A stretch of DNA of 60,879 bases from Halomonadaceae bacterium T82-2. GTDB taxonomy: Bacteria; Pseudomonadota; Gammaproteobacteria; Pseudomonadales; Halomonadaceae. Both the position numbers and the translations under genes were made by a program. The notes below the pieces were generated by a model, which saw nothing but the letters and a program-made list of their open reading frames with translations, was not told the origin of the DNA and searched no databases. Below, one piece after another: positions 1 to 60,879 of this stretch (within the stretch, counting starts at the first letter, position 1; each line of letters begins with the position of its first letter). The DNA is taken from assembly GCA_001577635.1 (NCBI GenBank), contig LSBP01000018.1, forward strand, positions 1-60,879. The letters run 5' to 3'.

Positions 1-1
1 G

Positions 2-265
2 CGGGCCCACGAGGTCTTCGGCGTCGACCGGGCGTTGCTGATCACTCAGGACTGGCATCTGCCGCGGGCGCTGTATCTGGCGCTGGCGGCGGGCATCGAG
101 GCTCAAGGGTGCGTGGCGCCCTCGTCCCCGGTGGCGGGAGAGTGGCGGCTGCGAATACGGGAGTGGCTGGCGCGGGTGGCGATGCTGGGCGATCTCTACC
201 TCTGGCACCGCAAGCCGCACTTTCTCGGCCCACGCGAGCCGATTCGCCTCGTCGGCGGCGGCTGA
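2..265 (+). CDS. sanA: SanA/YdcF-like DUF218 protein, C-terminal part
   Basis: The window starts inside this gene; 87 codons are readable before a TGA. The visible part has the family signature TQDWHLPRALYLA (a Q-x-x-H-x-x-R-A pattern), and ends with a helix rich in aromatic residues and the KPHFLGP element typical of SanA C-termini. SanA-type proteins are inner-membrane-anchored DUF218 proteins linked in E. coli to envelope barrier function and vancomycin resistance at high temperature. The N-terminal membrane anchor would lie outside the window, so length and start cannot be judged. The next gene is convergent and begins its stop codon only 3 bases downstream. A general YdcF-family member is the main alternative. 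Confidence 0.7.
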   Translation, partial: RAHEVFGVDRALLITQDWHLPRALYLALAAGIEAQGCVAPSSPVAGEWRLRIREWLARVAMLGDLYLWHRKPHFLGPREPIRLVGGG

Positions 266-268
266 GGC

Positions 269-715
269 TCAGCGCCGCGAGCGGGGCTTCTGCAGCTTGT
301 AGAGCTCGCGGATCAGCGCCCGGCAACCCTTCCAGCAGCGCTCGATGACCGGCTCCATCTCGTCGGGCAGTGGGTGGGTGTAGAGCGTCGACAGCGACTG
401 CATGACCACGCGCTCCTGCTCGAGCAGCTCGCCGACCAGCACCTGGCTGTCGTCTCCGACGAAACTCTTCAGGCGGCTCCATAGCCAGAGATAGTCATCG
501 CGCTCGACATCGGCGTCGCGCGGCAGGAGGTTGAGGTGCTGCTTGGCGAGCTTCTGCAGCTCACGCATCGCCTCGCCCCGCTCCTCGTAATGAGGCTTCA
601 GAGCATCGCGCAGCGTGGGGCGCAGGCGCTCGAGGTTGTCCTGGAAGTAATCCAGGCTGTCGGCCAGCGCTTCCAGTACGTTGTCCATCGCCACCTGGCG
701 ATTATCGAGAAACAT
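269..715 (-). CDS. DUF2383/PA2169-like four-helix protein
   Basis: This encodes 148 residues, almost entirely helical and without signal peptide or membrane segment. The middle and C-terminal parts (WSRLKSFVGDDSQVLVGELL, then a conserved EQE and an LP turn) resemble the PA2169/DUF2383 ferritin-like family, whose members are stress-associated proteins of unknown activity. I do not see a clean di-metal E-x-x-H pair, so metal binding is not claimed. The start is supported by a strong AGGAGGTGACC ribosome site just upstream. It lies downstream of rimK but a long hairpin (772-810) separates the two, so it probably has its own promoter; an AAAC-N3-GTTT near-palindrome sits at 756-766, about 40 bases before the start codon. 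Confidence 0.55.
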   Translation of the reverse strand: MFLDNRQVAMDNVLEALADSLDYFQDNLERLRPTLRDALKPHYEERGEAMRELQKLAKQHLNLLPRDADVERDDYLWLWSRLKSFVGDDSQVLVGELLEQERVVMQSLSTLYTHPLPDEMEPVIERCWKGCRALIRELYKLQKPRSRR

Positions 716-755
716 GGGCGGTCACCTCCTCCGGTGACGCAGATTGTGCGGCTCG

Positions 756-766
756 AAACAGTGTTT
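756..766. promoter_or_regulatory. AAAC-AGT-GTTT near-palindrome upstream of the four-helix protein gene
   Basis: The sequence reads GAAACAGTGTTTT on the plus strand and AAACACTGTTT on the strand of the downstream gene. The same half-sites with three central bases occur upstream of the OmpW-like gene and of the glycine-zipper lipoprotein gene. It is a candidate operator; the binding protein is unknown. Confidence 0.4.
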
Positions 767-771
767 TGCTA

Positions 772-810
772 CCCCCGGAACGAAGAAATTGTGTGTTTCC
801 ATTCCGGGGG
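772..810 (-). terminator. long-loop hairpin after rimK, possible terminator
   Basis: CCCCCGGAA at 772-780 pairs perfectly with TTCCGGGGG at 802-810 across a 21-base loop. It lies 45 bases past the rimK stop. There is no T-run on the minus strand, so termination is only one reading; a processing or regulatory hairpin is another. Confidence 0.4.
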
Positions 811-855
811 CGTGACAGGGGTATCGGCCGACTGCGGCGCGGCTTTAATTCCGTG

Positions 856-1764
856 TCAGCCCTTGGGCTTGGGCGGTGCCTTGCGCGGCGTGGCGGCGTG
901 CTTCTCGAGGTGCTCGATGATCAGGCCGGCGATGTCGCGCCCGGTGGCCGTCTCGATCCCCTGCAGCCCCGGCGACGAGTTGACTTCCATGATCACCGGC
1001 CCGTGGTTGGAGCGCAGCAGGTCGACGCCGGCCACCCGCAGGCCCATCGCCTTGGCGGCGCGGATCGCCGTGGAGCGTTCCTCCGGGGTGATGCGGATCA
1101 CGCTGGCGCTGCCGCCGCGATGCAGGTTGGAGCGGAACTCGCCGTCGGCGGCCTGGCGCTTCATGGACGCCACGACCTTGTCGCCGATCACCAGACAGCG
1201 AATGTCGGCGCCGTTGGCTTCCTTGATGTATTCCTGAACCATGATGTTGGCCTTCATGCCCATGAAGGCCTGGATCACGCTTTCCGCCGCCTGGTTGGTT
1301 TCGGCCAGCACCACGCCGATGCCCTGGGTGCCTTCCAGTAGCTTGATGACCAGCGGGGCGCCCTTGACCATGGTGATCAGGTCGGGGATGTCGTCGGGAG
1401 AGTGGGCGAAGCCGGTCACCGGCAGGCCGATGCCCTTGCGTGACAGCAGCTGCAGCGAACGCAGCTTGTCGCGGGAGCGGGTGATGGCCACGGAGTCGTT
1501 GAGCACGTAGGTGCTCATCATCTCGAACTGGCGCAGTACCGCGCAGCCGTAGAAGGTGACCGACGCGCCGATGCGCGGGATCACGGCGTCGAAGCGTTCC
1601 AGCTCACCGCCCTTGTAGTGGATCGAGGGCCGATGCGAGGCGATGTTCATGTAGCAGCGCAGGGTGTCGATCACCCGCACCGAATGCCCCCGTGCCTGCG
1701 CCGCCTCGATCAGTCGGCGCGAGGAGTACAAGTTGCGATTGCGAGAAAGCAGGGCGATATGCAT
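856..1764 (-). CDS. rimK: RimK, ribosomal protein S6 glutamate ligase
   Basis: The product is 302 residues, the usual RimK size (E. coli 300), and begins [18 protein letters not shown], a typical RimK N-terminus. It has an ATP-grasp fold: the Mg/ATP-binding segment near the C-terminus contains the expected [14 protein letters not shown], and the nucleotide lid region shows [12 protein letters not shown]. RimK adds glutamates to the C-terminus of ribosomal protein S6 in the cytoplasm. The reading frame extends 70 codons further upstream, but the ATG at 1764 has a GGAG site before it and matches the family start. It follows the RimB-like protease gene by 41 bases, fitting a rim operon in which one enzyme adds and the other removes glutamates. 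Confidence 0.93.
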
Positions 1765-1805
1765 GTTGTGACTCCGGAGCGGACGAAAGGGCAGGCGTGA
1801 CGAGT

Positions 1806-2243
1806 TCAGGGCTCGCCGTGGAGAAAGGCGGCACCGGGCGCGACGAGCAGGCGTCGCATGGCGCGCCGACCCAGCAGCATGGGGTGGCGCATGTCGCTGC
1901 GGTCGGTCAGGCTCAGTTCGACCGGGTATTCGAGGTCGCCGAGCCGCATGAGCGTGCGAATCACATAGCGCCATTCGGCCTGGCCGTTGGAGCTGGTCAC
2001 GCGACGGCGATCATGCAGGTGCAGGCGTACCGCGTGCGGCGGGCTGTCGGGGCCGCTGCCACGGGTCAGAAAGCTGATCCAGACATGGCCGTGTTCCTCG
2101 AAGGTCTCGATCTCCTCGGCATGCAGGGCGGAGGTACGCGCTCCCGTATCGGCCTTGCAGCACAGCGTCAGGCCAATCTCCGGCAGGGTGACCATCTCGC
2201 GGCGGCCGATCACGGCCTTGGCATGATAGGGCAACGCTTTCAT
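1806..2243 (-). CDS. rimB: RimB-like retropepsin-type protease (Zn_protease/PF05618 family)
   Basis: The protein is 145 residues from the chosen ATG. It carries the aspartic-protease-like motif [13 protein letters not shown] (Asp32) and ends with the family pattern [14 protein letters not shown]. Members of this 'ATP-dependent zinc protease' family are now understood as retropepsin-like. In Pseudomonas the neighbour of rimK, RimB, acts on glutamylated S6, and the adjacency here supports the same role. An alternative start at 2276 would add 11 residues and overlap the upstream DUF3549 gene; neither start has a strong ribosome site. Assignment to the family is firm, the S6-specific role is inferred from context. 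Confidence 0.8.
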
Positions 2244-2259
2244 GGGCGAACACCGGGTT

Positions 2260-3300
2260 TCAGCGATTGAGGGCATGCAGACGGCGCCCGACCGGCGACT
2301 CGGGGTCGACCTGGCGCAGCGTCATCAGCAACGGTAACCGCAGTCGCGGGATCAGGGCCAGATCGCGGACCACCTTCATGAAAGGGCCCTCGCCCTGGCC
2401 GGCGAGCACGTCGAGAAAGCGTGGCAGACGCTGGGCGTCTTCCAGATGCGCCCAGCCGCGCGCAGCGATCGCGGCGAGCAGGTCCGGCCCGGCGGCAGCC
2501 GCATCGCCCAGCAGGCCATCGTACCAGCGGCCGACCCGTTGCGTCTCGCCCTGACCCACGGCGCGCACGCAGGCGCAGAAGGTTTCCAGGTCGCCCTGCG
2601 CGGCGGCGGTCTCGCCCCGGGCGATCAGGGCGTCGGTCAGCGCGGGGGCGGGCACGACATGCTCCAGAGCGTGGCACAGCGGGCGCAGTGCCGCCACCGG
2701 CAGAGCGGGCAGCTGCCGGGCGAGCTGGGCCGCCTGCTCGGCATCGTGGCGCACGCAGAAGTCGGCGATGCCCTGGAGGCCCAGCGCCTGCCAGCCGTCG
2801 GCCGGCAACTGGCCGGTCAGATAGGCTTCAGCCAATTCAAGATGCTCGCTGGCGCTCCGGTCGAGATCGGCACTGGCACGGGCGTGCAGCACGGCGCGCT
2901 GGGTGATCTCCGGCGTGAAGGCCAGCGGGTTGTCCTGCATCAGGTTGTCGATGCGCTCGCCATCCCCCGTCTCGATCCCTCCGGCGAGCCGCTCGGCGGT
3001 ACGCCCCAGGGTCTCGAGGAGACGTTGCAGGAAGGCGTCTCTCGGCACCGGGTCGATATGTCCCTGCTCGTCGAGCGGGAGCGCCAGGAACCATACCAGG
3101 GGGTCGCTTTCCGGACTCAGCTGAAACACGCAGGCCAGCTGCGCCTGGCCGAGCCAGGGCTGCGGCCAGCCCTGTTCGCCGCTCTCGAAGGCAACGAGGG
3201 TTTCGGCCGGGCAGGGGGCGACACGGCGTCCCATCGTATAGAAATGCGTACGCGCGCCGGTGCGGGTGAAGAAGTCGCTAAGCGTATGTATCGGCTGCAT
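2260..3300 (-). CDS. DUF3549 family protein
   Basis: The 346-residue product starts MQPIHTLSDFFTRTGA, followed by an FYTMGRRV segment, both characteristic of the DUF3549 family found in gammaproteobacteria. There is no signal peptide or membrane segment. The second half is an alpha-helical, alanine- and leucine-rich array. Function is unknown. The stop codon is 17 bases before the chosen rimB-like start (and overlaps the longer one), so it is likely the first gene of a DUF3549-rimB-rimK transcript. Confidence 0.8.
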   Translation of the reverse strand: MQPIHTLSDFFTRTGARTHFYTMGRRVAPCPAETLVAFESGEQGWPQPWLGQAQLACVFQLSPESDPLVWFLALPLDEQGHIDPVPRDAFLQRLLETLGRTAERLAGGIETGDGERIDNLMQDNPLAFTPEITQRAVLHARASADLDRSASEHLELAEAYLTGQLPADGWQALGLQGIADFCVRHDAEQAAQLARQLPALPVAALRPLCHALEHVVPAPALTDALIARGETAAAQGDLETFCACVRAVGQGETQRVGRWYDGLLGDAAAAGPDLLAAIAARGWAHLEDAQRLPRFLDVLAGQGEGPFMKVVRDLALIPRLRLPLLMTLRQVDPESPVGRRLHALNR

Positions 3301-3545
3301 GGCGTCCTCATGGTTGGCGGCGCACTGTAGCGCGTCGCGGCCTGGCTTTCCAGCCTTGCGCAGCGCGGTTGATCATTCTTTGAACGATGCGCCGGAAACA
3401 GCATGAATCGGGCATCGGCGCGACTTTTCCCGCGGTTGTCCACAGGGTCTTTCAGGGCTTCTGTGCATTATCGCGATGGCGGGGTTCGGTTGGCCCCTCG
3501 GGGGTACGCGGGCGATAATGAGGTAGGTTTCACCACGGAGTTGTC

Positions 3546-3872
3546 ATGACCACTCATCAGGAACTCGAGCAGGCGCTCGAGAATCTCGAATCGACGCTGC
3601 GCAGCGTCGACCTCTGGAACACCGCCCGGCCCGAGCCCGAGGCCTTCGACAGCCGCGAGCCGTTCTGCGTGGATACCATGGCGCTGCCCCAGTGGCTGCG
3701 CTACGTCTTCATTCCGCGCCTGCAGGCGCTGGTCGATGCGCGGGCCGCCATGCCGGCGACCTGTCAGGTGGCGCCGGCCGCCGAGGCCTACCTGAAGGAC
3801 TCGCGGACCAGTACCCGCGTGCTGGTCGTGTCGGCGATCGCCGAGGTGGATCGCGTCGTCACGGAGGGCTGA
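3546..3872 (+). CDS. yqcC: YqcC family protein (DUF446)
   Basis: This 108-residue protein has the family landmarks of YqcC: an N-terminal helix, then W-N-T-A with PFCVDTMALPQWLRYVFIPR in the middle and a short leucine-rich C-terminal helix. In E. coli yqcC lies beside the pseudouridine synthase truC, but its own role is not established. The next gene starts one base after its stop, so the two are almost certainly cotranscribed. The start is preceded by ACGGAGTTGTC, an acceptable ribosome site. Confidence 0.88.
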   Translation: MTTHQELEQALENLESTLRSVDLWNTARPEPEAFDSREPFCVDTMALPQWLRYVFIPRLQALVDARAAMPATCQVAPAAEAYLKDSRTSTRVLVVSAIAEVDRVVTEG

Positions 3873-3873
3873 C

Positions 3874-4374
3874 ATGGCCTACTACTTTGCCTACGGCAGC
3901 AACATGAACGTGGCGCGGGTGGCCGCCCGGATCGGCGAGACGCGCCGGGCACTGCCCGCCGTGCTCGAGGCACATGGCCTGCGCTTCGACAAGGCGTCGC
4001 GTATCCCGGGTATCGCTCATGCCAACGTGGCGCCGGCGTCGGGAGAGCGGGTCGAGGGGGCGCTGTTCGAGCTGTGCGAGCCCGCGCAGATCGAGCGCAT
4101 GGATCCTTTCGAAGGGGTGCCGCACGATTATCGGCGCGAGCGCTGTACCGTGCAGACCACCGAAGGGCCGATCGAGGCGTGGATCTATATCGCCCGGCCG
4201 GAGCGCACGAAGCCGGCATTGAAGCCGGCCCGCGAATACCTCGAGCATCTGCTGGCCGGCAGGCCGTTCTTGTCCCGTGACTATCACGACCGGCTGGCCG
4301 CGGTGGACGCCGTGGATGGGCTGTGCGAGGCGACGCTGGCAGTGCTTGGGCTGTCCCGGCGCTCGCCGCGCTGA
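3874..4374 (+). CDS. gamma-glutamylcyclotransferase-fold protein
   Basis: The 166-residue protein begins MAYYFAYGSNMN, the YGSN nucleotide/substrate loop that defines the gamma-glutamylcyclotransferase (GGCT/AIG2) fold. A downstream Glu in the MDPFEGVP segment is placed like the general acid/base of the family. These enzymes cyclise gamma-glutamyl groups, releasing 5-oxoproline, though bacterial paralogues differ in substrate. It has no signal peptide. It follows yqcC by one base and ends just before a strong hairpin terminator. Confidence 0.82.
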   Translation: MAYYFAYGSNMNVARVAARIGETRRALPAVLEAHGLRFDKASRIPGIAHANVAPASGERVEGALFELCEPAQIERMDPFEGVPHDYRRERCTVQTTEGPIEAWIYIARPERTKPALKPAREYLEHLLAGRPFLSRDYHDRLAAVDAVDGLCEATLAVLGLSRRSPR

Positions 4375-4393
4375 GCCGACCCCGTCAACGCAG

Positions 4394-4421
4394 AACGCCG
4401 GCCCTCGTGAGGGCCGGCGTT
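4394..4421. terminator. hairpin terminator between convergent genes
   Basis: A 13-bp perfect inverted repeat (AACGCCGGCCCTC with its complement, two bases between) sits between the cyclotransferase gene and the OmpW-like gene, which converge on it. The tail is only weakly T-rich (TTGTCGTTG). It probably serves both directions. Confidence 0.75.
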
Positions 4422-4451
4422 GTCGTTGCTGCGTGTTGTTGCCACGGCGGG

Positions 4452-5036
4452 TCAGAAGTTGAGCGTCACGCCACCGCCCACGATGACCGGGTCGGTATCG
4501 AGCTCGCCGCTGTTGCCGGCGTAGCTGTAGTCTGCGTCGACATCGGCGTAGGACGCGAAGCCGTTGAACGACAGGTTCTTGGTGACCACCAGGTCGACGC
4601 CCACTTCGCCCTTCGGCGCCCAGGTGTTGTCGACGTTGAGGCCGCTGCTTTCCCCGGAGAAGCGCGTGTAGTTGGCGCCCACCCCGGCATAGGGCTGGAT
4701 GCGGGAATCCAGACCGCCCAGCGGGTAGTACTCGACCATCAGGTCGATCGGCTGGCTGTCGACATTGGCATCGACCCCCGGGCCGCTCAGCGAGTGTTCG
4801 AACTTGTCGCTGCCACCCAGGGTGACACCCACCTTGTCGTGCAGCATGTAGCCGACGCTGCCCACGAAAGCGCTGTCGTCGCCGATCTCGACGCCGGCAT
4901 TGTCGCCGTCGGAGTGGTTTTCGGCGTAGCCGCCGCGGATCAGCACGTCGCCGGCCTCATAGGCCAGGGCGGCCTGGGATGCAGCAATGAGACCACCGGC
5001 GAGCAGAGTTGCGGAAAGCCGTTTCAGCTGGGTCAT
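4452..5036 (-). CDS. OmpW-like outer-membrane beta-barrel protein
   Basis: From the ATG at 5036 the product is 194 residues. It has a classic Sec signal (positive MTQLKR, then a hydrophobic run ending in ASQAALA), and the mature part shows alternating hydrophobic/polar strands ending in GGGVTLNF, with a C-terminal Phe typical of barrel proteins recognised by BAM. Length and the segment PLGGLDSRIQPYAGVGANYT match the OmpW/YiaT-type porins. The ORF extends 7 codons upstream, but AAGGAGGTTCCC directly before 5036 decides the start. Two operator-like repeats lie 61-110 bases upstream. OmpW proteins form narrow hydrophobic channels and are often stress regulated; the substrate here is unknown. Confidence 0.8.
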   Translation of the reverse strand: MTQLKRLSATLLAGGLIAASQAALAYEAGDVLIRGGYAENHSDGDNAGVEIGDDSAFVGSVGYMLHDKVGVTLGGSDKFEHSLSGPGVDANVDSQPIDLMVEYYPLGGLDSRIQPYAGVGANYTRFSGESSGLNVDNTWAPKGEVGVDLVVTKNLSFNGFASYADVDADYSYAGNSGELDTDPVIVGGGVTLNF

Positions 5037-5094
5037 GGGAACCTCCTTCTTTGCCATGTAGGCGACATCCGTTGTCCGAGTCGCTTTCTACTCG

Positions 5095-5145
5095 TAAGGA
5101 AACGCTGTTTCCTAACTGTGGCTGCAGTATAGGAAACGCTGTTCG
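5095..5145 (-). promoter_or_regulatory. double operator-like repeat upstream of the OmpW-like gene
   Basis: AGGAAAC-GCT-GTTTCCT at 5097-5113 is a 7-bp inverted repeat around three bases. The left half and centre recur as AGGAAACGCTGTT at 5131-5143, exactly 34 bp (about three helix turns) further upstream. The arrangement suggests cooperative binding of a dimeric regulator. The half-sites resemble those of TetR-type PsrA regulators (AAAC-N2 to 4-GTTT), but the regulator is not identified. Confidence 0.5.
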
Positions 5146-5283
5146 AAATTGTCATGTAAAAAAATGTATCTTTTTGGAGAGATTGATTTAAGAGGATCGC
5201 GAGCCACGGTCTTGCCGTGGGCCGCTTGGCGAAAATCGCCCTGGAAAGCTTAACTGGAGGGGAAGGACAGGGGGGAGAACCGC

Positions 5284-5562
5284 ATGGACAGGGCGATGTA
5301 TCGTCAGCTGCCGCGACTGCTGGCGCTGGGCTGGGCCACGCTGATGGCGCTGGTGCTGTTGTGGCATCCGGAGGTCATCCGGGGCATCGCGATGCCGTGG
5401 CGGCTGCCGCTGTGGCTGCTGGGCGTGGCGGCGCTGGGCATCGGCTTCGCCCATGGGGCCGGGCTCACGGCCGGGCGCGCACGCGGGCCACGGTACCTGG
5501 CAAGTCGCGGCTGCTGGGTACTGCTCGCCGTGTTCTCGCTGCTGGTGCTGTGGCGGCTCTAG
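5284..5562 (+). CDS. small three-helix membrane protein, possibly YbgE-type
   Basis: This 92-residue protein has three hydrophobic segments (about residues 12-28, 43-60 and 74-91) and almost nothing else. The segment IGFAHGAGL in the second loop resembles the G-x-x-HG-x-G motif of YbgE proteins of cyd oxidase operons, but no cydAB genes are nearby, so that link is tentative. A purine-rich GGGGGGAG site precedes the start. It is flanked by the divergent OmpW-like gene and the convergent putP, so it is probably a single-gene transcript ending at the hairpin at 5609. Confidence 0.5.
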   Translation: MDRAMYRQLPRLLALGWATLMALVLLWHPEVIRGIAMPWRLPLWLLGVAALGIGFAHGAGLTAGRARGPRYLASRGCWVLLAVFSLLVLWRL

Positions 5563-5608
5563 GGCGGCCTGCAAGCGGTTTTCGTGTCGTCAGGCGTATC
5601 ACAACGGA

Positions 5609-5632
5609 AAAGGGCTCCCGGAGGAGCCCTTT
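5609..5632. terminator. bidirectional terminator between small membrane protein and putP
   Basis: AAAGGGCTCC pairs perfectly with GGAGCCCTTT around a CGGA loop. A- and T-rich flanks on both sides make it usable from either convergent gene. Confidence 0.8.
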
Positions 5633-5662
5633 CAGACCGCGTGGCGTCGTCAGACGCTGCCT

Positions 5663-7153
5663 TCAGCGAGGAATCTGCTGATATTCTCCCGCGTCGGCCG
5701 TCACGCTGCTCACCACCAGAATGGCGAGGAAGGAAGCGATGAAGCCGGGGATGATCTCGTAGATGCCGGGGCCGCTCAGGAAGGAAGCGTCCCAGCCCAG
5801 GGAAATCCAGATCATGACGGTGACGGCGCCCACGATCATGCCGGCGATGGCGCCCGTGCCGTTGGTGCGTGACCACATCAGCGACAGGATGATCAGCGGG
5901 CCGAAGGCGGCGCCGAAGCCGGCCCAGGCGTGACTGACCAGCCCCAGGACCTGAGAGTTCGGGTCGGAGGCGATGATGACGGCGACCACGCCTACCAGCA
6001 CGACGCTGATCCGGCCCACGGTGACGGTTTCCTTGTCCGTGGCGTCCTTGCGCAGGAACAGCCGGTAGAAATCCTCGGTCAGCGAGGAGGAGGAGACCAG
6101 CAGCTGGCTGGAGATGGTGCTCATGATGGCCGCCAGCAGGGCGGCATAGAGGAAGCCGGTGATCAGCGGGTTGAACAGCAGGTCCGCGAGGATGATGAAG
6201 ATCGTCTCGGGGTCTTCGACATTCATGCCGTTGCGGACCGCATAGGCCCGGCCGAAGATGCCCAGGGAGATTGCGCCGATCAGCGAAATGAGCATCCAGC
6301 TCATGCCGATGTTACGGGCTACCGGCACCTCCTTCAGGGTGCGGATGGCCATGAAGCGCACGATGATGTGCGGTTGCCCGAAATAGCCCAGCCCCCAGGT
6401 GACCGCCGAGAGCCAGCCGATAAAGGTCAGTCCCGAGGTCCACGAGAGCAGGTTGGGATCGACCTCGTTCAGGGTCTGCGAGGCCTGGGAGAACCCGCCG
6501 CCGCCTTCGCCGAAGAGGACGACCAGCGGCATGATCACCAGGGCCAGCATCATGATGCAGCCCTGCACGAAGTCCGTCATGCTCACGGCCAGGAAGCCGC
6601 CGACCACGGTATAGGCCAGCACCACGCCGAGGGTGAGGATGACGCCCGTCGCATAGTCGCTCAGGCCGCCGATGTTGATGACCCCCGCGAACGCACTTTC
6701 GAACAGCTTGCCGCCCGCGACCAGGCCCGATGCCGTGTACACCGCGAAGAACACGACGATGACGATGGCGGATACCGTGCGCAGCGACAGCGCCCGGGTC
6801 GGGAACCGGTTGGCGAGGAATTCCGGAATGGTAATGGCATTACCGTAGTGAACCGTCTGTTCGCGAAGACGGGGCGCCACCAGGGTCCAGTTGAAGAAGG
6901 CCCCCACCAGCAGGCCGATACCGATCCAGGCCGAGCCCAGGCCGGACACGAACAGCGCCCCGGGCAGGCCCAGCAGCAGCCAGCCGCTCATGTCCGAGGC
7001 GCCGGCCGACAGGGCGGCCACCTTGGGACTCAGGCCTCGGCCCCCGAGCATGTAATCTTCCGATGAAGAGGTCGCCTTGCGCATTGCATAGATGCCGATG
7101 GCAATCATGAGCACAAAGTAAGCAATTAGACTGATCCAAACACCGATAGCCAT
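5663..7153 (-). CDS. putP: PutP, sodium/proline symporter
   Basis: The 496-residue product is the normal PutP length and is a solute:sodium symporter (SSS family) with about 13 membrane segments starting at WISLIAYFVLMIAIG. Family landmarks include SASDMSGWLLLGLPGA near residue 55 and GYFGQPHI near 260, the region tied to Na+ and proline binding. It imports proline with Na+ as osmolyte or for catabolism by PutA. A good CTGGAGAC ribosome site precedes the ATG. It lies downstream of putA on the same strand, but a hairpin and 328 bases separate them, so independent transcription is likely. Confidence 0.96.
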   Translation of the reverse strand: MAIGVWISLIAYFVLMIAIGIYAMRKATSSSEDYMLGGRGLSPKVAALSAGASDMSGWLLLGLPGALFVSGLGSAWIGIGLLVGAFFNWTLVAPRLREQTVHYGNAITIPEFLANRFPTRALSLRTVSAIVIVVFFAVYTASGLVAGGKLFESAFAGVINIGGLSDYATGVILTLGVVLAYTVVGGFLAVSMTDFVQGCIMMLALVIMPLVVLFGEGGGGFSQASQTLNEVDPNLLSWTSGLTFIGWLSAVTWGLGYFGQPHIIVRFMAIRTLKEVPVARNIGMSWMLISLIGAISLGIFGRAYAVRNGMNVEDPETIFIILADLLFNPLITGFLYAALLAAIMSTISSQLLVSSSSLTEDFYRLFLRKDATDKETVTVGRISVVLVGVVAVIIASDPNSQVLGLVSHAWAGFGAAFGPLIILSLMWSRTNGTGAIAGMIVGAVTVMIWISLGWDASFLSGPGIYEIIPGFIASFLAILVVSSVTADAGEYQQIPR

Positions 7154-7481
7154 GGAGCGTCTCCAGTTAATCAGGACGGACTAGCGTCGACCGGTCAGCG
7201 GGTCTTGCGTGCGGAATCCGGCCGTGGCAAGCATTGTTTATGTAAGCCTTTAGCGATTCAAGACAGGCGATGACGCCGGTCCGGTTTCACCGCCGGGAGG
7301 CGCATGGAGGTAGTGTCGGTAGTCAGCTTTTTTTTAACCATGGTGGGTCGTCCTTCTTCAGTTATTGTTGTCAAGCGCCGAAAGGATCCTGCGTTTCGGG
7401 AAGGCGATCGGCAAGACCTTTTCGCACGCCTCCGTCCAGCGGGCGGGGCTCGAGGCCCCGCCCGACGGCCTGTCGCTCGGG
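7154..7481. other. putA-putP intergenic region
   Basis: The 328 bases hold no credible gene. Next to putA is the hairpin at 7441-7463. Nearer putP, the minus strand has an AT-richer stretch around 7235-7265 with TTGAAT and AACAAT 17 bases apart, a plausible but unproven putP promoter. A run of eight to nine T residues lies at about 7329-7337 without a preceding stem. Confidence 0.5.
7441..7463 (-). terminator. putA terminator hairpin
   Basis: GGGCGGGGC pairs with GCCCCGCCC around a five-base loop, 19 bases past the putA stop codon. It lacks a clear T-run. Confidence 0.65.
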
Positions 7482-10400
7482 TCAGTCATCACCCAGCGCG
7501 AGCAGGGACGCATTGCCGCCCAGGGCGGCGGTGTTGATGGTCAGCGCCTTTTCGGTGGCGAAGCGCAGCAGGTAATGCGGCCCGCCGGCCTTGGGGCCGG
7601 TTCCGGAGAGCCCCTGGCCCCCGAAGGGCTGGACGCCGACCACGGCCCCGATGATATTACGGTTCACGTACACATTGCCTACCCGAACTTTCTGCGCGAT
7701 GGCCTCGGCGAAGGATTCGTTGCGGCTGTGCACCCCGAACGTCAGGCCGTACTGCTTGGCGTTGATCGATTCGATGACCCCTTCGATGTCGCTGGCCCGG
7801 TAGCGCACGATGTGCAGGATCGGGCCGAACTGCTCGCGCTCCAGCGCGTCGATGCCGTCGATCTCGAAGGCGGTCGGCGCGACGAAGGTGCCCTCGGCGG
7901 TCTTGGCCGGGTCCAGCTCGGTCTCGGCGATCAGCCGGTTCTCGCCCTTGAGCCGCTCGATGTGGGCCTGCAGCCCCTGGCGGGCGTCGTCGTCGATCAC
8001 CGGGCCGACATCGGTGCCCAGGTGGCGGGGGTCGCCGACGTGCAGCTCGGCCATCGCGCCCTTGAGGATCTGGATCACCCGGTCGGCGATATCTTCCTGG
8101 AGGTAGAGCACGCGGAGCGCCGAGCAGCGCTGACCGGCGCTCTGGAACGCCGAGCGGATGACGTCGGCCACCACCTGTTCGGGCAGGGCGGTGGAGTCGA
8201 CGATCATGGCGTTGAGGCCCCCGGTCTCGGCGATCAGCGTGGGCAGCGGCGCGCCTTCACGGTCGGCCAGCGAGCGGTTGATGAGCTGCGCGGTATCGGT
8301 GCCGCCGGTGAAGGCCACGCCGGTGATGCGGGCATCCGAGGTCAGCACGCTGCCCACGGTGGGACCGTCGCCGGGGAGCAGCTGCACCACGTCGCGCGGC
8401 ATGCCGGCTTCGTACAGCAGCTCGACGACGCGGTGGGCGACCAGCGAGGTCTGTTCGGCGGGCTTGGCCAGCACGCTGTTGCCGGAAACCGCCGCGGCGA
8501 CCATCTGGCCGCAGAAGATCGCCACCGGGAAGTTCCACGGGCTGATGCAGGCGAAGACCCCCTTGCCGCCCATGATCAGCTGGTTGGATTCGCCGGTGGG
8601 GCCGGGCAGCGCCATGGGTTCGGCGAACAGCTCGCGGGCCCGGTTGGCGTAGTAGCGACAGAAATCCACCGCCTCGCGGATCTCGTCGACGCCGTCGGTG
8701 AGCAGCTTGCCCCCCTCGCGGGAACACAGCGTCATCAGCTCGGCGAGGTTGGCCTCCATCAGGTCGGCAAAGCGTTCGAGAATCTGCGCGCGCTCCTCGA
8801 CCGGCGTGGCCTCCCAGCGCGGGAAGGCCGCCCAGGCGGCCTCCACGGCCTGCTTCGCCTGCTCGGCGGTGGTCCACTGCACGCTGCCCACCACCTGACG
8901 CCGATCGTAGGGGCTGAGTACCTCATGGCGCTGGGCATCGAGGGTATCGACCTCGAAGGCCAGCAGCGGCTTGACGTGGTACTGCGTGTCCATGAAGCCG
9001 TCCATGGCGCTGGTCAGCGGCCGGTAGTGGCTCCAGATATTGAGGTTCACGCCGTGGGAGTTGCGCCGGCCGGCGCCATAGATGTCCCTGGGCAGCGGAA
9101 TGCGCGGGTTGGCATAGGTGTCGTACTGGCGCAGGCTTTCCACCGGATGCACGCACAGCGATTCGACCGGCACCCGCGGGTCGACCAGCTGGTGAACGAA
9201 CGAGGAGTTGGCGCCGTTTTCCAGCAGCCGGCGCACCAGGTAGGGCAGCAGGTCCTTGTGGGCACCGACCGGCGCGTAGATGCGGCAGTAGGTGCCCTTG
9301 GGGGCGCGTTTCAGGGCGGCGTCGTAGAGCGCCTCGCCCATGCCGTGCAGGCGCTGGAACTCGAAGGCGCGGTCGGCGTCGTTGGCCAGCTCCAGGATGG
9401 TGCTGATGGTGTGGGCATTGTGCGTGGCGAACTGCGGGAAGATCCGCCCGCGGGTGTTCTCCGAGAGCAGGAAGTGGGCACAGACCAGGTAGGCGACATC
9501 GGTGTTGGCCTTGCGGGTGTAGACCGGATAGCCGTCGATGCCCAGCTGCTGGGACTCCTTGACCTCGGTGTCCCAGTAGGCGCCCTTGACCAGGCGCAGC
9601 GGAATCTCGTCGCCCTGCTGGTCGGCGAGGCGGTTGATGTAGTGCAGCACCGGCAGCGCGCGCTTGGCGTAGCCCTGCACCACCAGGCCGAAGTGACCCC
9701 AGCCCTTGGCGGCGTCGCTCTCGTAGACGGCGCGGAAGACCTCCAGGGACAGCTCGAGGCGGTCCACTTCCTCGGCATCGATGGTGACCGCCACGTCACG
9801 CTCGCGGGCCATGGCGACCAGCTGCTTCACGCTGTCGACCAGCTCGACGAGGATCTGCTCGCGACGCCCGAACTCGTAGCGTGGATGCAGCGCCGAGAGC
9901 TTGATCGAGATCGACGGCGCCGGCGTCCTGGCGTCGAGCTTCTGGCTGACCGCGCCGACGCGCTCGATCGCCTTGGCGTAGTCGTCGAAGTAGCGCCGGG
10001 CGTCGTCGCGGGTGCGCGCCGCCTCGCCGAGCATGTCGTAGGAGTAGGTGTAGCCCTTGTCGAACAGCGGCTGGGAGCGCTTGAGCGCCTCGTCGACGGT
10101 GCGACCGAGCACGAACTGGCGGCCCATGATCTTCATCGCCTCGACCATGGCGCGGCGGATCACCGGCTCGCCCATGCGATTGACCAGCTTGTTGATGAAG
10201 GTGGCCGGCTTGCCCTCGCGGGGCTTGTCGAGCTGGATCACCCGGCCGGTCATCAGCAGGCCCCAGGTGGAGGCGTTGACGAACCAGGACTCGCTCTGGC
10301 CGACGTAGGATTTCCAGTCGGCCGGCCCCAGCTTGTCCTCGATCAGGGCATCGGCGGTGGCCTTGTCGGGGATGCGCAGCATGGCCTCGGCCAGGCACAT

Positions 10401-10673
10401 CAGCATCAGCCCCTCGTGGGTGTCGAGGCTGTACTGCTGGAGGAGTTCGTCGATGGAGTCGACGGCGGTGTCCATCTCGCGGACTTCCCGAACCAGGTCG
10501 GCGGTCTTGTCGGCGATGCGCTGGAAATCCTCGTCATCGGCCTGGAGGAAGGCGACCAGCTCGCGCATGAAGGCGTCTTCGTCGACGATGTAATGCTCGC
10601 TCACTCGGTCGAGCAGCGCGTTCAGGTCCTGTTGCCAGGTCTGCTGGTCCAGCATGGTCTTGGCTTCGAGCAT
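7482..10673 (-). CDS. putA: PutA, bifunctional proline dehydrogenase / P5C dehydrogenase without DNA-binding domain
   Basis: The 1063-residue enzyme oxidises proline to glutamate in two linked steps. An N-terminal helical arm leads to the FAD-dependent proline dehydrogenase barrel (with LPLRLVKGAYWDTEVK), followed by an NAD-dependent aldehyde dehydrogenase domain: SPWNFPVAIFCGQM, the ETGG element, and the catalytic cysteine at residue 850 in SAGQRCSALR. E. coli PutA is 1320 residues because of an N-terminal ribbon-helix-helix repressor domain and a C-terminal domain; the first is absent here, so this PutA cannot autoregulate through DNA. A PruR-like AraC activator immediately upstream fits that. 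The start at 10673 is used; an internal Met six codons later is possible. Confidence 0.96.
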   Translation of the reverse strand: MLEAKTMLDQQTWQQDLNALLDRVSEHYIVDEDAFMRELVAFLQADDEDFQRIADKTADLVREVREMDTAVDSIDELLQQYSLDTHEGLMLMCLAEAMLRIPDKATADALIEDKLGPADWKSYVGQSESWFVNASTWGLLMTGRVIQLDKPREGKPATFINKLVNRMGEPVIRRAMVEAMKIMGRQFVLGRTVDEALKRSQPLFDKGYTYSYDMLGEAARTRDDARRYFDDYAKAIERVGAVSQKLDARTPAPSISIKLSALHPRYEFGRREQILVELVDSVKQLVAMARERDVAVTIDAEEVDRLELSLEVFRAVYESDAAKGWGHFGLVVQGYAKRALPVLHYINRLADQQGDEIPLRLVKGAYWDTEVKESQQLGIDGYPVYTRKANTDVAYLVCAHFLLSENTRGRIFPQFATHNAHTISTILELANDADRAFEFQRLHGMGEALYDAALKRAPKGTYCRIYAPVGAHKDLLPYLVRRLLENGANSSFVHQLVDPRVPVESLCVHPVESLRQYDTYANPRIPLPRDIYGAGRRNSHGVNLNIWSHYRPLTSAMDGFMDTQYHVKPLLAFEVDTLDAQRHEVLSPYDRRQVVGSVQWTTAEQAKQAVEAAWAAFPRWEATPVEERAQILERFADLMEANLAELMTLCSREGGKLLTDGVDEIREAVDFCRYYANRARELFAEPMALPGPTGESNQLIMGGKGVFACISPWNFPVAIFCGQMVAAAVSGNSVLAKPAEQTSLVAHRVVELLYEAGMPRDVVQLLPGDGPTVGSVLTSDARITGVAFTGGTDTAQLINRSLADREGAPLPTLIAETGGLNAMIVDSTALPEQVVADVIRSAFQSAGQRCSALRVLYLQEDIADRVIQILKGAMAELHVGDPRHLGTDVGPVIDDDARQGLQAHIERLKGENRLIAETELDPAKTAEGTFVAPTAFEIDGIDALEREQFGPILHIVRYRASDIEGVIESINAKQYGLTFGVHSRNESFAEAIAQKVRVGNVYVNRNIIGAVVGVQPFGGQGLSGTGPKAGGPHYLLRFATEKALTINTAALGGNASLLALGDD

Positions 10674-11006
10674 GAGAAGACCCCGTTATCAGGTAGTGAC
10701 TCGGGCGCAGCCGGGCCCGACGGTGGCAATGCCGTTCCCCCGTCGTCCGTGACGAGCTCTGCAACGCCGGAATCCCCGGCTGCGAACACCAGGGTGCGAG
10801 AAGCGATTCTGTAATGGCTTGAATTTAGAGTGGGAGAGATTGCGGCGTCTTGCCAATTTCTTGGCCGGCATTGTCAAAAAGCCGGAAAGTGTGTCCTGTC
10901 GTGGTCTTTTTTAGACCAAGGTCGAAGATGATCGCGGCCGATCACGCCGTGTTCCGGGCGGGCACGGCCGGCGCACGGGCACGCTGGCAGCGGCTTGCGC
11001 GGCGAT
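10674..11006. other. putA upstream regulatory region
   Basis: The 333 bases between putA and the AraC-type gene contain no gene. The minus strand has a TTGACA hexamer at about 10870-10875. A palindrome at 10902-10918 lies about 230 bases upstream of the putA start. This is the expected place for PruR-type binding and the putA promoter, but I cannot define a convincing -10 box. Confidence 0.45.
10902..10918. promoter_or_regulatory. TGGTCT-N5-AGACCA palindrome upstream of putA
   Basis: TGGTCT and AGACCA form a perfect six-base inverted repeat around five T residues. It is not followed by a T-run on the minus strand, so it reads better as an operator than as a terminator of the AraC-type gene. 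Confidence 0.4.
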
Positions 11007-11807
11007 TCAGCGGCTCAGCCGTCTGGGCGAGGCGGTGGCGACTCGGGTCAGGCGCCGATGCCGGCGCAGGCGACCCGGGGGCTCGTTGAAGACGCGGCGG
11101 AAGGCATGGGACAGCGCGCTCTGGCTGGCAAACCCCGTCCGGGCGGCAATCTCGTTCAAGGGCAGCGGCGAATCGGTCAGCAGCTCCCGGGCGGCATGAA
11201 GGCGCTGGCGCAGCACGTACTGGTAGGGGGTGACGCCGGTCTGTTGGCGGAAGCACTCGCTGAAGTGCGCCACGCTCAGGCAGGCGCGTTCGGCCAGATC
11301 GGCGACGGCGAGGCGCCGGTCGAGATTGCGCTGGATGAAGGTGTCGATGTCCGCCAGGTCGATGCGTCGCCGCGAAGCCGGCATGGTGTCGGTTTCGGGA
11401 AGGCGGGCGCGCAGACAGCCGAGAAAGGTGGCCGCCAGCAGATCGCCCGGTGCCGGCCGGGGTTGCGTGAGTTCCTGCAGCAGGAAATTCAGGTAGGCGC
11501 GCAGTGGGTCATCGAGTGCAAAGAAGCGCGGGGCGTCGAACAGCCGGGCGTGCTCGCGGTGGGCCCCGGACAGCGCCGGGGCATCGTCCGGCAGGTCGAG
11601 GATCAGCTGCCGGTTGGTGCCGATGCCCTCGTAGTAGTGCACGTAGTTGGCCGGCACGATGCAGCCGGAGAGTGCCTCGATGCGCCCGCCCAGGCCTTCG
11701 ATCTCGAAGTCGGCGTGCCCGTCGAGGCCGATCACGATCTGGTGGAAGTCATGATCGTGATGCTTGATGGTGTTGTCGAGCGGCGTCAGTCGCAGCGTGC
11801 TGGTCAT
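11007..11807 (-). CDS. pruR: AraC-family regulator, PruR-like proline regulator
   Basis: The 266-residue protein has an N-terminal cupin-like sensor domain (HHDHDFHQIVIGLDGHADFE, about residues 15-40) and a C-terminal pair of helix-turn-helix motifs (DLAERACLSVAHFSECFRQQ and EIAARTGFASQSALSHAFRR) typical of AraC/XylS activators. In Pseudomonas an AraC-type PruR next to putA and putP activates proline catabolism; position and family support the same role. The ATG at 11807 is preferred over one ten codons upstream because ACGAGGTC precedes it. It is transcribed towards putA but separated from it by 333 bases. Confidence 0.75.
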   Translation of the reverse strand: MTSTLRLTPLDNTIKHHDHDFHQIVIGLDGHADFEIEGLGGRIEALSGCIVPANYVHYYEGIGTNRQLILDLPDDAPALSGAHREHARLFDAPRFFALDDPLRAYLNFLLQELTQPRPAPGDLLAATFLGCLRARLPETDTMPASRRRIDLADIDTFIQRNLDRRLAVADLAERACLSVAHFSECFRQQTGVTPYQYVLRQRLHAARELLTDSPLPLNEIAARTGFASQSALSHAFRRVFNEPPGRLRRHRRLTRVATASPRRLSR

Positions 11808-11867
11808 GGGCCGACCTCGTGACGACGGGAGTGCCATTGTAAGCGCTCGGCCGCGGCGACGGTAGGC

Positions 11868-12239
11868 TCAGAACTCGCGGCGGCCCTCCTCGAGGGCCAG
11901 GCGGGCGGCCAGGTGGTCGCGCAGCACGGTCAGCTCCTCGCGTCCGGTGCGCGACAGCAGCGAGCCGCCCTGCTGGGACCGCAGGGAGCGGCCGTGCTCT
12001 TCCATGATGCGCTGCGCGCTGCGGCGCACCCCCTCGAGATAGGCGTCGTGACGGATCGGATAGCCGACCACGGTATGCCATTCGGACTCGGAGGCCTGGC
12101 CGTTGAGCACGCGCTCGAACAGGCGCAGCAGGTGCTGCGGTTCGGTCCGGTAACGCGGAGTGCGCGCCAGCATCAGCATGGCGATGCTGCCGCCGACGAC
12201 GAGCAGGGTGACGAGGAAGATCAGCAAATATAGCGCCAT
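11868..12239 (-). CDS. small single-span membrane protein of unknown function
   Basis: From the ATG at 12239 the product is 123 residues. It opens with one strongly hydrophobic segment (MALYLLIFLVTLLVVGG, residues 1-25), after which a positive RTPRYR stretch predicts a cytoplasmic soluble part of about 95 residues with charged helices. I recognise no domain. The frame runs 19 codons further upstream, but that part overlaps tRNA-tail repeats and looks non-coding. No strong ribosome site is visible. It lies directly downstream of tRNA-Gly(CCC) and its repeats. Confidence 0.55.
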   Translation of the reverse strand: MALYLLIFLVTLLVVGGSIAMLMLARTPRYRTEPQHLLRLFERVLNGQASESEWHTVVGYPIRHDAYLEGVRRSAQRIMEEHGRSLRSQQGGSLLSRTGREELTVLRDHLAARLALEEGRREF

Positions 12240-12258
12240 GGAGACAGGCCGAAAGGTT

Positions 12259-12340
12259 GAGAGCGGGCGACGGGAGTCGATCGGGTGGCGCACCACCGGG
12301 CTGGCGCACCACCGGGCTGGCGCACCAGATCGCGACCCTT
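12259..12340 (-). repeat. second tRNA-Gly 3'-tail repeat, triple hairpin insert
   Basis: Read on the minus strand this copies the tRNA-Gly tail: AAGGGTCGCGA, then an insert, then a diverged TCGACTCCCGTCGCCCGCTC. The insert replaces the start of the T-loop and holds three units with centres at about 12323, 12307 and 12291. The outer two fold as CTGG/CCAG and GGTGG/CCACC around TGCG loops. The terminal CCA is lost. It is the most distal and most decayed copy at this locus. Confidence 0.75.
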
Positions 12341-12358
12341 GGGATTATGCAAGGAATC

Positions 12359-12424
12359 TGGAGCGGGCAACGAGATTCGATCGGATGGCGCACCACCGGG
12401 CTGGCGCACCAGATCGCGACCCTT
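12359..12424 (-). repeat. first tRNA-Gly 3'-tail repeat, double hairpin insert
   Basis: This minus-strand copy has the exact tRNA tail TCGAATCTCGTTGCCCGCTC with CCA, preceded by AAGGGTCGCGA, with a two-unit insert where the T-loop should begin. Hairpins are CTGG-TGCG-CCAG (12401-12412 on the plus strand) and GGTGG-TGCG-CCATC (12383-12397, one G-T pair). The 42 bases 12341-12382 match 12425-12466, inside the real tRNA, with one difference, showing duplication of tail plus downstream spacer. Confidence 0.8.
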
Positions 12425-12442
12425 GGGACTATGCAAGGAATC

Positions 12443-12518
12443 TGGAGCGGGCAACGAGATTCGAACTCGCGACCCTCAGCTTGGGAAGCTGATGCTCTAC
12501 CAACTGAGCTATACCCGC
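12443..12518 (-). tRNA. tRNA-Gly(CCC)
   Basis: A 76-nt cloverleaf with encoded CCA. The acceptor GCGGGTA pairs with TGCCCGC, the anticodon loop is TTCCCAA inside a TCAGC/GCTGA stem, giving anticodon CCC, and the T-arm is GCGAG-TTCGAAT-CTCGT. It is transcribed away from the CBS-domain gene and is followed by two altered copies of its own 3' third. Confidence 0.97.
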
Positions 12519-12529
12519 TCGGCGGCTCG

Positions 12530-12559
12530 ATCATAATGAAAGTACGCCCGCCAAGGCAA
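12530..12559 (-). promoter_or_regulatory. tRNA-Gly(CCC) promoter
   Basis: On the minus strand a -35 TTGCCT (12554-12559) and a -10 TATGAT (12530-12535) are separated by 18 bases, placing the start of transcription about 5 bases before the tRNA. The -10 is a near-consensus sigma-70 box. Confidence 0.65.
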
Positions 12560-12704
12560 GCCCCGGTCGTCATGGTTACATTGCGATACAAAACAGTTCG
12601 TCCCGGGAGGGAGAAATCCGGCGAGGCTGTGGTCACAGGAATGAGCGCAATTTTCCAGCAGTCGCGGAAAATGGCGTCTTTGCTTACTTTATTCGATCCC
12701 TTGA

Positions 12705-12736
12705 CCGCCACATCATCCCGATGTGGCGGTTTTTTT
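12705..12736 (+). terminator. orphan intrinsic terminator
   Basis: CCGCCACATC pairs perfectly with GATGTGGCGG (12720-12729) around ATCCC and is followed by seven T residues on the plus strand. Both flanking genes are on the minus strand, so no annotated gene uses it. It is the strongest canonical terminator of this region and implies a plus-strand transcript from 12540-12700. Confidence 0.8.
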
Positions 12737-12755
12737 CGCGAGGATGCTCGGCGGG

Positions 12756-13163
12756 TCAGTGGCCGCGCATCTGCAGAATGGCGCTGACCACATCGCGCCG
12801 GGTCACGATCCCGACCAGCCGTTCGCCCTCGACGACCGGGTAGACCTTGGGCTTGGTGCCGAGCATTTCCTGGGCCAGGTCGGTGATGCTCTTGTTGGGC
12901 GTCACCGTCAGCACCTCGTGCCGCATCAGCTCACGTACCGGTGCCGGCTCCTCATCGTGATAGGCGCTGTCGAGCAGCTTGCCCATGACATCCATCTCCG
13001 AGACGAAGCCGATCAGATGGTCGCGCTCGTCGACAACGGGGGCCCCGGGGAGCCGGTGCAGGGCCAGCCCGGCGACCAGCGTGGCCACGGATGTGTTGCC
13101 GGTCACCCGGTAGCAGTCGCGGGACATGATATCGCGCACGACGGTGGGGGCCTTGGTGTTCAT
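12756..13163 (-). CDS. CBS-domain-pair protein
   Basis: The 135-residue protein consists of two CBS domains only: VVRDIMSRDCYRVTGNTSV through VDERDHLIGFVSEMD, then VRELMRHEVLTVTPNKSI through VVEGERLVGIVTRRDVV. Such stand-alone pairs bind adenosine nucleotides and act as energy sensors. There is no membrane segment or fused catalytic domain. It lies 87 bases downstream of the flavoprotein gene on the same strand and may be cotranscribed. Partner unknown. Confidence 0.9.
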   Translation of the reverse strand: MNTKAPTVVRDIMSRDCYRVTGNTSVATLVAGLALHRLPGAPVVDERDHLIGFVSEMDVMGKLLDSAYHDEEPAPVRELMRHEVLTVTPNKSITDLAQEMLGTKPKVYPVVEGERLVGIVTRRDVVSAILQMRGH

Positions 13164-13250
13164 GGCGGTGCCTCCTGCCGAGGGGGCCGACGGCCCCGTC
13201 GCTGTGTCCGGCCGGCAAGGCCGCCGGCCGTTGAAACCCGAGGGCCGGGC

Positions 13251-14726
13251 TCAGTCGCCCGGGCCGCACTCCATGCAGTGTTCGAGGATCGCCGGGCCCA
13301 GCTGCAGATTGGCGTTGAGATCGCGCAGTCCCGTGCGCAACCCCTCCTCGATCACCGGGTGGTAGAACGGCATGTCGAGCATCTGCGAGACCGTCAGCCG
13401 CTGCTGCAACGACCAGGCCAGCAGATGGGCGAGATGCTCGGCACGGGGGCCGAAGATCTCGGCGCCCAGGAACAGCCCGGAACCGTGCTCGGCGTAGAGG
13501 CGCATCAGCCCCTGGTTGGCACGCATGACCCGCGAGCGGCCCTGACTCTCGAAGGAGACCTCTCCGGTGGCCAGGCAGTCGCAGCCGCCGTGGCGCTTCT
13601 CGAGCTCCGCATAGCTCGGGCCCACTGTGGCGATCTGCGGGTCGCTGAACACGATACTCAGCGGCGCCCGGCGGTGGCCGACCCGTACCTCGGGGAAGCG
13701 CCCGGCGTTGTCGCCGGCGATGCGCCCTTCGTCCGTGGCTTCGTGGAGCAGGGGCAGCTCCTGGTCGGCGTCGCCGGCGATGAAGACGGGCGCGGGCTTG
13801 CCGTCGGCTGTGCGGCACTGCATGGTGTAGCGGTTGAAGCATGGCACACCACGCGAATCGAGTTGCAGGTCGGCATTCTCGAGCGCCAGGCGATCCGTGT
13901 TGGGGCGGCGCCCCGTGGCGGCCAGAAGATAGTCGAAGCGCTCGGTCAGGCGTCGGCCGGTGCCGCGCTCGATGAACGTCACCACCACCTGGTCGCCGTC
14001 CCGCTCGATGCCTTCCACGGTGGCATCAGTATCCACGTAGAGCGCTTCGTGCTCGTTGAGGGTACGCTCGGCGTAGTCGCGGATCACGGTATCCTGCAGT
14101 GGCCCCAGGCCGCCGCCGACACCGAACAGGCGCACGCGCACGCCAAGCCGATGCAGGGCCTGGCCGAGTTCCAGGCCGATCACCCCCGGGCCGAAGACCG
14201 CCACCGACTCGGGCAGGGTCTCCCACTCGAAGAGATCGTCATTGGTCACCAGCCGGTCGCCGGCCGCCTCAAGGAGCGCGGGATGTTGCGGCCGAGAACC
14301 ACTGGCGATGATGATGCGCCGCGCGACGACCCGGGTGTGGTTGTCGATCTGCAGCGTGTCGGGGGCGACAAAACGGGCGTAGCCACGCAGCCGGTTGCGC
14401 TCGGGGATGCCGTCGACCGACTCGATGACGAAGCCCACGAAGCGGTCGCGCTCGCGACGGACCCGGTCCATCACCGCTCGGCCATCGACCTGTACCTCGC
14501 CGGTCACGTTGATGCCGAAGGGGGCGGCGTCACGGGCGTGGTGGGCCGCCTCGGCGGCGGCGATCAGCAGCTTGGAGGGCATGCAGCCGACCCGTGCACA
14601 GGTGGTCCCGTAGGGCCCGCCCTCGATCAGCAGCACGGATTGGGTGTGGGCCCTGGCGGCGCGATAGGCGCCGAGGCCGGCACTGCCGGCCCCGATGATG
14701 GCTACGTCGACGTGGCGTGTCTCCAT
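13251..14726 (-). CDS. dihydrolipoamide dehydrogenase-like class I flavoprotein disulfide reductase
   Basis: At 491 residues it has the full class I architecture: FAD-binding VAIIGAGSAGLGAYRAA at the N-terminus, redox-active Cys43 and Cys48 in TTCARVGCMPSK, an NAD-binding GPGVIGLELG around residue 190, the second FAD motif FIAGDAD, and a C-terminal active-site HPVIEEGL. Canonical lipoamide dehydrogenases read GGTCLNVGCIPSK, so this is a divergent paralogue not placed in a dehydrogenase-complex operon. It may serve lipoamide or another disulfide substrate. No E2 or glycine-cleavage genes are in the window. Confidence 0.85.
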   Translation of the reverse strand: METRHVDVAIIGAGSAGLGAYRAARAHTQSVLLIEGGPYGTTCARVGCMPSKLLIAAAEAAHHARDAAPFGINVTGEVQVDGRAVMDRVRRERDRFVGFVIESVDGIPERNRLRGYARFVAPDTLQIDNHTRVVARRIIIASGSRPQHPALLEAAGDRLVTNDDLFEWETLPESVAVFGPGVIGLELGQALHRLGVRVRLFGVGGGLGPLQDTVIRDYAERTLNEHEALYVDTDATVEGIERDGDQVVVTFIERGTGRRLTERFDYLLAATGRRPNTDRLALENADLQLDSRGVPCFNRYTMQCRTADGKPAPVFIAGDADQELPLLHEATDEGRIAGDNAGRFPEVRVGHRRAPLSIVFSDPQIATVGPSYAELEKRHGGCDCLATGEVSFESQGRSRVMRANQGLMRLYAEHGSGLFLGAEIFGPRAEHLAHLLAWSLQQRLTVSQMLDMPFYHPVIEEGLRTGLRDLNANLQLGPAILEHCMECGPGD

Positions 14727-14970
14727 GACGCGTTATTCCTCCCGTATTCGATGACAAGATAGCGTGTCGTGGTCAGTGGTGCCGGTGTGCCGGGCAGACG
14801 AAGACGCACCCCTTGTCTGCGCGGTGTGCCGCCACCACTGTATATCTTGGGTGAAGTCAGTATGTCGGGAGAGCTGTCGCCAAGGAATTTGATTGGTTGA
14901 AAAGTTTTAATAGCTATTTTTGATGGTCGGGGCGGTGGCGTGCAAGGCCGCCCCGAACGAGGAGGTCACC

Positions 14971-15258
14971 ATGGATGCTCGAGAGTATCTCGCCAGACAG
15001 GGCGTGAACCTGGATCGCGAGGAGGATCGCCCCAACACCCTGGAGGAGCTGGCCTGGGAGCGGGCGCGTCAGGCCGGGGCCCAACGGCCGCGTACCGGTA
15101 CGCCCCACGACTGGGAAGACTGGGAGCGTTACCATGATCAGCTGGCCGGCGGCGCTGACCAGCTGGCGCGCAAGATTGACCCGACGGCGCACGGGCGTGG
15201 CGCTCGCGACGCCGCAACGCGCCGGGACGACGACGAGGGCACCGGCAACGGGGCCTGA
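14971..15258 (+). CDS. small hydrophilic protein, unknown
   Basis: This 95-residue protein is very polar and rich in Arg, Asp, Glu and Gly, with no hydrophobic segment and a low-complexity C-terminus. I recognise no family. A strong GAGGAGGTCACC ribosome site just before the ATG, and the YqaE-like gene 28 bases downstream, support it as a real gene. The frame extends 17 codons upstream without a ribosome site. The upstream 240 bases are unusually AT-rich near 14880-14925, a likely promoter. Confidence 0.6.
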   Translation: MDAREYLARQGVNLDREEDRPNTLEELAWERARQAGAQRPRTGTPHDWEDWERYHDQLAGGADQLARKIDPTAHGRGARDAATRRDDDEGTGNGA

Positions 15259-15286
15259 TCACCAAGGAAAGGAGAGAGGTAAACGC

Positions 15287-15445
15287 ATGGACGTGATTCG
15301 CATCATTCTGGCCATCATTCTGCCGCCCGTCGGGGTATTCCTGCAGGTCGGCTTCGGTCTGCACTTCTGGCTGAACATTCTGCTGACGCTGCTGGGCTAC
15401 ATTCCCGGTATCGTGCATGCGGTCTGGATCATCGCCCGGCGCTGA
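15287..15445 (+). CDS. yqaE: YqaE/Pmp3 family membrane peptide
   Basis: A 52-residue proteolipid-like peptide with two membrane segments. It has the family pattern ILAIILPPVGVFLQVG near the N-terminus and LLTLLGYIPGIVHAVWII at the C-terminus. Pmp3/YqaE peptides sit in the cytoplasmic membrane and are induced by salt, cold and envelope stress in plants, yeast and bacteria, which suits a halophile. AAGGAAAGGAGAGAGG lies upstream. It follows the hydrophilic small gene and is followed by a strong hairpin. Confidence 0.93.
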   Translation: MDVIRIILAIILPPVGVFLQVGFGLHFWLNILLTLLGYIPGIVHAVWIIARR

Positions 15446-15463
15446 CGGCCGGACAATGCAAGA

Positions 15464-15489
15464 CCCCCGGCGCCTTGCGGCGCCGGGGG
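15464..15489. terminator. terminator between yqaE and lipoprotein gene
   Basis: CCCCCGGCGCC pairs perfectly with GGCGCCGGGGG around a TTGC loop. It lies between convergent genes and has no clear T-run. Confidence 0.75.
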
Positions 15490-15526
15490 CTGAATGGCTG
15501 ATTCCGTCGATTCGCCCTCGCTCGCG

Positions 15527-16000
15527 TCAGTAGGGGGCAACACTCATGCTGGAACCACTGCCGACCAGCTTGACCCGCTGGCCGACCTGCCAGTTGCGAT
15601 CGGCCTTCTGAACCACCACCACCGTGTCGCCGCTGTCGCGCCGTACTTCCAGCTCGTAGGCGTTGACCTGATTGGCGCGATCCTCGATCTTCTTGCCGGC
15701 CACACTGCCGCCGATGGCCCCGGCCGCGGTGGCGATGTCACGTCCCGAGCCGCCGCCGATCTGGTGGCCGAGCAGGCCGCCGATCACCGCGCCACCGACC
15801 CCGCCGATGAGGCCGCTGCCCTGATCGTCCGCCTGGATACGCACGGGACGTACCGAGACGATGGTGCCGTAGGTGACGGTCTGGCCGGTCTTGGCCTGAC
15901 TGCCTCGGTAGACATCGCCCGAATAGAGGTCACTGTTGGCGCAGCCGCCCAGGGTCAGAAGGCCCAGCGCCAGTACAGGCAGGTAACGCGTCAGCTTCAT
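15527..16000 (-). CDS. SlyB-like glycine-zipper outer-membrane lipoprotein
   Basis: From the ATG at 16000 the product is 157 residues with a lipoprotein signal (MKLTRYLPVLALGLLTL then the lipobox GGC), a beta-rich segment, a glycine zipper (GLIGGVGGAVIGGLLGHQIG, about residues 63-82) and a C-terminal beta domain. This is the SlyB/Pcp (glycine-zipper 2TM) layout; SlyB is a PhoPQ-regulated outer-membrane integrity protein in enterics. An AGGGAGAA ribosome site supports the start. The AAACGCTGTTT motif lies only 23 bases upstream of the start codon. Confidence 0.85.
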   Translation of the reverse strand: MKLTRYLPVLALGLLTLGGCANSDLYSGDVYRGSQAKTGQTVTYGTIVSVRPVRIQADDQGSGLIGGVGGAVIGGLLGHQIGGGSGRDIATAAGAIGGSVAGKKIEDRANQVNAYELEVRRDSGDTVVVVQKADRNWQVGQRVKLVGSGSSMSVAPY

Positions 16001-16022
16001 TGCCAGTTCTCCCTCTCGCTTT

Positions 16023-16036
16023 GAAAACGCTGTTTG
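16023..16036 (-). promoter_or_regulatory. AAAC-GCT-GTTT near-palindrome upstream of the lipoprotein gene
   Basis: GAAAACGCTGTTTG carries the same 11-base core AAACGCTGTTT found upstream of the OmpW-like gene. Its position just before the ribosome site would place a bound regulator over the start of the transcript. Candidate operator only. Confidence 0.4.
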
Positions 16037-16136
16037 ATAACCCAGTCTAACCGGCATCCGCGGGTTTGACCATGGTGCCGGGTAAAGGTGCCGTGTTGCG
16101 ATCAGTGTAGTGGAGCCCTCGGGCGAAAACGCAAGC

Positions 16137-16160
16137 GCGGGGAGGCCTGGGCCTCCCCGC
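16137..16160 (-). terminator. aceA terminator
   Basis: GCGGGGAGGCC and GGCCTCCCCGC form an 11-bp perfect stem 27 bases past the aceA stop. On the minus strand it is followed by GCTTGCGTTTTCG. Confidence 0.7.
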
Positions 16161-16187
16161 GGTGCATTGCGGTGCGCGGCGGTGCGA

Positions 16188-17786
16188 TCAGCCGAACTGG
16201 TTCATGGTATTGGCCTGGCCGCCGGCCTTCAGGGCCCCCTCGCCGGAGAAGTACTCCTTGTGGTCGTCGCCGAGGTTGGAGCCGGCCATGTCCTGATGCT
16301 TGACGCAGGCCAGGCCCTGGCGGATCTCCTGGCGCTGCACGCCGGTCACGTAGGCCAGCATGCCCTCTTCGCCGAAATAGCCGCGCGCCAGGTTGTCGGT
16401 GGACAGTGCCGCGGTGTGGTAGGTGGGCAGGGTGATCAGGTGATGGAAGATGCCGGCTTCCCGTGACCCCTTGCGCTGGAAGTCGCGGGTCCACTCGTCG
16501 GCCAGCTCGGCCAGTGGGGTGTCGTCGTACTCGGCACTCATCAGCTGGCTGCGATCGTAGGCCGAGAGGTCCTTGCCTTCCTGTTCCCAGGCGTCGAACA
16601 CCTGCTGGCGGAAGTTGAGCGTCCAGTTGAACGACGGCGAGTTGTTGTAGACCAGCTTGGCATCCGGCACCACCTCGCGGATGCGCTCGACCATGCCCGC
16701 GATCTGGCCCACATGGGGTTTTTCGGTCTCGATCCACAGCAGGTCGGCGCCGTTCTGCAGGGCGGTGATGCAGTCGAGCACCACCCGGTCCTCGCCGGTG
16801 TCGGGGCGGAAACGATACAGGCCGTTGGCCAGTCGCAGCGGCTTGCGCAGTTCACCGTCGATCTTGATCACGGTGTCGCCCTCGTCGATGTCCTCGGCGC
16901 TGGACACCGGCACGGTGTCGAGGAAGCGGTTGTACTGCCAAGCCAGGTCGCCGGGTTCCTGGCTGACCGGGATCTTCTGGGTCAGGCCGGCGCCCAGGGA
17001 GTCGGTGCGAGCCACGATCACGCCGTCCTCCACGCCCAGTTCGAGGAAGGCGTAGCGCACCGCGTTGAGCTTGGCGATGAAGTCCTCGTGGGGCACCGTG
17101 ACCTTGCCGTCCTGGTGACCGCACTGCTTGGCATCCGATACCTGATTCTCGATCTGGATGCAGCAGGCGCCGGCCTCGATCATGCGCTTGGCCAGCAGGT
17201 AGGTGGCTTCCTCGTTGCCGAACCCGGCGTCGATGTCGGCGATGATCGGCACCACGTGCGTCTCGAAGTTGTCGATCCGCTCCTGGGCGGCCTTGGCGGC
17301 GACGTCATCACCTTTGGCGCGGGCGGCGTCGAGCTCGCGGAACAGGTGGCCGAGTTCGCGGGCGTCCGCCTGGCGCAGGAAGGTGTAGAGCTCCTCGATC
17401 AGCGCCGGCACGGCGGTCTTCTCGTGCATCGACTGGTCAGGCAGGGGGCCGAACTGGCTACGCATGGCGGCGACCATCCACCCCGAGAGGTAGAGGTAGC
17501 GCTTGGCGGTGGTGCCGTGGTGGCGCTTGACGGCGAGCATCTTCTGCTGGCCGATGAAGCCGTGCCAGCAGCCCAGCGACTGGGTGTAGCGGCTGGGATC
17601 GGCGTCGTACTCGGCCATGTCGCGGCGCATGACGCCCGCCGTGTAGCGGGCGATGTCCAGCCCCGTGCGGAAGCGGTTCTGCAGTCGCATGCGGGTGGCG
17701 TACTCGGGGTTGATGTTGTCCCACTTGCCGCCCTGCTGGTCGCGCAGCTGGCTGAACGTGGTGAGCGTGTCCTGATAGCGGGTCAT
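16188..17786 (-). CDS. aceA: AceA, isocitrate lyase (long form)
   Basis: The 532-residue enzyme matches the long isocitrate lyases of Pseudomonas (531 residues) rather than the 434-residue E. coli form. The catalytic cysteine is Cys222 in DAKQCGHQDGK. It cleaves isocitrate to glyoxylate and succinate, the first step of the glyoxylate shunt, allowing growth on acetate and fatty acids. No malate synthase gene is adjacent. The monomeric isocitrate dehydrogenase that competes for isocitrate is 7 kb away. The 348-base upstream region contains three inverted repeats. Confidence 0.96.
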   Translation of the reverse strand: MTRYQDTLTTFSQLRDQQGGKWDNINPEYATRMRLQNRFRTGLDIARYTAGVMRRDMAEYDADPSRYTQSLGCWHGFIGQQKMLAVKRHHGTTAKRYLYLSGWMVAAMRSQFGPLPDQSMHEKTAVPALIEELYTFLRQADARELGHLFRELDAARAKGDDVAAKAAQERIDNFETHVVPIIADIDAGFGNEEATYLLAKRMIEAGACCIQIENQVSDAKQCGHQDGKVTVPHEDFIAKLNAVRYAFLELGVEDGVIVARTDSLGAGLTQKIPVSQEPGDLAWQYNRFLDTVPVSSAEDIDEGDTVIKIDGELRKPLRLANGLYRFRPDTGEDRVVLDCITALQNGADLLWIETEKPHVGQIAGMVERIREVVPDAKLVYNNSPSFNWTLNFRQQVFDAWEQEGKDLSAYDRSQLMSAEYDDTPLAELADEWTRDFQRKGSREAGIFHHLITLPTYHTAALSTDNLARGYFGEEGMLAYVTGVQRQEIRQGLACVKHQDMAGSNLGDDHKEYFSGEGALKAGGQANTMNQFG

Positions 17787-17861
17787 GGCGCATCCTCGTC
17801 AGTGGTGGCCTCGTGGCCTGTTGTCGTGAGCTGGAGTGGCGTCGGTGCCGATATGCTGCAG

Positions 17862-17876
17862 CCGCGAAATTCGCGG
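17862..17876. promoter_or_regulatory. CCGCGAA-N-TTCGCGG palindrome before aceA
   Basis: Seven-base perfect arms around one base, 76 bases upstream of the aceA start codon. Candidate operator. Confidence 0.4.
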
Positions 17877-17969
17877 TGGCTTTCCGGCGGTGATGCCTTG
17901 CCGTCTTCGGGGCGCTGGCGGCAACTCGTGACAGGATGTCGGTGGCGATCGATCACTACATGATAGTTG

Positions 17970-17986
17970 TTAAACGATCGTTTTAA
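17970..17986. promoter_or_regulatory. AAACGATCGTTT palindrome before aceA
   Basis: A perfect 12-bp palindrome flanked by further TTAA symmetry. It matches the AAAC-N4-GTTT form bound by the TetR-family fatty-acid regulator PsrA in Pseudomonas, which would be a sensible controller for the glyoxylate shunt. The match is by pattern only. Confidence 0.45.
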
Positions 17987-18064
17987 TCCTGTCTTGCAAT
18001 GCAATATGGCCCACAACCATGGGGCTCAACAATCATCACTTGGGGGAAAGGCGGGTTGTAGTAT

Positions 18065-18102
18065 GACTACAGAAACCGGCAAATTGCGTGATTTCTGTAG
18101 TC
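18065..18102. promoter_or_regulatory. 11-bp inverted repeat between aceA and GNAT gene
   Basis: GACTACAGAAA and TTTCTGTAGTC are perfect complements 16 bases apart. It could be a two-half-site operator or the hairpin that ends the roxA-GNAT transcript, although no T-run follows on the minus strand. Confidence 0.45.
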
Positions 18103-18134
18103 GCTTTTCGCGGGTGCGGAAAAGAGCTGTAAAA

Positions 18135-18569
18135 TCAGTCGTTCAGCGGAAGGCGCATATTGCGGTGCAAAATTCCGGCGTCGAGAAAGGTGTCGCCGTA
18201 GGCTTCGAAACCCAGGCGGCGATAGAAGTCCAGGGCCTGAATCTGGGCGGCGAGTTCGACGTGAGCATGGCCCTGGTCGCGGGCGGCGCGAATGGCCTCG
18301 CGCATCAGGGCCAGCCCGATGCCCCGCCCCCGGCCGGTGGAAAGCACGGCGACACGCCCCACATGGCCGTCGGGCAGCAGGCGGGCGGTGCCCACGGGGG
18401 TGCCGTCGTGCCAGGCGAGAAAGTGCACGCAGTCCGGGTCACGCCCGTCCCACTCCTCGTCCTCGGGGACCGCCTGTTCGTCGATGAACACCCGTCGGCG
18501 GATGTCGCCGGCCAGCGCGCCCAGGCGTTGCCAGTCGCCGCGTTCGATGTGCAGGGTCGCCTCGCTCAT
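18135..18569 (-). CDS. GNAT family N-acetyltransferase
   Basis: This 144-residue protein has the acetyl-CoA-binding pattern of GNAT enzymes: VGRVAVLSTGRGRGIGLALM (R-G-x-G-I-G near residue 80) and a C-terminal ALDFYRRLGFEAYG. The start and the FIDEQAVPEDEEWD segment resemble the ElaA/YjcF branch. The substrate cannot be told. Its ATG overlaps the roxA stop by four bases (ATGA), so it is translated coupled to roxA. Confidence 0.88.
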   Translation of the reverse strand: MSEATLHIERGDWQRLGALAGDIRRRVFIDEQAVPEDEEWDGRDPDCVHFLAWHDGTPVGTARLLPDGHVGRVAVLSTGRGRGIGLALMREAIRAARDQGHAHVELAAQIQALDFYRRLGFEAYGDTFLDAGILHRNMRLPLND

Positions 18570-19771
18570 GCGTCCTCCGTGTCGGCTTCGGGGTCGGTCG
18601 GCCAGCTCAGGCTGCCGCGATCGAGCAGGCCGGTCACGATGCCGGTCGCCTCGGGGACGGCCAGCAGTGCGGCGTCGAGCGCGGTGTCGCCGGCGAGATG
18701 ACGGGCCAGGCGAACGTCGCAGCCGACGGCATCGCCGTCGACGAACAGGGTGGCGCGCCCCTCGCCGTGGTCCCGGCAGGCGAAGCGCGAGCCCGGGGTG
18801 CGTTCGAGCGTGACCCCGGCGTGTAGTGCCGCGACAAGCGTGTCACCGTCCGCCGGTACCTCGGCGGCGATCGGGTGGTCCGGGTACTTGGGCTGGGTCA
18901 TCGCCCGGCCGAACCACTGAAGCAGCTGCGCCGGATCATCCAGGGTCTCGAGGATCAGGGTGCGCATGCGGGCCAGTGCCGCATCGTCGATCTCGCCGGG
19001 ATGGGCCGCCGGCGTCAGGTCCGGGTCCGCGTAGCGCAGCGAGTCGGGCAGCTGCTCGCCGAGATAGTCGGCGAACGAGGTAATCGACTCGTCGGCCGAC
19101 AGCGCCCGGAAGCCCACCGAGTAGGTCATGCAGTCCGCGGATTCGCTGACCCCGTGGTGGGCGATGCCGGGGGGCAGGTAGAGCATGTCGCCGGGTTCCA
19201 GGCGCCAGTCCTGACCGGGCTCGACCGTGAAGCGCTCGAGGATCTTGAGGTCGATGCCCTCGAGGATCGGCGCGTCGTCGCCCGCCACGCCACCGAGCTG
19301 CCAGCGGCGGACCCCGCTACCCTGGAGCAGAAAGACGTCATACTGATCGACATGCGGGCCCACGCTGCCGCCGGGTGGCGCGTAGCTGACCATGACGTCG
19401 TCGAGCCGCCAGCGCGGCAGGAAATGGAACCGGGCGAGCAGTTCGTCGACCTCGGGCACGTAGTGATCCACCGCCTGCACCAGCAGTGTCCAGTCGCGCT
19501 CCGGCAGGCGGGCGAAAGTGGCGTCGTCGAAGGGGCCGTGGCTGACTTTCCAGGGGCGTGGCGCGCCGTCGTCGGCCCGGCCGTCTTCCTCGACCAGGCG
19601 GGCCTCGACGCCCTCCTCGCAGGCCAGACCGGCGAGTTCCTCGGGGGCGATCGGCGAGACGAAGTCGGGCAGGGCGCCGCGGATCAGCAGCGGCTTCTTC
19701 TGCCAGTACTCGCGGAGAAAGTCGGCGCTAGTCAGACCGCCAAGCAGGGTGAGCGGGGTATCAGGGGGCAT
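18566..19771 (-). CDS. roxA: RoxA/YcfD, ribosomal protein L16 arginine hydroxylase
   Basis: From the ATG at 19771 the product is 401 residues. It has an N-terminal JmjC-type Fe(II)/2-oxoglutarate fold with metal ligands His140 and Asp142 in GPHVDQYDVFLLQG, and a downstream His in GIAHHGVSES, followed by a helical dimerisation region and a winged C-terminus. E. coli YcfD (373 residues) hydroxylates Arg81 of L16. AGAGGTGG before the ATG decides the start over one 25 codons upstream. The gene order purB - roxA matches E. coli except that phoPQ is missing between them. Confidence 0.92.
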   Translation of the reverse strand: MPPDTPLTLLGGLTSADFLREYWQKKPLLIRGALPDFVSPIAPEELAGLACEEGVEARLVEEDGRADDGAPRPWKVSHGPFDDATFARLPERDWTLLVQAVDHYVPEVDELLARFHFLPRWRLDDVMVSYAPPGGSVGPHVDQYDVFLLQGSGVRRWQLGGVAGDDAPILEGIDLKILERFTVEPGQDWRLEPGDMLYLPPGIAHHGVSESADCMTYSVGFRALSADESITSFADYLGEQLPDSLRYADPDLTPAAHPGEIDDAALARMRTLILETLDDPAQLLQWFGRAMTQPKYPDHPIAAEVPADGDTLVAALHAGVTLERTPGSRFACRDHGEGRATLFVDGDAVGCDVRLARHLAGDTALDAALLAVPEATGIVTGLLDRGSLSWPTDPEADTEDA

Positions 19772-19961
19772 GGGTACCACCTCTTGACGAAATACTGAAG
19801 TCGCGGGACGGGTATTGGTGGCTTCGAGTCGCGGCTTTTCCGGCAACAGGCCTGTACGAGGGCGCTGTGAACCCTTCCTTGGGCGCTACTTTTTCCATTC
19901 TTGGAAAAAGACCCTCTTCAGGCCTGTTCCCGGCACCGCTTGCCATACTGGCGCTAGGCGC

Positions 19962-21389
<1,428 letters not shown>

Positions 21390-22028
21390 TCAGCGCCACT
21401 GCTCCAGGGCCTTGCGCATGGCGCTGCGCTGGAACAGCAGCTTCCAGCGACGGCCGCCCTGCTGGTGCCAGAGCAGGGCGAAGCGAATCCCTGAGAGCAG
21501 GGCGGCGCGGACGCGTTCGGGCATCATGCGCTGCTGCAACAGGCTGGGCTCGCCCTGGACCACGATGCGCTGGCGGAAGGTCGAGATGGTGTCCTGATAG
21601 AGCTCGCCGAGGCTGGCCACCACGTTCTCGTGGGTCTCGCCGAAATGCTCGGCCTGCCCCTGGATGCGGGTCAGCCGCTCGCCCAGGGTGTCCATCATGG
21701 TGTCCTGCTGGCGCAGCTTCTGCATCAGCATCAGCAGCGTGAAGCCGTAGCGCAGTACGTTGGGATCGGTACGCTGGCGGGCGACGATGGCGTCGAGCAC
21801 GTCCAGCCCCAGTCGCAGGTTGTTGGGGTGGCCGCCGTAGATGGCCTCGAAGGAGGCGGGATTGGTGTCCAGCGTGGCCCGTAGCTGGGTGTCCCAGGCC
21901 CGTGCGTCGCACTGCCCCTGGCGGGCCAGTTGGTCGACCAGGGCGGCGGCCTGGAAGACCCCTGCCAGGGCCAGGGTCTGCCGCGAAACGGGATCGTCGG
22001 GGGCCGTGTGAATGGGGGTGGCGTTCAT
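21390..22028 (-). CDS. hflD: HflD, lysogenization regulator homologue
   Basis: The 212-residue, nearly all-helical protein has HflD features: [20 protein letters not shown] near the N-terminus and NPNNLRLGL-like [13 protein letters not shown] in the middle. In E. coli HflD is a peripheral membrane protein that inhibits lambda CII; its general role is not settled. Its ATG overlaps the mnmA stop by four bases (ATGA), giving translational coupling, and purB follows. Confidence 0.94.
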
Positions 22029-23152
22029 GCGGCCAGCGTCTCCCGTTGCCAGGTGTCACGAATCACGCCACCGCCGAGGCAGACGTCGCCGTCGTAGAGC
22101 ACCAGCGATTGTCCCGGCGTCACCGCGCGTTGCGGATCGTCGAAGTGAACCTCCACGCCGCCGTCGTCGCGGGTGTGCATGCGGCAGGGCACGTCGGCCT
22201 GGCGGTAGCGGGTCTTGGCGGTGAGCCGCGCCTCGCTGGCCGGCGGCTGCCCGGCGATCCAGTCCATGGCCTCGGTGGTCAGCGCATCACTGTACAGCAG
22301 CGGATGATGCTTGCCCTGGACCACGATCAGCACGTTGCGCGCGAGATCCTTGTCGGCGACGTACCAGGGGGCATCCGGATAGTCGGCCAGTCCGCCGATT
22401 CCCAGTCCCTGGCGCTGGCCGAGGGTGTAGTACATCAGCCCCATGTGTTCGCCGATGTCGTCGCCCTCGGGGGTCTCGATGCGCCCCGGCTGAGCCGGCA
22501 GGTACTGCTGCAGGAAGTCGCGGAAGCGACGCTCGCCGATGAAGCAGATGCCGGTGGAATCCTTCTTGCGGGCGGTGACCAGATCGTGGCGCTCGGCGAG
22601 TTCGCGCACCCGGGGCTTTTCCAGTTCGCCCACCGGGAACAGGGTGCGGGCGATCGCGGCCTCGGGCACGGCGTGCAGGAAATAGCTCTGATCCTTGTTG
22701 GCATCGAGCCCCTTGAGCAGGCGCGCCCGGCCGTCGCGCTCGCCGCGGCGCACGTAGTGGCCGGTGGCGATCGCCTCGGCACCCAGCATCTCGGCGTATT
22801 CGAGAAACACCTTGAACTTGATCTCGCGGTTGCACAGCACATCCGGGTTGGGAGTGCGCCCGGCGCGGTACTCGGCGAGGAAATGCTCGAAGACGTTGTC
22901 CCAGTATTCGGCAGCGAAATTGGCGGTGTGCAGGGGAATGCCCAGCTTGTCGCACACCGCCTGGGCATCCGCCAGGTCCTCCCTGGCAGTGCAGTATTCG
23001 GTGCCGTCGTCCTCGTCCCAGTTTTTCATGAACAGGCCTTCGACCTGATAGCCCTGTTCGAGCAGCAACAGGGCCGAGACGGAGGAGTCGACACCGCCGG
23101 ACATGCCGACGATGACCTTGCCGGTGGCTGAAGGCGCCGTAGCTTGGGGCAT
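22025..23152 (-). CDS. mnmA: MnmA, tRNA-specific 2-thiouridylase
   Basis: The 375-residue enzyme carries the PP-loop [15 protein letters not shown] near the N-terminus, the first catalytic Cys in [12 protein letters not shown], and the second in [13 protein letters not shown]. It thiolates U34 of tRNA-Lys, Glu and Gln using sulfur relayed by TusE. Three tRNA-Glu(UUC) genes, its substrates, lie 32 kb downstream. The ATG at 23152 has GAGGGAC upstream; an ATG 21 codons earlier lacks support. Confidence 0.97.
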
Positions 23153-23227
23153 AACGTCCCTCGAGTGGAACAGGGGTGAATCGCGATGGCGCGGATTATA
23201 CCCGAAACCGGTCACGGGCTTCGAGCA

Positions 23228-23677
23228 TCAGGCTTCGTGGATGACCGACAGTGGAAAGCGCCGCCCTGCGTGATAGTCGCGAATCCGGGTGAGCACCAGC
23301 GGGCTGCGCAGGCGCCCCTCCTGCGCCAGGGACTCGATCTCCTCGAGACACAGCCAGTGCGCGCCGAGGATGCCGTGGTCGAGCGGCGTCGCGAGTGCGC
23401 CCCCAGGGCGGGCGATGAAGCCGTGGCTGTGAAAGATCAGGCCCTCGGCGGCGGTGAAGATGTACAGCCCCAGATAATCGGTGATGGTCACGTCCCGGGC
23501 GGTTTCCTCGCGGGTCTCGCGGCGTGCCGCCTCGGTCAGGCGCTCGCCCGGCTCCAGGTGGCCGGCGGGCTGGTTGAACACGCTGACCGGGCCGCCGCGA
23601 TCCTCTTCCACCAGCAGGAAGCGGTCGTCACGGGGGATCACCGTGGCGACGGTGACGCGCGGGGTCCAGCGGCTCAT
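23228..23677 (-). CDS. nudJ: NudJ-like Nudix hydrolase
   Basis: The 149-residue protein contains a full Nudix box, [16 protein letters not shown] followed by TREETA, around residues 39-60. E. coli NudJ (YmfB) at the same place in the operon hydrolyses nucleoside tri- and diphosphates and HMP-PP. The ATG overlaps the rluE stop by four bases and has GGAGGTCA upstream. mnmA starts 75 bases further on. Confidence 0.93.
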
Positions 23678-24303
23678 GAGCGTGACCTCCGGCGGCGTGT
23701 GTCCGGGGTACGTTTGCCCGGGGCACGCTTGCCCGGGGCGCGTGACCGCGGTGCCGCCGGCGCGTGCAGGACTTCCCGGCGCCACTGCCCCGGCGCCAGG
23801 CCGTCGAGCCGCCAGGGGCCGATCGCCACGCGGATCAGGCGCAGGGTGGGGTGGCCGACATGGGCCGTCATGCGCCGGACCTGGCGGTTGCGGCCCTCGT
23901 CGATGGTCAGCTCGAGCCAGCGGGTGGGGATGCCGGCGCGCTGGCGGATCGGCGGGTCGCGCGGCGGCACCTCCGGTGCGTCAAGGCGCTTTACCCGGGC
24001 CGGGCGAGTGGGGCCGTCGTTGAGGGTCACCCCGCGGCGCAGGGCCTCGAGGGCGTCGTCGTCCGGCGTGCCCTCGACCTGGACCCAGTAGGTCTTGGGC
24101 TGCTTGTGGCGCGGGTGGCTGATGCGCTGGATCAGTGCACCGTCGTCGGTGAGCAGCAGCAGGCCCTCGGAGTCGTAGTCGAGCCGGCCGGCGGCATAGA
24201 TACCGGGCACGTCGATGGCATCGGCCAGGGTCGCCCGGCCGCGCTCGTCGGTGAACTGCGAGAGCATGCGGTAGGGCTTGTGCAGCAGATAGAGGGCGCT
24301 CAT
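23674..24303 (-). CDS. rluE: RluE, 23S rRNA pseudouridine-2457 synthase
   Basis: This 209-residue protein lacks an S4 domain and begins [19 protein letters not shown], like RluE. The catalytic aspartate is in [16 protein letters not shown], and the family motif [20 protein letters not shown] is present near residue 140. It modifies the peptidyl-transferase region of 23S rRNA. The C-terminus has about 25 extra basic residues built from APGKR repeats, reflected in DNA as a tandem TTGCCCGGGGC repeat. It starts the rluE-nudJ-mnmA-hflD-purB run. Confidence 0.93.
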
Positions 24304-24411
24304 GGCGGGTGTGGCTCGTTGATCGGGAAATTGTCGACATTGTTCATGCGGACCCGGGCCGGCACTGTTATACTGCGGCCCGACCGCAGGGGTACCAGCG
24401 CCGAACCGTGA

Positions 24412-26814
<2,403 letters not shown>

Positions 26815-26841
26815 GCCTTCGCTCACCGTGTATCGACGGAT

Positions 26842-26871
26842 CCCCGCTCGCCAGGCGAGCGGGGTTTTTTT
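26842..26871 (+). terminator. idh terminator
   Basis: CCCCGCTCG and CGAGCGGGG form a nine-base stem with loop CCAGG, followed by seven T residues, 28 bases past the idh stop. A textbook intrinsic terminator. Confidence 0.93.
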
Positions 26872-27102
26872 GTTGACCCCCTTGCAAGGTGACGGCTGCG
26901 GACGCATCTTGCAGGGAACCCCGAAGGCGCGGCGACGTCTCATGATGGAGACGCGATGAGCCACGCCTACGGCTTGTAGAGATGGATTCTGGCTCTTATG
27001 TTCAATAGAGACGAGACAATGTCGATGACCGCCGTGGCGTCACGGCTCGCGGTGAATGCGGCGGTATTCGCGTCAATCCGGGGAGATACGGTTCGCGCCG
27101 GG

Positions 27103-27432
27103 ATGACGCGGCCGCCGGGCCCCGAGGAGGAAGGGGAAGGCGAGCTTGCCACCCGCCCGGCCGACCCGGAGCTCGAGGAGCCGCCGCGCTACAAGGTGGT
27201 GCTCCACAACGACGATTACACCCCCATGGAATTCGTCGTCGAGGTGCTGCAGACCTTCTTCTACATGGACCACGAGAAAGCCGTGCAGATCATGATGGCG
27301 GTCCATACCCAGGGCAAGGCGACCTGCGGCATCTACACCCGCGACATCGCGGAAACCAAGAGTCATCAAGTCAACGAGTACGCGCGAGAATGCCAGCATC
27401 CATTGCTGTGCGACATCGACAGGGCCGACTGA
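27103..27432 (+). CDS. clpS: ClpS, N-end-rule adaptor
   Basis: The protein delivers substrates with N-terminal Leu, Phe, Tyr or Trp to ClpAP. The conserved core [20 protein letters not shown] and the [16 protein letters not shown] segment contain the N-degron pocket (Asn-Asp-Asp and the His later in the helix). From the ATG at 27103 it is 109 residues, close to E. coli ClpS (106). The frame is open back to 26998, giving 144 residues; no start has a convincing ribosome site, so the N-terminus is uncertain. clpA starts 96 bases downstream. No cspD gene lies upstream. Confidence 0.95.
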
Positions 27433-27528
27433 CGCCTGGCAACGTGACAGTCAGGGGTTGCGAAAGACTCCAAAGTGCCCGATTGTGAAAGTGCCGACGA
27501 TGCCCGAGGCGGCGAGAAGGGGACTGCC

Positions 27529-29793
27529 ATGCTGAGCAAAGAACTTGAACTGACCCTGAACACGGCCTTCACGGTGGCGCGCTCCAAGCGGCATGAATTC
27601 ATGACCGTCGAGCATCTGCTGCTGGCCCTGCTGGACAATGCGTCGGCCGCCGACGTGCTGCGTGCCTGCGGCGCCAGCCTCGACAAGCTGCGTTCCGATC
27701 TGCAGGACTTCATCAACTCCACGACGCCGCTGATTCCCGAGGATCAGGAGGACCGCGAGACCCAGCCGACCCTGGGCTTCCAGCGCGTGCTGCAGCGCGC
27801 CGTCTTCCACGTGCAGTCCTCCGGCAAGTCCGAGGTCACCGGCGCCAACGTGCTGGTGGCGATCTTCTCCGAGCAGGAAAGCCAGGCCGTCTATTTCCTG
27901 AAACAGCAGAACGTGGCCCGCGTCGATGCGGTCAACTACATAGCCCATGGCATCTCCAAGGTGGCCGGCCACGGACAGAACCCGTCGCCGTCCCAGGAGG
28001 CCGAAGAGGGGGAAGAGGGTATGAGCGAAGGCAATGCCCACCCGTTGACCGGCTACGCGACCAATCTCAACGAGCAGGCCCGTCTCGGCAAGATCGACCC
28101 CTTGATCGGTCGCGATCACGAACTCGAGCGGACCGTGCAGATCCTGGCGCGGCGGCGCAAGAACAACCCGCTGCTGGTCGGCGAGGCCGGGGTCGGCAAG
28201 ACGGCGATCGCCGAGGGTCTGGCCAAGCGCATCGTCGAGGAGGACGTGCCCGACGTCATCAGCGACGCCGTGGTCTATGCGCTGGACATGGGCGCGCTGC
28301 TGGCCGGCACCAAGTATCGCGGTGACTTCGAGAAGCGCCTCAAGGCGCTGCTCGCCGAGCTCAAGAAGCAGCCCAATGCCATCCTGTTCATCGACGAGAT
28401 TCACACGGTGATCGGCGCCGGCGCGGCCTCCGGCGGCGTGATGGATGCCTCCAACCTGCTCAAGCCGCTGCTCTCCTCCGGCGAGCTGCGCTGCATCGGT
28501 TCGACCACCTTCCAGGAATTCCGCGGCATCTTCGAGAAGGATCGCGCCCTGGCGCGTCGGTTCCAGAAGGTCGATGTGCTCGAGCCCACGGTCGAGGACA
28601 CGATCCGCATTCTCAAGGGGCTGCGCGGACGCTTCGAGGAGCACCACCAGCTCAAGTACACCGATGGGGCGCTGGACAGCGCCGTGCGCCTGGCGGACCG
28701 TTACATCAACGACCGCCACCTGCCCGACAAGGCGATCGACGTGATCGACGAGGCGGGAGCGCACCAGCGCCTGCTGCCGCCCGAGATGCGGGTCGCGACC
28801 ATCGACACCGAACAGGTCGAGGCAGTGGTGGCGTCGATCGCGCGGATTCCGCCGAAGAGCGTTTCCTCGTCGGATCGCAAGCTGCTCTCCAACCTCGATC
28901 GTGACCTGAAGATGCTGGTCTTTGGTCAGGACGAGGCCATCGACAGCCTGGCGGCGGCGATCAAGCTCTCGCGGGCAGGGCTCAAGTCTCCCGACAAGCC
29001 GGTCGGCAGCTTCCTGTTCGCCGGGCCGACCGGGGTCGGCAAGACCGAGGTGGCTCGCCAGCTTTCCCAGTTGATGGGCATCTCGCTGGTGCGCTTCGAC
29101 ATGTCGGAGTACATGGAGCGCCACACCGTGTCGCGGCTGATCGGTGCGCCTCCCGGCTATGTCGGTTACGACCAGGGCGGGCTGCTGACCGAGGCGGTCA
29201 CCAAGCAGCCACACTGCGTACTGCTGCTCGACGAGATCGAGAAGGCGCACCCCGAGGTCTTCAATCTGCTGCTGCAGGTCATGGATCACGGTCGCCTGAC
29301 CGACAACAACGGCCGCGAGGCGGATTTCCGTCACGTGATCCTGATCATGACCTCGAACGCCGGGGCCGAGCAGATCGCGCGGCGCTCGATCGGCTTCCAG
29401 ACGCAGGATCACTCCACGGACGGCATGGAGATGATTCGCAAGACCTTCACGCCGGAGTTCCGCAACCGTCTGGACGGCATCATCCAGTTCCACGGCCTGG
29501 CGCCGGACATCGTGCGCAACGTGGTCGACAAGTTCCTGGTCGAACTGCAGGCCCAGCTCGACGAGAAGCGGGTTCAGCTGGATGTGGACGAAGCCGCCAA
29601 GGCCTGGCTGGCCGAGAAGGGCTACGATCCCGAGATGGGAGCCCGGCCGATGGCGCGTGTGATCCAGGAGAAACTCAAGAAACCGTTGGCGGAACTCATC
29701 CTGTTCGGCGAACTGGCCGAGCACGGCGGTCTGGTGCATGTCACCGTGGAGGGTGGCGAGTTGCACCTGGCCACGGAGGCCGAGGTCGCCTGA
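27529..29793 (+). CDS. clpA: ClpA, ATPase subunit of ClpAP
   Basis: The 754-residue AAA+ unfoldase (E. coli 758) has an N-domain beginning [20 protein letters not shown], a first ATPase module with Walker A GEAGVGKT at residues 218-225 and IDEIHTVIG, and a second with GPTGVGKT at 499-506 and [15 protein letters not shown]. It lacks the long coiled-coil middle domain of ClpB. The AAGGGGA site before 27529 sets the start. With clpS it feeds ClpP, which is not in the window. Confidence 0.97.
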
Positions 29794-29816
29794 CGTCGCC
29801 AGCTACCGGTGGACGA

Positions 29817-29879
29817 GGGGCCGGCTCCGGCCCCGTATCCGCCTTGCCGATCGCGCCTCGTCCCCGGACGGGGCGTTTT
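29817..29879 (+). terminator. double hairpin terminator after clpA
   Basis: GGGGCCGG-CT-CCGGCCCC (29817-29834) is followed by CGCCTCGTCC-CC-GGACGGGGCG (29854-29875, one G-T pair) and TTTTC. The second hairpin is the likely terminator; the first may help or pause. Confidence 0.75.
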
Positions 29880-30022
29880 CACGAGGAGGGTGGCGTGCTG
29901 CGCATCGACGTCGAAGCGGCGGCGTGTGTCACGGTTGCCGGTGCCGGCTGGCCGCGGACGAGAGAAGTCGGTTCAGGCAAGGCCTGTGACGCCGCGGCGA
30001 CAAGGGGGCGGTGGAGGCGCGT

Positions 30023-30241
30023 TCAGCGAGAACGGTAGACGATGCGGCCCTTGGAGAGGTCATAGGGCGTCAGTTCAACCTTGACCTTGTCACCGGTCAG
30101 GATGCGGATGTAGTTCTTGCGCATCTTGCCGGAAATGTGTGCGGTGACGACATGGCCGTTTTCCAGCTCGACGCGAAACATGGTGTTGGGCAGCGTGTCG
30201 ACGACGACACCTTCCATTTCGATATGATCTTCTCGTGCCAT
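30023..30241 (-). CDS. infA: InfA, translation initiation factor IF-1
   Basis: The 72-residue S1/OB-fold protein starts [20 protein letters not shown] and ends KGRIVYRSR, standard IF-1. It binds the 30S A-site with IF-2 and IF-3. The start at 30241 gives exactly the E. coli length; 25 upstream codons in frame are not conserved. It is transcribed on the same strand as bpt and aat, 119 bases after bpt. Confidence 0.98.
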
Positions 30242-30360
30242 ATAGGCGAACCCTCGATGGTGGACTAGGTCATCACGATGACGTCGTTGCCATGCTGCAA
30301 CGCCGTCATCGATCAAGATAGCCCGATATTTTGCCGCATGCCGCGCGCCAAGGCAAAGAA

Positions 30361-31107
30361 TCAGCGCTGCCGACGGGGAATCGCCCGGCGCCAGTGACGG
30401 CCATCAAGGAACTCGAGCGGCTGGAAGGCCTGCTTGTAGTTCATCTTCGATGACTCGCGGATCCAGTACCCCAGGTAGACATGTGCCAGGCCCAGGCGGC
30501 GGGCCAGCTCGATCTGGTAAAGCACGGCATGAGTGCCCAGCGAGCGCCGGGCGTATGCGGCATCGGGGTCGAAGAAGGTATAGATCGCCGACAGCCCGTG
30601 ACCGAGGATATCGATGGCGGCGACGCCGAGCAGCTGCCCCTTCAGCCGGAACTCCAGCAGCCGGGCGTAGGGATGGTCCAGGGTCAGGAAGGTGCGATAC
30701 TGCTCGTGGCTCGGCGGATACATGTCGCCGTCGGCATGGCGGGTGCGAATGTAACGTGCGTAAAGCGCATAGTGTTCGGGGTCGAAGACGGCGGGGCGGT
30801 CGTGCCATTCCAGATCCGCGTTGCGCTGCCGGAGCTTGCGCTGCGTGCGGCTGGGGGTGAAGTCGGCCACCGGAATGCGTACCGAGATGCAGGCGCTGCA
30901 GCCCTCGCAGTGCGGGCGATAGAGATGGCGCCCGCTGCGCCGGAAGCCGAGCAGCGCCAGCGAATCGTAGACGCCTTGCCCGGGCGATTCCTGAGGATCG
31001 AGAAACAGCGTCGTCGCCTCGCGGCCGGGCAGGTAACTGCAGGCATGAGGGACGGTCAGGAAGAAGCGCAGATCCCTGGCCGGCTGTCGCGGCGTGCTAC
31101 TGCTCAC
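30361..31107 (-). CDS. bpt: Bpt, aspartate/glutamate leucyltransferase
   Basis: The 248-residue protein (R-transferase/Ate1 family) attaches leucine from Leu-tRNA to proteins beginning with Asp or Glu, turning them into ClpS substrates. The N-terminus has the cysteine cluster [15 protein letters not shown], with a further [14 protein letters not shown] before it. The C-terminal GNAT-like half ends [18 protein letters not shown], the family hallmark. I choose the GTG at 31107 because GGGAGG lies at proper distance and the product length fits; the ATG at 31185 would overlap aat by 89 bases. With GTG the overlap is 11 bases. Confidence 0.94.
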
Positions 31108-31819
31108 GATCTCGGCCTCCCGAATGGCAGCGAAATGGCGGGGCCAGTACCCAGGATTCCGCCGGTAGGGCGGCATAATGCTCAAGATAGTCGATGAATG
31201 CCTCGCGGGCGATCTCCCGGGCGCCCAGGCTGGCCAGGTGGGCGGTGTGCATCTGGCAGTCGATCAGACCGCCGCCCTGGGCCTGCAGGTGGTGGGCCAG
31301 ATGCACCAGGGCGATCTTGGAGGCATCGTTCTCGCGACTGAACATCGATTCGCCGAAGAACATGCGTCCCAGCGCCACCCCGTAGAGGCCGCCGACCAGC
31401 TGCCCGTCACGCCAGACTTCCACCGAGTGCGCATGGCCCAGCGCGTGAAGGCGCTGGTAAGCGGCCTGCATGGCGGCGGTGATCCAGGTGCCGTCGGCAT
31501 CCTCTCGCGGGGCGGCGCAGGCGGTGATGACGTCGGCGAAGCACTGGTCGCGACTGACCGTGAAGCCGCCGTTGCGCAGCCGCTTGGCAAGGCTGCGCCG
31601 CACCCGGATCTCCTCGGGAAACAGCACCAGGCGGGGGGTCGGGCACCACCAGAGGATCGGCTGGTCGTCGCTGAACCAGGGAAAGATACCGCGCCGGTAG
31701 GCGGCCAGCAGCCACTCGGGGGTGAGGGCGCCGCCGGCGGCCAGCAGACCCGGCGGCGCGTCGAAGGCGTCGGCGATGTCGGGAAACTGCACGGGGGACT
31801 CGGCTAGCCAGGGCAACAT
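31097..31819 (-). CDS. aat: Aat, leucyl/phenylalanyl-tRNA-protein transferase
   Basis: The 240-residue product has Aat landmarks PGLLAAGGALTPEWLLAAYR, GIFPWFSDDQPILWWCPTPR and LYGVALGRMFFGESMFS. It adds Leu or Phe to N-terminal Arg and Lys, making primary N-degrons. It overlaps bpt by 11 bases, so both tagging enzymes are made from one message next to the genes for the reader (clpS) and the unfoldase (clpA). It is divergent from ftsK across 178 bases. Confidence 0.97.
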   Translation of the reverse strand: MLPWLAESPVQFPDIADAFDAPPGLLAAGGALTPEWLLAAYRRGIFPWFSDDQPILWWCPTPRLVLFPEEIRVRRSLAKRLRNGGFTVSRDQCFADVITACAAPREDADGTWITAAMQAAYQRLHALGHAHSVEVWRDGQLVGGLYGVALGRMFFGESMFSRENDASKIALVHLAHHLQAQGGGLIDCQMHTAHLASLGAREIAREAFIDYLEHYAALPAESWVLAPPFRCHSGGRDREQ

Positions 31820-31997
31820 GAGGTGGCGGGTCTCGTGATCGGGGTGTCGGCGACAAGTGTGCCGCCGCTAACCGCTGCGCTCAATGCCCGGCCGGCCCCC
31901 TGTGACCGCCGGGTCTGGCTCGGTATGATGGCGGGCATGGAACGGGGCGGCGCCCGCGGGGCTCGCCGTTGCCGAGGACGGAAAGGGAGAAGGCCTT

Positions 31998-34900
31998 TTG
32001 CGCAAGACATCGTCTGAAGGGCGTCGCCAGAGCGCCGCCCAGGCCCGGGAACGGGCGCGTCGGTTCGGCCTGCGGCTGCAGGGCGCGACGCGGGAGGGCA
32101 CGGTGATCGTGCTGCTCGCGACGTGCATCTTTCTGCTGCTGGCCCTGTTCAGCTATTCGCCCGCGGATCCCGGCTGGTCGCACAGCGGGCCGGAGCAGGC
32201 GGTGAGCAACTGGATGGGGGCCTTCGGTGCCTGGCTGTCCGACGTGCTCTATTCGCTGTTCGGGGCCAGCGCCCTCTGGTGGCCCGGGATGCTGGGCTTC
32301 GCCGCCTGGCGCCTGATGCGCCGTCGCGAGGTGCGCCTGGAGTGGGATGCCACGGCGCTGGCGGTGCGGGCCGGCGGGCTGGTGCTGCTGGTCATGGCCA
32401 CCACCAGCCTCGGGGCGCTGCATTTCTACAACCCGCACAGCGACCTGCCCTATCAGGCCGGCGGCATCCTCGGCGAAGGGCTCTCCGGTGCCCTGACGCC
32501 CACGGTGGGGCGGCGCGGGGCCACGCTGGTCGCGCTGGTCGCCTTCCTGGCCGGCTTCCCGCTGTTCTCCGGGCTGTCGTGGCTGACGGTCATGGACGAA
32601 CTGGGGCTGCGCTTTCATCGCGGCCTGCAGTGGCTGAGTGGCCAGTTCGGCCTGGCGCGCGAGGCGCTGCCCCGTCGACGCGAGAGCGATGCGGCCGGCG
32701 AGGCAGAGGATGCCTCGATGTCCGGGCCGGAGGAGGACGCGGCGGCCGACGCCGAGCCCACCCGCCGGTGGTGGCAGCGGCGGCGCGAGGAGCCGGCGCT
32801 GGCCGGCGGACCGCGCCAGGAGCCCAACCTGGGCGACATCGGCGGAGCCCCGGCCGAGCCCGACGGGCCCCCGCAGACGGCCCCCCGCGAGCGCGCCCAC
32901 GAAGACACCAGCACCGAGATCCCCTGGGACGCCCCCGAGCGCACGCCCTCGGCCAGGCAGCCGGGCGCGGCCTCTGCGGCTGATGCGCCGCCCTCTGCGG
33001 CCGATGCGCCGGCCTCATCGAGCGCCCCCGAGTCTTCCCGCGACGCCGGGGCGGCCTCCTCGCCACGGCAAACGGCCGATGCGCAGTCGCCGAGGCCCGA
33101 GCCGTCGGCACGGCAGGCGGCCGATCTGCAAGCGTCGAGGCCCGAGCCCCCCGCGCGCCAGGTGGGCGACGAGCCGGCGGCCCGCCCCGAGCCGTCGGTG
33201 GAGGCGCGGCGCCACGAGCCATCGCTCAATCTGGAGGCCGCGGCTGCCACCCCGGCGCGTCAGGACAATGCCCCGCCGGAACCGGTGCTGCCCGACGACG
33301 AGCCGATCATCCCCGCCAGCCTGTCGCGGCCGGTCCGGGATGAGCCGCCGGCGACGCCGGCTCGCGACCGTACCGAAGCGGCGCCGAAGAACGAATCGAC
33401 CGCCAGCGCGCACTCGCCAGCGCCGCGAGCCGACACGCCGGTGCGCGATGAACGCCCGGCGCCGGCCGAGCCCGAGCCTGCCCCGCCGCCCGAGGCGCCG
33501 GCTGCTCGTGAGCCCGCCGTCCGTGCCGATCACAGGCCCGCCGAACACGCGGAGGCGCATGACGACACCCCGCCCGACCGGCAGGCCGAGGCGCCGATGC
33601 CGCCTTTCGCTCCGCGCGAGCCCGAGCCCGAGGCGCCCGCTGCCGACGAGCCGCGCATCGCCGGCGCGGAGCAGGCCCGGGAAGCGGCCCGCGATCCGGG
33701 CGGCCCGGCGCTGTGGACGGTCGAGCATCTGCAGAACCAGCGCCCGGTGCTCGATGACCTGCCCGAGCCGGACGGCGACTTCCCGTCGCTGCGCCTGCTC
33801 ACGCCGCCGGATCCGCACCAGCCCAACTACACCCCGGAGCAGCTGGCCGACATGGCCGAGCTGCTCGAGACGCGGCTGCGTGAATACGGGGTCAAGGCCG
33901 AGGTGGTCGAGACCTGGCCGGGGCCGGTAATCACGCGCTTCGAGATCAAGCCCGCCGCCGGGGTGAAAGTGTCCAAGATCAGCAACCTGGCCAAGGATCT
34001 GGCGCGCTCGCTGATGGTCAAGAGCGTGCGCGTGGTCGAGGTGATTCCGGGGCGGCCCACCGTGGGCATCGAGATTCCCAACCCCAACCGGGCGATGATC
34101 CGGCTGCGCGAGGTGATCGATTCCGACGCCTACCAGCAGGCCACCTCGCCGCTGACCCTGGCGCTGGGGCACGACATCGGCGGCGCCCCGGTGGTCGCCA
34201 ACCTCGGCAAGATGCCGCACCTGCTGGTCGCCGGTACCACCGGCTCGGGCAAGTCCGTCGGGGTCAACGGCATGCTGATCTCGATGCTGCTCAAGGCGAC
34301 CCCCGAGGACGTGCGGATGATCATGGTCGACCCCAAGATGCTGGAGCTGTCGGTCTACGATGGCATCCCGCACCTGCTGGCGCCGGTGGTCACCGACATG
34401 AAGGAGGCCGCCAACGGCCTGCGCTGGTGCGTGGCGGAGATGGAACGCCGCTACAAGCTGATGGCGGCGATGGGGGTGCGCAACATCGCCGGTTTCAACG
34501 CCAAGCTCGACGAGGCCGAGCGCGCCGGCGCCCAGGTCGCCGACCCGCTGTGGGAGCCGCAGCCCTGGCAGATGCACGAACAGCCGCCGGTGCTCGAGAA
34601 GCTGCCCTACATCGTGGTGGTGATCGACGAGTTCGCCGACATGTTCATGATCGTCGGCAAGAAGGTCGAGGAGCTGATCGCGCGGCTGGCCCAGAAGGCG
34701 CGTGCGGCGGGCATCCACCTGATTCTCGCCACCCAGCGGCCGTCGGTGGATGTGGTCACCGGCCTGATCAAGGCCAACATACCCACGCGGATGGCCTTCC
34801 AGGTCTCGTCCAAGGTCGATTCGCGGACCATCCTCGATCAGGGGGGCGCGGAGAACCTGCTCGGCCACGGTGACATGCTCTACCTGCCGGCCGGCGCCGG

Positions 34901-35279
34901 CATGCCGACCCGTGTCCACGGCGCCTTCGTCGATGACGACGAGGTGCATCGGGTGGTCGAGGACTGGAAGCGTCGCGGCGAGCCGGAGTACATCGAGGAG
35001 ATCCTCTCCGGCGGCGTCTCCGCCGATGCCCTGACCGGCCTGGAGGCCGAGGGCGGTGGCGACGGCGACGATGCCGAGCAGGACGCGCTCTACGACGAGG
35101 CGGTGATGTTCGTCACCGAGTCGCGCCGGGCCTCGATCTCCGCCGTGCAGCGCCGCTTCAAGATCGGCTACAACCGCGCGGCGCGGCTGGTCGAGGCCAT
35201 GGAAGCCGCCGGCGTGGTGTCGTCGATGGGCACCAACGGCAGCCGCGAGGTACTGGCGCCGCCGCCGGTGGGGGATTGA
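31998..35279 (+). CDS. ftsK: FtsK, DNA translocase of the division septum
   Basis: The 1093-residue protein has an N-terminal part with about four membrane segments (first near residues 36-55, [20 protein letters not shown]), a long Pro/Ala/Glu/Arg-rich linker (about 220-570), a RecA-like motor with Walker A GTTGSGKS at 746-753 and [11 protein letters not shown] as Walker B, and a C-terminal winged-helix gamma domain ([20 protein letters not shown]) that reads KOPS. It pumps chromosome termini and activates XerCD at dif. Initiation is at TTG, 31998, after GGGAGAAGG; no better ATG or GTG exists before the first membrane segment. lolA and rarA follow as in E. coli. Confidence 0.96.
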
Positions 35280-35357
35280 ACCCCGGCGGCCGCGCTGCGG
35301 TCCATGAAACACGGGGTGCGAGCCACCCCGGGCGTCCATCATTACCAAGGAGATGGC

Positions 35358-35993
35358 ATGAAAGGGTTCAAGACACTGATGGCGACCGGCCTGCTGCTGT
35401 TGCTGGCCCCTCTGGCGGCCAGTGCGGATTCGCAGGCGGCCGATCGGCTGGCGACGCTGCTCGAGCCGCTCGACAGCTATGCCGCCGACTTCGATCAGAA
35501 GATTCTCGACAGCAGCGGCAACCGCCTGCAGGAGGCCAGGGGGCGGATGTGGCTGTCGCGTCCCGGCAAGTTCCGCTGGGAGGTGGAGGACCCCTACCGC
35601 CAGGTCGTGGTGTCGGACGGTGACAAGGTCTATCTCTACGACCCGGATCTGGAGCAGGTCACGGTGCAGCCACTGGATACCCGGGTCACGCATACCCCGG
35701 CCTTGCTGCTATCGGGCAGCAGTGACGCGCTCACCAAGAACTACCGGGTCTCGCGTCAGCAGCAGGGCACCGCCGAAACCTTCACGCTGATTCCGCAGAC
35801 TCCCGATACCCTGTTCGAGTCACTCAAGATGATCTTCTACAGCGAGCGCCTCGGCGGGCTCAAGATGACCGACAGTACCGGCCAGCAGACGGCGATTCGC
35901 TTCGACAACGTCGAGGTCAACCCGGCCATCGAGACCGATCGCTTTCACTTCGCCATTCCCGACGGGGCCGATGTGATCCGCGAGGCCGGCTGA
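35358..35993 (+). CDS. lolA: LolA, periplasmic lipoprotein carrier
   Basis: The 211-residue precursor has a Sec signal (MKGFKTLMATGLLLLLAPLAASA) and a mature half-barrel with LolA features: FDQKILDSSGNRLQEARG, WLSRPGKFRWEVEDPY and SLKMIFYSERLGGLKM. It shuttles outer-membrane lipoproteins from LolCDE to LolB. AAGGAGAT precedes the ATG at 35358. It lies 78 bases after ftsK. The glycine-zipper lipoprotein at 15.5 kb would be a client. Confidence 0.95.
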   Translation: MKGFKTLMATGLLLLLAPLAASADSQAADRLATLLEPLDSYAADFDQKILDSSGNRLQEARGRMWLSRPGKFRWEVEDPYRQVVVSDGDKVYLYDPDLEQVTVQPLDTRVTHTPALLLSGSSDALTKNYRVSRQQQGTAETFTLIPQTPDTLFESLKMIFYSERLGGLKMTDSTGQQTAIRFDNVEVNPAIETDRFHFAIPDGADVIREAG

Positions 35994-36026
35994 ACCCATC
36001 CCGGCATGTCGCCGTTGTTGTCTTTC

Positions 36027-36054
36027 CGAACGCTCGGCCCGTGCCGGGCGTTCG
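36027..36054. terminator. terminator between lolA and rarA
   Basis: CGAACGCTCGGC pairs with GCCGGGCGTTCG (one G-T pair) around CCGT, directly abutting the rarA stop codon. It serves convergent genes. Confidence 0.75.
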
Positions 36055-37407
36055 TCATTGTGGCGGGTGATGGGCATCGGCCTCGGCGTCCAGGCTGGCC
36101 CGCCACTCCTGCATCTGCTTGAAGCGCTTTTCCTGACCGTGGTCGCTGGGTGCGAAAAAGGCGGCGCTCGGCAGCTCGCCGGGCCAGCAGTCGTGCGCGC
36201 TGCCGGCCGGGTAGGCGTGGGGTTCGTTGTGCGCATAACGGTAGCCCTCGCCGTGACCCAGCGAGGCCATCAGCTTGGTGGGGGCGTTCCGCAGATAGGT
36301 GGGGACCTCGAAATGGGGGTGGTCGGCGACGAAAGCCTGGGCTGTCTTCCAGGCCTGATCGATGGCGTTGCTCTTGGGGGCCACGGCCAGGTGAATGGCC
36401 GCATGGGCGATGGCGCGCTGGCCCTCGTAGTCGCCGAGACGCAGGTAGGCATCCCAGGCGGCCATGACCAGTGGCAGGGCACGGGGCTCGGCGTTGCCGA
36501 CATCTTCGGAAGCGATCGCCGCCAGACGACGAATCACGTCCAGCGGGTCGCCGCCGCCCTGGACGAAGCGGGCGATGTAGAGCAGAGCTGCGTCGGGGCG
36601 TGAGGAACGCACCGACTTGTGGATCGCCGAGAGCAGATCGTAGTAGTGATCGCCCTGCTTGTCGAAGGCACTGGCCTGATGGCCGATGACCGCCTCGAGG
36701 GCGTCGTGTTCCAGATGCTCGCGGCCCGTGTCGTCGGTGCGCGTGAAGTCGCAGGCGGACTCGAGCAGGCCCAGGGCGCGTCGGGCGTCGCCGCCGCTGG
36801 CCCGGGCGAGGGTCGCCAGCACGGCGTCCCCGGCATGAATGTGCCGAGCCCCGAGGCCGCGTTGCACATCGCCGAGGGCGCGTCGCATCACCGCGATCAG
36901 CTCGGCCTCGCCGAGTGTCTTGAGAACGTAGACCCGCGCTCGCGAGAGCAGTGCCGAGTTGACCTCGAACGAGGGGTTCTCGGTGGTGGCGCCGATCAGT
37001 GTCAGCAGCCCCGACTCGACGTGGGGCAGCAGGGCGTCCTGCTGGCTCTTGTTGAGACGATGAATCTCGTCGAGAAACAGCACCGTGGGCCGCTGGCGAG
37101 CCCGGGCGTCGCGGGCGCGCTCGACGGCGGCGCGAAGTTCCTTGACGCCGGCCATCACCGCCGACAGGTGTTCCAGGGTGGCCCCCGAGGCCGCGGCGAG
37201 AATCTCGGCCAGGGTGGTCTTGCCGACCCCCGGTGGCCCCCACAGGATCATCGAGCGCAGCCGCCCGCTTTCGGCCATGCGGCGCAGGGGCTTGTCGGGG
37301 CCGACCAGCGCAGGCTGGCCGAGGTAGTCATCGAGGCTCCGCGGGCGCATGCGAAAGGCGAGCGGGGCATTGTCATCGGTCGCAGCCGAGTCGGAAAACA
37401 GGTCCAT
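36055..37407 (-). CDS. rarA: RarA/MgsA, replication-associated AAA+ recombination protein
   Basis: The 450-residue clamp-loader-like ATPase (E. coli RarA 447) has Walker [17 protein letters not shown] near residue 50, Walker [17 protein letters not shown] near 105, sensor 1 [14 protein letters not shown], and the C-terminal tetramerisation region [17 protein letters not shown]. It acts at stalled forks with SSB and RecA. The ATG at 37407 begins [12 protein letters not shown]; an ATG 23 codons upstream is less likely. Convergent with lolA. Confidence 0.97.
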
Positions 37408-37628
37408 GGCGGTATGTCGCTTCGTCGTGTCGCTGCCGTTGGCGGGATTCAACGGGCGCCGGAGCGCCTGTGCCACTAGTGTGATACACGTCGCAGGGCG
37501 AAAACAGTCGCACCCGTTGTCGAATGGCTGATGATCAAAAAGATGCCGGGGGGCGCAAGTCGCCTACACTGGGTGAATGATTCAGGGCTACCCCCGTCGC
37601 TCAATGTCCAGCAGAGGAGGCTCTCGCC

Positions 37629-38180
37629 ATGCCCATGCTCAATCAATTGCGCCAGGACCATGCCAACATGGCGCGCCTGTTGCACGTGCTCTCGCTCAAG
37701 CACAGGACGCTGGATGAGGGCGAGCGGCCCAATTTCCAACTGGTCCGCGAGGTGGTCGATTTCATCCTCGACTACATGAGCGGCTTCACGGTACCGCTGG
37801 AGCGGATCTGTGGTGAGCGCCTGATGACGCGCGTGCCCGAGGTCGATGACCTGATCACGCGGCTGACCACGGACTACGAGGCGCTGCATCGTCGCCTGAT
37901 GCGCCTGTCGGAGGATCTGGACATGATCCTGATGGATGCCGTCGTGCCGATGGACCGCTTCGCCGACGACCTCCAGGCCTATCTGGAGGCGCACCGCGCC
38001 TACCTGCGTGCCGAACGCGAGGAGCTGTTTCCGCTGATTCGCGAGCATTTCGACGAGAAGGATCTCGAGGAACTGGCCAGGGCGCTCCCGGAAGGGGCCG
38101 AACGCGAGCTGGCGCGACTGCAGGATGCCTACCCGGAGCTGTATGCCGAATTCAGCGAGGCGCCTTCGCCGCTGAGCTGA
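37629..38180 (+). CDS. hemerythrin HHE-like protein with degenerate metal site
   Basis: The 183-residue four-helix protein looks like the HHE/YtfE-type hemerythrin family: LRQDHANMARLLHVLS at the start (His11), a second helix FILDYMSGF, ALHRRLMRLSEDL, and LEAHRAYLRAEREELFPLIREHF near the end. In the family, the helix after DYM normally continues with Y-P-D then HHPKE, supplying two His and a Glu for the di-iron centre; here it reads TVPLERICGERLM, so those ligands are absent. Oxygen or NO binding through a normal di-iron site is therefore doubtful. A GAGGAGG ribosome site precedes the ATG. Confidence 0.75.
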   Translation: MPMLNQLRQDHANMARLLHVLSLKHRTLDEGERPNFQLVREVVDFILDYMSGFTVPLERICGERLMTRVPEVDDLITRLTTDYEALHRRLMRLSEDLDMILMDAVVPMDRFADDLQAYLEAHRAYLRAEREELFPLIREHFDEKDLEELARALPEGAERELARLQDAYPELYAEFSEAPSPLS

Positions 38181-38384
38181 ACGCCGCGCCGGGCGCGCGT
38201 TGGGCGGTGCCTCACGGGTAGGGTAGACTAGGCGCTTTTTGGCGTGGTGTGACGAGGCCTTCATGGAGCGCCTTTCGGCGAAACGGATCCTGTGTGCGGC
38301 AGCTGGCCGTGAGCGTGGCGATAGCGGCAGTGCGACGCTGGCCCGGGCCGTGCGGTCGGCGGCGCGAGCCCGTGGGGAGGGCGC

Positions 38385-39194
38385 ATGCCCGGCCCCATTC
38401 TGATCTTCGACTCCGGCGTCGGCGGGCTGTCGGTAGCGGCATCGATTCGCGAGCGCCTGCCCGACGCCGCGCTGGCCTATGTCTGCGACAACGCCATGCT
38501 GCCCTATGGCACCAAGCCCGATGACTGGCTGGTGGCGCGCATCGCCGCGGTGTGCGAGCGCGCCGTGACGGTCAGTGGCGCCAGTGCTCTGGTGGTGGCC
38601 TGCAACACGGCCAGCACCCTGGCACTCGAAGTATTGCGGGCCCGTCTGACGATTCCGGTCGTCGGTACCGTGCCGGCCATCAAGCCCGCCGCGGCGGCCA
38701 GTCGCTCCGGCGTCATTGCGCTGCTGGCGACGTCGGCAACCGTCAACCGTCCCTATACCAAGCGCCTGATCGACACCTTCGCCGCGCATTGTCGGGTGTT
38801 GCGTCTGGCGGCCGACCCGCTGGTGGGCGAGGCCGAACGCTGCCTGGCCGGTGGCTCGGCGGATGAGGCCGTCATTGAAGCCTGCCTGGCGCCGTTGTGG
38901 CGCGAGGCGGCGCTGGACAGCGTGGTGCTGGGCTGCACGCACTTCCCGTTGCTGCGCGAGCGGCTCGTCGCCGCCTCGCCGCGCCCGGTCGCCTGGATCG
39001 ATTCGGGGGCGGCGATTGCCCGACGTGTGGCGGATGTGGTCACCGCCGTGGCGCCCTGCCGGGCGGCCCAGCAGGCCTGGGCCACGGCGGTGCAGGCCGC
39101 GCCGGCGGCGGCTCTGAAGGCTCACGGATTTCCGTGTCTCGAGGCCCTGACGCTGCCCACCGATGCCGTCACGCCGGCACCGCTTGTACGCTAG
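38385..39194 (+). CDS. murI: MurI, glutamate racemase
   Basis: The 269-residue enzyme has both catalytic cysteines, Cys73 in VVACNTASTLAL and Cys184 in VLGCTHFPLLRE, and the N-terminal IFDSGVGGLSV. It makes D-glutamate for peptidoglycan. GGGAGGGCGC lies before the ATG. trmA follows 44 bases downstream, probably in one transcript. Confidence 0.97.
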   Translation: MPGPILIFDSGVGGLSVAASIRERLPDAALAYVCDNAMLPYGTKPDDWLVARIAAVCERAVTVSGASALVVACNTASTLALEVLRARLTIPVVGTVPAIKPAAAASRSGVIALLATSATVNRPYTKRLIDTFAAHCRVLRLAADPLVGEAERCLAGGSADEAVIEACLAPLWREAALDSVVLGCTHFPLLRERLVAASPRPVAWIDSGAAIARRVADVVTAVAPCRAAQQAWATAVQAAPAAALKAHGFPCLEALTLPTDAVTPAPLVR

Positions 39195-39238
39195 TTTCCC
39201 TCGTTTTCATTATCCTGATCCGCCCTCAAGGAGATTCC

Positions 39239-40345
39239 GTGGCCGTACCCGTCGTCGACCCCGACCGTTACCCTGACCAGCTCGATGCCAAGCGTCAGCG
39301 CATCGAGGCTCAGTTCGCGGCCTTCTCGCCGCCGCCGCTGGAGGTCTTCGCCTCGCCGGCCAGTCACTATCGCATGCGCTGCGAGTTTCGCCTCTGGCAC
39401 GAGGGCGACGACCTGTTCTATGCCATGTTCGAGGTGGACCCGGCGGAGCCCGGGAAAAAACAGGTGATTCGCCTCGACCAGTACCCGGTGGCCAGCCGAC
39501 TGATCAACGAACTGATGATTCGGCTGCGCGAGGCGGTGATCGACGACCCGGTGCTGCGTCATCGACTTTTCCAGGTCGAGTTCCTGACCACGCTGAGCGG
39601 CGAGGCGCTGGTGACGCTGATCTATCACCGCCAGCTCGATGCCGCCTGGGAGGCCCGGGCCCGCGAACTGCAGGATGCGCTGGGGGTGTCGATCATCGGG
39701 CGCGCGCGCAAACAGCGTCTGGTGCTCGACCGTGATCACGTCTACGAGCGCCTGACGGTGGAGGGGCGCGAGCTGGTCTATCAGCAGGTGGAAAACAGCT
39801 TCACCCAGCCCAATGCCGAGATCAACCGGGCCATGCTGGGCTGGGCCCGCGACGTGACCCGCGATAGCCATGACGCGGACCTGGTGGAGCTCTACTGCGG
39901 CAACGGCAATTTCACGGTGGCACTGGCCGGCAATTTTCGCCGCGTGCTGGCCACCGAAATCTCGCGGACCTCGGTGGCGTCGGCCAACGTCAACCTGGCC
40001 GCCAACGGCATCGACAACGCGGTGGTGGCGCGCATGTCCGCCGAGGAGTTCGCCCAGGCGCTGGCCGGCGAGAAGCAGGGCCGACGAGTCAGCGACATGG
40101 CGCTCGATGACTATGACTTCTCCACGGTGCTCGTCGACCCGCCCCGGGCCGGGCTGGATGCCGCCAGCTGCGAGCAGCTTCGGGCCTACCGGCGCATCGT
40201 GTATATCTCGTGCAACCCGGCGACGCTGGCCGAAAACCTGTCTCAGCTCGACGATACACACCACATCCGGCGCTTCGCGCTGTTCGACCAGTTCCCCTGG
40301 ACCGACCATTGCGAATGCGGCGTGTTGCTCGAGCGGCGCACCTGA
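39239..40345 (+). CDS. trmA: TrmA, tRNA (uracil-54-C5)-methyltransferase
   Basis: The 368-residue enzyme (E. coli 366) makes T54 of the tRNA T-loop. It has the SAM-binding LVELYCGNGNFTVAL and the nucleophile Cys325 in YISCNPATLAENL, followed by FDQFPWTDHCECG with the catalytic Glu. Translation starts at GTG 39239, chosen for the CAAGGAGATTCC site and family length; the open frame runs far upstream but overlaps murI. It lacks the TRAM domain and iron-sulfur cysteines of RlmD. Confidence 0.95.
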   Translation: MAVPVVDPDRYPDQLDAKRQRIEAQFAAFSPPPLEVFASPASHYRMRCEFRLWHEGDDLFYAMFEVDPAEPGKKQVIRLDQYPVASRLINELMIRLREAVIDDPVLRHRLFQVEFLTTLSGEALVTLIYHRQLDAAWEARARELQDALGVSIIGRARKQRLVLDRDHVYERLTVEGRELVYQQVENSFTQPNAEINRAMLGWARDVTRDSHDADLVELYCGNGNFTVALAGNFRRVLATEISRTSVASANVNLAANGIDNAVVARMSAEEFAQALAGEKQGRRVSDMALDDYDFSTVLVDPPRAGLDAASCEQLRAYRRIVYISCNPATLAENLSQLDDTHHIRRFALFDQFPWTDHCECGVLLERRT

Positions 40346-40525
40346 ACGGCGCGCCCGACCTCAAGTCAAGTGCCGGTCGATGCCTAACTGACATGCTCCA
40401 TGAGTAACCCGGCATGACGATGGGGAACGCCCAGTGAGCTAGAGTATTCTCATGGGCAGCGTGAATCCCACGCAATGAACATCCCCCCGGCCGTCGCGGA
40501 CGGCCGGATGCAGCCGAGGTGATTG

Positions 40526-43500
40526 ATGCAACACGTCGCTATCGATGGCAAACAGGAGTTTCTGGCGGCGCTTCGCGAACAGCTCGCCAAGCGTCTGCCG
40601 CAGGACAAGGTCAAGGCGGTGGCCGCCTTCGCCGAGGACTTTTACGCCAGTGCCCCGCTGGAGGATCTGGTGGAGCGTCACCTCGACGATACCTATGGTG
40701 CCACGCTGACCACCTGGCATTTCATTCAGCATTTCGATCCGCGCTCGCCCAAGGTGCATGTCTACAACCCCGATTTCGAGGAGCACGGCTGGCAGTCGTC
40801 GCACACCCTGATCGAGGTACTGCATCAGGACATGCCGTTCCTGGTCGATTCGGTGCGCATCGAGCTCAACCGGCGCGGCATTACCGTCCACGCCATCCAC
40901 AATGCCGTGCTGGCCGTCGAGCGTGACTCGCACCACGATCTCAAGCGCATCACCGGCACCCGCGCCAAGGATGCGCCGGGGTCGCGCGAGTCGATCATGG
41001 TCATCGAGATCGACCGCCACTCCGATCCCGAGGTGCTTGCCGAGCTGGAAACCAGCCTGCATGACGTGCTTGGCGACGTGCGCACCGCCGTCGAGGATTT
41101 CGAGCCGATGTGCCGAAAGGTCCACGACGCGCTGGAGGAACTCAAGGCAACGCGGCCGAGCCAGGTCGATGCGGCCGATCATCGCGAGGCGATCGCCTTT
41201 CTGGAATGGCTGCTCGACGACAACTTCACCTTCCTGGGCTACGACGAGTACGAGATCGCGTCCACCGGCAAGTCCAAGGATGAACTGCGCCCGGTCAAGA
41301 ACAGCGAACTGGGGGTCTTCAAGCTCGACAACCCGCGCTATCGCGAGCGAATCCGCAGCGATCAGGGGGTCGAGGGCGATCACTATGTGCTGATTCCCGA
41401 ACTGCTGTCGTTCGCCAAGAGCGCCTACCATTCGCGAGTGCACCGGCCGGCGTATCCCGACTACATCTCCATCGATCGTTACGACGAGTCGGGCAACGTC
41501 ATCGGCGAGCGGCGCTTCATCGGCCTCTACGCCGCCGTGGTCTACAATGACTCGCCGCGCCACATTCCCGTGCTGCGTCGCAAGGTTCAGGCGGTGATGG
41601 ATGCCTCCGGGGTCAACCCCAAGGGCCACAACGGCAAGCACCTGCTGCAGATTCTCGAGGTCTACCCGCGTGACGACCTCTTCCAGATCGGCACCGACGA
41701 ACTGACCCGCACGGCACTGGGCATCCTCAATATCCGCGAGCGTCGCCGCGTCCGGCTGTTCATCCGCGAGGATCGCTTCGGGCGCTTCTATTCGTGCCTG
41801 GTGTTCGTGCCCCGCGATGTCTTCTCCACCGATCTGCGCGTGCGTATTCAGGAGCTGCTGTGCGAGGAGCTCGACGCCAGCTTCGGCGATTTCAACACCT
41901 ACCTGTCGGAGTCGGTGCTGGCGCGTATCCAGTTCATCCTGCGTTTCAACGGCGAAGCGCCGGTGGACTACGACCTGCGCAAGCTCGAGCACAAGATTGC
42001 GCAGCTGGCGCGCAGCTGGAGCGACGACCTCCATAACGCCCTGGTCGAAGGGGTGGGCGAGGAGCGTGCCAATCATCTGATGAACCGCTACCGTGATGCC
42101 TTCCCCAGCAGCTACCGCGAGGATTTCACGGCGCGCACGGCGGTCTATGACATTCAGCACCTGTGCGAGGTCAACGAGGGTGCCCCGATCTCGGTCAGTC
42201 TCTATCGGCTGGTCGAGGAAGACGAGGAGGGCGTCAACCTCAAGCTGTTCCACGGCGACGCGCCGATCCCGCTCTCCGACGTTCTGCCGGTGATGGAGAA
42301 CCTGGGGCTGCGGGTACTGGGCGAGCGGCCCTACGGCGTGCACTGCGAGGATCGTGCCTACTGGATTCACGACTTCACCCTGGAGCACAACGGCCGCGAA
42401 GTAGTCAACCTGCAGGACATGCGGGAGACCTTCATCGACGCGCTGCGGCGGATCTGGACCGGCGAGGCAGAAAACGACCCGTTCAATCGCCTGGTGATCG
42501 GGGCCGGGCTGAACTGGCGCGAGGTGGCCCTGCTGCGGGCCTACGCGCGTTATCTCAAGCAGATCCGTTTCGGCCTGTCGCAGCTCTACATCGCCACCAC
42601 CCTGGCCAGCTACCCGGCCATCACCCGGGAACTGGTGCAGCTGTTCGCGCTGCGCTTCGCCCCGCGCCGGCAGAGCAAGGACCTCGACGCCACCATCGAC
42701 AAGAGCATCGAGCGCCTCCACGGGCTGCTCGATCAGGTGGGCAGCCTCAACGACGACCTGCTGCTGCGCCGCTACATCGAGCTGATCCAGGCGACCCTGC
42801 GGACCAACTACTACCAGCGTGATGCCCAGGACGGCTTCAAGGACTACATCTCCTTCAAGCTCGATCCCACACGGGTGCCGCTGATGCCCAAGCCGCGCCC
42901 CCGCTACGAGATCTTCGTCTACTCGCCGCGGGTCGAGGGGGTGCATCTGCGCGGCGGCAAGGTGGCGCGCGGCGGCCTGCGCTGGTCGGATCGTCACGAG
43001 GACTTCCGCACCGAGATCCTCGGCCTGGTCAAGGCCCAGCAGGTCAAGAACGCGGTCATCGTGCCGGTGGGCGCCAAGGGCGGCTTCGTCTGCAAGCGCA
43101 TGCCCGAGAACGCCGATCGGGATGCCGTGCAGAAGGAAGGCATTGCCTGCTATCAGATCTTCATTCGCGCCCTGCTGGACCTGACCGACAACCTCGAAGG
43201 TGGCGAGGTGGTACCGCCGACGGACGTGGTGCGCCACGACGAGGACGACCCCTACCTGGTGGTGGCGGCCGACAAGGGCACGGCGACCTTCTCCGATATC
43301 GCCAACGAGATCTCGCTGGAATACGGCCATTGGCTGGGCGACGCCTTTGCCTCGGGCGGTGCCCACGGCTATGACCACAAGAAGATGGCGATCACCGCCC
43401 GCGGGGCCTGGGAGTCGGTCAAGCGCCACTTCCGCGAGATGGGACTGGATACCCAGAAGGATCCGTTCTCGGTGGTCGGTGTCGGCGACATGGCCGGTGA

Positions 43501-45373
43501 CGTGTTCGGTAACGGCATGCTGCTGTCCGACAAGATCCGCCTGCTGGGCGCCTTCAACCACCTGCATATCTTCGTCGACCCCGATCCGGACCCGGCGGCC
43601 TCGTTCGCCGAGCGCAAGCGGCTCTTCGAGCAGCCGCGCTCGAGCTGGGAGGACTATGACAGTTCGGTGATTTCTGAAGGGGGCGGCGTCTTCAAGCGCA
43701 GTGCCAAGTCGATTCCCATCAGCGAGGCGATGAAGCGGGCTTTCGGCATCGAGGCGGACAAGCTCTCGCCCAACGAACTGATCCAGGCGATGCTGCGGGC
43801 CCAGGTGGACCTGATCTGGAACGGCGGGATCGGCACCTACGTCAAGTCCAGTGCGGAAACTCACGCCGATGTGGGCGACAAGGCCAACGACGCCCTGCGC
43901 ATCGACGGCGACGAGCTGCGCTGCCGGGTCGTCGGCGAGGGCGGCAACCTCGGGCTGACCCAGCGCGGCCGCATGGAGGCGGCGCGTCGCGGCGTCAGGG
44001 TCAACACCGACTTCATCGACAACGCCGGCGGGGTCAACTGCTCCGACCACGAGGTCAACATCAAGATTCTGCTCGATGACATCGTGGCCAACGGCGACAT
44101 GACCGACAAGCAGCGCAACCAGCTGCTGGCCGACATGACCGAGGAGGTGGCCGGCCTGGTGCTGCGCGACAATTATCGCCAGACCCAGGCACTGTCGCTC
44201 AGCGAGCAGCTGTCCCACGAAGGCCTGGGGCCGTACCGGCGCTTCATCAACGAACTCGAGGCCGGCGGCCAGCTGGACCGCGAGCTGGAGTTCCTGCCCG
44301 ACGACGAGACCCTGCTCGAGCGCTCCAACAACAACGAGGGATTGACCCTGCCCGAGCTCTCGGTGCTGATCTCGTACGCCAAGAGTACGCTCAAGGGCGA
44401 CCTGATCGCCTCCGAGGTGCCCGACGACCCCTATATCCAGGCGCACCTGGAGCGTGCCTTCCCGCGGGTGCTGGTCGAGCGTTTCGGCACCGAGATGTAT
44501 CGCCACCGCCTCAAGCGGGAGATCGTCGCCACGCAGATCGCCAACGACCTGGTCGATCACATGGGGATCGTCTTCATGCGCCGGCTGATCGACACCACCG
44601 GTGCCAGCCGGGCCGAGATCGCCCGGGCCTACGTGATTGCCCGCGACAGCTTCAATCTCGACGGCCTGTGGCAGCAGATCGAGGCACTCGACAATCGGGT
44701 CGACAGCCGCGTGCAGTATCAGATGATGCTCGATCTGATGCGCCTGATGCGGCGTGCCACCCGCTGGTTCCTGCGGCAGCGCAGCTCGCTGTCGGTCACC
44801 GAAAGCATCGAGCACTTCGCGCCGCGTCTCACGCAGCTGCAGGAAAGCATCGGCAAGCGCCTGCGCGGCCAGGAGCGCGAGACCTGGGAGGCCCGCCGCG
44901 ACGAACTGACCGAAGCGCGCGTTCCCAAGGCGCTGGCCAGTATCGTGGCGGCGACCGGCAACCTCTACGCGGGGCTGGGCATCATCGAGGCCGCCAAGCA
45001 GACCGGCGAGAAGATCCAGCGGGTCGCCGAACTCTACTACGAGATCGGTCATCGCCTGGAGCTGCCGTGGATGAGCGAGCAGATCGACGCGCTCGACGTG
45101 CGCGACAGCTGGCAGGCGCAGGCCCGCGAGACCTTCCGTGACGATCTCGATCGCCAGCAGCTGGCGCTGACGGTCAGCGTGGTCAAGATGGAGGAAGCGC
45201 CGCGCGACATCGAGCCCCGCGTCGACCAGTGGCTGACGCGTCATGCCGACCTCCATGATCGCTGGTGCCGCCTGATCAGCGAGGTGCGCAGCGGCAACCA
45301 GGGTGGCTATCCGCTGTTTGCCGTGGCGATCCGCGAGCTGGTCGACCTGGCCGACAGTGGTGGCGAAGGCTGA
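40526..45373 (+). CDS. gdhB: NAD-dependent glutamate dehydrogenase, large 180 kDa class
   Basis: The 1615-residue protein is full length for the GDH-180 class known from Streptomyces and Pseudomonas aeruginosa. N-terminal ACT-like regulatory regions (FLVDSVRIELNRRGITVHAI near residue 110) precede the catalytic core with KVARGGLRWSDRHEDFRTEI, KNAVIVPVGAKGGFV and VVGVGDMAGDVFGNGML, then a helical C-terminal domain. It deaminates glutamate to 2-oxoglutarate and fits with PutA, which produces glutamate from proline. CCGAGGTGATTG precedes the ATG. The gene stands alone, ending at a strong terminator. Confidence 0.96.
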   Translation: MQHVAIDGKQEFLAALREQLAKRLPQDKVKAVAAFAEDFYASAPLEDLVERHLDDTYGATLTTWHFIQHFDPRSPKVHVYNPDFEEHGWQSSHTLIEVLHQDMPFLVDSVRIELNRRGITVHAIHNAVLAVERDSHHDLKRITGTRAKDAPGSRESIMVIEIDRHSDPEVLAELETSLHDVLGDVRTAVEDFEPMCRKVHDALEELKATRPSQVDAADHREAIAFLEWLLDDNFTFLGYDEYEIASTGKSKDELRPVKNSELGVFKLDNPRYRERIRSDQGVEGDHYVLIPELLSFAKSAYHSRVHRPAYPDYISIDRYDESGNVIGERRFIGLYAAVVYNDSPRHIPVLRRKVQAVMDASGVNPKGHNGKHLLQILEVYPRDDLFQIGTDELTRTALGILNIRERRRVRLFIREDRFGRFYSCLVFVPRDVFSTDLRVRIQELLCEELDASFGDFNTYLSESVLARIQFILRFNGEAPVDYDLRKLEHKIAQLARSWSDDLHNALVEGVGEERANHLMNRYRDAFPSSYREDFTARTAVYDIQHLCEVNEGAPISVSLYRLVEEDEEGVNLKLFHGDAPIPLSDVLPVMENLGLRVLGERPYGVHCEDRAYWIHDFTLEHNGREVVNLQDMRETFIDALRRIWTGEAENDPFNRLVIGAGLNWREVALLRAYARYLKQIRFGLSQLYIATTLASYPAITRELVQLFALRFAPRRQSKDLDATIDKSIERLHGLLDQVGSLNDDLLLRRYIELIQATLRTNYYQRDAQDGFKDYISFKLDPTRVPLMPKPRPRYEIFVYSPRVEGVHLRGGKVARGGLRWSDRHEDFRTEILGLVKAQQVKNAVIVPVGAKGGFVCKRMPENADRDAVQKEGIACYQIFIRALLDLTDNLEGGEVVPPTDVVRHDEDDPYLVVAADKGTATFSDIANEISLEYGHWLGDAFASGGAHGYDHKKMAITARGAWESVKRHFREMGLDTQKDPFSVVGVGDMAGDVFGNGMLLSDKIRLLGAFNHLHIFVDPDPDPAASFAERKRLFEQPRSSWEDYDSSVISEGGGVFKRSAKSIPISEAMKRAFGIEADKLSPNELIQAMLRAQVDLIWNGGIGTYVKSSAETHADVGDKANDALRIDGDELRCRVVGEGGNLGLTQRGRMEAARRGVRVNTDFIDNAGGVNCSDHEVNIKILLDDIVANGDMTDKQRNQLLADMTEEVAGLVLRDNYRQTQALSLSEQLSHEGLGPYRRFINELEAGGQLDRELEFLPDDETLLERSNNNEGLTLPELSVLISYAKSTLKGDLIASEVPDDPYIQAHLERAFPRVLVERFGTEMYRHRLKREIVATQIANDLVDHMGIVFMRRLIDTTGASRAEIARAYVIARDSFNLDGLWQQIEALDNRVDSRVQYQMMLDLMRLMRRATRWFLRQRSSLSVTESIEHFAPRLTQLQESIGKRLRGQERETWEARRDELTEARVPKALASIVAATGNLYAGLGIIEAAKQTGEKIQRVAELYYEIGHRLELPWMSEQIDALDVRDSWQAQARETFRDDLDRQQLALTVSVVKMEEAPRDIEPRVDQWLTRHADLHDRWCRLISEVRSGNQGGYPLFAVAIRELVDLADSGGEG

Positions 45374-45396
45374 CGGCTGAGTCAACCCGCCGACTT

Positions 45397-45425
45397 GACG
45401 AAACCCCGCTCGACGGGGTTTCGTC
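45397..45425 (+). terminator. gdhB terminator
   Basis: GACGAAACCCCG and CGGGGTTTCGTC form a 12-bp perfect stem around CTCGA, 24 bases past the stop codon. The GGTTTCG arm gives a partial T-tract within the stem. Confidence 0.85.
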
Positions 45426-45479
45426 ATGTATGGGGCCGCTCGACGGTCCCCTCATTCCAACCGATGTCAGGAGGCAAGC

Positions 45480-45764
45480 ATGGCCAGCGAGGGATATCAC
45501 GAGCCGGTGGAAGAACTGAGCGGCGAGACACGCGACTATCATCGCGCCATCGTCTCGCTCATGGAGGAGCTGGAGGCCGTCGACTGGTACAACCAGCGCA
45601 TCGACGCCTGCCAGGATGCGTCGCTGAAGGCGATCCTGGCGCACAATCGCGACGAGGAGAAGGAGCATGCCGTCATGACGCTCGAGTGGCTGCGGCGGCG
45701 TGACAAGACGCTCGATGCCCACCTGCGGGAATTCCTGTTCACCGAGGGCGACATCGCGCACTGA
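45480..45764 (+). CDS. EncFtn-like encapsulated-ferritin family protein without encapsulin
   Basis: The 94-residue protein matches the encapsulated ferritin (EncFtn) family: [10 protein letters not shown] at the start, [18 protein letters not shown] in helix 1 and [20 protein letters not shown] in helix 2. By alignment to Rhodospirillum rubrum EncFtn, the ferroxidase ligands are Glu30, Glu60 and His63. EncFtn forms an annular decamer with iron sites between subunits and normally carries a C-terminal tag that docks it in an encapsulin shell. Here the chain stops at [10 protein letters not shown] with no such tag, and no encapsulin gene lies nearby. AGGAGGCAAGC precedes the ATG. Confidence 0.87.
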
Positions 45765-45877
45765 GTGGGCCCGGCCGGTGGTGTTCGACACCGGCCGACG
45801 GCGTCGCCCGCGTCGTCGCTCCGGTGGATTTGCGCTATACTCGCGGCCGCTTTTCATGCCGCCCGCCGAGGAGTCCG

Positions 45878-46915
45878 ATGTACGCGCTCACCCGCCCGAT
45901 CCTGTTTCGTCTCGACCCGGAAACCGCCCACGGGGTGAGCCTGACGGCGCTCGATGCGCTGCATCGCTGCCATCTGGATACGTTGCTGCACGTGGCCGAG
46001 TCGCGCGTCGAGGATCCCGTTACCCTGATGGGGCTGCGCTTTCCCAACCGGGTCGGCCTGGCCGCGGGGCTCGACAAGAACGCCGATCACCTCGAAGCCC
46101 TGGGGGCGCTGGGCTTCGGCTTCGTCGAGGTGGGCACCGTGACGCCACGACCGCAGCCTGGCAACCCGCGGCCGCGACTGTTCCGCTTGCCGAAGGCCGG
46201 GGCAATCATCAATCGCATGGGCTTCAACAATGCCGGTGTCGACCATCTGATCGCCAATGTCCGCAAGAGCCGTTACGATGGCGTGATCGGCATCAACATC
46301 GGCAAGAACCTCACCACGCCGGTGGAGCGTGCCGTCGACGACTACCTGATCTGCCTGGAGCGGGTGCATCCCTACGCGGACTACGTGACCGTCAATATCT
46401 CCTCGCCCAACACGCCGGGGCTTCGTGATCTGCAGTTCGGCGAGCATCTCGATGCGCTGCTGGGCACGCTGCGCGAAGCCGCCACGCGACAGGACCAGCG
46501 TGCCGGGCGTCAGGTGCCGCTGGCCGTGAAGATCGCGCCGGACATGGACGACACCGCCATCGGTCTGGTGGCCGAGGCGCTGGAACGTAACGGGATCGAC
46601 GCCGTGGTGGCGACCAACACCACGCTGGCGAGAGAGGCCGTGCAGGGGCTGGCGCATGCCGAGGAGACCGGCGGGCTTTCCGGCGCACCGGTGCGAGCAG
46701 CGTCGGATCATGTCGTCAGGACCCTGCGCCATCATCTGCCGGAAATGCCGATCATCGGGGTCGGCGGCATCGACAGCGGGGTGGCCGCCCGGGACAAGCG
46801 CGCGGCCGGCGCGGATCTGGTTCAGCTCTATTCGGGTTTCATCTATAAGGGGCCGGCACTGATCGGCGAATGCGCCCGGGCCCTGCGTGACGCTCAGGCC
46901 CCGGTGGGTGCGTGA
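45878..46915 (+). CDS. pyrD: PyrD, class 2 dihydroorotate dehydrogenase (quinone)
   Basis: The 345-residue enzyme has the N-terminal amphipathic helix ([18 protein letters not shown]) that docks class 2 enzymes to the membrane, FMN-site motifs [17 protein letters not shown] and [13 protein letters not shown], the catalytic serine in [15 protein letters not shown], and the C-terminal [10 protein letters not shown] and [12 protein letters not shown]. It oxidises dihydroorotate and reduces quinone in pyrimidine synthesis. GAGGAGTCCG precedes the ATG at 45878. It converges with rmf on a shared hairpin. Confidence 0.97.
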
Positions 46916-46919
46916 AATA

Positions 46920-46949
46920 CAAAAAGGCCCGCAGCATGATTGCGGGCCT
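46920..46949 (-). terminator. rmf terminator (shared with pyrD)
   Basis: AGGCCCGCA and TGCGGGCCT pair around seven bases. On the minus strand the stem is followed by a T-run (TTTTTG), making it the rmf terminator; it begins 5 bases after the pyrD stop. Confidence 0.85.
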
Positions 46950-46976
46950 CGGCAGGTAACCGACTGTATCGGGTCG

Positions 46977-47186
46977 CTATTGCATGACCATCGGGTTCTT
47001 GTGAATGCCGGCGACACCCGTCATGCCGGCCCATTGATCACCTCGACCCTCACGCCAACCGCTCATCCAGTATTCCCGTAGGTTGATGTCCTGGCTGGGG
47101 CAATCATCCCGGGAGCGCCCGGAGAGGCCGGCCTTGTAGCCATGGACATAGGCACGCTGAAAGCGATCACGTTTCTGTCGTTTCAT
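46977..47186 (-). CDS. rmf: Rmf, ribosome modulation factor
   Basis: The 69-residue basic protein has the RMF pattern: MKRQKRDRFQRAYVHGYKAG, CPSQDINLREYWMSGWREGR. RMF joins two 70S ribosomes into inactive 100S dimers in stationary phase. AGAGGTTA precedes the ATG. The C-terminal tail of about 15 residues is longer than in the 55-residue E. coli protein. The promoter region contains TAATAAT-type AT boxes near 47205-47220 and two perfect palindromes further up. Confidence 0.95.
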   Translation of the reverse strand: MKRQKRDRFQRAYVHGYKAGLSGRSRDDCPSQDINLREYWMSGWREGRGDQWAGMTGVAGIHKNPMVMQ

Positions 47187-47286
47187 CGGGTAACCTCTAT
47201 CATGAGAACCGAATTATTATTGCGAGTCATTACGTCGGCAGTGGGCTCCGGGCCGTCACTGCCGCTGCTTTCGAGACCGCGGACAG

Positions 47287-47316
47287 AACGCATGCGTTGT
47301 CTTAGTAGCTACTAAG
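47287..47316. promoter_or_regulatory. two adjacent perfect palindromes between rmf and rlmKL
   Basis: AACGCATGCGTT (47287-47298) and CTTAGTAGCTACTAAG (47301-47316) lie two bases apart in the 220-base divergent region. Both are perfect. They could be operators controlling either gene. Confidence 0.5.
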
Positions 47317-47406
47317 TTTCTTTCTAGTTGAATAGTGGCAAGCCTGTCGAGCCGCGTTTTGTCACTGAAATGTTATCGTATTGAAATGAAAGGACCCTTT
47401 GCACCC

Positions 47407-49590
47407 ATGAGCAATGATCAAGCGACGCCATCCGGCGTCCGGGCTGCCGGGCATGCCGGTTTTGCCAGCTGCCCCTGGGGCATCGAGTCCCTGCTGGCGG
47501 AGGAGCTGAGCGGGCTGGGCGCCACCGTCACCCGGCAGACCGTGGCCGGCGTCCATTTCACGGCCGACCTGGCCACGCTTTATCGCGCCTGCCTGTGGTC
47601 ACGGCTGGCCAACCGGGTCGTGCTGCTGCTGGTTCAGGCCACCGATATCGAGACCCCCGAGGCGCTGCGGGCCTGCGTCACCGAGGTCGACTGGGCGGTG
47701 CACCTGCCGGACGGCGCTTCCCTGGTGGTGGATTTCCAGGGCCAGTCCCGGGCGATCCGGCATACCCGCTTCGGTGCCCAGACCGTCAAGGACGGCATCG
47801 TCGATGCGCTGCAGGCGGCCGGGCGCGAGCGCCCCCGGGTCGAGCATCGCGATCCGGATCTGCGCATTCATGCCCATCTGCATCGCGGTCGCCTGACGGC
47901 CGGTATCGACCTGTCCGGCGGCAGCCTGCACCAGCGCGGCTACCGCCGGGATCCGGGGCATGCGCCACTCAAGGAAAACCTCGCCGCGGCACTGCTGATT
48001 CGTGCCGGCTGGCCGGCCCGCGCCCGCCGTGGCGAGTCGCTGGTCGATCCGATGTGCGGGGCCGGCACACTGCTGATTGAGGCGGCCATGATGGCCGTCG
48101 ATCGGGCGCCGGGGTTGGGGCGGCCGCGTTTCGGCTTCGAGCGCTGGGCCGGGCATGACGCCGCGCTGTGGCGGGAGTTGCTGCGCGAGGCCGAGGTGCG
48201 CGACCGGCTGGGGCGCCGGCGTGTCACCGCGAAGCTGTTCGGCAGCGACCGCAGCCCGCCCGCACTGGCCGCCGCCAAGGCCAATGCCATGCGCGCCGGG
48301 ATCCCGGCGCTCATCGAGCTCAGCGGAGCGGATGCCCGGCACTGGCAGCGCCCGGCAGCGGCCGAGGGGCCGGGGCTGGTGCTCACCAACTCGCCCTATG
48401 GCGAACGCCTTGGCGAGCTGCCTGAATTGGTCACCCTGTATGCCGGGCTGGGCGAGCGGGTTCGCGAGCAGTGTCCGGGGTGGACGCTGGCACTGTTCAC
48501 CGGCAACCCGGATCTGGGCCATCGCGTCGGGCTGCGTGCCGAGAAGCAGTACGCCTTCAAGAATGGGCCGCTGGACTGCAAGCTGCTACTGATACCGGTG
48601 CCCGAGCACGTCGAGGAAGCGGCGCCGCCGCCCCGCTCGGCAGGCGCGACGATGTTCGCCAATCGCCTGACCAAGAACCGCAAGCGCCTGGCCAAGTGGC
48701 TCAAGCGCAGCGGCGAGTCCTGCTACCGGCTCTACGATGCCGACATGCCGGAATATGCCCTGGCGGTGGATGTCTACGGCGACCGGGTTCACGTTCAGGA
48801 ATACGCGCCGCCGCGCTCGGTGGACGCCGCCCAGGCCAACCGGCGGCTGATGGAGGCACTGACGGTGATCCCCGAGGTGCTCGAGGTGTCGGCTGACGCA
48901 GTGTACGTCAAGCAGCGCAGCCGCCAGAGCGGCAAGGCCCAGTACGAGAAGCGCGACACCAGCGGTGAGCGCTTCCAGGTCAGTGAGGGGCCGGCACGGC
49001 TATGGGTCAACCTGCGCGACTACCTGGACACCGGGCTGTTTCTCGATCACCGGCCGGTACGCCGTCGGCTGCGCGAGATGGCCGCGGGCCAGCGCTTCCT
49101 CAACCTGTTCTGCTACACCGGCGCGGCCACGGTGCAGGCCGCGCTCGGCGGCGCCAGCGAGACTCTGAGCGTGGACCTGTCCAATACTTACCTGGACTGG
49201 GCGCGCGACAATCTGGCGCTCAACCGGCTCGATCCGGCGCGTCATAGGGTGGTGCGTGATGACTGCCTGCACTGGCTGGAGACGGCGCAGGGGATGTTCG
49301 ACCTGATCTTTCTAGATCCGCCGACTTTCTCCAACTCCAAGCGCATGGAGGGCACGCTGGATATCCAGCGCGATCATGGGCGGCTGGTGGATCTGGCCAT
49401 GGCGCGGCTGGCGCCGGGAGGCACGCTGGTGTTCTCGAACAACCAGCGTCGCTTCCGAATCGACGAAGCACTCGTCGCGCGTTATGCCGTCACCGAGATC
49501 ACGCGGGATACCTTCGATCCGGATTTCCAGCGCCGCGGTGACCTGCACCATTGCTTCCTGATCGGCCATGTGGCGACGCCGGGGGACTGA
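47407..49590 (+). CDS. rlmKL: RlmKL, bifunctional 23S rRNA methyltransferase (m2G2445 / m7G2069)
   Basis: The 727-residue protein (E. coli RlmKL 702) fuses an N-terminal THUMP-containing RlmL half, with the SAM-dependent VDPMCGAGTLLIEAAMMA and catalytic LTNSPYGERLG (N-x-P-Y type), to a C-terminal RlmK half with FLNLFCYTGAATVQAALGG and LIFLDPPTFSNSKRM. Both modify 23S rRNA near the peptidyl-transferase and helix 74 regions. The ATG at 47407 (MSNDQATPSG) is chosen by family alignment; ATGs or TTGs at 47386 and 47335 are open alternatives and no start has an ideal ribosome site. Confidence 0.94.
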   Translation: MSNDQATPSGVRAAGHAGFASCPWGIESLLAEELSGLGATVTRQTVAGVHFTADLATLYRACLWSRLANRVVLLLVQATDIETPEALRACVTEVDWAVHLPDGASLVVDFQGQSRAIRHTRFGAQTVKDGIVDALQAAGRERPRVEHRDPDLRIHAHLHRGRLTAGIDLSGGSLHQRGYRRDPGHAPLKENLAAALLIRAGWPARARRGESLVDPMCGAGTLLIEAAMMAVDRAPGLGRPRFGFERWAGHDAALWRELLREAEVRDRLGRRRVTAKLFGSDRSPPALAAAKANAMRAGIPALIELSGADARHWQRPAAAEGPGLVLTNSPYGERLGELPELVTLYAGLGERVREQCPGWTLALFTGNPDLGHRVGLRAEKQYAFKNGPLDCKLLLIPVPEHVEEAAPPPRSAGATMFANRLTKNRKRLAKWLKRSGESCYRLYDADMPEYALAVDVYGDRVHVQEYAPPRSVDAAQANRRLMEALTVIPEVLEVSADAVYVKQRSRQSGKAQYEKRDTSGERFQVSEGPARLWVNLRDYLDTGLFLDHRPVRRRLREMAAGQRFLNLFCYTGAATVQAALGGASETLSVDLSNTYLDWARDNLALNRLDPARHRVVRDDCLHWLETAQGMFDLIFLDPPTFSNSKRMEGTLDIQRDHGRLVDLAMARLAPGGTLVFSNNQRRFRIDEALVARYAVTEITRDTFDPDFQRRGDLHHCFLIGHVATPGD

Positions 49591-49644
49591 ATTGGGCGCT
49601 GGCCGGAAGGGCGGCGTCCGGGGCGGAGGTGGCCGGGCGCCCGG

Positions 49645-49920
49645 TCACTCCAGCAGCGAGAGTTGACGCACGGCGTCGCGGCCCTCGGGGCTGTCGGCGC
49701 TGGTCTTGAGTACCTGGCGGAAGCCACGCGAACGCTGGATATGGTCGACGTCCTCGAGCCACATCAGGGCTTGATCGTAGCTGTCGGCCAGCTGGTGCTT
49801 GAGGCCGCCGAACTGGGTGCCGATCTGGCCCCAGGCGCGGCTGAATATCCAGTCGCCGAACATGTCCTGATGGACATGCACCAGCACGTAGTCATGATGG
49901 CTTTCCCAGCGGACGATCAC
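49645..49920 (-). CDS. small WGR-like domain protein with GTG start
   Basis: Reading from GTG at 49920, preceded by a clear CAGGAGCC ribosome site, gives 91 residues. The core ESHHDYVLVHVHQDMFGDWI then SRAWGQIGTQFGG has the W-G-x-I-G-x-x-G pattern of WGR domains, with further similarity to small stand-alone WGR proteins; a helical tail follows. WGR domains in PARPs contact nucleic acid; the function of short bacterial ones is unknown. A longer in-frame ATG at 50148 would overlap pdxB head-on and encodes unlikely Arg/Pro-rich sequence, so GTG is preferred. Confidence 0.7.
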   Translation of the reverse strand: MIVRWESHHDYVLVHVHQDMFGDWIFSRAWGQIGTQFGGLKHQLADSYDQALMWLEDVDHIQRSRGFRQVLKTSADSPEGRDAVRQLSLLE

Positions 49921-50034
49921 GTTGGCTCCTGCGTCGATGGCGGCTTGTCGCGCTCGGCCGCGCGGCCTAAGATGGCGAGCGGCCCGGGGGCACCATTGTA
50001 GCCGCCCGGAGGATGCGAACAAGGAGTCTTCCCC

Positions 50035-51186
50035 ATGCGTATACTCGCCGACCAGAACATTCCGCTCGTCGAGGCCTTCTTCGGCGAGCTGGGCGAGATC
50101 ACGCGGCTCCCCGGGCGGCAGATCGATGCCGCGGCGGTGTGCGATCACGACATCCTCCTGGTGCGCTCCATCACCCGGGTCGATGCCGGCCTGCTGGATG
50201 GCTCACGGGTGAAGTTCGTGGGCACTTGCACCATCGGTACCGATCATGTGGATCAGGCCTATTTACGGGAGAACGGCATCGGCTTCGCCAGTGCGCCCGG
50301 CTGCAACGCCGAGTCGGTGGTGGACTACGTGCTCTCGAGTCTGCTGCTGCTGGCCGAGGAAGCGGGCGAATCGCTCGATGCGCGCACCGTGGGCATCGTC
50401 GGGGCCGGCAACGTCGGTAGCCGCCTGGCCAAGCGTCTGGATGGCATGGATGTTCCCTACCTGATCTGTGACCCGCCGCGCGCTCGCGACGAAGGGCGCG
50501 ACGATTTCATCGACCTCGACACCCTGATCGAGCGCTGCGACGTGGTCTGCCTGCATACTCCGCTGGTCAAGACCGGCGATCATCCCACCCGGCATCTGAT
50601 GGACGCCCGGCGCATCCAGGCGCTGCGTCCCGGCAGCGTGCTGCTCAATGCCGGCCGGGGCGCCTGTCTGGACAATACGGCCCTGCGCGAGCGGCTGGCG
50701 GCCGGCGGCGACCTGCGTTGCGTGCTGGATGTCTGGGAAGGCGAGCCGGGCATCGACGAGGCGCTGTACCCGCTGGTGGATATCGCCACGCCGCACATTG
50801 CCGGCCATAGCCTGGACGGCAAGATGCGCGGGACCGAGCTGGTCTACCAGGCCGTGATGAATCATTACGGGCTGCCGGTGCGCTGCAAGCTGGGGCAGCT
50901 CAAGCCGGACCCCTGGCTGCGCAAGCTGGTGCTGACCGAATGGGCGCCACCGCTGGAGGCCCTGGCGCTGTGCGTGCGTGCCTGCTACGACGTGCGTCGG
51001 GACATGGTGGGCTTCGAGCGCTACCGCCGTCGCCTCGGCATGGCGGAGGGCTTCGACCGCTATCGGGCCGAATATCCGGTCCGTCGCGAGTTCTCTACCC
51101 TGCGGGTCGATCTCAAGAAGAACAACAACGACCTGCGCGAGGCGATCGCCGGTTTCGGCTTCAAGGTCAAGCTGGCCGGTAAGTGA
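50035..51186 (+). CDS. pdxB: PdxB, erythronate-4-phosphate dehydrogenase
   Basis: The 383-residue D-2-hydroxyacid dehydrogenase starts MRILADQNIPLVEAFFGELG, the PdxB hallmark. The NAD-binding GIVGAGNVGSRLAKRL is near residue 120, and the family Arg, Glu and His residues follow (LNAGRGACLDN, DVWEGEPGID, TPHIAGHSLDGK). A C-terminal dimerisation domain distinguishes it from SerA. It makes the second step of DXP-dependent pyridoxal phosphate synthesis. AAGGAGTC precedes the ATG. Confidence 0.96.
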   Translation: MRILADQNIPLVEAFFGELGEITRLPGRQIDAAAVCDHDILLVRSITRVDAGLLDGSRVKFVGTCTIGTDHVDQAYLRENGIGFASAPGCNAESVVDYVLSSLLLLAEEAGESLDARTVGIVGAGNVGSRLAKRLDGMDVPYLICDPPRARDEGRDDFIDLDTLIERCDVVCLHTPLVKTGDHPTRHLMDARRIQALRPGSVLLNAGRGACLDNTALRERLAAGGDLRCVLDVWEGEPGIDEALYPLVDIATPHIAGHSLDGKMRGTELVYQAVMNHYGLPVRCKLGQLKPDPWLRKLVLTEWAPPLEALALCVRACYDVRRDMVGFERYRRRLGMAEGFDRYRAEYPVRREFSTLRVDLKKNNNDLREAIAGFGFKVKLAGK

Positions 51187-51215
51187 CGTCCGCCGGCGGC
51201 GCCGGCCTGATCACG

Positions 51216-51241
51216 AAAAAGGCCCGCCGACGCGGCGGGCC
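51216..51241 (-). terminator. terminator between pdxB and htpX
   Basis: GGCCCGCC and GGCGGGCC pair around GACGC. On the minus strand it is followed by TTTTTCGTG, making it the htpX terminator; pdxB reads into it from the other side. Confidence 0.85.
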
Positions 51242-51262
51242 CGATCCTCGATGGTTCAGTGC

Positions 51263-52162
51263 CTACTGGCGGTAGGCGGATTCCTTGAGGGCACGGATGC
51301 GGTCATCCAGCGGCGGGTGACTGGCGAACAGCCGCTCCATCAGCTTGCGGGTCTGGCCGGTGGTGATGGCGAAGGCGGTCAGGCTGTCCGGCATCTGATC
51401 GGCCATCTGGGTCTCCGCCTTGAGCCGCGCCAGGGCGTTGATCATCGCGCCGCTGCCGGCCAGCCGGGCGCCGGCGGCGTCGGCGCGGTACTCGCGGAAG
51501 CGCGAGAACCAGGCGACGATGACCGAGGCCACCAGCCCGAAGACGATCTCGGCGACGATCACCACCGCCATGTAGCCGAAGAAGCCCAGCCCCTCGTTGT
51601 CGTCGCGGCGCAGGAAGCTGTCGATCAACTGGGCGACCACGCGGGCGAAGAATATCACGAAGGTGTTGAGCACCCCCTGGATCAGCGCCAGCGTGACCAT
51701 GTCACCGTTGGCGACGTGGCCGATCTCGTGACCCAGCACGGCGCGGACCTCTTCCGGGCGCATGCGGTTGAGCAGCCCGCTGGAGACCGCGACCAGCGCA
51801 TCGTCCTTGTTCCAGCCGGTGGCGAAGGCGTTGGACTGCTGGGCCGGGAAGATGGCGACGTCGGGCATCTTGATGCCGGCATCCCGGGCCAGTTCGGCGA
51901 CCGTGTCGAGCAGCCACTTCTCGTTGGCGTCCCGGGGCTGGTCGATGATCTGGGCGCCGGTGCTCATCTTGGCCATCGGCTTGGAAAGGAACAGTGAGAC
52001 CAGCGAACCGGCCATGCCGAAGATGAAGCTGAAGATCAGCAGGCTGTTCATGTTCAGCCCGTTGGCCTGCAGGTAGGGCTCCACGCCCAGCAGCCGCAGG
52101 GTGATACTGGCGACCAGCACCACGGCCAGGTTGGTCGCCAGGAACAACAGGATGCGCATCAT
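51263..52162 (-). CDS. htpX: HtpX, membrane zinc metalloprotease
   Basis: The 299-residue M48 protease has two N-terminal membrane segments ([20 protein letters not shown] and [20 protein letters not shown]), the zinc motif HEIGH at residues 145-149, two further hydrophobic segments and a downstream [15 protein letters not shown] that supplies the third ligand. It degrades misfolded membrane proteins together with FtsH. The start is one of two adjacent ATGs (52162 or 52159). Confidence 0.97.
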
Positions 52163-52303
52163 GGGTGTGACCTCGGTCGTCGGAAAGCCGGAAAATTCAG
52201 TGTGTTGTCTGGCTCTTAGATACGCGCCGGGGGGCGGGGTTTCAAGCCCCGGCGCGTTAAATTTATCGACGCGGCGAGCGTGATCGCGGGGCGCGCCGCG
52301 GCC

Positions 52304-53539
52304 TCATTGCCGGTAGCGGCCGAGGAACCGGGCGAAGCGATCGAGTGCGTCGTCGAGCTGGTCGGCCCAGGGCAGGGTAACGATGCGCACGTGGTCGGGT
52401 TCCGGCCAGTTGAAGGCGGTGCCCTGGACCAGCAGGATCTTCTCCTGCAGCAGCAGGTCGAGCACCAGCTGCTGGTCGTCCTGGATGTTGAACACCGCGG
52501 GGTCGAGTCGCGGGAAGGCGTAGAGCGCTCCCTTCGGCTTGGTGCAGGACACGCCCGGAATGGCGTTGAGCTTCTCGTAGGTGATGTCGCGCTGGGCCCG
52601 CAGGCGCCCGCCGGGCAGCACCAGGTCGTTGATCGACTGGTAGCCGCCGAGTGCGGTCTGGATGGCGTGCTGGGCCGGCACGTTGGCGCACAGGCGCATC
52701 GAGGCCAGCATGTTCAGGCCCTGGATGAAGTCCTCGGCGCGCTGCTTGCCCACCTTGCCGGACAGGATCATCCAGCCGCTGCGAAAGCCCGCGCAGCGGT
52801 AGCTTTTCGACAGGCCGTTCATGGTGACCACCAGCTGGTCGTCGCCGGCCAGCGCGCCGGTGGAGACATGCTCGACGTCGTCGTAGAGGATCTTGTCGTA
52901 GATCTCGTCGGAGAAGATCACCAGATCGTGGGCCCGGGCGATCGCCAGCAGCTCCTTGACCACCTCGGGCGGGTAGACGGCCCCGGTGGGGTTGTTGGGG
53001 TTGATCAGCACGATCGCCCGCGTGTGGCTGGTGACCTTGTCGCGGATATCCGCCAGGTCCGGCGCCCAGTCGGCCTGCTCGTCGCAGCGGTAGTGCACCG
53101 GCCGGCCTCCCGAGAGATTGGCCGCCGCCGTCCACAGCGGGTAGTCGGGCGCGGGGATCAGCACCTCGTCGCCATCGTTGAGCAGGGCCTGCATGGCCAT
53201 CACGATCAGCTCGGAGACCCCGTTGCCGATGAATATGTCCTCGACGCCGACGCCGGGAATCCCCTTGCGCTGACACTCCTGCATGATCGCCTTGCGCGCC
53301 GAATACAGTCCCTTGGAGTCGCAGTAGCCCTGGGCGGTGGGCAGGTTGCGCATCACGTCCTGGAGGATTTCCTCGGGCGCCTCGAAGCCGAACGGGGCGG
53401 GGTTGCCGATGTTGAGCTTGAGGATGCGCTGGCCTTCGTCCTCGAGTCGCTTGGCATGATCGAGAACCGGGCCGCGGATGTCGTAGCAGACGTTGTCGAG
53501 CTTGTGGGACTTGCGAATCGGGCGGGGCGTGGTGTCCAT
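52304..53539 (-). CDS. alaA: AlaA-like alanine/glutamate-pyruvate aminotransferase
   Basis: The 411-residue fold-type I PLP enzyme is closest to E. coli AlaA (405 residues): IRKSHKLDNVCYDIRGPVLD at the N-terminus, LKLNIGNPAPFGFEAPEEI, and the PLP-lysine in MNGLSKSYRCAGFRSGWM. It moves the amino group between glutamate and pyruvate. The ATG at 53539 gives the normal start; 28 upstream codons are open but not conserved, and AAGGAATC lies about 12 bases away, slightly far. Confidence 0.93.
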   Translation of the reverse strand: MDTTPRPIRKSHKLDNVCYDIRGPVLDHAKRLEDEGQRILKLNIGNPAPFGFEAPEEILQDVMRNLPTAQGYCDSKGLYSARKAIMQECQRKGIPGVGVEDIFIGNGVSELIVMAMQALLNDGDEVLIPAPDYPLWTAAANLSGGRPVHYRCDEQADWAPDLADIRDKVTSHTRAIVLINPNNPTGAVYPPEVVKELLAIARAHDLVIFSDEIYDKILYDDVEHVSTGALAGDDQLVVTMNGLSKSYRCAGFRSGWMILSGKVGKQRAEDFIQGLNMLASMRLCANVPAQHAIQTALGGYQSINDLVLPGGRLRAQRDITYEKLNAIPGVSCTKPKGALYAFPRLDPAVFNIQDDQQLVLDLLLQEKILLVQGTAFNWPEPDHVRIVTLPWADQLDDALDRFARFLGRYRQ

Positions 53540-53664
53540 GAGGCGCGATGATTCCTTGGCGTTGCTGTCTTGGGCGCCGTGGTCCGGTGCGGTTGCGCCG
53601 GGGCGGGCGGCGTCGAACAGCATACCCCGGCGTCGCGAACGTGCAAATGGCCGGGGAGAGCGGT

Positions 53665-54600
53665 TCAGGCCTCGTCAACGGCCTCGATCGGCGGCGGAAT
53701 ATCGTCCGGGGTTTCCAGGGTCAGCCGGCCCAGCTTGCCGTGGCGCAATTCGTGAAGAAGCACTTCGGCGCCGCGGTGCAGGTCGACCTCGCCGCCGGGG
53801 CGCAGGCCGCCACGCTTGCGGGCGATCTCGGCGACGATGGCCTGGCCGTCGAAGCCGGCGCGGGCCAGCAGGTCGGGCTGCTGGTCGCCGTCGGCCTCGA
53901 CCGTGTCGGCGCCCTCGGCCGGCGTGTAGGCGGGCAGGGTCGTCAGCTTGAAGCGCCGGGAGAGGGCCTCCGGGTAGCGTCGGGCGAGTTCCGCCGCGGC
54001 AATGATGGCCACGTCGGTATACTCGATCGCCGTGTCACGAATCGCGCCGCTGGCGGCGAGCCGATAGGCGCTGGCCTGATCCTCGATCTTCGGCCACAGC
54101 ACCCCCGGCGTGTCGGTCAGCGCGATGCGTCCGTCGATGCGGATCTTCTGCTGGCGCTTGGTCACCGCGGGTTCGTTGCCGGTCTTGGCGAGCTTGCGGC
54201 CGGCCAGCCCGTTGATCAACGTCGACTTGCCGACGTTGGGGATGCCCATGACCATGACCCGCACGTCACGATCGGCACGCACCTGACCGGCCAGCTCGTG
54301 GCAAAGGGCGGGAATGCGCTTGAGCTCGCGGGCCAGGGTGGTGGTTACCGCCAGTGCGCGGGTGTCGGCCTGAGCGTCGAAGTGGGCGACCCATTCGCGG
54401 GTGCGCTCGGGGTCGGCCAGGTCGGCGCGCGAGAGGATCTTCAACACCGGCTTGTGTTCGGTGAGGTCGGCCAGCATGGGGTTGGCGCTGGAGTAGGGCA
54501 GCCGCGCATCCAGAACCTCGATCACCACGTCGATCTCCGGCAGGGCCTCCTTGATCTGGCGCCGCGCCTTGTTCATGTGTCCCGGATACCAGCCGAGCAT
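53665..54600 (-). CDS. ylqF: YlqF/RbgA-type circularly permuted ribosome-assembly GTPase
   Basis: The 311-residue protein begins MLGWYPGHMNKARRQIKEAL, standard for YlqF. G motifs appear in permuted order: a G4-like SRADLADP near residue 60, then G1 MGIPNVGKSTLINGLAG near 115, then G3 DTPGVLWPK near 160. The G4 element departs from N-K-x-D, which may weaken guanine selectivity. Homologues assist late 50S assembly. AGGGGGAACG precedes the ATG at 54600. Confidence 0.92.
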   Translation of the reverse strand: MLGWYPGHMNKARRQIKEALPEIDVVIEVLDARLPYSSANPMLADLTEHKPVLKILSRADLADPERTREWVAHFDAQADTRALAVTTTLARELKRIPALCHELAGQVRADRDVRVMVMGIPNVGKSTLINGLAGRKLAKTGNEPAVTKRQQKIRIDGRIALTDTPGVLWPKIEDQASAYRLAASGAIRDTAIEYTDVAIIAAAELARRYPEALSRRFKLTTLPAYTPAEGADTVEADGDQQPDLLARAGFDGQAIVAEIARKRGGLRPGGEVDLHRGAEVLLHELRHGKLGRLTLETPDDIPPPIEAVDEA

Positions 54601-54679
54601 CGTTCCCCCTGGAAGGTGTGCACAGAAAACGGGCGCCAATCTTAGCAGATCGGCGCCCGGTGCGGTGGCTTCCTGTGGT

Positions 54680-55087
54680 TCATTCGCCGGAATGGAAGGT
54701 CAGCGCCACCGAGTTGATGCAGTAACGCAGCCCGGTGGTTTCCGGCGGGCCGTCGGGGAAGACGTGGCCCAGATGGGCATCGCAGTGCGCGCAGACCACT
54801 TCCGTGCGGCGCATGCCGTGGGAGTCGTCGAAATGCTCCTCGACCGAGCCCTTGCCCAGCGGGCGATCGAAGCTCGGCCATCCGCAGCCGGCGTCGAACT
54901 TGTGCTCGTTCTCGAACAGGGCGGCGCCGCAGCACACGCAGTGATAGATGCCCTGCTCGTCGCTGACCCGGTAGTCGCCGCTGAACGGCGGCTCGGTGCC
55001 CTTCTCGCGGGCGACCCGGTACTGCTCGGGCGTCAGCTGGTCGCGCCATTCGGCATCGCTTTTCTGCAGCTTGTTGCGCATCGGCAT
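54680..55087 (-). CDS. msrB: MsrB, peptide methionine-(R)-S-oxide reductase
   Basis: The 135-residue enzyme reduces R-methionine sulfoxide. The catalytic Cys123 is in [13 protein letters not shown]. Two CxxC pairs for structural zinc are present, in [11 protein letters not shown] and [17 protein letters not shown]. It has cysteine, not selenocysteine. AGAGGAGC directly precedes the ATG at 55087; a second ATG six bases later is an alternative. No msrA is in the window. Confidence 0.97.
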
Positions 55088-55234
55088 GCTCCTCTTGCGG
55101 TGGGGCGTTACTGCGCCATGAGACTACGAAATGGCGGCTCGGGCCAACCCGGTGAATCCCGTGTTCCTGTACCTGCAGGATAGACGCTGCCACCCGCCCG
55201 TGGCGCCAGGGGAGCGACAGGAGTCAGCGGAGAG

Positions 55235-55263
55235 TTGACAGCGGCAGGTGGCCTATTTACTAT
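55235..55263 (+). promoter_or_regulatory. promoter of the tRNA-Glu/Gly cluster
   Basis: A perfect -35 TTGACA (55235-55240) and a -10 TACTAT (55258-55263) are 17 bases apart. The GC-rich ACGCGCC that follows is a typical stringent discriminator. The first tRNA begins 30 bases after the -10. Confidence 0.88.
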
Positions 55264-55293
55264 ACGCGCCACCTCGACGAGGCAAGGCACTGC

Positions 55294-55369
55294 GTCCCAT
55301 TCGTCTAGTGGTCCAGGACACCGCCCTTTCACGGCGGTAACAGGGGTTCGAACCCCCTATGGGACGCCA
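55294..55369 (+). tRNA. tRNA-Glu(TTC), copy 1
   Basis: 76 nt with encoded CCA; acceptor GTCCCAT/ATGGGAC, anticodon loop CTTTCAC giving TTC. First gene of a threefold Glu-Gly tandem array. Confidence 0.98.
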
Positions 55370-55398
55370 CTTCCTCATCGGGTGACAGGCTGGAAATT

Positions 55399-55473
55399 GC
55401 GGGAATAGCTCAGTGGTAGAGCATCGCCTTGCCAAGGCGAGGGTCGCGAGTTCGAATCTCGTTTCCCGCTCCA
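55399..55473 (+). tRNA. tRNA-Gly(GCC), copy 1
   Basis: 75 nt with encoded CCA; anticodon loop TTGCCAA in a TCGCC/GGCGA stem gives GCC. T-arm GCGAG-TTCGAAT-CTCGT. Identical to the other two copies. Confidence 0.98.
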
Positions 55474-55498
55474 AGTCTGGTTTGCAGGAATGACAGGT

Positions 55499-55549
55499 GA
55501 GGGTCGCGAGCCGGAACGCCGGTCCGATCCAATCTCGTTTCCCGCTCCA
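55499..55549 (+). repeat. tRNA-Gly 3'-tail repeat 1, one hairpin unit in the T-loop
   Basis: GAGGGTCGCGAG and the tail from AATCTCG to CCA are identical to the preceding tRNA-Gly, but between them lies CCGGAACGCCGGTCCGA (55511-55527), which folds as CCGG-AACG-CCGG. The D-arm, anticodon arm and 5' acceptor strand are absent, so it cannot be a tRNA. Confidence 0.88.
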
Positions 55550-55556
55550 GAATTGC

Positions 55557-55632
55557 GTCCCATTCGTCTAGTGGTCCAGGACACCGCCCTTTCACGGCGG
55601 TAACAGGGGTTCGAACCCCCTATGGGACGCCA
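55557..55632 (+). tRNA. tRNA-Glu(TTC), copy 2
   Basis: 76 nt, identical to copy 1. The seven bases upstream (AATTGC and neighbours) are also shared with copy 3, marking the edge of the tandem unit. Confidence 0.98.
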
Positions 55633-55660
55633 CTTCCGGTCTTGTCAGAGGTTGCAGGCT

Positions 55661-55735
55661 GCGGGAATAGCTCAGTGGTAGAGCATCGCCTTGCCAAGGC
55701 GAGGGTCGCGAGTTCGAATCTCGTTTCCCGCTCCA
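55661..55735 (+). tRNA. tRNA-Gly(GCC), copy 2
   Basis: 75 nt, identical to copy 1, with encoded CCA. Confidence 0.98.
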
Positions 55736-55761
55736 GTTTTTGGGGTAGCAGAAAATGTGAC

Positions 55762-55827
55762 GAAGGTCGCGAGCCGAAGCGTCGGCCCGGCGGAACGCCG
55801 CCCGATCGAATCTCGTTTCTCGCTCCA
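55762..55827 (+). repeat. tRNA-Gly 3'-tail repeat 2, two hairpin units in the T-loop
   Basis: Starts GAAGGTCGCGAG and ends TCGAATCTCGTTTCTCGCTC plus CA. The insert folds as CCGA-AGCG-TCGG (55774-55785) and GGCGG-AACG-CCGCC (55789-55802). Two substitutions from the tRNA sequence are visible in the flanks. Confidence 0.86.
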
Positions 55828-55834
55828 GAATTGC

Positions 55835-55910
55835 GTCCCATTCGTCTAGTGGTCCAGGACACCGCCCTTTCACGGCGGTAACAGGGGTTCGAACCCCCTA
55901 TGGGACGCCA
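55835..55910 (+). tRNA. tRNA-Glu(TTC), copy 3
   Basis: 76 nt, identical to copies 1 and 2. Confidence 0.98.
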
Positions 55911-55935
55911 CTTGCATCCTTGCCTTCCTTGAAAA

Positions 55936-56010
55936 GCGGGAATAGCTCAGTGGTAGAGCATCGCCTTGCCAAGGCGAGGGTCGCGAGTTCGAATCTCGTT
56001 TCCCGCTCCA
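55936..56010 (+). tRNA. tRNA-Gly(GCC), copy 3
   Basis: 75 nt, identical to copies 1 and 2; last real tRNA of the cluster. Confidence 0.98.
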
Positions 56011-56035
56011 GGAATTGATTCTTTGAAATATTCCA

Positions 56036-56088
56036 CGAGGGTCTCGAGCTGGAACGCCAGCCCGGTCGAATCTCGTGTCCCCCCTCCA
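56036..56088 (+). repeat. tRNA-Gly 3'-tail repeat 3, one hairpin unit, decayed acceptor
   Basis: CGAGGGTCTCGAG, then an insert folding as GCTGG-AACG-CCAGC (56048-56061), then TCGAATCTCGTGTCCCCCC with TCCA. The T-stem is kept while the acceptor strand has drifted. Confidence 0.84.
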
Positions 56089-56160
56089 GTATTTTATCCT
56101 TTCTTTCTCGAAGCTCGATTTCTTGCACAGGATGCGCGTGCGCTTCCAGGCGACATTCGG

Positions 56161-56192
56161 CGATGACGTCATCGGAGCGTGGCCAGTATGAT
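56161..56192 (+). promoter_or_regulatory. palindrome and candidate promoter before the ABC-queF genes
   Basis: CGATGACGTCATCG (56161-56174) is a perfect 14-bp palindrome. A near-consensus -10 TATGAT lies at 56187-56192; the -35 position 17 bases before it falls inside the palindrome. This would suit a repressor or activator acting at the -35. The start codon is about 190 bases downstream. Confidence 0.45.
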
Positions 56193-56385
56193 GCGTGCTG
56201 TGTTTCGGAGCATGTTGTCTCGAGCGGCCCGTTTTCCCGGCTTGTCTTCAGTCGTCGGGAGTGCCGCGTGCTCCCCATGATATTTCGTCGGCTATTGATT
56301 TTTCCCGCAACGGCCGCATCTCAGTAGTTCTTTGTCACGCCCGTGGCGCGGCGTGTTCGTTGATCGTCCGAAACAGGGGTGTTTG

Positions 56386-57354
56386 ATGACAACACCGGCA
56401 TTGTCCATCCGTGGCCTGACCAAGGTCTACGGCAACGGCTTCCAGGCCCTGAAGGGGATCGACCTGGATGTTCCCGAGGGGGATTTCTTCGCCCTGCTGG
56501 GCCCTAATGGCGCAGGCAAGTCGACCACGCTGGGAATCGTCTGTTCGCTGGTCCAGAAGACGGCGGGCAAGGTGTCCATCTATGGTATCGATATCGACCG
56601 GGATTTCGCCAAGGCGAAATACCATCTCGGCGTGGTACCGCAGGAGTTCAACTTCTCGCAGTTCGAGAAGGTCGAGGACATCGTGCTGGCGCAGGCCGGC
56701 TACTACGGCATGGCGCTGCGCGAAGCCCGGCCGCGCTGCGCGCAGCTGCTCAAGGACCTGGGCCTGTGGGACAAGCGCAACGGCCCGGCCCGCATGCTCT
56801 CCGGCGGCATGAAGCGACGCTTGATGATCGCCCGGGCCTTGATCCATCGTCCGCGTCTGCTGATTCTCGACGAGCCCACCGCCGGGGTGGATATCGAGCT
56901 GCGGCGCAGCATGTGGGACTACATGCGGCGCATCAACCGGGAAGAGGGAACCACCATCATCCTCACCACCCACTATCTCGAGGAAGCCGAGAGCCTGTGT
57001 CGCAACATCGCCATCATCAATCATGGCGAAATCGTCAAGAACACCACGGTGCGCGAGCTGTTGACCGAGCTGGACACCGAGACCTTCCTGCTCGACCTCG
57101 CCGAGCCGGTGGATCGCGCACCGCGGATCGAAGGTTTCGAGGTGGAACAGGTCGAGCGTGCGCAGCTGGCGCTGTCGCTGCGCAAGGGGCAGCAGCTCAA
57201 TGATGCTTTTCGCCAACTCTCCGAGCAGGGCGTGAGCGTGGTGTCGATGCGCAACCGCGCCAATCGTCTCGAGGAACTGTTCGTGTCGATGGTGGAGGGT
57301 GACAACGCACGTGTCCGTCAGGCCGAGGCCGGCAACAAGGAGGCCCAATCATGA
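56386..57354 (+). CDS. yadG: YadG-type ABC exporter ATPase
   Basis: The 322-residue protein has one ABC ATPase domain: Walker A LLGPNGAGKSTT near residue 45, Q-loop GVVPQEFNFSQFE, signature MLSGGMKRRLMIARAL, Walker B LLILDEPTAGVD, and H-loop ILTTHYLEEAE, then a C-terminal extension. This is the YadG (ABC-2 type) exporter class; the cargo is unknown. AGGGGTG precedes the ATG at 56386. Its last four bases overlap the permease start. Confidence 0.93.
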   Translation: MTTPALSIRGLTKVYGNGFQALKGIDLDVPEGDFFALLGPNGAGKSTTLGIVCSLVQKTAGKVSIYGIDIDRDFAKAKYHLGVVPQEFNFSQFEKVEDIVLAQAGYYGMALREARPRCAQLLKDLGLWDKRNGPARMLSGGMKRRLMIARALIHRPRLLILDEPTAGVDIELRRSMWDYMRRINREEGTTIILTTHYLEEAESLCRNIAIINHGEIVKNTTVRELLTELDTETFLLDLAEPVDRAPRIEGFEVEQVERAQLALSLRKGQQLNDAFRQLSEQGVSVVSMRNRANRLEELFVSMVEGDNARVRQAEAGNKEAQS

Positions 57355-58124
57355 ATCCGCGTCAGATCCTGATTGCCCTGTGGACGCTGGTGGTCAAGGA
57401 GGTGCGGCGTTTCACCCGCATCTGGCCGCAGACCCTGCTGCCGCCGTCGATCACCATGACCATGTACTTCATCATCTTCGGCAACCTGATCGGCTCGCGG
57501 GTCGGCGAGATGGACGGTTTCAGTTACATGGCCTACATCGTGCCGGGGCTGATCATGATGTCGGTGATCACCAACAGTTACTCCAACGTGGCCTCATCGT
57601 TCTTCTCCAACAAGTTTCAGCGCAGCGTCGAGGAGATGATGGTCTCGCCGATGCCCAGCTGGGTGATCCTCGGTGGTTTCGTGCTGGGAGGCATGACGCG
57701 CGGGCTGGGTGTCGGCCTGATCGTGACCCTGGTGTCGCTGTTCTTCACCGATCTGACCATTCACCATCCGCTGGTAACGGTCGGTGTGGTGACCATGACC
57801 GCCGCGCTGTTTTCCATCGGCGGCTTCATCAATGCGCTGCTGGCCAACAAGTTCGACGATATCTCGATCGTGCCGATCTTCGTGCTGACACCGCTGACCT
57901 ATCTGGGCGGGGTCTTCTACTCGATCGACATGCTGCCCGACTTCTGGCAGGGCGTGTCGATGATCAACCCGATCCTCTACATGGTGAATGCCTTCCGCTA
58001 CGGCATCCTCGGTGTCTCCGACATTCCGGTCGGCGGAGCACTGGTCGCCGTGGCGCTGTTCATCATGGCCTTCTTTGCCGTGGCGCTGTGGATGCTGGAA
58101 CGCGGCAAGGGCATTCGGAGTTGA
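57351..58124 (+). CDS. yadH: YadH-type ABC-2 permease
   Basis: The 257-residue protein has six predicted membrane segments of the ABC-2 family, including a first near ITMTMYFIIFGNLIGSRVG and the conserved NALLANKFDDISIVPIFVL and LTYLGGVFYSIDMLP stretch. It overlaps the ATPase gene by four bases (ATGA) and would pair with it as a half-transporter dimer. queF starts one base after its stop, with the ribosome site GGAG inside this gene. Confidence 0.94.
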   Translation: MNPRQILIALWTLVVKEVRRFTRIWPQTLLPPSITMTMYFIIFGNLIGSRVGEMDGFSYMAYIVPGLIMMSVITNSYSNVASSFFSNKFQRSVEEMMVSPMPSWVILGGFVLGGMTRGLGVGLIVTLVSLFFTDLTIHHPLVTVGVVTMTAALFSIGGFINALLANKFDDISIVPIFVLTPLTYLGGVFYSIDMLPDFWQGVSMINPILYMVNAFRYGILGVSDIPVGGALVAVALFIMAFFAVALWMLERGKGIRS

Positions 58125-58125
58125 C

Positions 58126-58956
58126 ATGAACCGTCCCGATACCTTGAAGGATGCCCCGCTGGGGCGTGAGTCCGATTATCCTGAGCGCTACGACCCGGTG
58201 TTGCTCTACCCGATTCCGCGTGCCGCCAATCGCGCGCCGCTGGGGATCGGGGAGGGCGCTCTGCCGTTCGTCGGCGAGGATGAGTGGCACGCCTTCGAGC
58301 TGTCCTGGCTCAACGCCCGGGGCAAGCCCTGCGTGGCCGTGGCGCGCTTTCGCCTGCCGGCGGACTCGCCGAACCTGATCGAGTCCAAGTCCTGGAAGCT
58401 CTATCTCAACAGCTTCAACCAGACCCGTTTCGACAGCCGCGAGCAAGTCGTCGAGACGCTGGAGCGCGACCTCGGCGAAGCGGCGGGCAAGCCGGTAGGG
58501 GTCGATCTGCTGGGCGTGGACGCCCCCGAACTGATGCCCCGCACATTGCCCGGCGAGTGCATCGACGGGCTCGATATCGCCGTCGACGACTACACGCCCA
58601 ATGCTGGTGTCCTGCAGGTCGGGGCTGACGTCGTCGAGGAGACCCTGCACTCGCATCTGCTCAAGTCCAATTGCCCGGTGACCGGCCAGCCCGACTGGGG
58701 CAGCGTGCTGATTCGCTATCGCGGGCCGCGCATCGACCGCGAAGGCCTGCTGCGTTACCTGATCGGCTTCCGCCAGCATCAGGATTTCCACGAGCACTGT
58801 GTCGAGCATATCTTCACCGACCTCATGACGCGGGCGCGGCCCGAACGCCTGCTGGTGATGGCGCGTTACGTACGCCGCGGTGGCCTGGATATCAGCCCCT
58901 GGCGAGCGACCCCGGGTGAGCGGCCGCCGCAGCCGCTGCGGCTGGCACGACAGTGA
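58126..58956 (+). CDS. queF: QueF, NADPH-dependent 7-cyano-7-deazaguanine reductase
   Basis: The 276-residue protein is the long, bimodular E. coli-type QueF (282 residues). The QueF motif ESKSWKLYLNSFNQTRF is near residue 90, and the catalytic Cys183 is in LLKSNCPVTGQPDWGS. It reduces preQ0 to preQ1 for queuosine in tRNA. The coupling to an ABC transporter gene pair by a one-base gap is likely transcriptional convenience; a link with deazapurine transport would be speculation. Confidence 0.96.
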   Translation: MNRPDTLKDAPLGRESDYPERYDPVLLYPIPRAANRAPLGIGEGALPFVGEDEWHAFELSWLNARGKPCVAVARFRLPADSPNLIESKSWKLYLNSFNQTRFDSREQVVETLERDLGEAAGKPVGVDLLGVDAPELMPRTLPGECIDGLDIAVDDYTPNAGVLQVGADVVEETLHSHLLKSNCPVTGQPDWGSVLIRYRGPRIDREGLLRYLIGFRQHQDFHEHCVEHIFTDLMTRARPERLLVMARYVRRGGLDISPWRATPGERPPQPLRLARQ

Positions 58957-59008
58957 GCGAATGGGGTACATTGACGAGAAATATTCTTGTTTGTAGAGAG
59001 GTTGCGCC

Positions 59009-59569
59009 ATGGATGCACTCACGCTGCTTCACCAACGTAGCTCGATGGGCAAGCTGGCCGGCCCCGCGCCGAGCCGGGAACAGCTCGATGGCCTTTACCG
59101 GGCGGCCCTGCGTGCGCCGGATCACAAGGGGCTGACTCCCTGGCGCTTCATCGAATTCAGCGGCGCGGGCATCGATCGTCTGGGCGAGCTGTTCGCCGAG
59201 GCGGAATACCAGGCCAACCCGCATATCGACGATGCCACGCTTGATGCGGTGCGCAAGAAGCCCAAGCGTGCCCCGCTGATCATCGCCGTGATCGCCCGGG
59301 TGACCCCCGATCAGCCCAAGGTGCCGCCGGTGGAGCAAGTCCTCTCCGCCGGCTGTGCCGCCCACGCCATCCTGCTCGCCGCCCAGGCGATGGGGCTCGG
59401 TGCCATGTGGCGTACCGGCAGCTTCGCCTTCGACAGGACCGTGCGGCGCGGCCTGGGACTGGGCGAGCATGACGAACTGGTCGGCTTTCTCTATCTGGGG
59501 CAGCCCGGTGGGCGTCTGCCGACGCCGCCCCGTCGCAACCCCGAGGACTTTGTCGAGCGCTGGGACTGA
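59009..59569 (+). CDS. YdjA-like nitroreductase family FMN protein
   Basis: The 186-residue protein belongs to the small NfsB-fold nitroreductases most like E. coli YdjA (183 residues): LLHQRSSMGKLAGPAPSREQ at the N-terminus, RAPDHKGLTPWRFIEF for FMN phosphate contact, and AAQAMGLGAMWRTGSFAFD near the C-terminus. It likely uses FMN and NAD(P)H on quinones or nitroaromatics. It lies 52 bases after queF, and the thioesterase-like gene follows after four bases. Confidence 0.92.
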   Translation: MDALTLLHQRSSMGKLAGPAPSREQLDGLYRAALRAPDHKGLTPWRFIEFSGAGIDRLGELFAEAEYQANPHIDDATLDAVRKKPKRAPLIIAVIARVTPDQPKVPPVEQVLSAGCAAHAILLAAQAMGLGAMWRTGSFAFDRTVRRGLGLGEHDELVGFLYLGQPGGRLPTPPRRNPEDFVERWD

Positions 59570-59573
59570 TCAC

Positions 59574-60080
59574 ATGCGCGAGATCGGTCAACCCTATCCC
59601 CGATTGCCCCTGCCCGATGCGGCGCAGGGAGAAGACCTCGCGGTGTTCCAGGACTGGCTGCAGCAGGCCATTCCGCTGGTGGCCCATCTGGGGCTCGAGC
59701 GGATGGCGTGGCAGGGGGACACCCTGGTCTGGCACCTGTCCCTCGCCCCCAACCTCAACGACAAGGGCAGTGGCTTCGGCGGCTCGCTGGCGGCACAGAC
59801 CACGCTAATCGGCTGGTGCTGGACGACCCTCTGGCTGCGGGGCCACGGCCGGGCGCAGGATGTGGTCGTCGCCAGGGCGGAGCAGCGCTACCTGGCGCCG
59901 GTGACCGGCGACTACCGGCTCGAGTGCTGTCCCGCCACGCCGGACGCCGTGGAGGCCCTCCAGGCCCGTCTGGCCGAGCGCGGCAAGGGGCGACTGTCCC
60001 TCGTGCAGCGGCTGAGTGTCGGCGATACCTGCTGCCTGGAGGCGCAGGGGGACTACGCTGTACTGCCGCTGCGGAATTGA
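59574..60080 (+). CDS. YiiD-C/thioesterase-like hotdog domain protein
   Basis: The 168-residue protein has a hotdog-fold pattern: HLGLERMAWQGDTLVWHLSL, then NLNDKGSGFGGSLAAQTTLIGW, the region in which the YiiD C-terminal 'thioesterase' family has its conserved N-x-N-D-K-G-T-x-F-G-G motif. It lacks the GNAT half that YiiD carries. Substrate unknown. The ATG at 59574 sits four bases after the nitroreductase stop; no strong ribosome site is seen, so coupling to the upstream gene is probable. Confidence 0.82.
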   Translation: MREIGQPYPRLPLPDAAQGEDLAVFQDWLQQAIPLVAHLGLERMAWQGDTLVWHLSLAPNLNDKGSGFGGSLAAQTTLIGWCWTTLWLRGHGRAQDVVVARAEQRYLAPVTGDYRLECCPATPDAVEALQARLAERGKGRLSLVQRLSVGDTCCLEAQGDYAVLPLRN

Positions 60081-60093
60081 TCCGGAAAACCGC

Positions 60094-60122
60094 TTGCAAT
60101 CGCGGGGTTAGCTCGTTACTAT
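60094..60122 (+). promoter_or_regulatory. tRNA-Ser promoter
   Basis: TTGCAA (60094-60099) and TACTAT (60117-60122) are 17 bases apart, followed by ATGCGCC. The -10 and discriminator resemble those of the tRNA-Glu cluster promoter. Confidence 0.8.
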
Positions 60123-60172
60123 ATGCGCCGTTCTGACGCCGAAGCCAAGCGAAGCGCAGGACGACAATTTGC

Positions 60173-60260
60173 GGAGGGGTGTCCGAGTGGTCGAAGGAGC
60201 ACGCCTGGAAAGTGTGTAAGTCGAAAGGCTTCGAGGGTTCGAATCCCTCCCCCTCCGCCA
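60173..60260 (+). tRNA. tRNA-Ser(GGA)
   Basis: 88 nt with encoded CCA and a long variable arm. Acceptor GGAGGGG/CCCCTCC, anticodon loop CTGGAAA giving GGA, T-arm GAGGG-TTCGAAT-CCCTC. Confidence 0.97.
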
Positions 60261-60274
60261 CACAGAATATAGAG

Positions 60275-60299
60275 AAGCCGCTGATTTCAGCGGCTTTTT
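60275..60299 (+). terminator. tRNA-Ser terminator
   Basis: AAGCCGCTGA pairs with TCAGCGGCTT around TT, followed by TTTC and further T-rich sequence. Canonical intrinsic terminator. Confidence 0.93.
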
Positions 60300-60601
60300 C
60301 TTTTTCTATACCCTCTCAGCCCATACTTCAGCCCATACTTTGTGTCTGGCTTTCACTGGCCTTCCCAGGACGCTGTTGGACAGTGTGTCCTTCTGCTGTC
60401 CCCCTCACGCCTTCCATTTTCTCGATGTTGCTACCACCCACCTTGGTCGGTCGCCTCCTAGTTCAGGCATGACAGGCCGTACCTCTCTCAGGTAGTGTCG
60501 ACCTAAGTGTTATGAGAACGACTAGGCCCGGGAAGTGGCGATGTCAGATTTTTCTTCATATGCATCCACGATGCAGGAAGGCAATCCCCTAGAGCGTCAG
60601 G
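60300..60601. other. non-coding remnant region after tRNA-Ser
   Basis: These 302 bases hold no intact gene. AGCCCATACTT occurs twice in tandem (60318-60328, 60330-60340). On the minus strand the frame ending inside the terminator (TGA at 60287) reads a short basic tail, KYGLKYGLRGYRKRKSR, before an upstream stop, possibly the decayed end of an integrase-like gene. Base composition is less GC-rich than in the rest of the window. Confidence 0.4.
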
Positions 60602-60794
60602 ATGGCCGGGAACTGCGTATTCCCACTGCTCGTGCACGGCGAGCGCTGCATCAAGCGCGTGCAGCGCGTCGCCAGCGTCGCCTGGCTGCTGATCAGCGAC
60701 AACCCGCGCTATGATCAAGCCGCAGGGTATGAAGGACGTGGAGATCCTGGGGCGGTGTGAGATTCGGATTGGAGAAATAAACCTGAATCCGTGA
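60602..60794 (+). pseudogene. remnant of a phage-type S24 (LexA-like) repressor
   Basis: Frame 1 from 60602 reads VHGERCIKRVQRV then WLLISDNPRYD, the C-terminal half of XRE/S24 phage repressors (catalytic-lysine region K-R followed by L-I-S-D-N-P-x-Y). After about 60720 the family sequence continues in another frame from 60729 as MKDVEILGRCEIRIGE, the usual V-x-I-L-G-R ending. The frame change, missing helix-turn-helix domain and missing serine-containing N-terminal part of the protease domain show it is dead. It marks a former prophage next to tRNA-Ser. Confidence 0.7.
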
Positions 60795-60879
60795 TGCCGG
60801 CGTCGACACTTTCCCTATCGCCGTCAGCGAGCATTTTTTGACCTCCGATTCCGTCTCAACCGCCGAATGCATCTCTGCC

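What the first reader, a model, noticed from the sequence alone, without database searches (positions are those of the whole stretch)
55499..56088. tRNA-Gly 3' fragments with covarying hairpin units inserted in the T-loop
After each tRNA-Gly(GCC) lies a truncated copy (variable loop, T-arm, 3' acceptor strand, CCA) in which the T-loop begins with one or two 15-17 nt units of the form YGG-NNCG-CCR followed by YCCGR. The stems are CCGG/CCGG, CCGA/TCGG, GGCGG/CCGCC and GCTGG/CCAGC: they differ in sequence but all pair, with loops AACG or AGCG. Compensatory change across copies is the signature of selection for RNA structure, not of decay. The outer T-stem GCGAG/CTCGT is also kept. The fragments are on the tRNA precursor and would be released by tRNA processing as roughly 50-70 nt structured RNAs ending in CCA. 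E. coli tyrT has tandem repeats bearing the last 19 bases of its tRNA, but I know of no described family with a variable hairpin insert in the T-loop.
Basis: partly seen in the sequence, partly recalled or inferred. Interest (0 to 1): 0.8.

Follow-up and report, generated by a model that had tools for sequence, protein, structure and literature searches.

The report
Mobile-looking hairpin in tRNA-Gly fragments
Behind tRNA-glycine genes of this bacterium lie copies of the tRNA's tail end with a tiny 16-letter hairpin in one loop; the same hairpin turns up elsewhere in related genomes as a discrete insert, so it looks more like a very small mobile piece of DNA than a purpose-made tRNA-derived RNA.

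Summary
All three tRNA-Gly(GCC) genes of the window are followed by a 3'-end fragment with one or two hairpin units in the former T-loop; two more fragments follow tRNA-Gly(CCC) near 12.3 kb. Fragment-level model matches occur in 177 of 275 family genomes. The same core sits in 3' fragments of tRNA-Gly, -Trp and -Pro in other Gammaproteobacteria.

The reading changes. The insert is a 16-nt module, TGGNNCGCCAGYCCGR, between T54 and T55, and is not specific to tRNAs. A pattern for it hits 136 times in 46 family genomes (reversed control 0). Of 34 such sites read away from known tRNA clusters, 27 lie in dispersed repeats. These repeats occur without it (36 sites) or with it (19), at C^TC. Besides the stem, loop base 3 and tail base 4 covary (C-G, G-C, U-A).

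Best explanation: RtT-like tRNA-tail cassettes, made by tandem duplication, that host a mobile-looking 16-nt hairpin. The covariation belongs to the module, so it does not show a dedicated tRNA-derived RNA. Movement is inferred; no enzyme was found and a REP/RAYT link is not supported. Expression could not be tested.

The parts
55235..55263 (+). sigma-70-like promoter TTGACA-17-TACTAT ahead of the tRNA cluster
   Evidence: consensus match only (10 of 12)
55399..55473 (+). intact tRNA-Gly(GCC) copy 1
   Evidence: ARAGORN, Rfam
55499..55549 (+). tRNA-Gly 3' fragment 1 (variable loop, T-arm, acceptor 3' strand, CCA)
55512..55527 (+). 16-nt hairpin unit of fragment 1 (preceding C at 55511 is the former T54)
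55661..55735 (+). intact tRNA-Gly(GCC) copy 2
55762..55827 (+). tRNA-Gly 3' fragment 2, two units
55775..55790 (+). first unit of fragment 2 (stem CCGA/TCGG, loop AGCG)
55791..55805 (+). second, 15-nt unit of fragment 2 (loop AACG, tail CCCGA)
55936..56010 (+). intact tRNA-Gly(GCC) copy 3
56037..56088 (+). tRNA-Gly 3' fragment 3
56050..56065 (+). 16-nt unit of fragment 3
12443..12518 (-). intact tRNA-Gly(CCC)
12359..12424 (-). tRNA-Gly(CCC) 3' fragment A, two units (12411-12396 and 12395-12381)
12261..12340 (-). tRNA-Gly(CCC) 3' fragment B, three units (12327-12312, 12311-12296, 12295-12281); the matching fragment of G002 has two

Best explanation
The fragments are tRNA-tail cassettes: a spacer plus the last part of the tRNA, made by tandem duplication next to the gene and gained or lost by recombination between the identical tRNA 3' ends. 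Their T-loops host a separate genetic unit: a 16-nt hairpin module, TGGNNCGCCAGYCCGR, that behaves like a mobile micro-element placed at [C/T]^TC. Shown: presence and absence of the 16 nt in two kinds of dispersed repeat, presence at the same T-loop position of three tRNA species, stem covariation and loop-tail covariation. Inferred: that the cassettes arise by recombination; that the module moves; that it does so as a folded single strand; that tRNA fragments carry it because every tRNA T-loop contains TTC and only surplus, truncated copies tolerate an insert. Any RNA product would be secondary.
For: Pattern CTGGNNCGCCAGYCCGRT: 136 hits in 23 of 46 family genomes, 0 for the reversed control; up to 32 in one genome (its counts summed by me). 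Of 34 family sites read away from known clusters, 27 lie in the X/Y dispersed repeats by eye. X site, 5 of 6 genomes matching: 22 empty, 9 filled. Y site, 4 of 6 matching: 14 empty, 10 filled. All 10 filled Y sites have exactly 16 nt more; of the 9 filled X sites 8 were seen to the far end of the unit and fit 16 nt, one (G008:C79) was not seen beyond it. No third class appeared. One filled copy aligns with 7 empty ones; the filled one is in the window's own genome and its unit equals those of the tRNA-Gly(CCC) fragments. Aliikangiella has units in AT-rich simple sequence at AGC^TCTAG, without a known empty site. The same core sits in fragments of tRNA-Gly, -Trp and -Pro. Loop base 3 and tail base 4 are Watson-Crick in 38 of 43 distinct units (C-G 29, G-C 5, T-A 4); the most in 5000 shuffles was 33. 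Unit number differs between G000 and its near relative G002 in fragment B (3 against 2) and fragment 2 (2 against 1). G006 has a full-length tRNA-Gly body with two units in its T-loop, and fragments still holding the anticodon arm occur (L036; part of it in tRNA-Pro, L315): a graded series of truncation.
Against: No filled and empty X/Y site with both flanks shared was found: among fetched loci a filled and an empty one share a neighbouring gene on one side only. No transposase is tied to the module: Y1_Tnp (PF01797, E <= 0.001) is absent from 7 of 16 unit- or fragment-bearing genomes searched. Persistence of the core behind tRNA-Gly across 14 genera, the mostly kept T-stem, and core divergence below that of the spacers (111 of 1350 against 181 of 1318 sites in 50 pairs, some with gappy spacer alignments) would also fit selection on an RNA. 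X and Y look like one superfamily, so they are not two fully independent contexts. Four of the 34 sites read had no repeat or tRNA context and may be chance; one was unclear.
Confidence: 0.56

Rival explanations
1. A selected RtT-like small RNA: the fragment is cut out of the tRNA precursor, folds through the hairpin (with the T-stem, or in this family with an extra helix GGUCG/CGRUC) and acts in trans, for example as a decoy or sponge.
For: The extended hairpin pairs in 98.5% of cells on 26 sequences and is the RNAalifold consensus. The T-stem holds in 357 of 405 pairs at the best offset. Fragments 1 and 2 lie between tRNAs behind one promoter-like site, so they should be transcribed. RtT is a precedent. 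The core diverges less than the spacer.
Against: The covariation belongs to a dispersed module. 98 of 275 family genomes lack a fragment-level match. The extra helix is not seen in the tRNA-Trp fragments, by eye. Terminator-like sequence precedes many fragments elsewhere. The window fragments alone do not fold better than shuffles.
Confidence: 0.24
2. Pure tandem duplication and concerted evolution: one ancestral fragment with a hairpin was copied by recombination and hairpin arms were matched by template switching at the quasi-palindrome; nothing moves and nothing is selected.
For: Spacer plus fragment repeat in tandem. The last 16 nt equal those of the neighbouring tRNA in 72 of 112 fragments.
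Against: The same module sits in other tRNAs, in dispersed repeats and in simple sequence, at the same kind of site; template switching does not readily explain loop-tail covariation.
Confidence: 0.12
3. Att-site remnants of integrative elements that use the tRNA-Gly 3' end.
For: The tail equals a typical tRNA 3' att core (recalled from ICEclc-like elements, not tested).
Against: No match in the viral contigs for GGNNCGCCNNYCCGRTCGAATCNCG; the fragment also carries tRNA sequence on the 5' side of the insert; the module occurs away from tRNAs. Integrase genes were not searched for.
Confidence: 0.04

Closest known systems
RtT RNA (Rfam RF00391; rttR of E. coli tyrT)
   Same: Tandem units behind a tRNA gene, each ending in the tRNA's last bases through CCA, with a structured insert ahead of the tail. 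RtT-like sequences also occur in dispersed repeats (BIMEs) of enterobacteria (PMC2965389, passages read).
   Different: No RtT match at E up to 10 in the window region or up to 1 in seven carrier loci; different insert; ours carries a module also found away from tRNAs.
REP / REPIN elements with RAYT (TnpAREP) transposases
   Same: Short palindromic dispersed units, tandem clusters, and a CT dinucleotide at the boundary (TnpAREP cleaves at CT: PMC8266576, passages read).
   Different: 16 nt rather than 20-40 (length from the abstract start of PMC3733652), no GTAG tag directly beside the unit in the contexts read, no inverted doublets in the loci read, sits inside tRNA T-loops and other repeats; Y1_Tnp absent from 7 of 16 carriers searched.
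Rickettsia palindromic elements and mitochondrial double-hairpin elements
   Same: Mobile-looking palindromic inserts in genes and RNA loops (recalled; listing only).
   Different: Longer and unrelated in sequence, from recall; not compared here.
rrA/rrB/rrF sRNAs between dual terminators of E. coli rRNA operons
   Same: Structured RNA between terminators of a stable-RNA operon, reached by read-through (PMC8144298, abstract read); like the fragments of Vibrionaceae in position.
   Different: No tRNA tail or hairpin module is described in the abstract.
3' external transcribed spacer of leuZ (RNA sponge)
   Same: A tRNA-precursor trailer with a regulatory role (recalled; listing only).
   Different: Not a tRNA-tail copy, from recall.

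Membership tests
RtT RNA (RF00391) | match to the covariance model at the gathering score | tested here: not met
   no RtT hit; the K-12 control hits at 134-138 bits
RtT RNA (RF00391) | tandem units ending in the tRNA 3' end | tested here: met
   not every tRNA has more than one unit
RtT RNA (RF00391) | stable RNA released from the tRNA transcript | not testable with these tools
   no RNA data on hand
REP/REPIN | dispersed short palindrome in many copies | tested here: met
   up to 32 copies per genome, 0 control hits; low beside typical REPs (>100, abstract start of PMC2817692)
REP/REPIN | GTAG or CGTC tag beside the palindrome | tested here: not met
   units and flanks, read by eye
REP/REPIN | RAYT (Y1 transposase) in unit-bearing genomes | tested here: not met
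   no PF01797 match in G010, G008, G198, G016, G194, G058, G064; matches in 9 of 16 carriers and 5 of 11 genomes without the unit pattern; E. coli control rings
REP/REPIN | inverted doublets | tested here: not met
   neighbouring units read are direct (L287, L295); only fetched loci were looked at
Mobile element (general) | filled and empty site at the same orthologous locus | tested here: inconclusive
   unit number differs at matching tRNA fragments of G000 and G002; no X/Y pair with both flanks shared
Functional tRNA | intact tRNA fold | tested here: not met
   ARAGORN and Rfam call only the intact genes in the window

The most novel reading that the evidence does not exclude
A 16-nt DNA module, far smaller than known transposable units, moves through gammaproteobacterial genomes as a folded single strand whose loop pairs with its own tail. 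It inserts at [C/T]^TC, uses the universal TTC of tRNA T-loops as a recurrent target, and thereby turns surplus tRNA genes into persistent tRNA-tail cassettes.
Probability: 0.32. Interest if true: 0.9.

Novelty: new variant of a known kind. Interest (0 to 1): 0.7.

Why it matters
If the unit moves, it is a candidate for one of the smallest mobile DNA units, with a structure readable by covariation and a simple target, so its mechanism could be tested. It would also explain how structured inserts come to sit in tRNA-derived and repeat-derived RNAs without selection for an RNA, and it warns that covariation in a hairpin does not by itself prove a functional host RNA.

Tried and rejected
T-stem as broken: I first thought so from a fixed-offset count and from 84.6% of cells on 26 aligned fragments. 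Allowing for indels the T-stem is mostly kept, so I withdrew that point and moved 0.02 from the best explanation to the RNA rival. The best-offset count leans towards pairing. The extended helix GGUCG/CGRUC is kept in tRNA-Gly fragments (97.7% of cells), but GGUCG is tRNA sequence anyway and the Trp fragments lack it by eye, so I do not treat it as universal.

Core-only model R2 over 369 class genomes: 16 matched at E <= 0.003. The hits outside the family had no tRNA in their loci and mostly did not look like the unit; treated as chance. That draw shows no Vibrio carrier such as one search found.

RAYT as the mover: not supported. Viral carriage: none for one pattern. X/Y pairs with both flanks shared: none; alone compared only the 20 new loci with each other. 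Rfam for eight X/Y and related loci: nothing relevant. Single-stranded folding: X repeat z = -6.7 empty, -3.7 filled; one Y repeat -0.7, so Y is not shown to be a stem-loop. Literature: six unit or repeat sequences as text gave no paper; two searches gave none; listings showed nothing on this element by title or abstract start, and only some papers were opened. The primary RtT paper is not held. This is one open-access library, not proof of absence in print.

Rows dropped: 18 of 138 units fell outside the one-unit length, and 3 of 84 distinct one-unit fragments did not start with GTC. The regex restricted stem letters and found Gly fragments only; one search is the count without that restriction. 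In one search, 5 of 43 distinct units break the loop-tail rule (three T-G, one C-C, one C-T); at least two look like chance matches; it required loop base 4 G, tail base 2 C and tail base 3 C or T. One search, an earlier version, lost 3-bp second units and gave 29 of 32 (shuffle maximum 28).

Full report
WHAT IS THERE. The window holds three tandem blocks tRNA-Glu(TTC), tRNA-Gly(GCC), tRNA-Gly fragment. Each fragment repeats the tRNA from its variable loop to CCA, with one or two hairpin units in the T-loop. Two more fragments follow tRNA-Gly(CCC) on the other strand near 12.3 kb, and a sixth follows tRNA-Gly(GCC) on contig C31, ahead of tRNA-Cys and tRNA-Leu.

RELATIVES. A model of 26 one-unit fragments (A1, R1) was run over 275 genomes of the family. 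In genomes without a fragment match the best match, to intact tRNA-Gly, is mostly 1e-6 to 3e-5, so I counted only E < 3e-7: 177 of 275 genomes, 14 of 24 genera. Strict filters and a one-unit model make this a lower bound. In the order, 31 of 390 genomes drawn match at E <= 3e-7, 21 of them outside the family. In the Vibrionaceae stretches where an upstream tRNA was seen it is tRNA-Trp; in Enterovibrio and Vibrio sinus the fragments form tandem units of about 108 nt, in Enterovibrio each with a terminator-like hairpin and T-run. Vibrio sinus also has three tRNA-Pro fragments.

STRUCTURE. Over 81 distinct one-unit tRNA-Gly fragments the four hairpin pairs hold in 81 of 81, with CTGG/CCAG, CCGG/CCGG, CCGA/TCGG, CTGG/TCAG and TTGG/CCAG (the regex limited the letters but not the pairing). 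Anchored only by flanks, 134 of 139 tRNA-context inserts have all four pairs (the other five look like chance), and 27 of 33 distinct inserts from all contexts, against at most 22 in 2000 shuffles. The outer T-stem holds in 357 of 405 pairs at the best offset, with 79 of 81 fragments keeping at least four of five; it is often one pair short, for example GCAAG/CTCGT or GTGAG/CTCCT. A further, unexpected pair appears between the third loop base and the fourth base of the tail YCCGR. NNCG goes with YCCGR, NNTG with CCCAG, NNGG with CCCCG or CCCCA: 38 of 43 distinct units are Watson-Crick, at most 33 in 5000 shuffles. This suggests that the loop folds onto the tail. Shuffles ignore relatedness, so the numbers are not probabilities.

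THE INSERT IS A SEPARATE MODULE. In the window's genome an exact unit lies on contig C4, with no tRNA in the fetched 1.2 kb, inside a dispersed repeat. Seven other copies of that repeat, in this and two related genomes, lack exactly the 16 nt TGGTGCGCCAGCCCGG; the same 16 nt occur in the tRNA-Gly(CCC) fragments of the window. Across 46 family genomes the unit pattern hits 136 times in 23 genomes, with no hit of the reversed control. I read 34 family sites away from known clusters: by eye 27 in the X/Y dispersed repeats, 2 in tRNA-Gly fragments, 4 without such context, 1 unclear. Patterns with a free gap of 0 to 30 nt gave, in six genomes each (5 and 4 matching), X sites 22 empty and 9 filled, Y sites 14 empty and 10 filled (tally 95). 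The filled Y sites are all exactly 16 nt longer; so are the filled X sites seen to their end (8 of 9). Longer listed X matches are second hits of the short 3' anchor. Aliikangiella has the unit in AT-rich simple sequence. Where the boundary of a first unit was read it is [C/T]^TC in the tRNA, X, Y and simple-sequence contexts; in tRNAs this is T54^T55-C56. Second units in an array follow a G or A instead.

HOW IT MOST LIKELY WORKS. Tandem duplication makes spacer-plus-tRNA-tail cassettes; recombination between identical tails would add or remove them (clean absence behind the first tRNA-Gly of the G002 cluster), and tails often equal the neighbouring tRNA (72 of 112 over 16 nt). The 16-nt module sits in their T-loops, alone or repeated. 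A full-length tRNA-Gly body with two units and fragments that keep all or part of the anticodon arm suggest that inserts kill surplus tRNA copies, which then shorten. In several close pairs spacers are nearly identical while the core differs at four to six positions at once, as if the module were swapped. How the module moves is unknown; movement itself is inferred from presence/absence.

AGAINST. No filled/empty pair with both flanks shared was found outside tRNAs, no enzyme is known, and long persistence of the core and of the T-stem fits selection on an RNA as well. Co-transcription of fragments 1 and 2 with the tRNAs is likely from their position, but no product was shown.

KNOWN KINDS. 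The cassette works like the RtT repeats of E. coli tyrT but is not an RtT member by model. The module works like a REP in being a dispersed palindrome bounded by CT, but it lacks the GTAG tag and a consistent RAYT link (PMC8266576, PMC3116915 and PMC3733652, passages read). I therefore call it a new variant of a known kind.

Noticed in passing
L234 (G000:C4:26379-26540 approx.) and L257-L263: A dispersed repeat of about 160 bp (X), in several copies in this and related genomes; the empty copy L257 folds as single-stranded DNA with z = -6.7. The Y repeats of other genera look like the same superfamily by eye; one Y copy did not fold better than shuffles (z = -0.7).
   Followed up: partly
   Followed up: no
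L210, Photobacterium proteolyticum, between tRNA-Asp and tRNA-Trp: A tRNA-Asp tail fragment with a variant unit CTTG-AACG-CAAG-CCCGG at another position, and a tRNA-Trp fragment with a second hairpin CCGG-AGTG-CCGG in its tail.
   Followed up: partly
L269-L273, L275 and L276 (other families of the order): Fragments of the form CYGG-NGCG-CCRG-CCGG; five of these seven loci (L269, L270, L272, L273, L275) have GCGACCC-type sequence upstream, complementary or nearly so to their GGGGTCGC, and several lie after a terminator-like sequence (by eye).
   Followed up: partly
L063 (G006:C1:1974500-1975400): A full-length tRNA-Gly body with two hairpin units in the T-loop that ARAGORN does not call: a dead tRNA gene in a tRNA cluster.
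   Followed up: partly
units in all contexts: First and last base of the tail YCCGR are associated (C..G 23, T..A 11, C..A 7, other 2 of 43 distinct units); no explanation.
   Followed up: no
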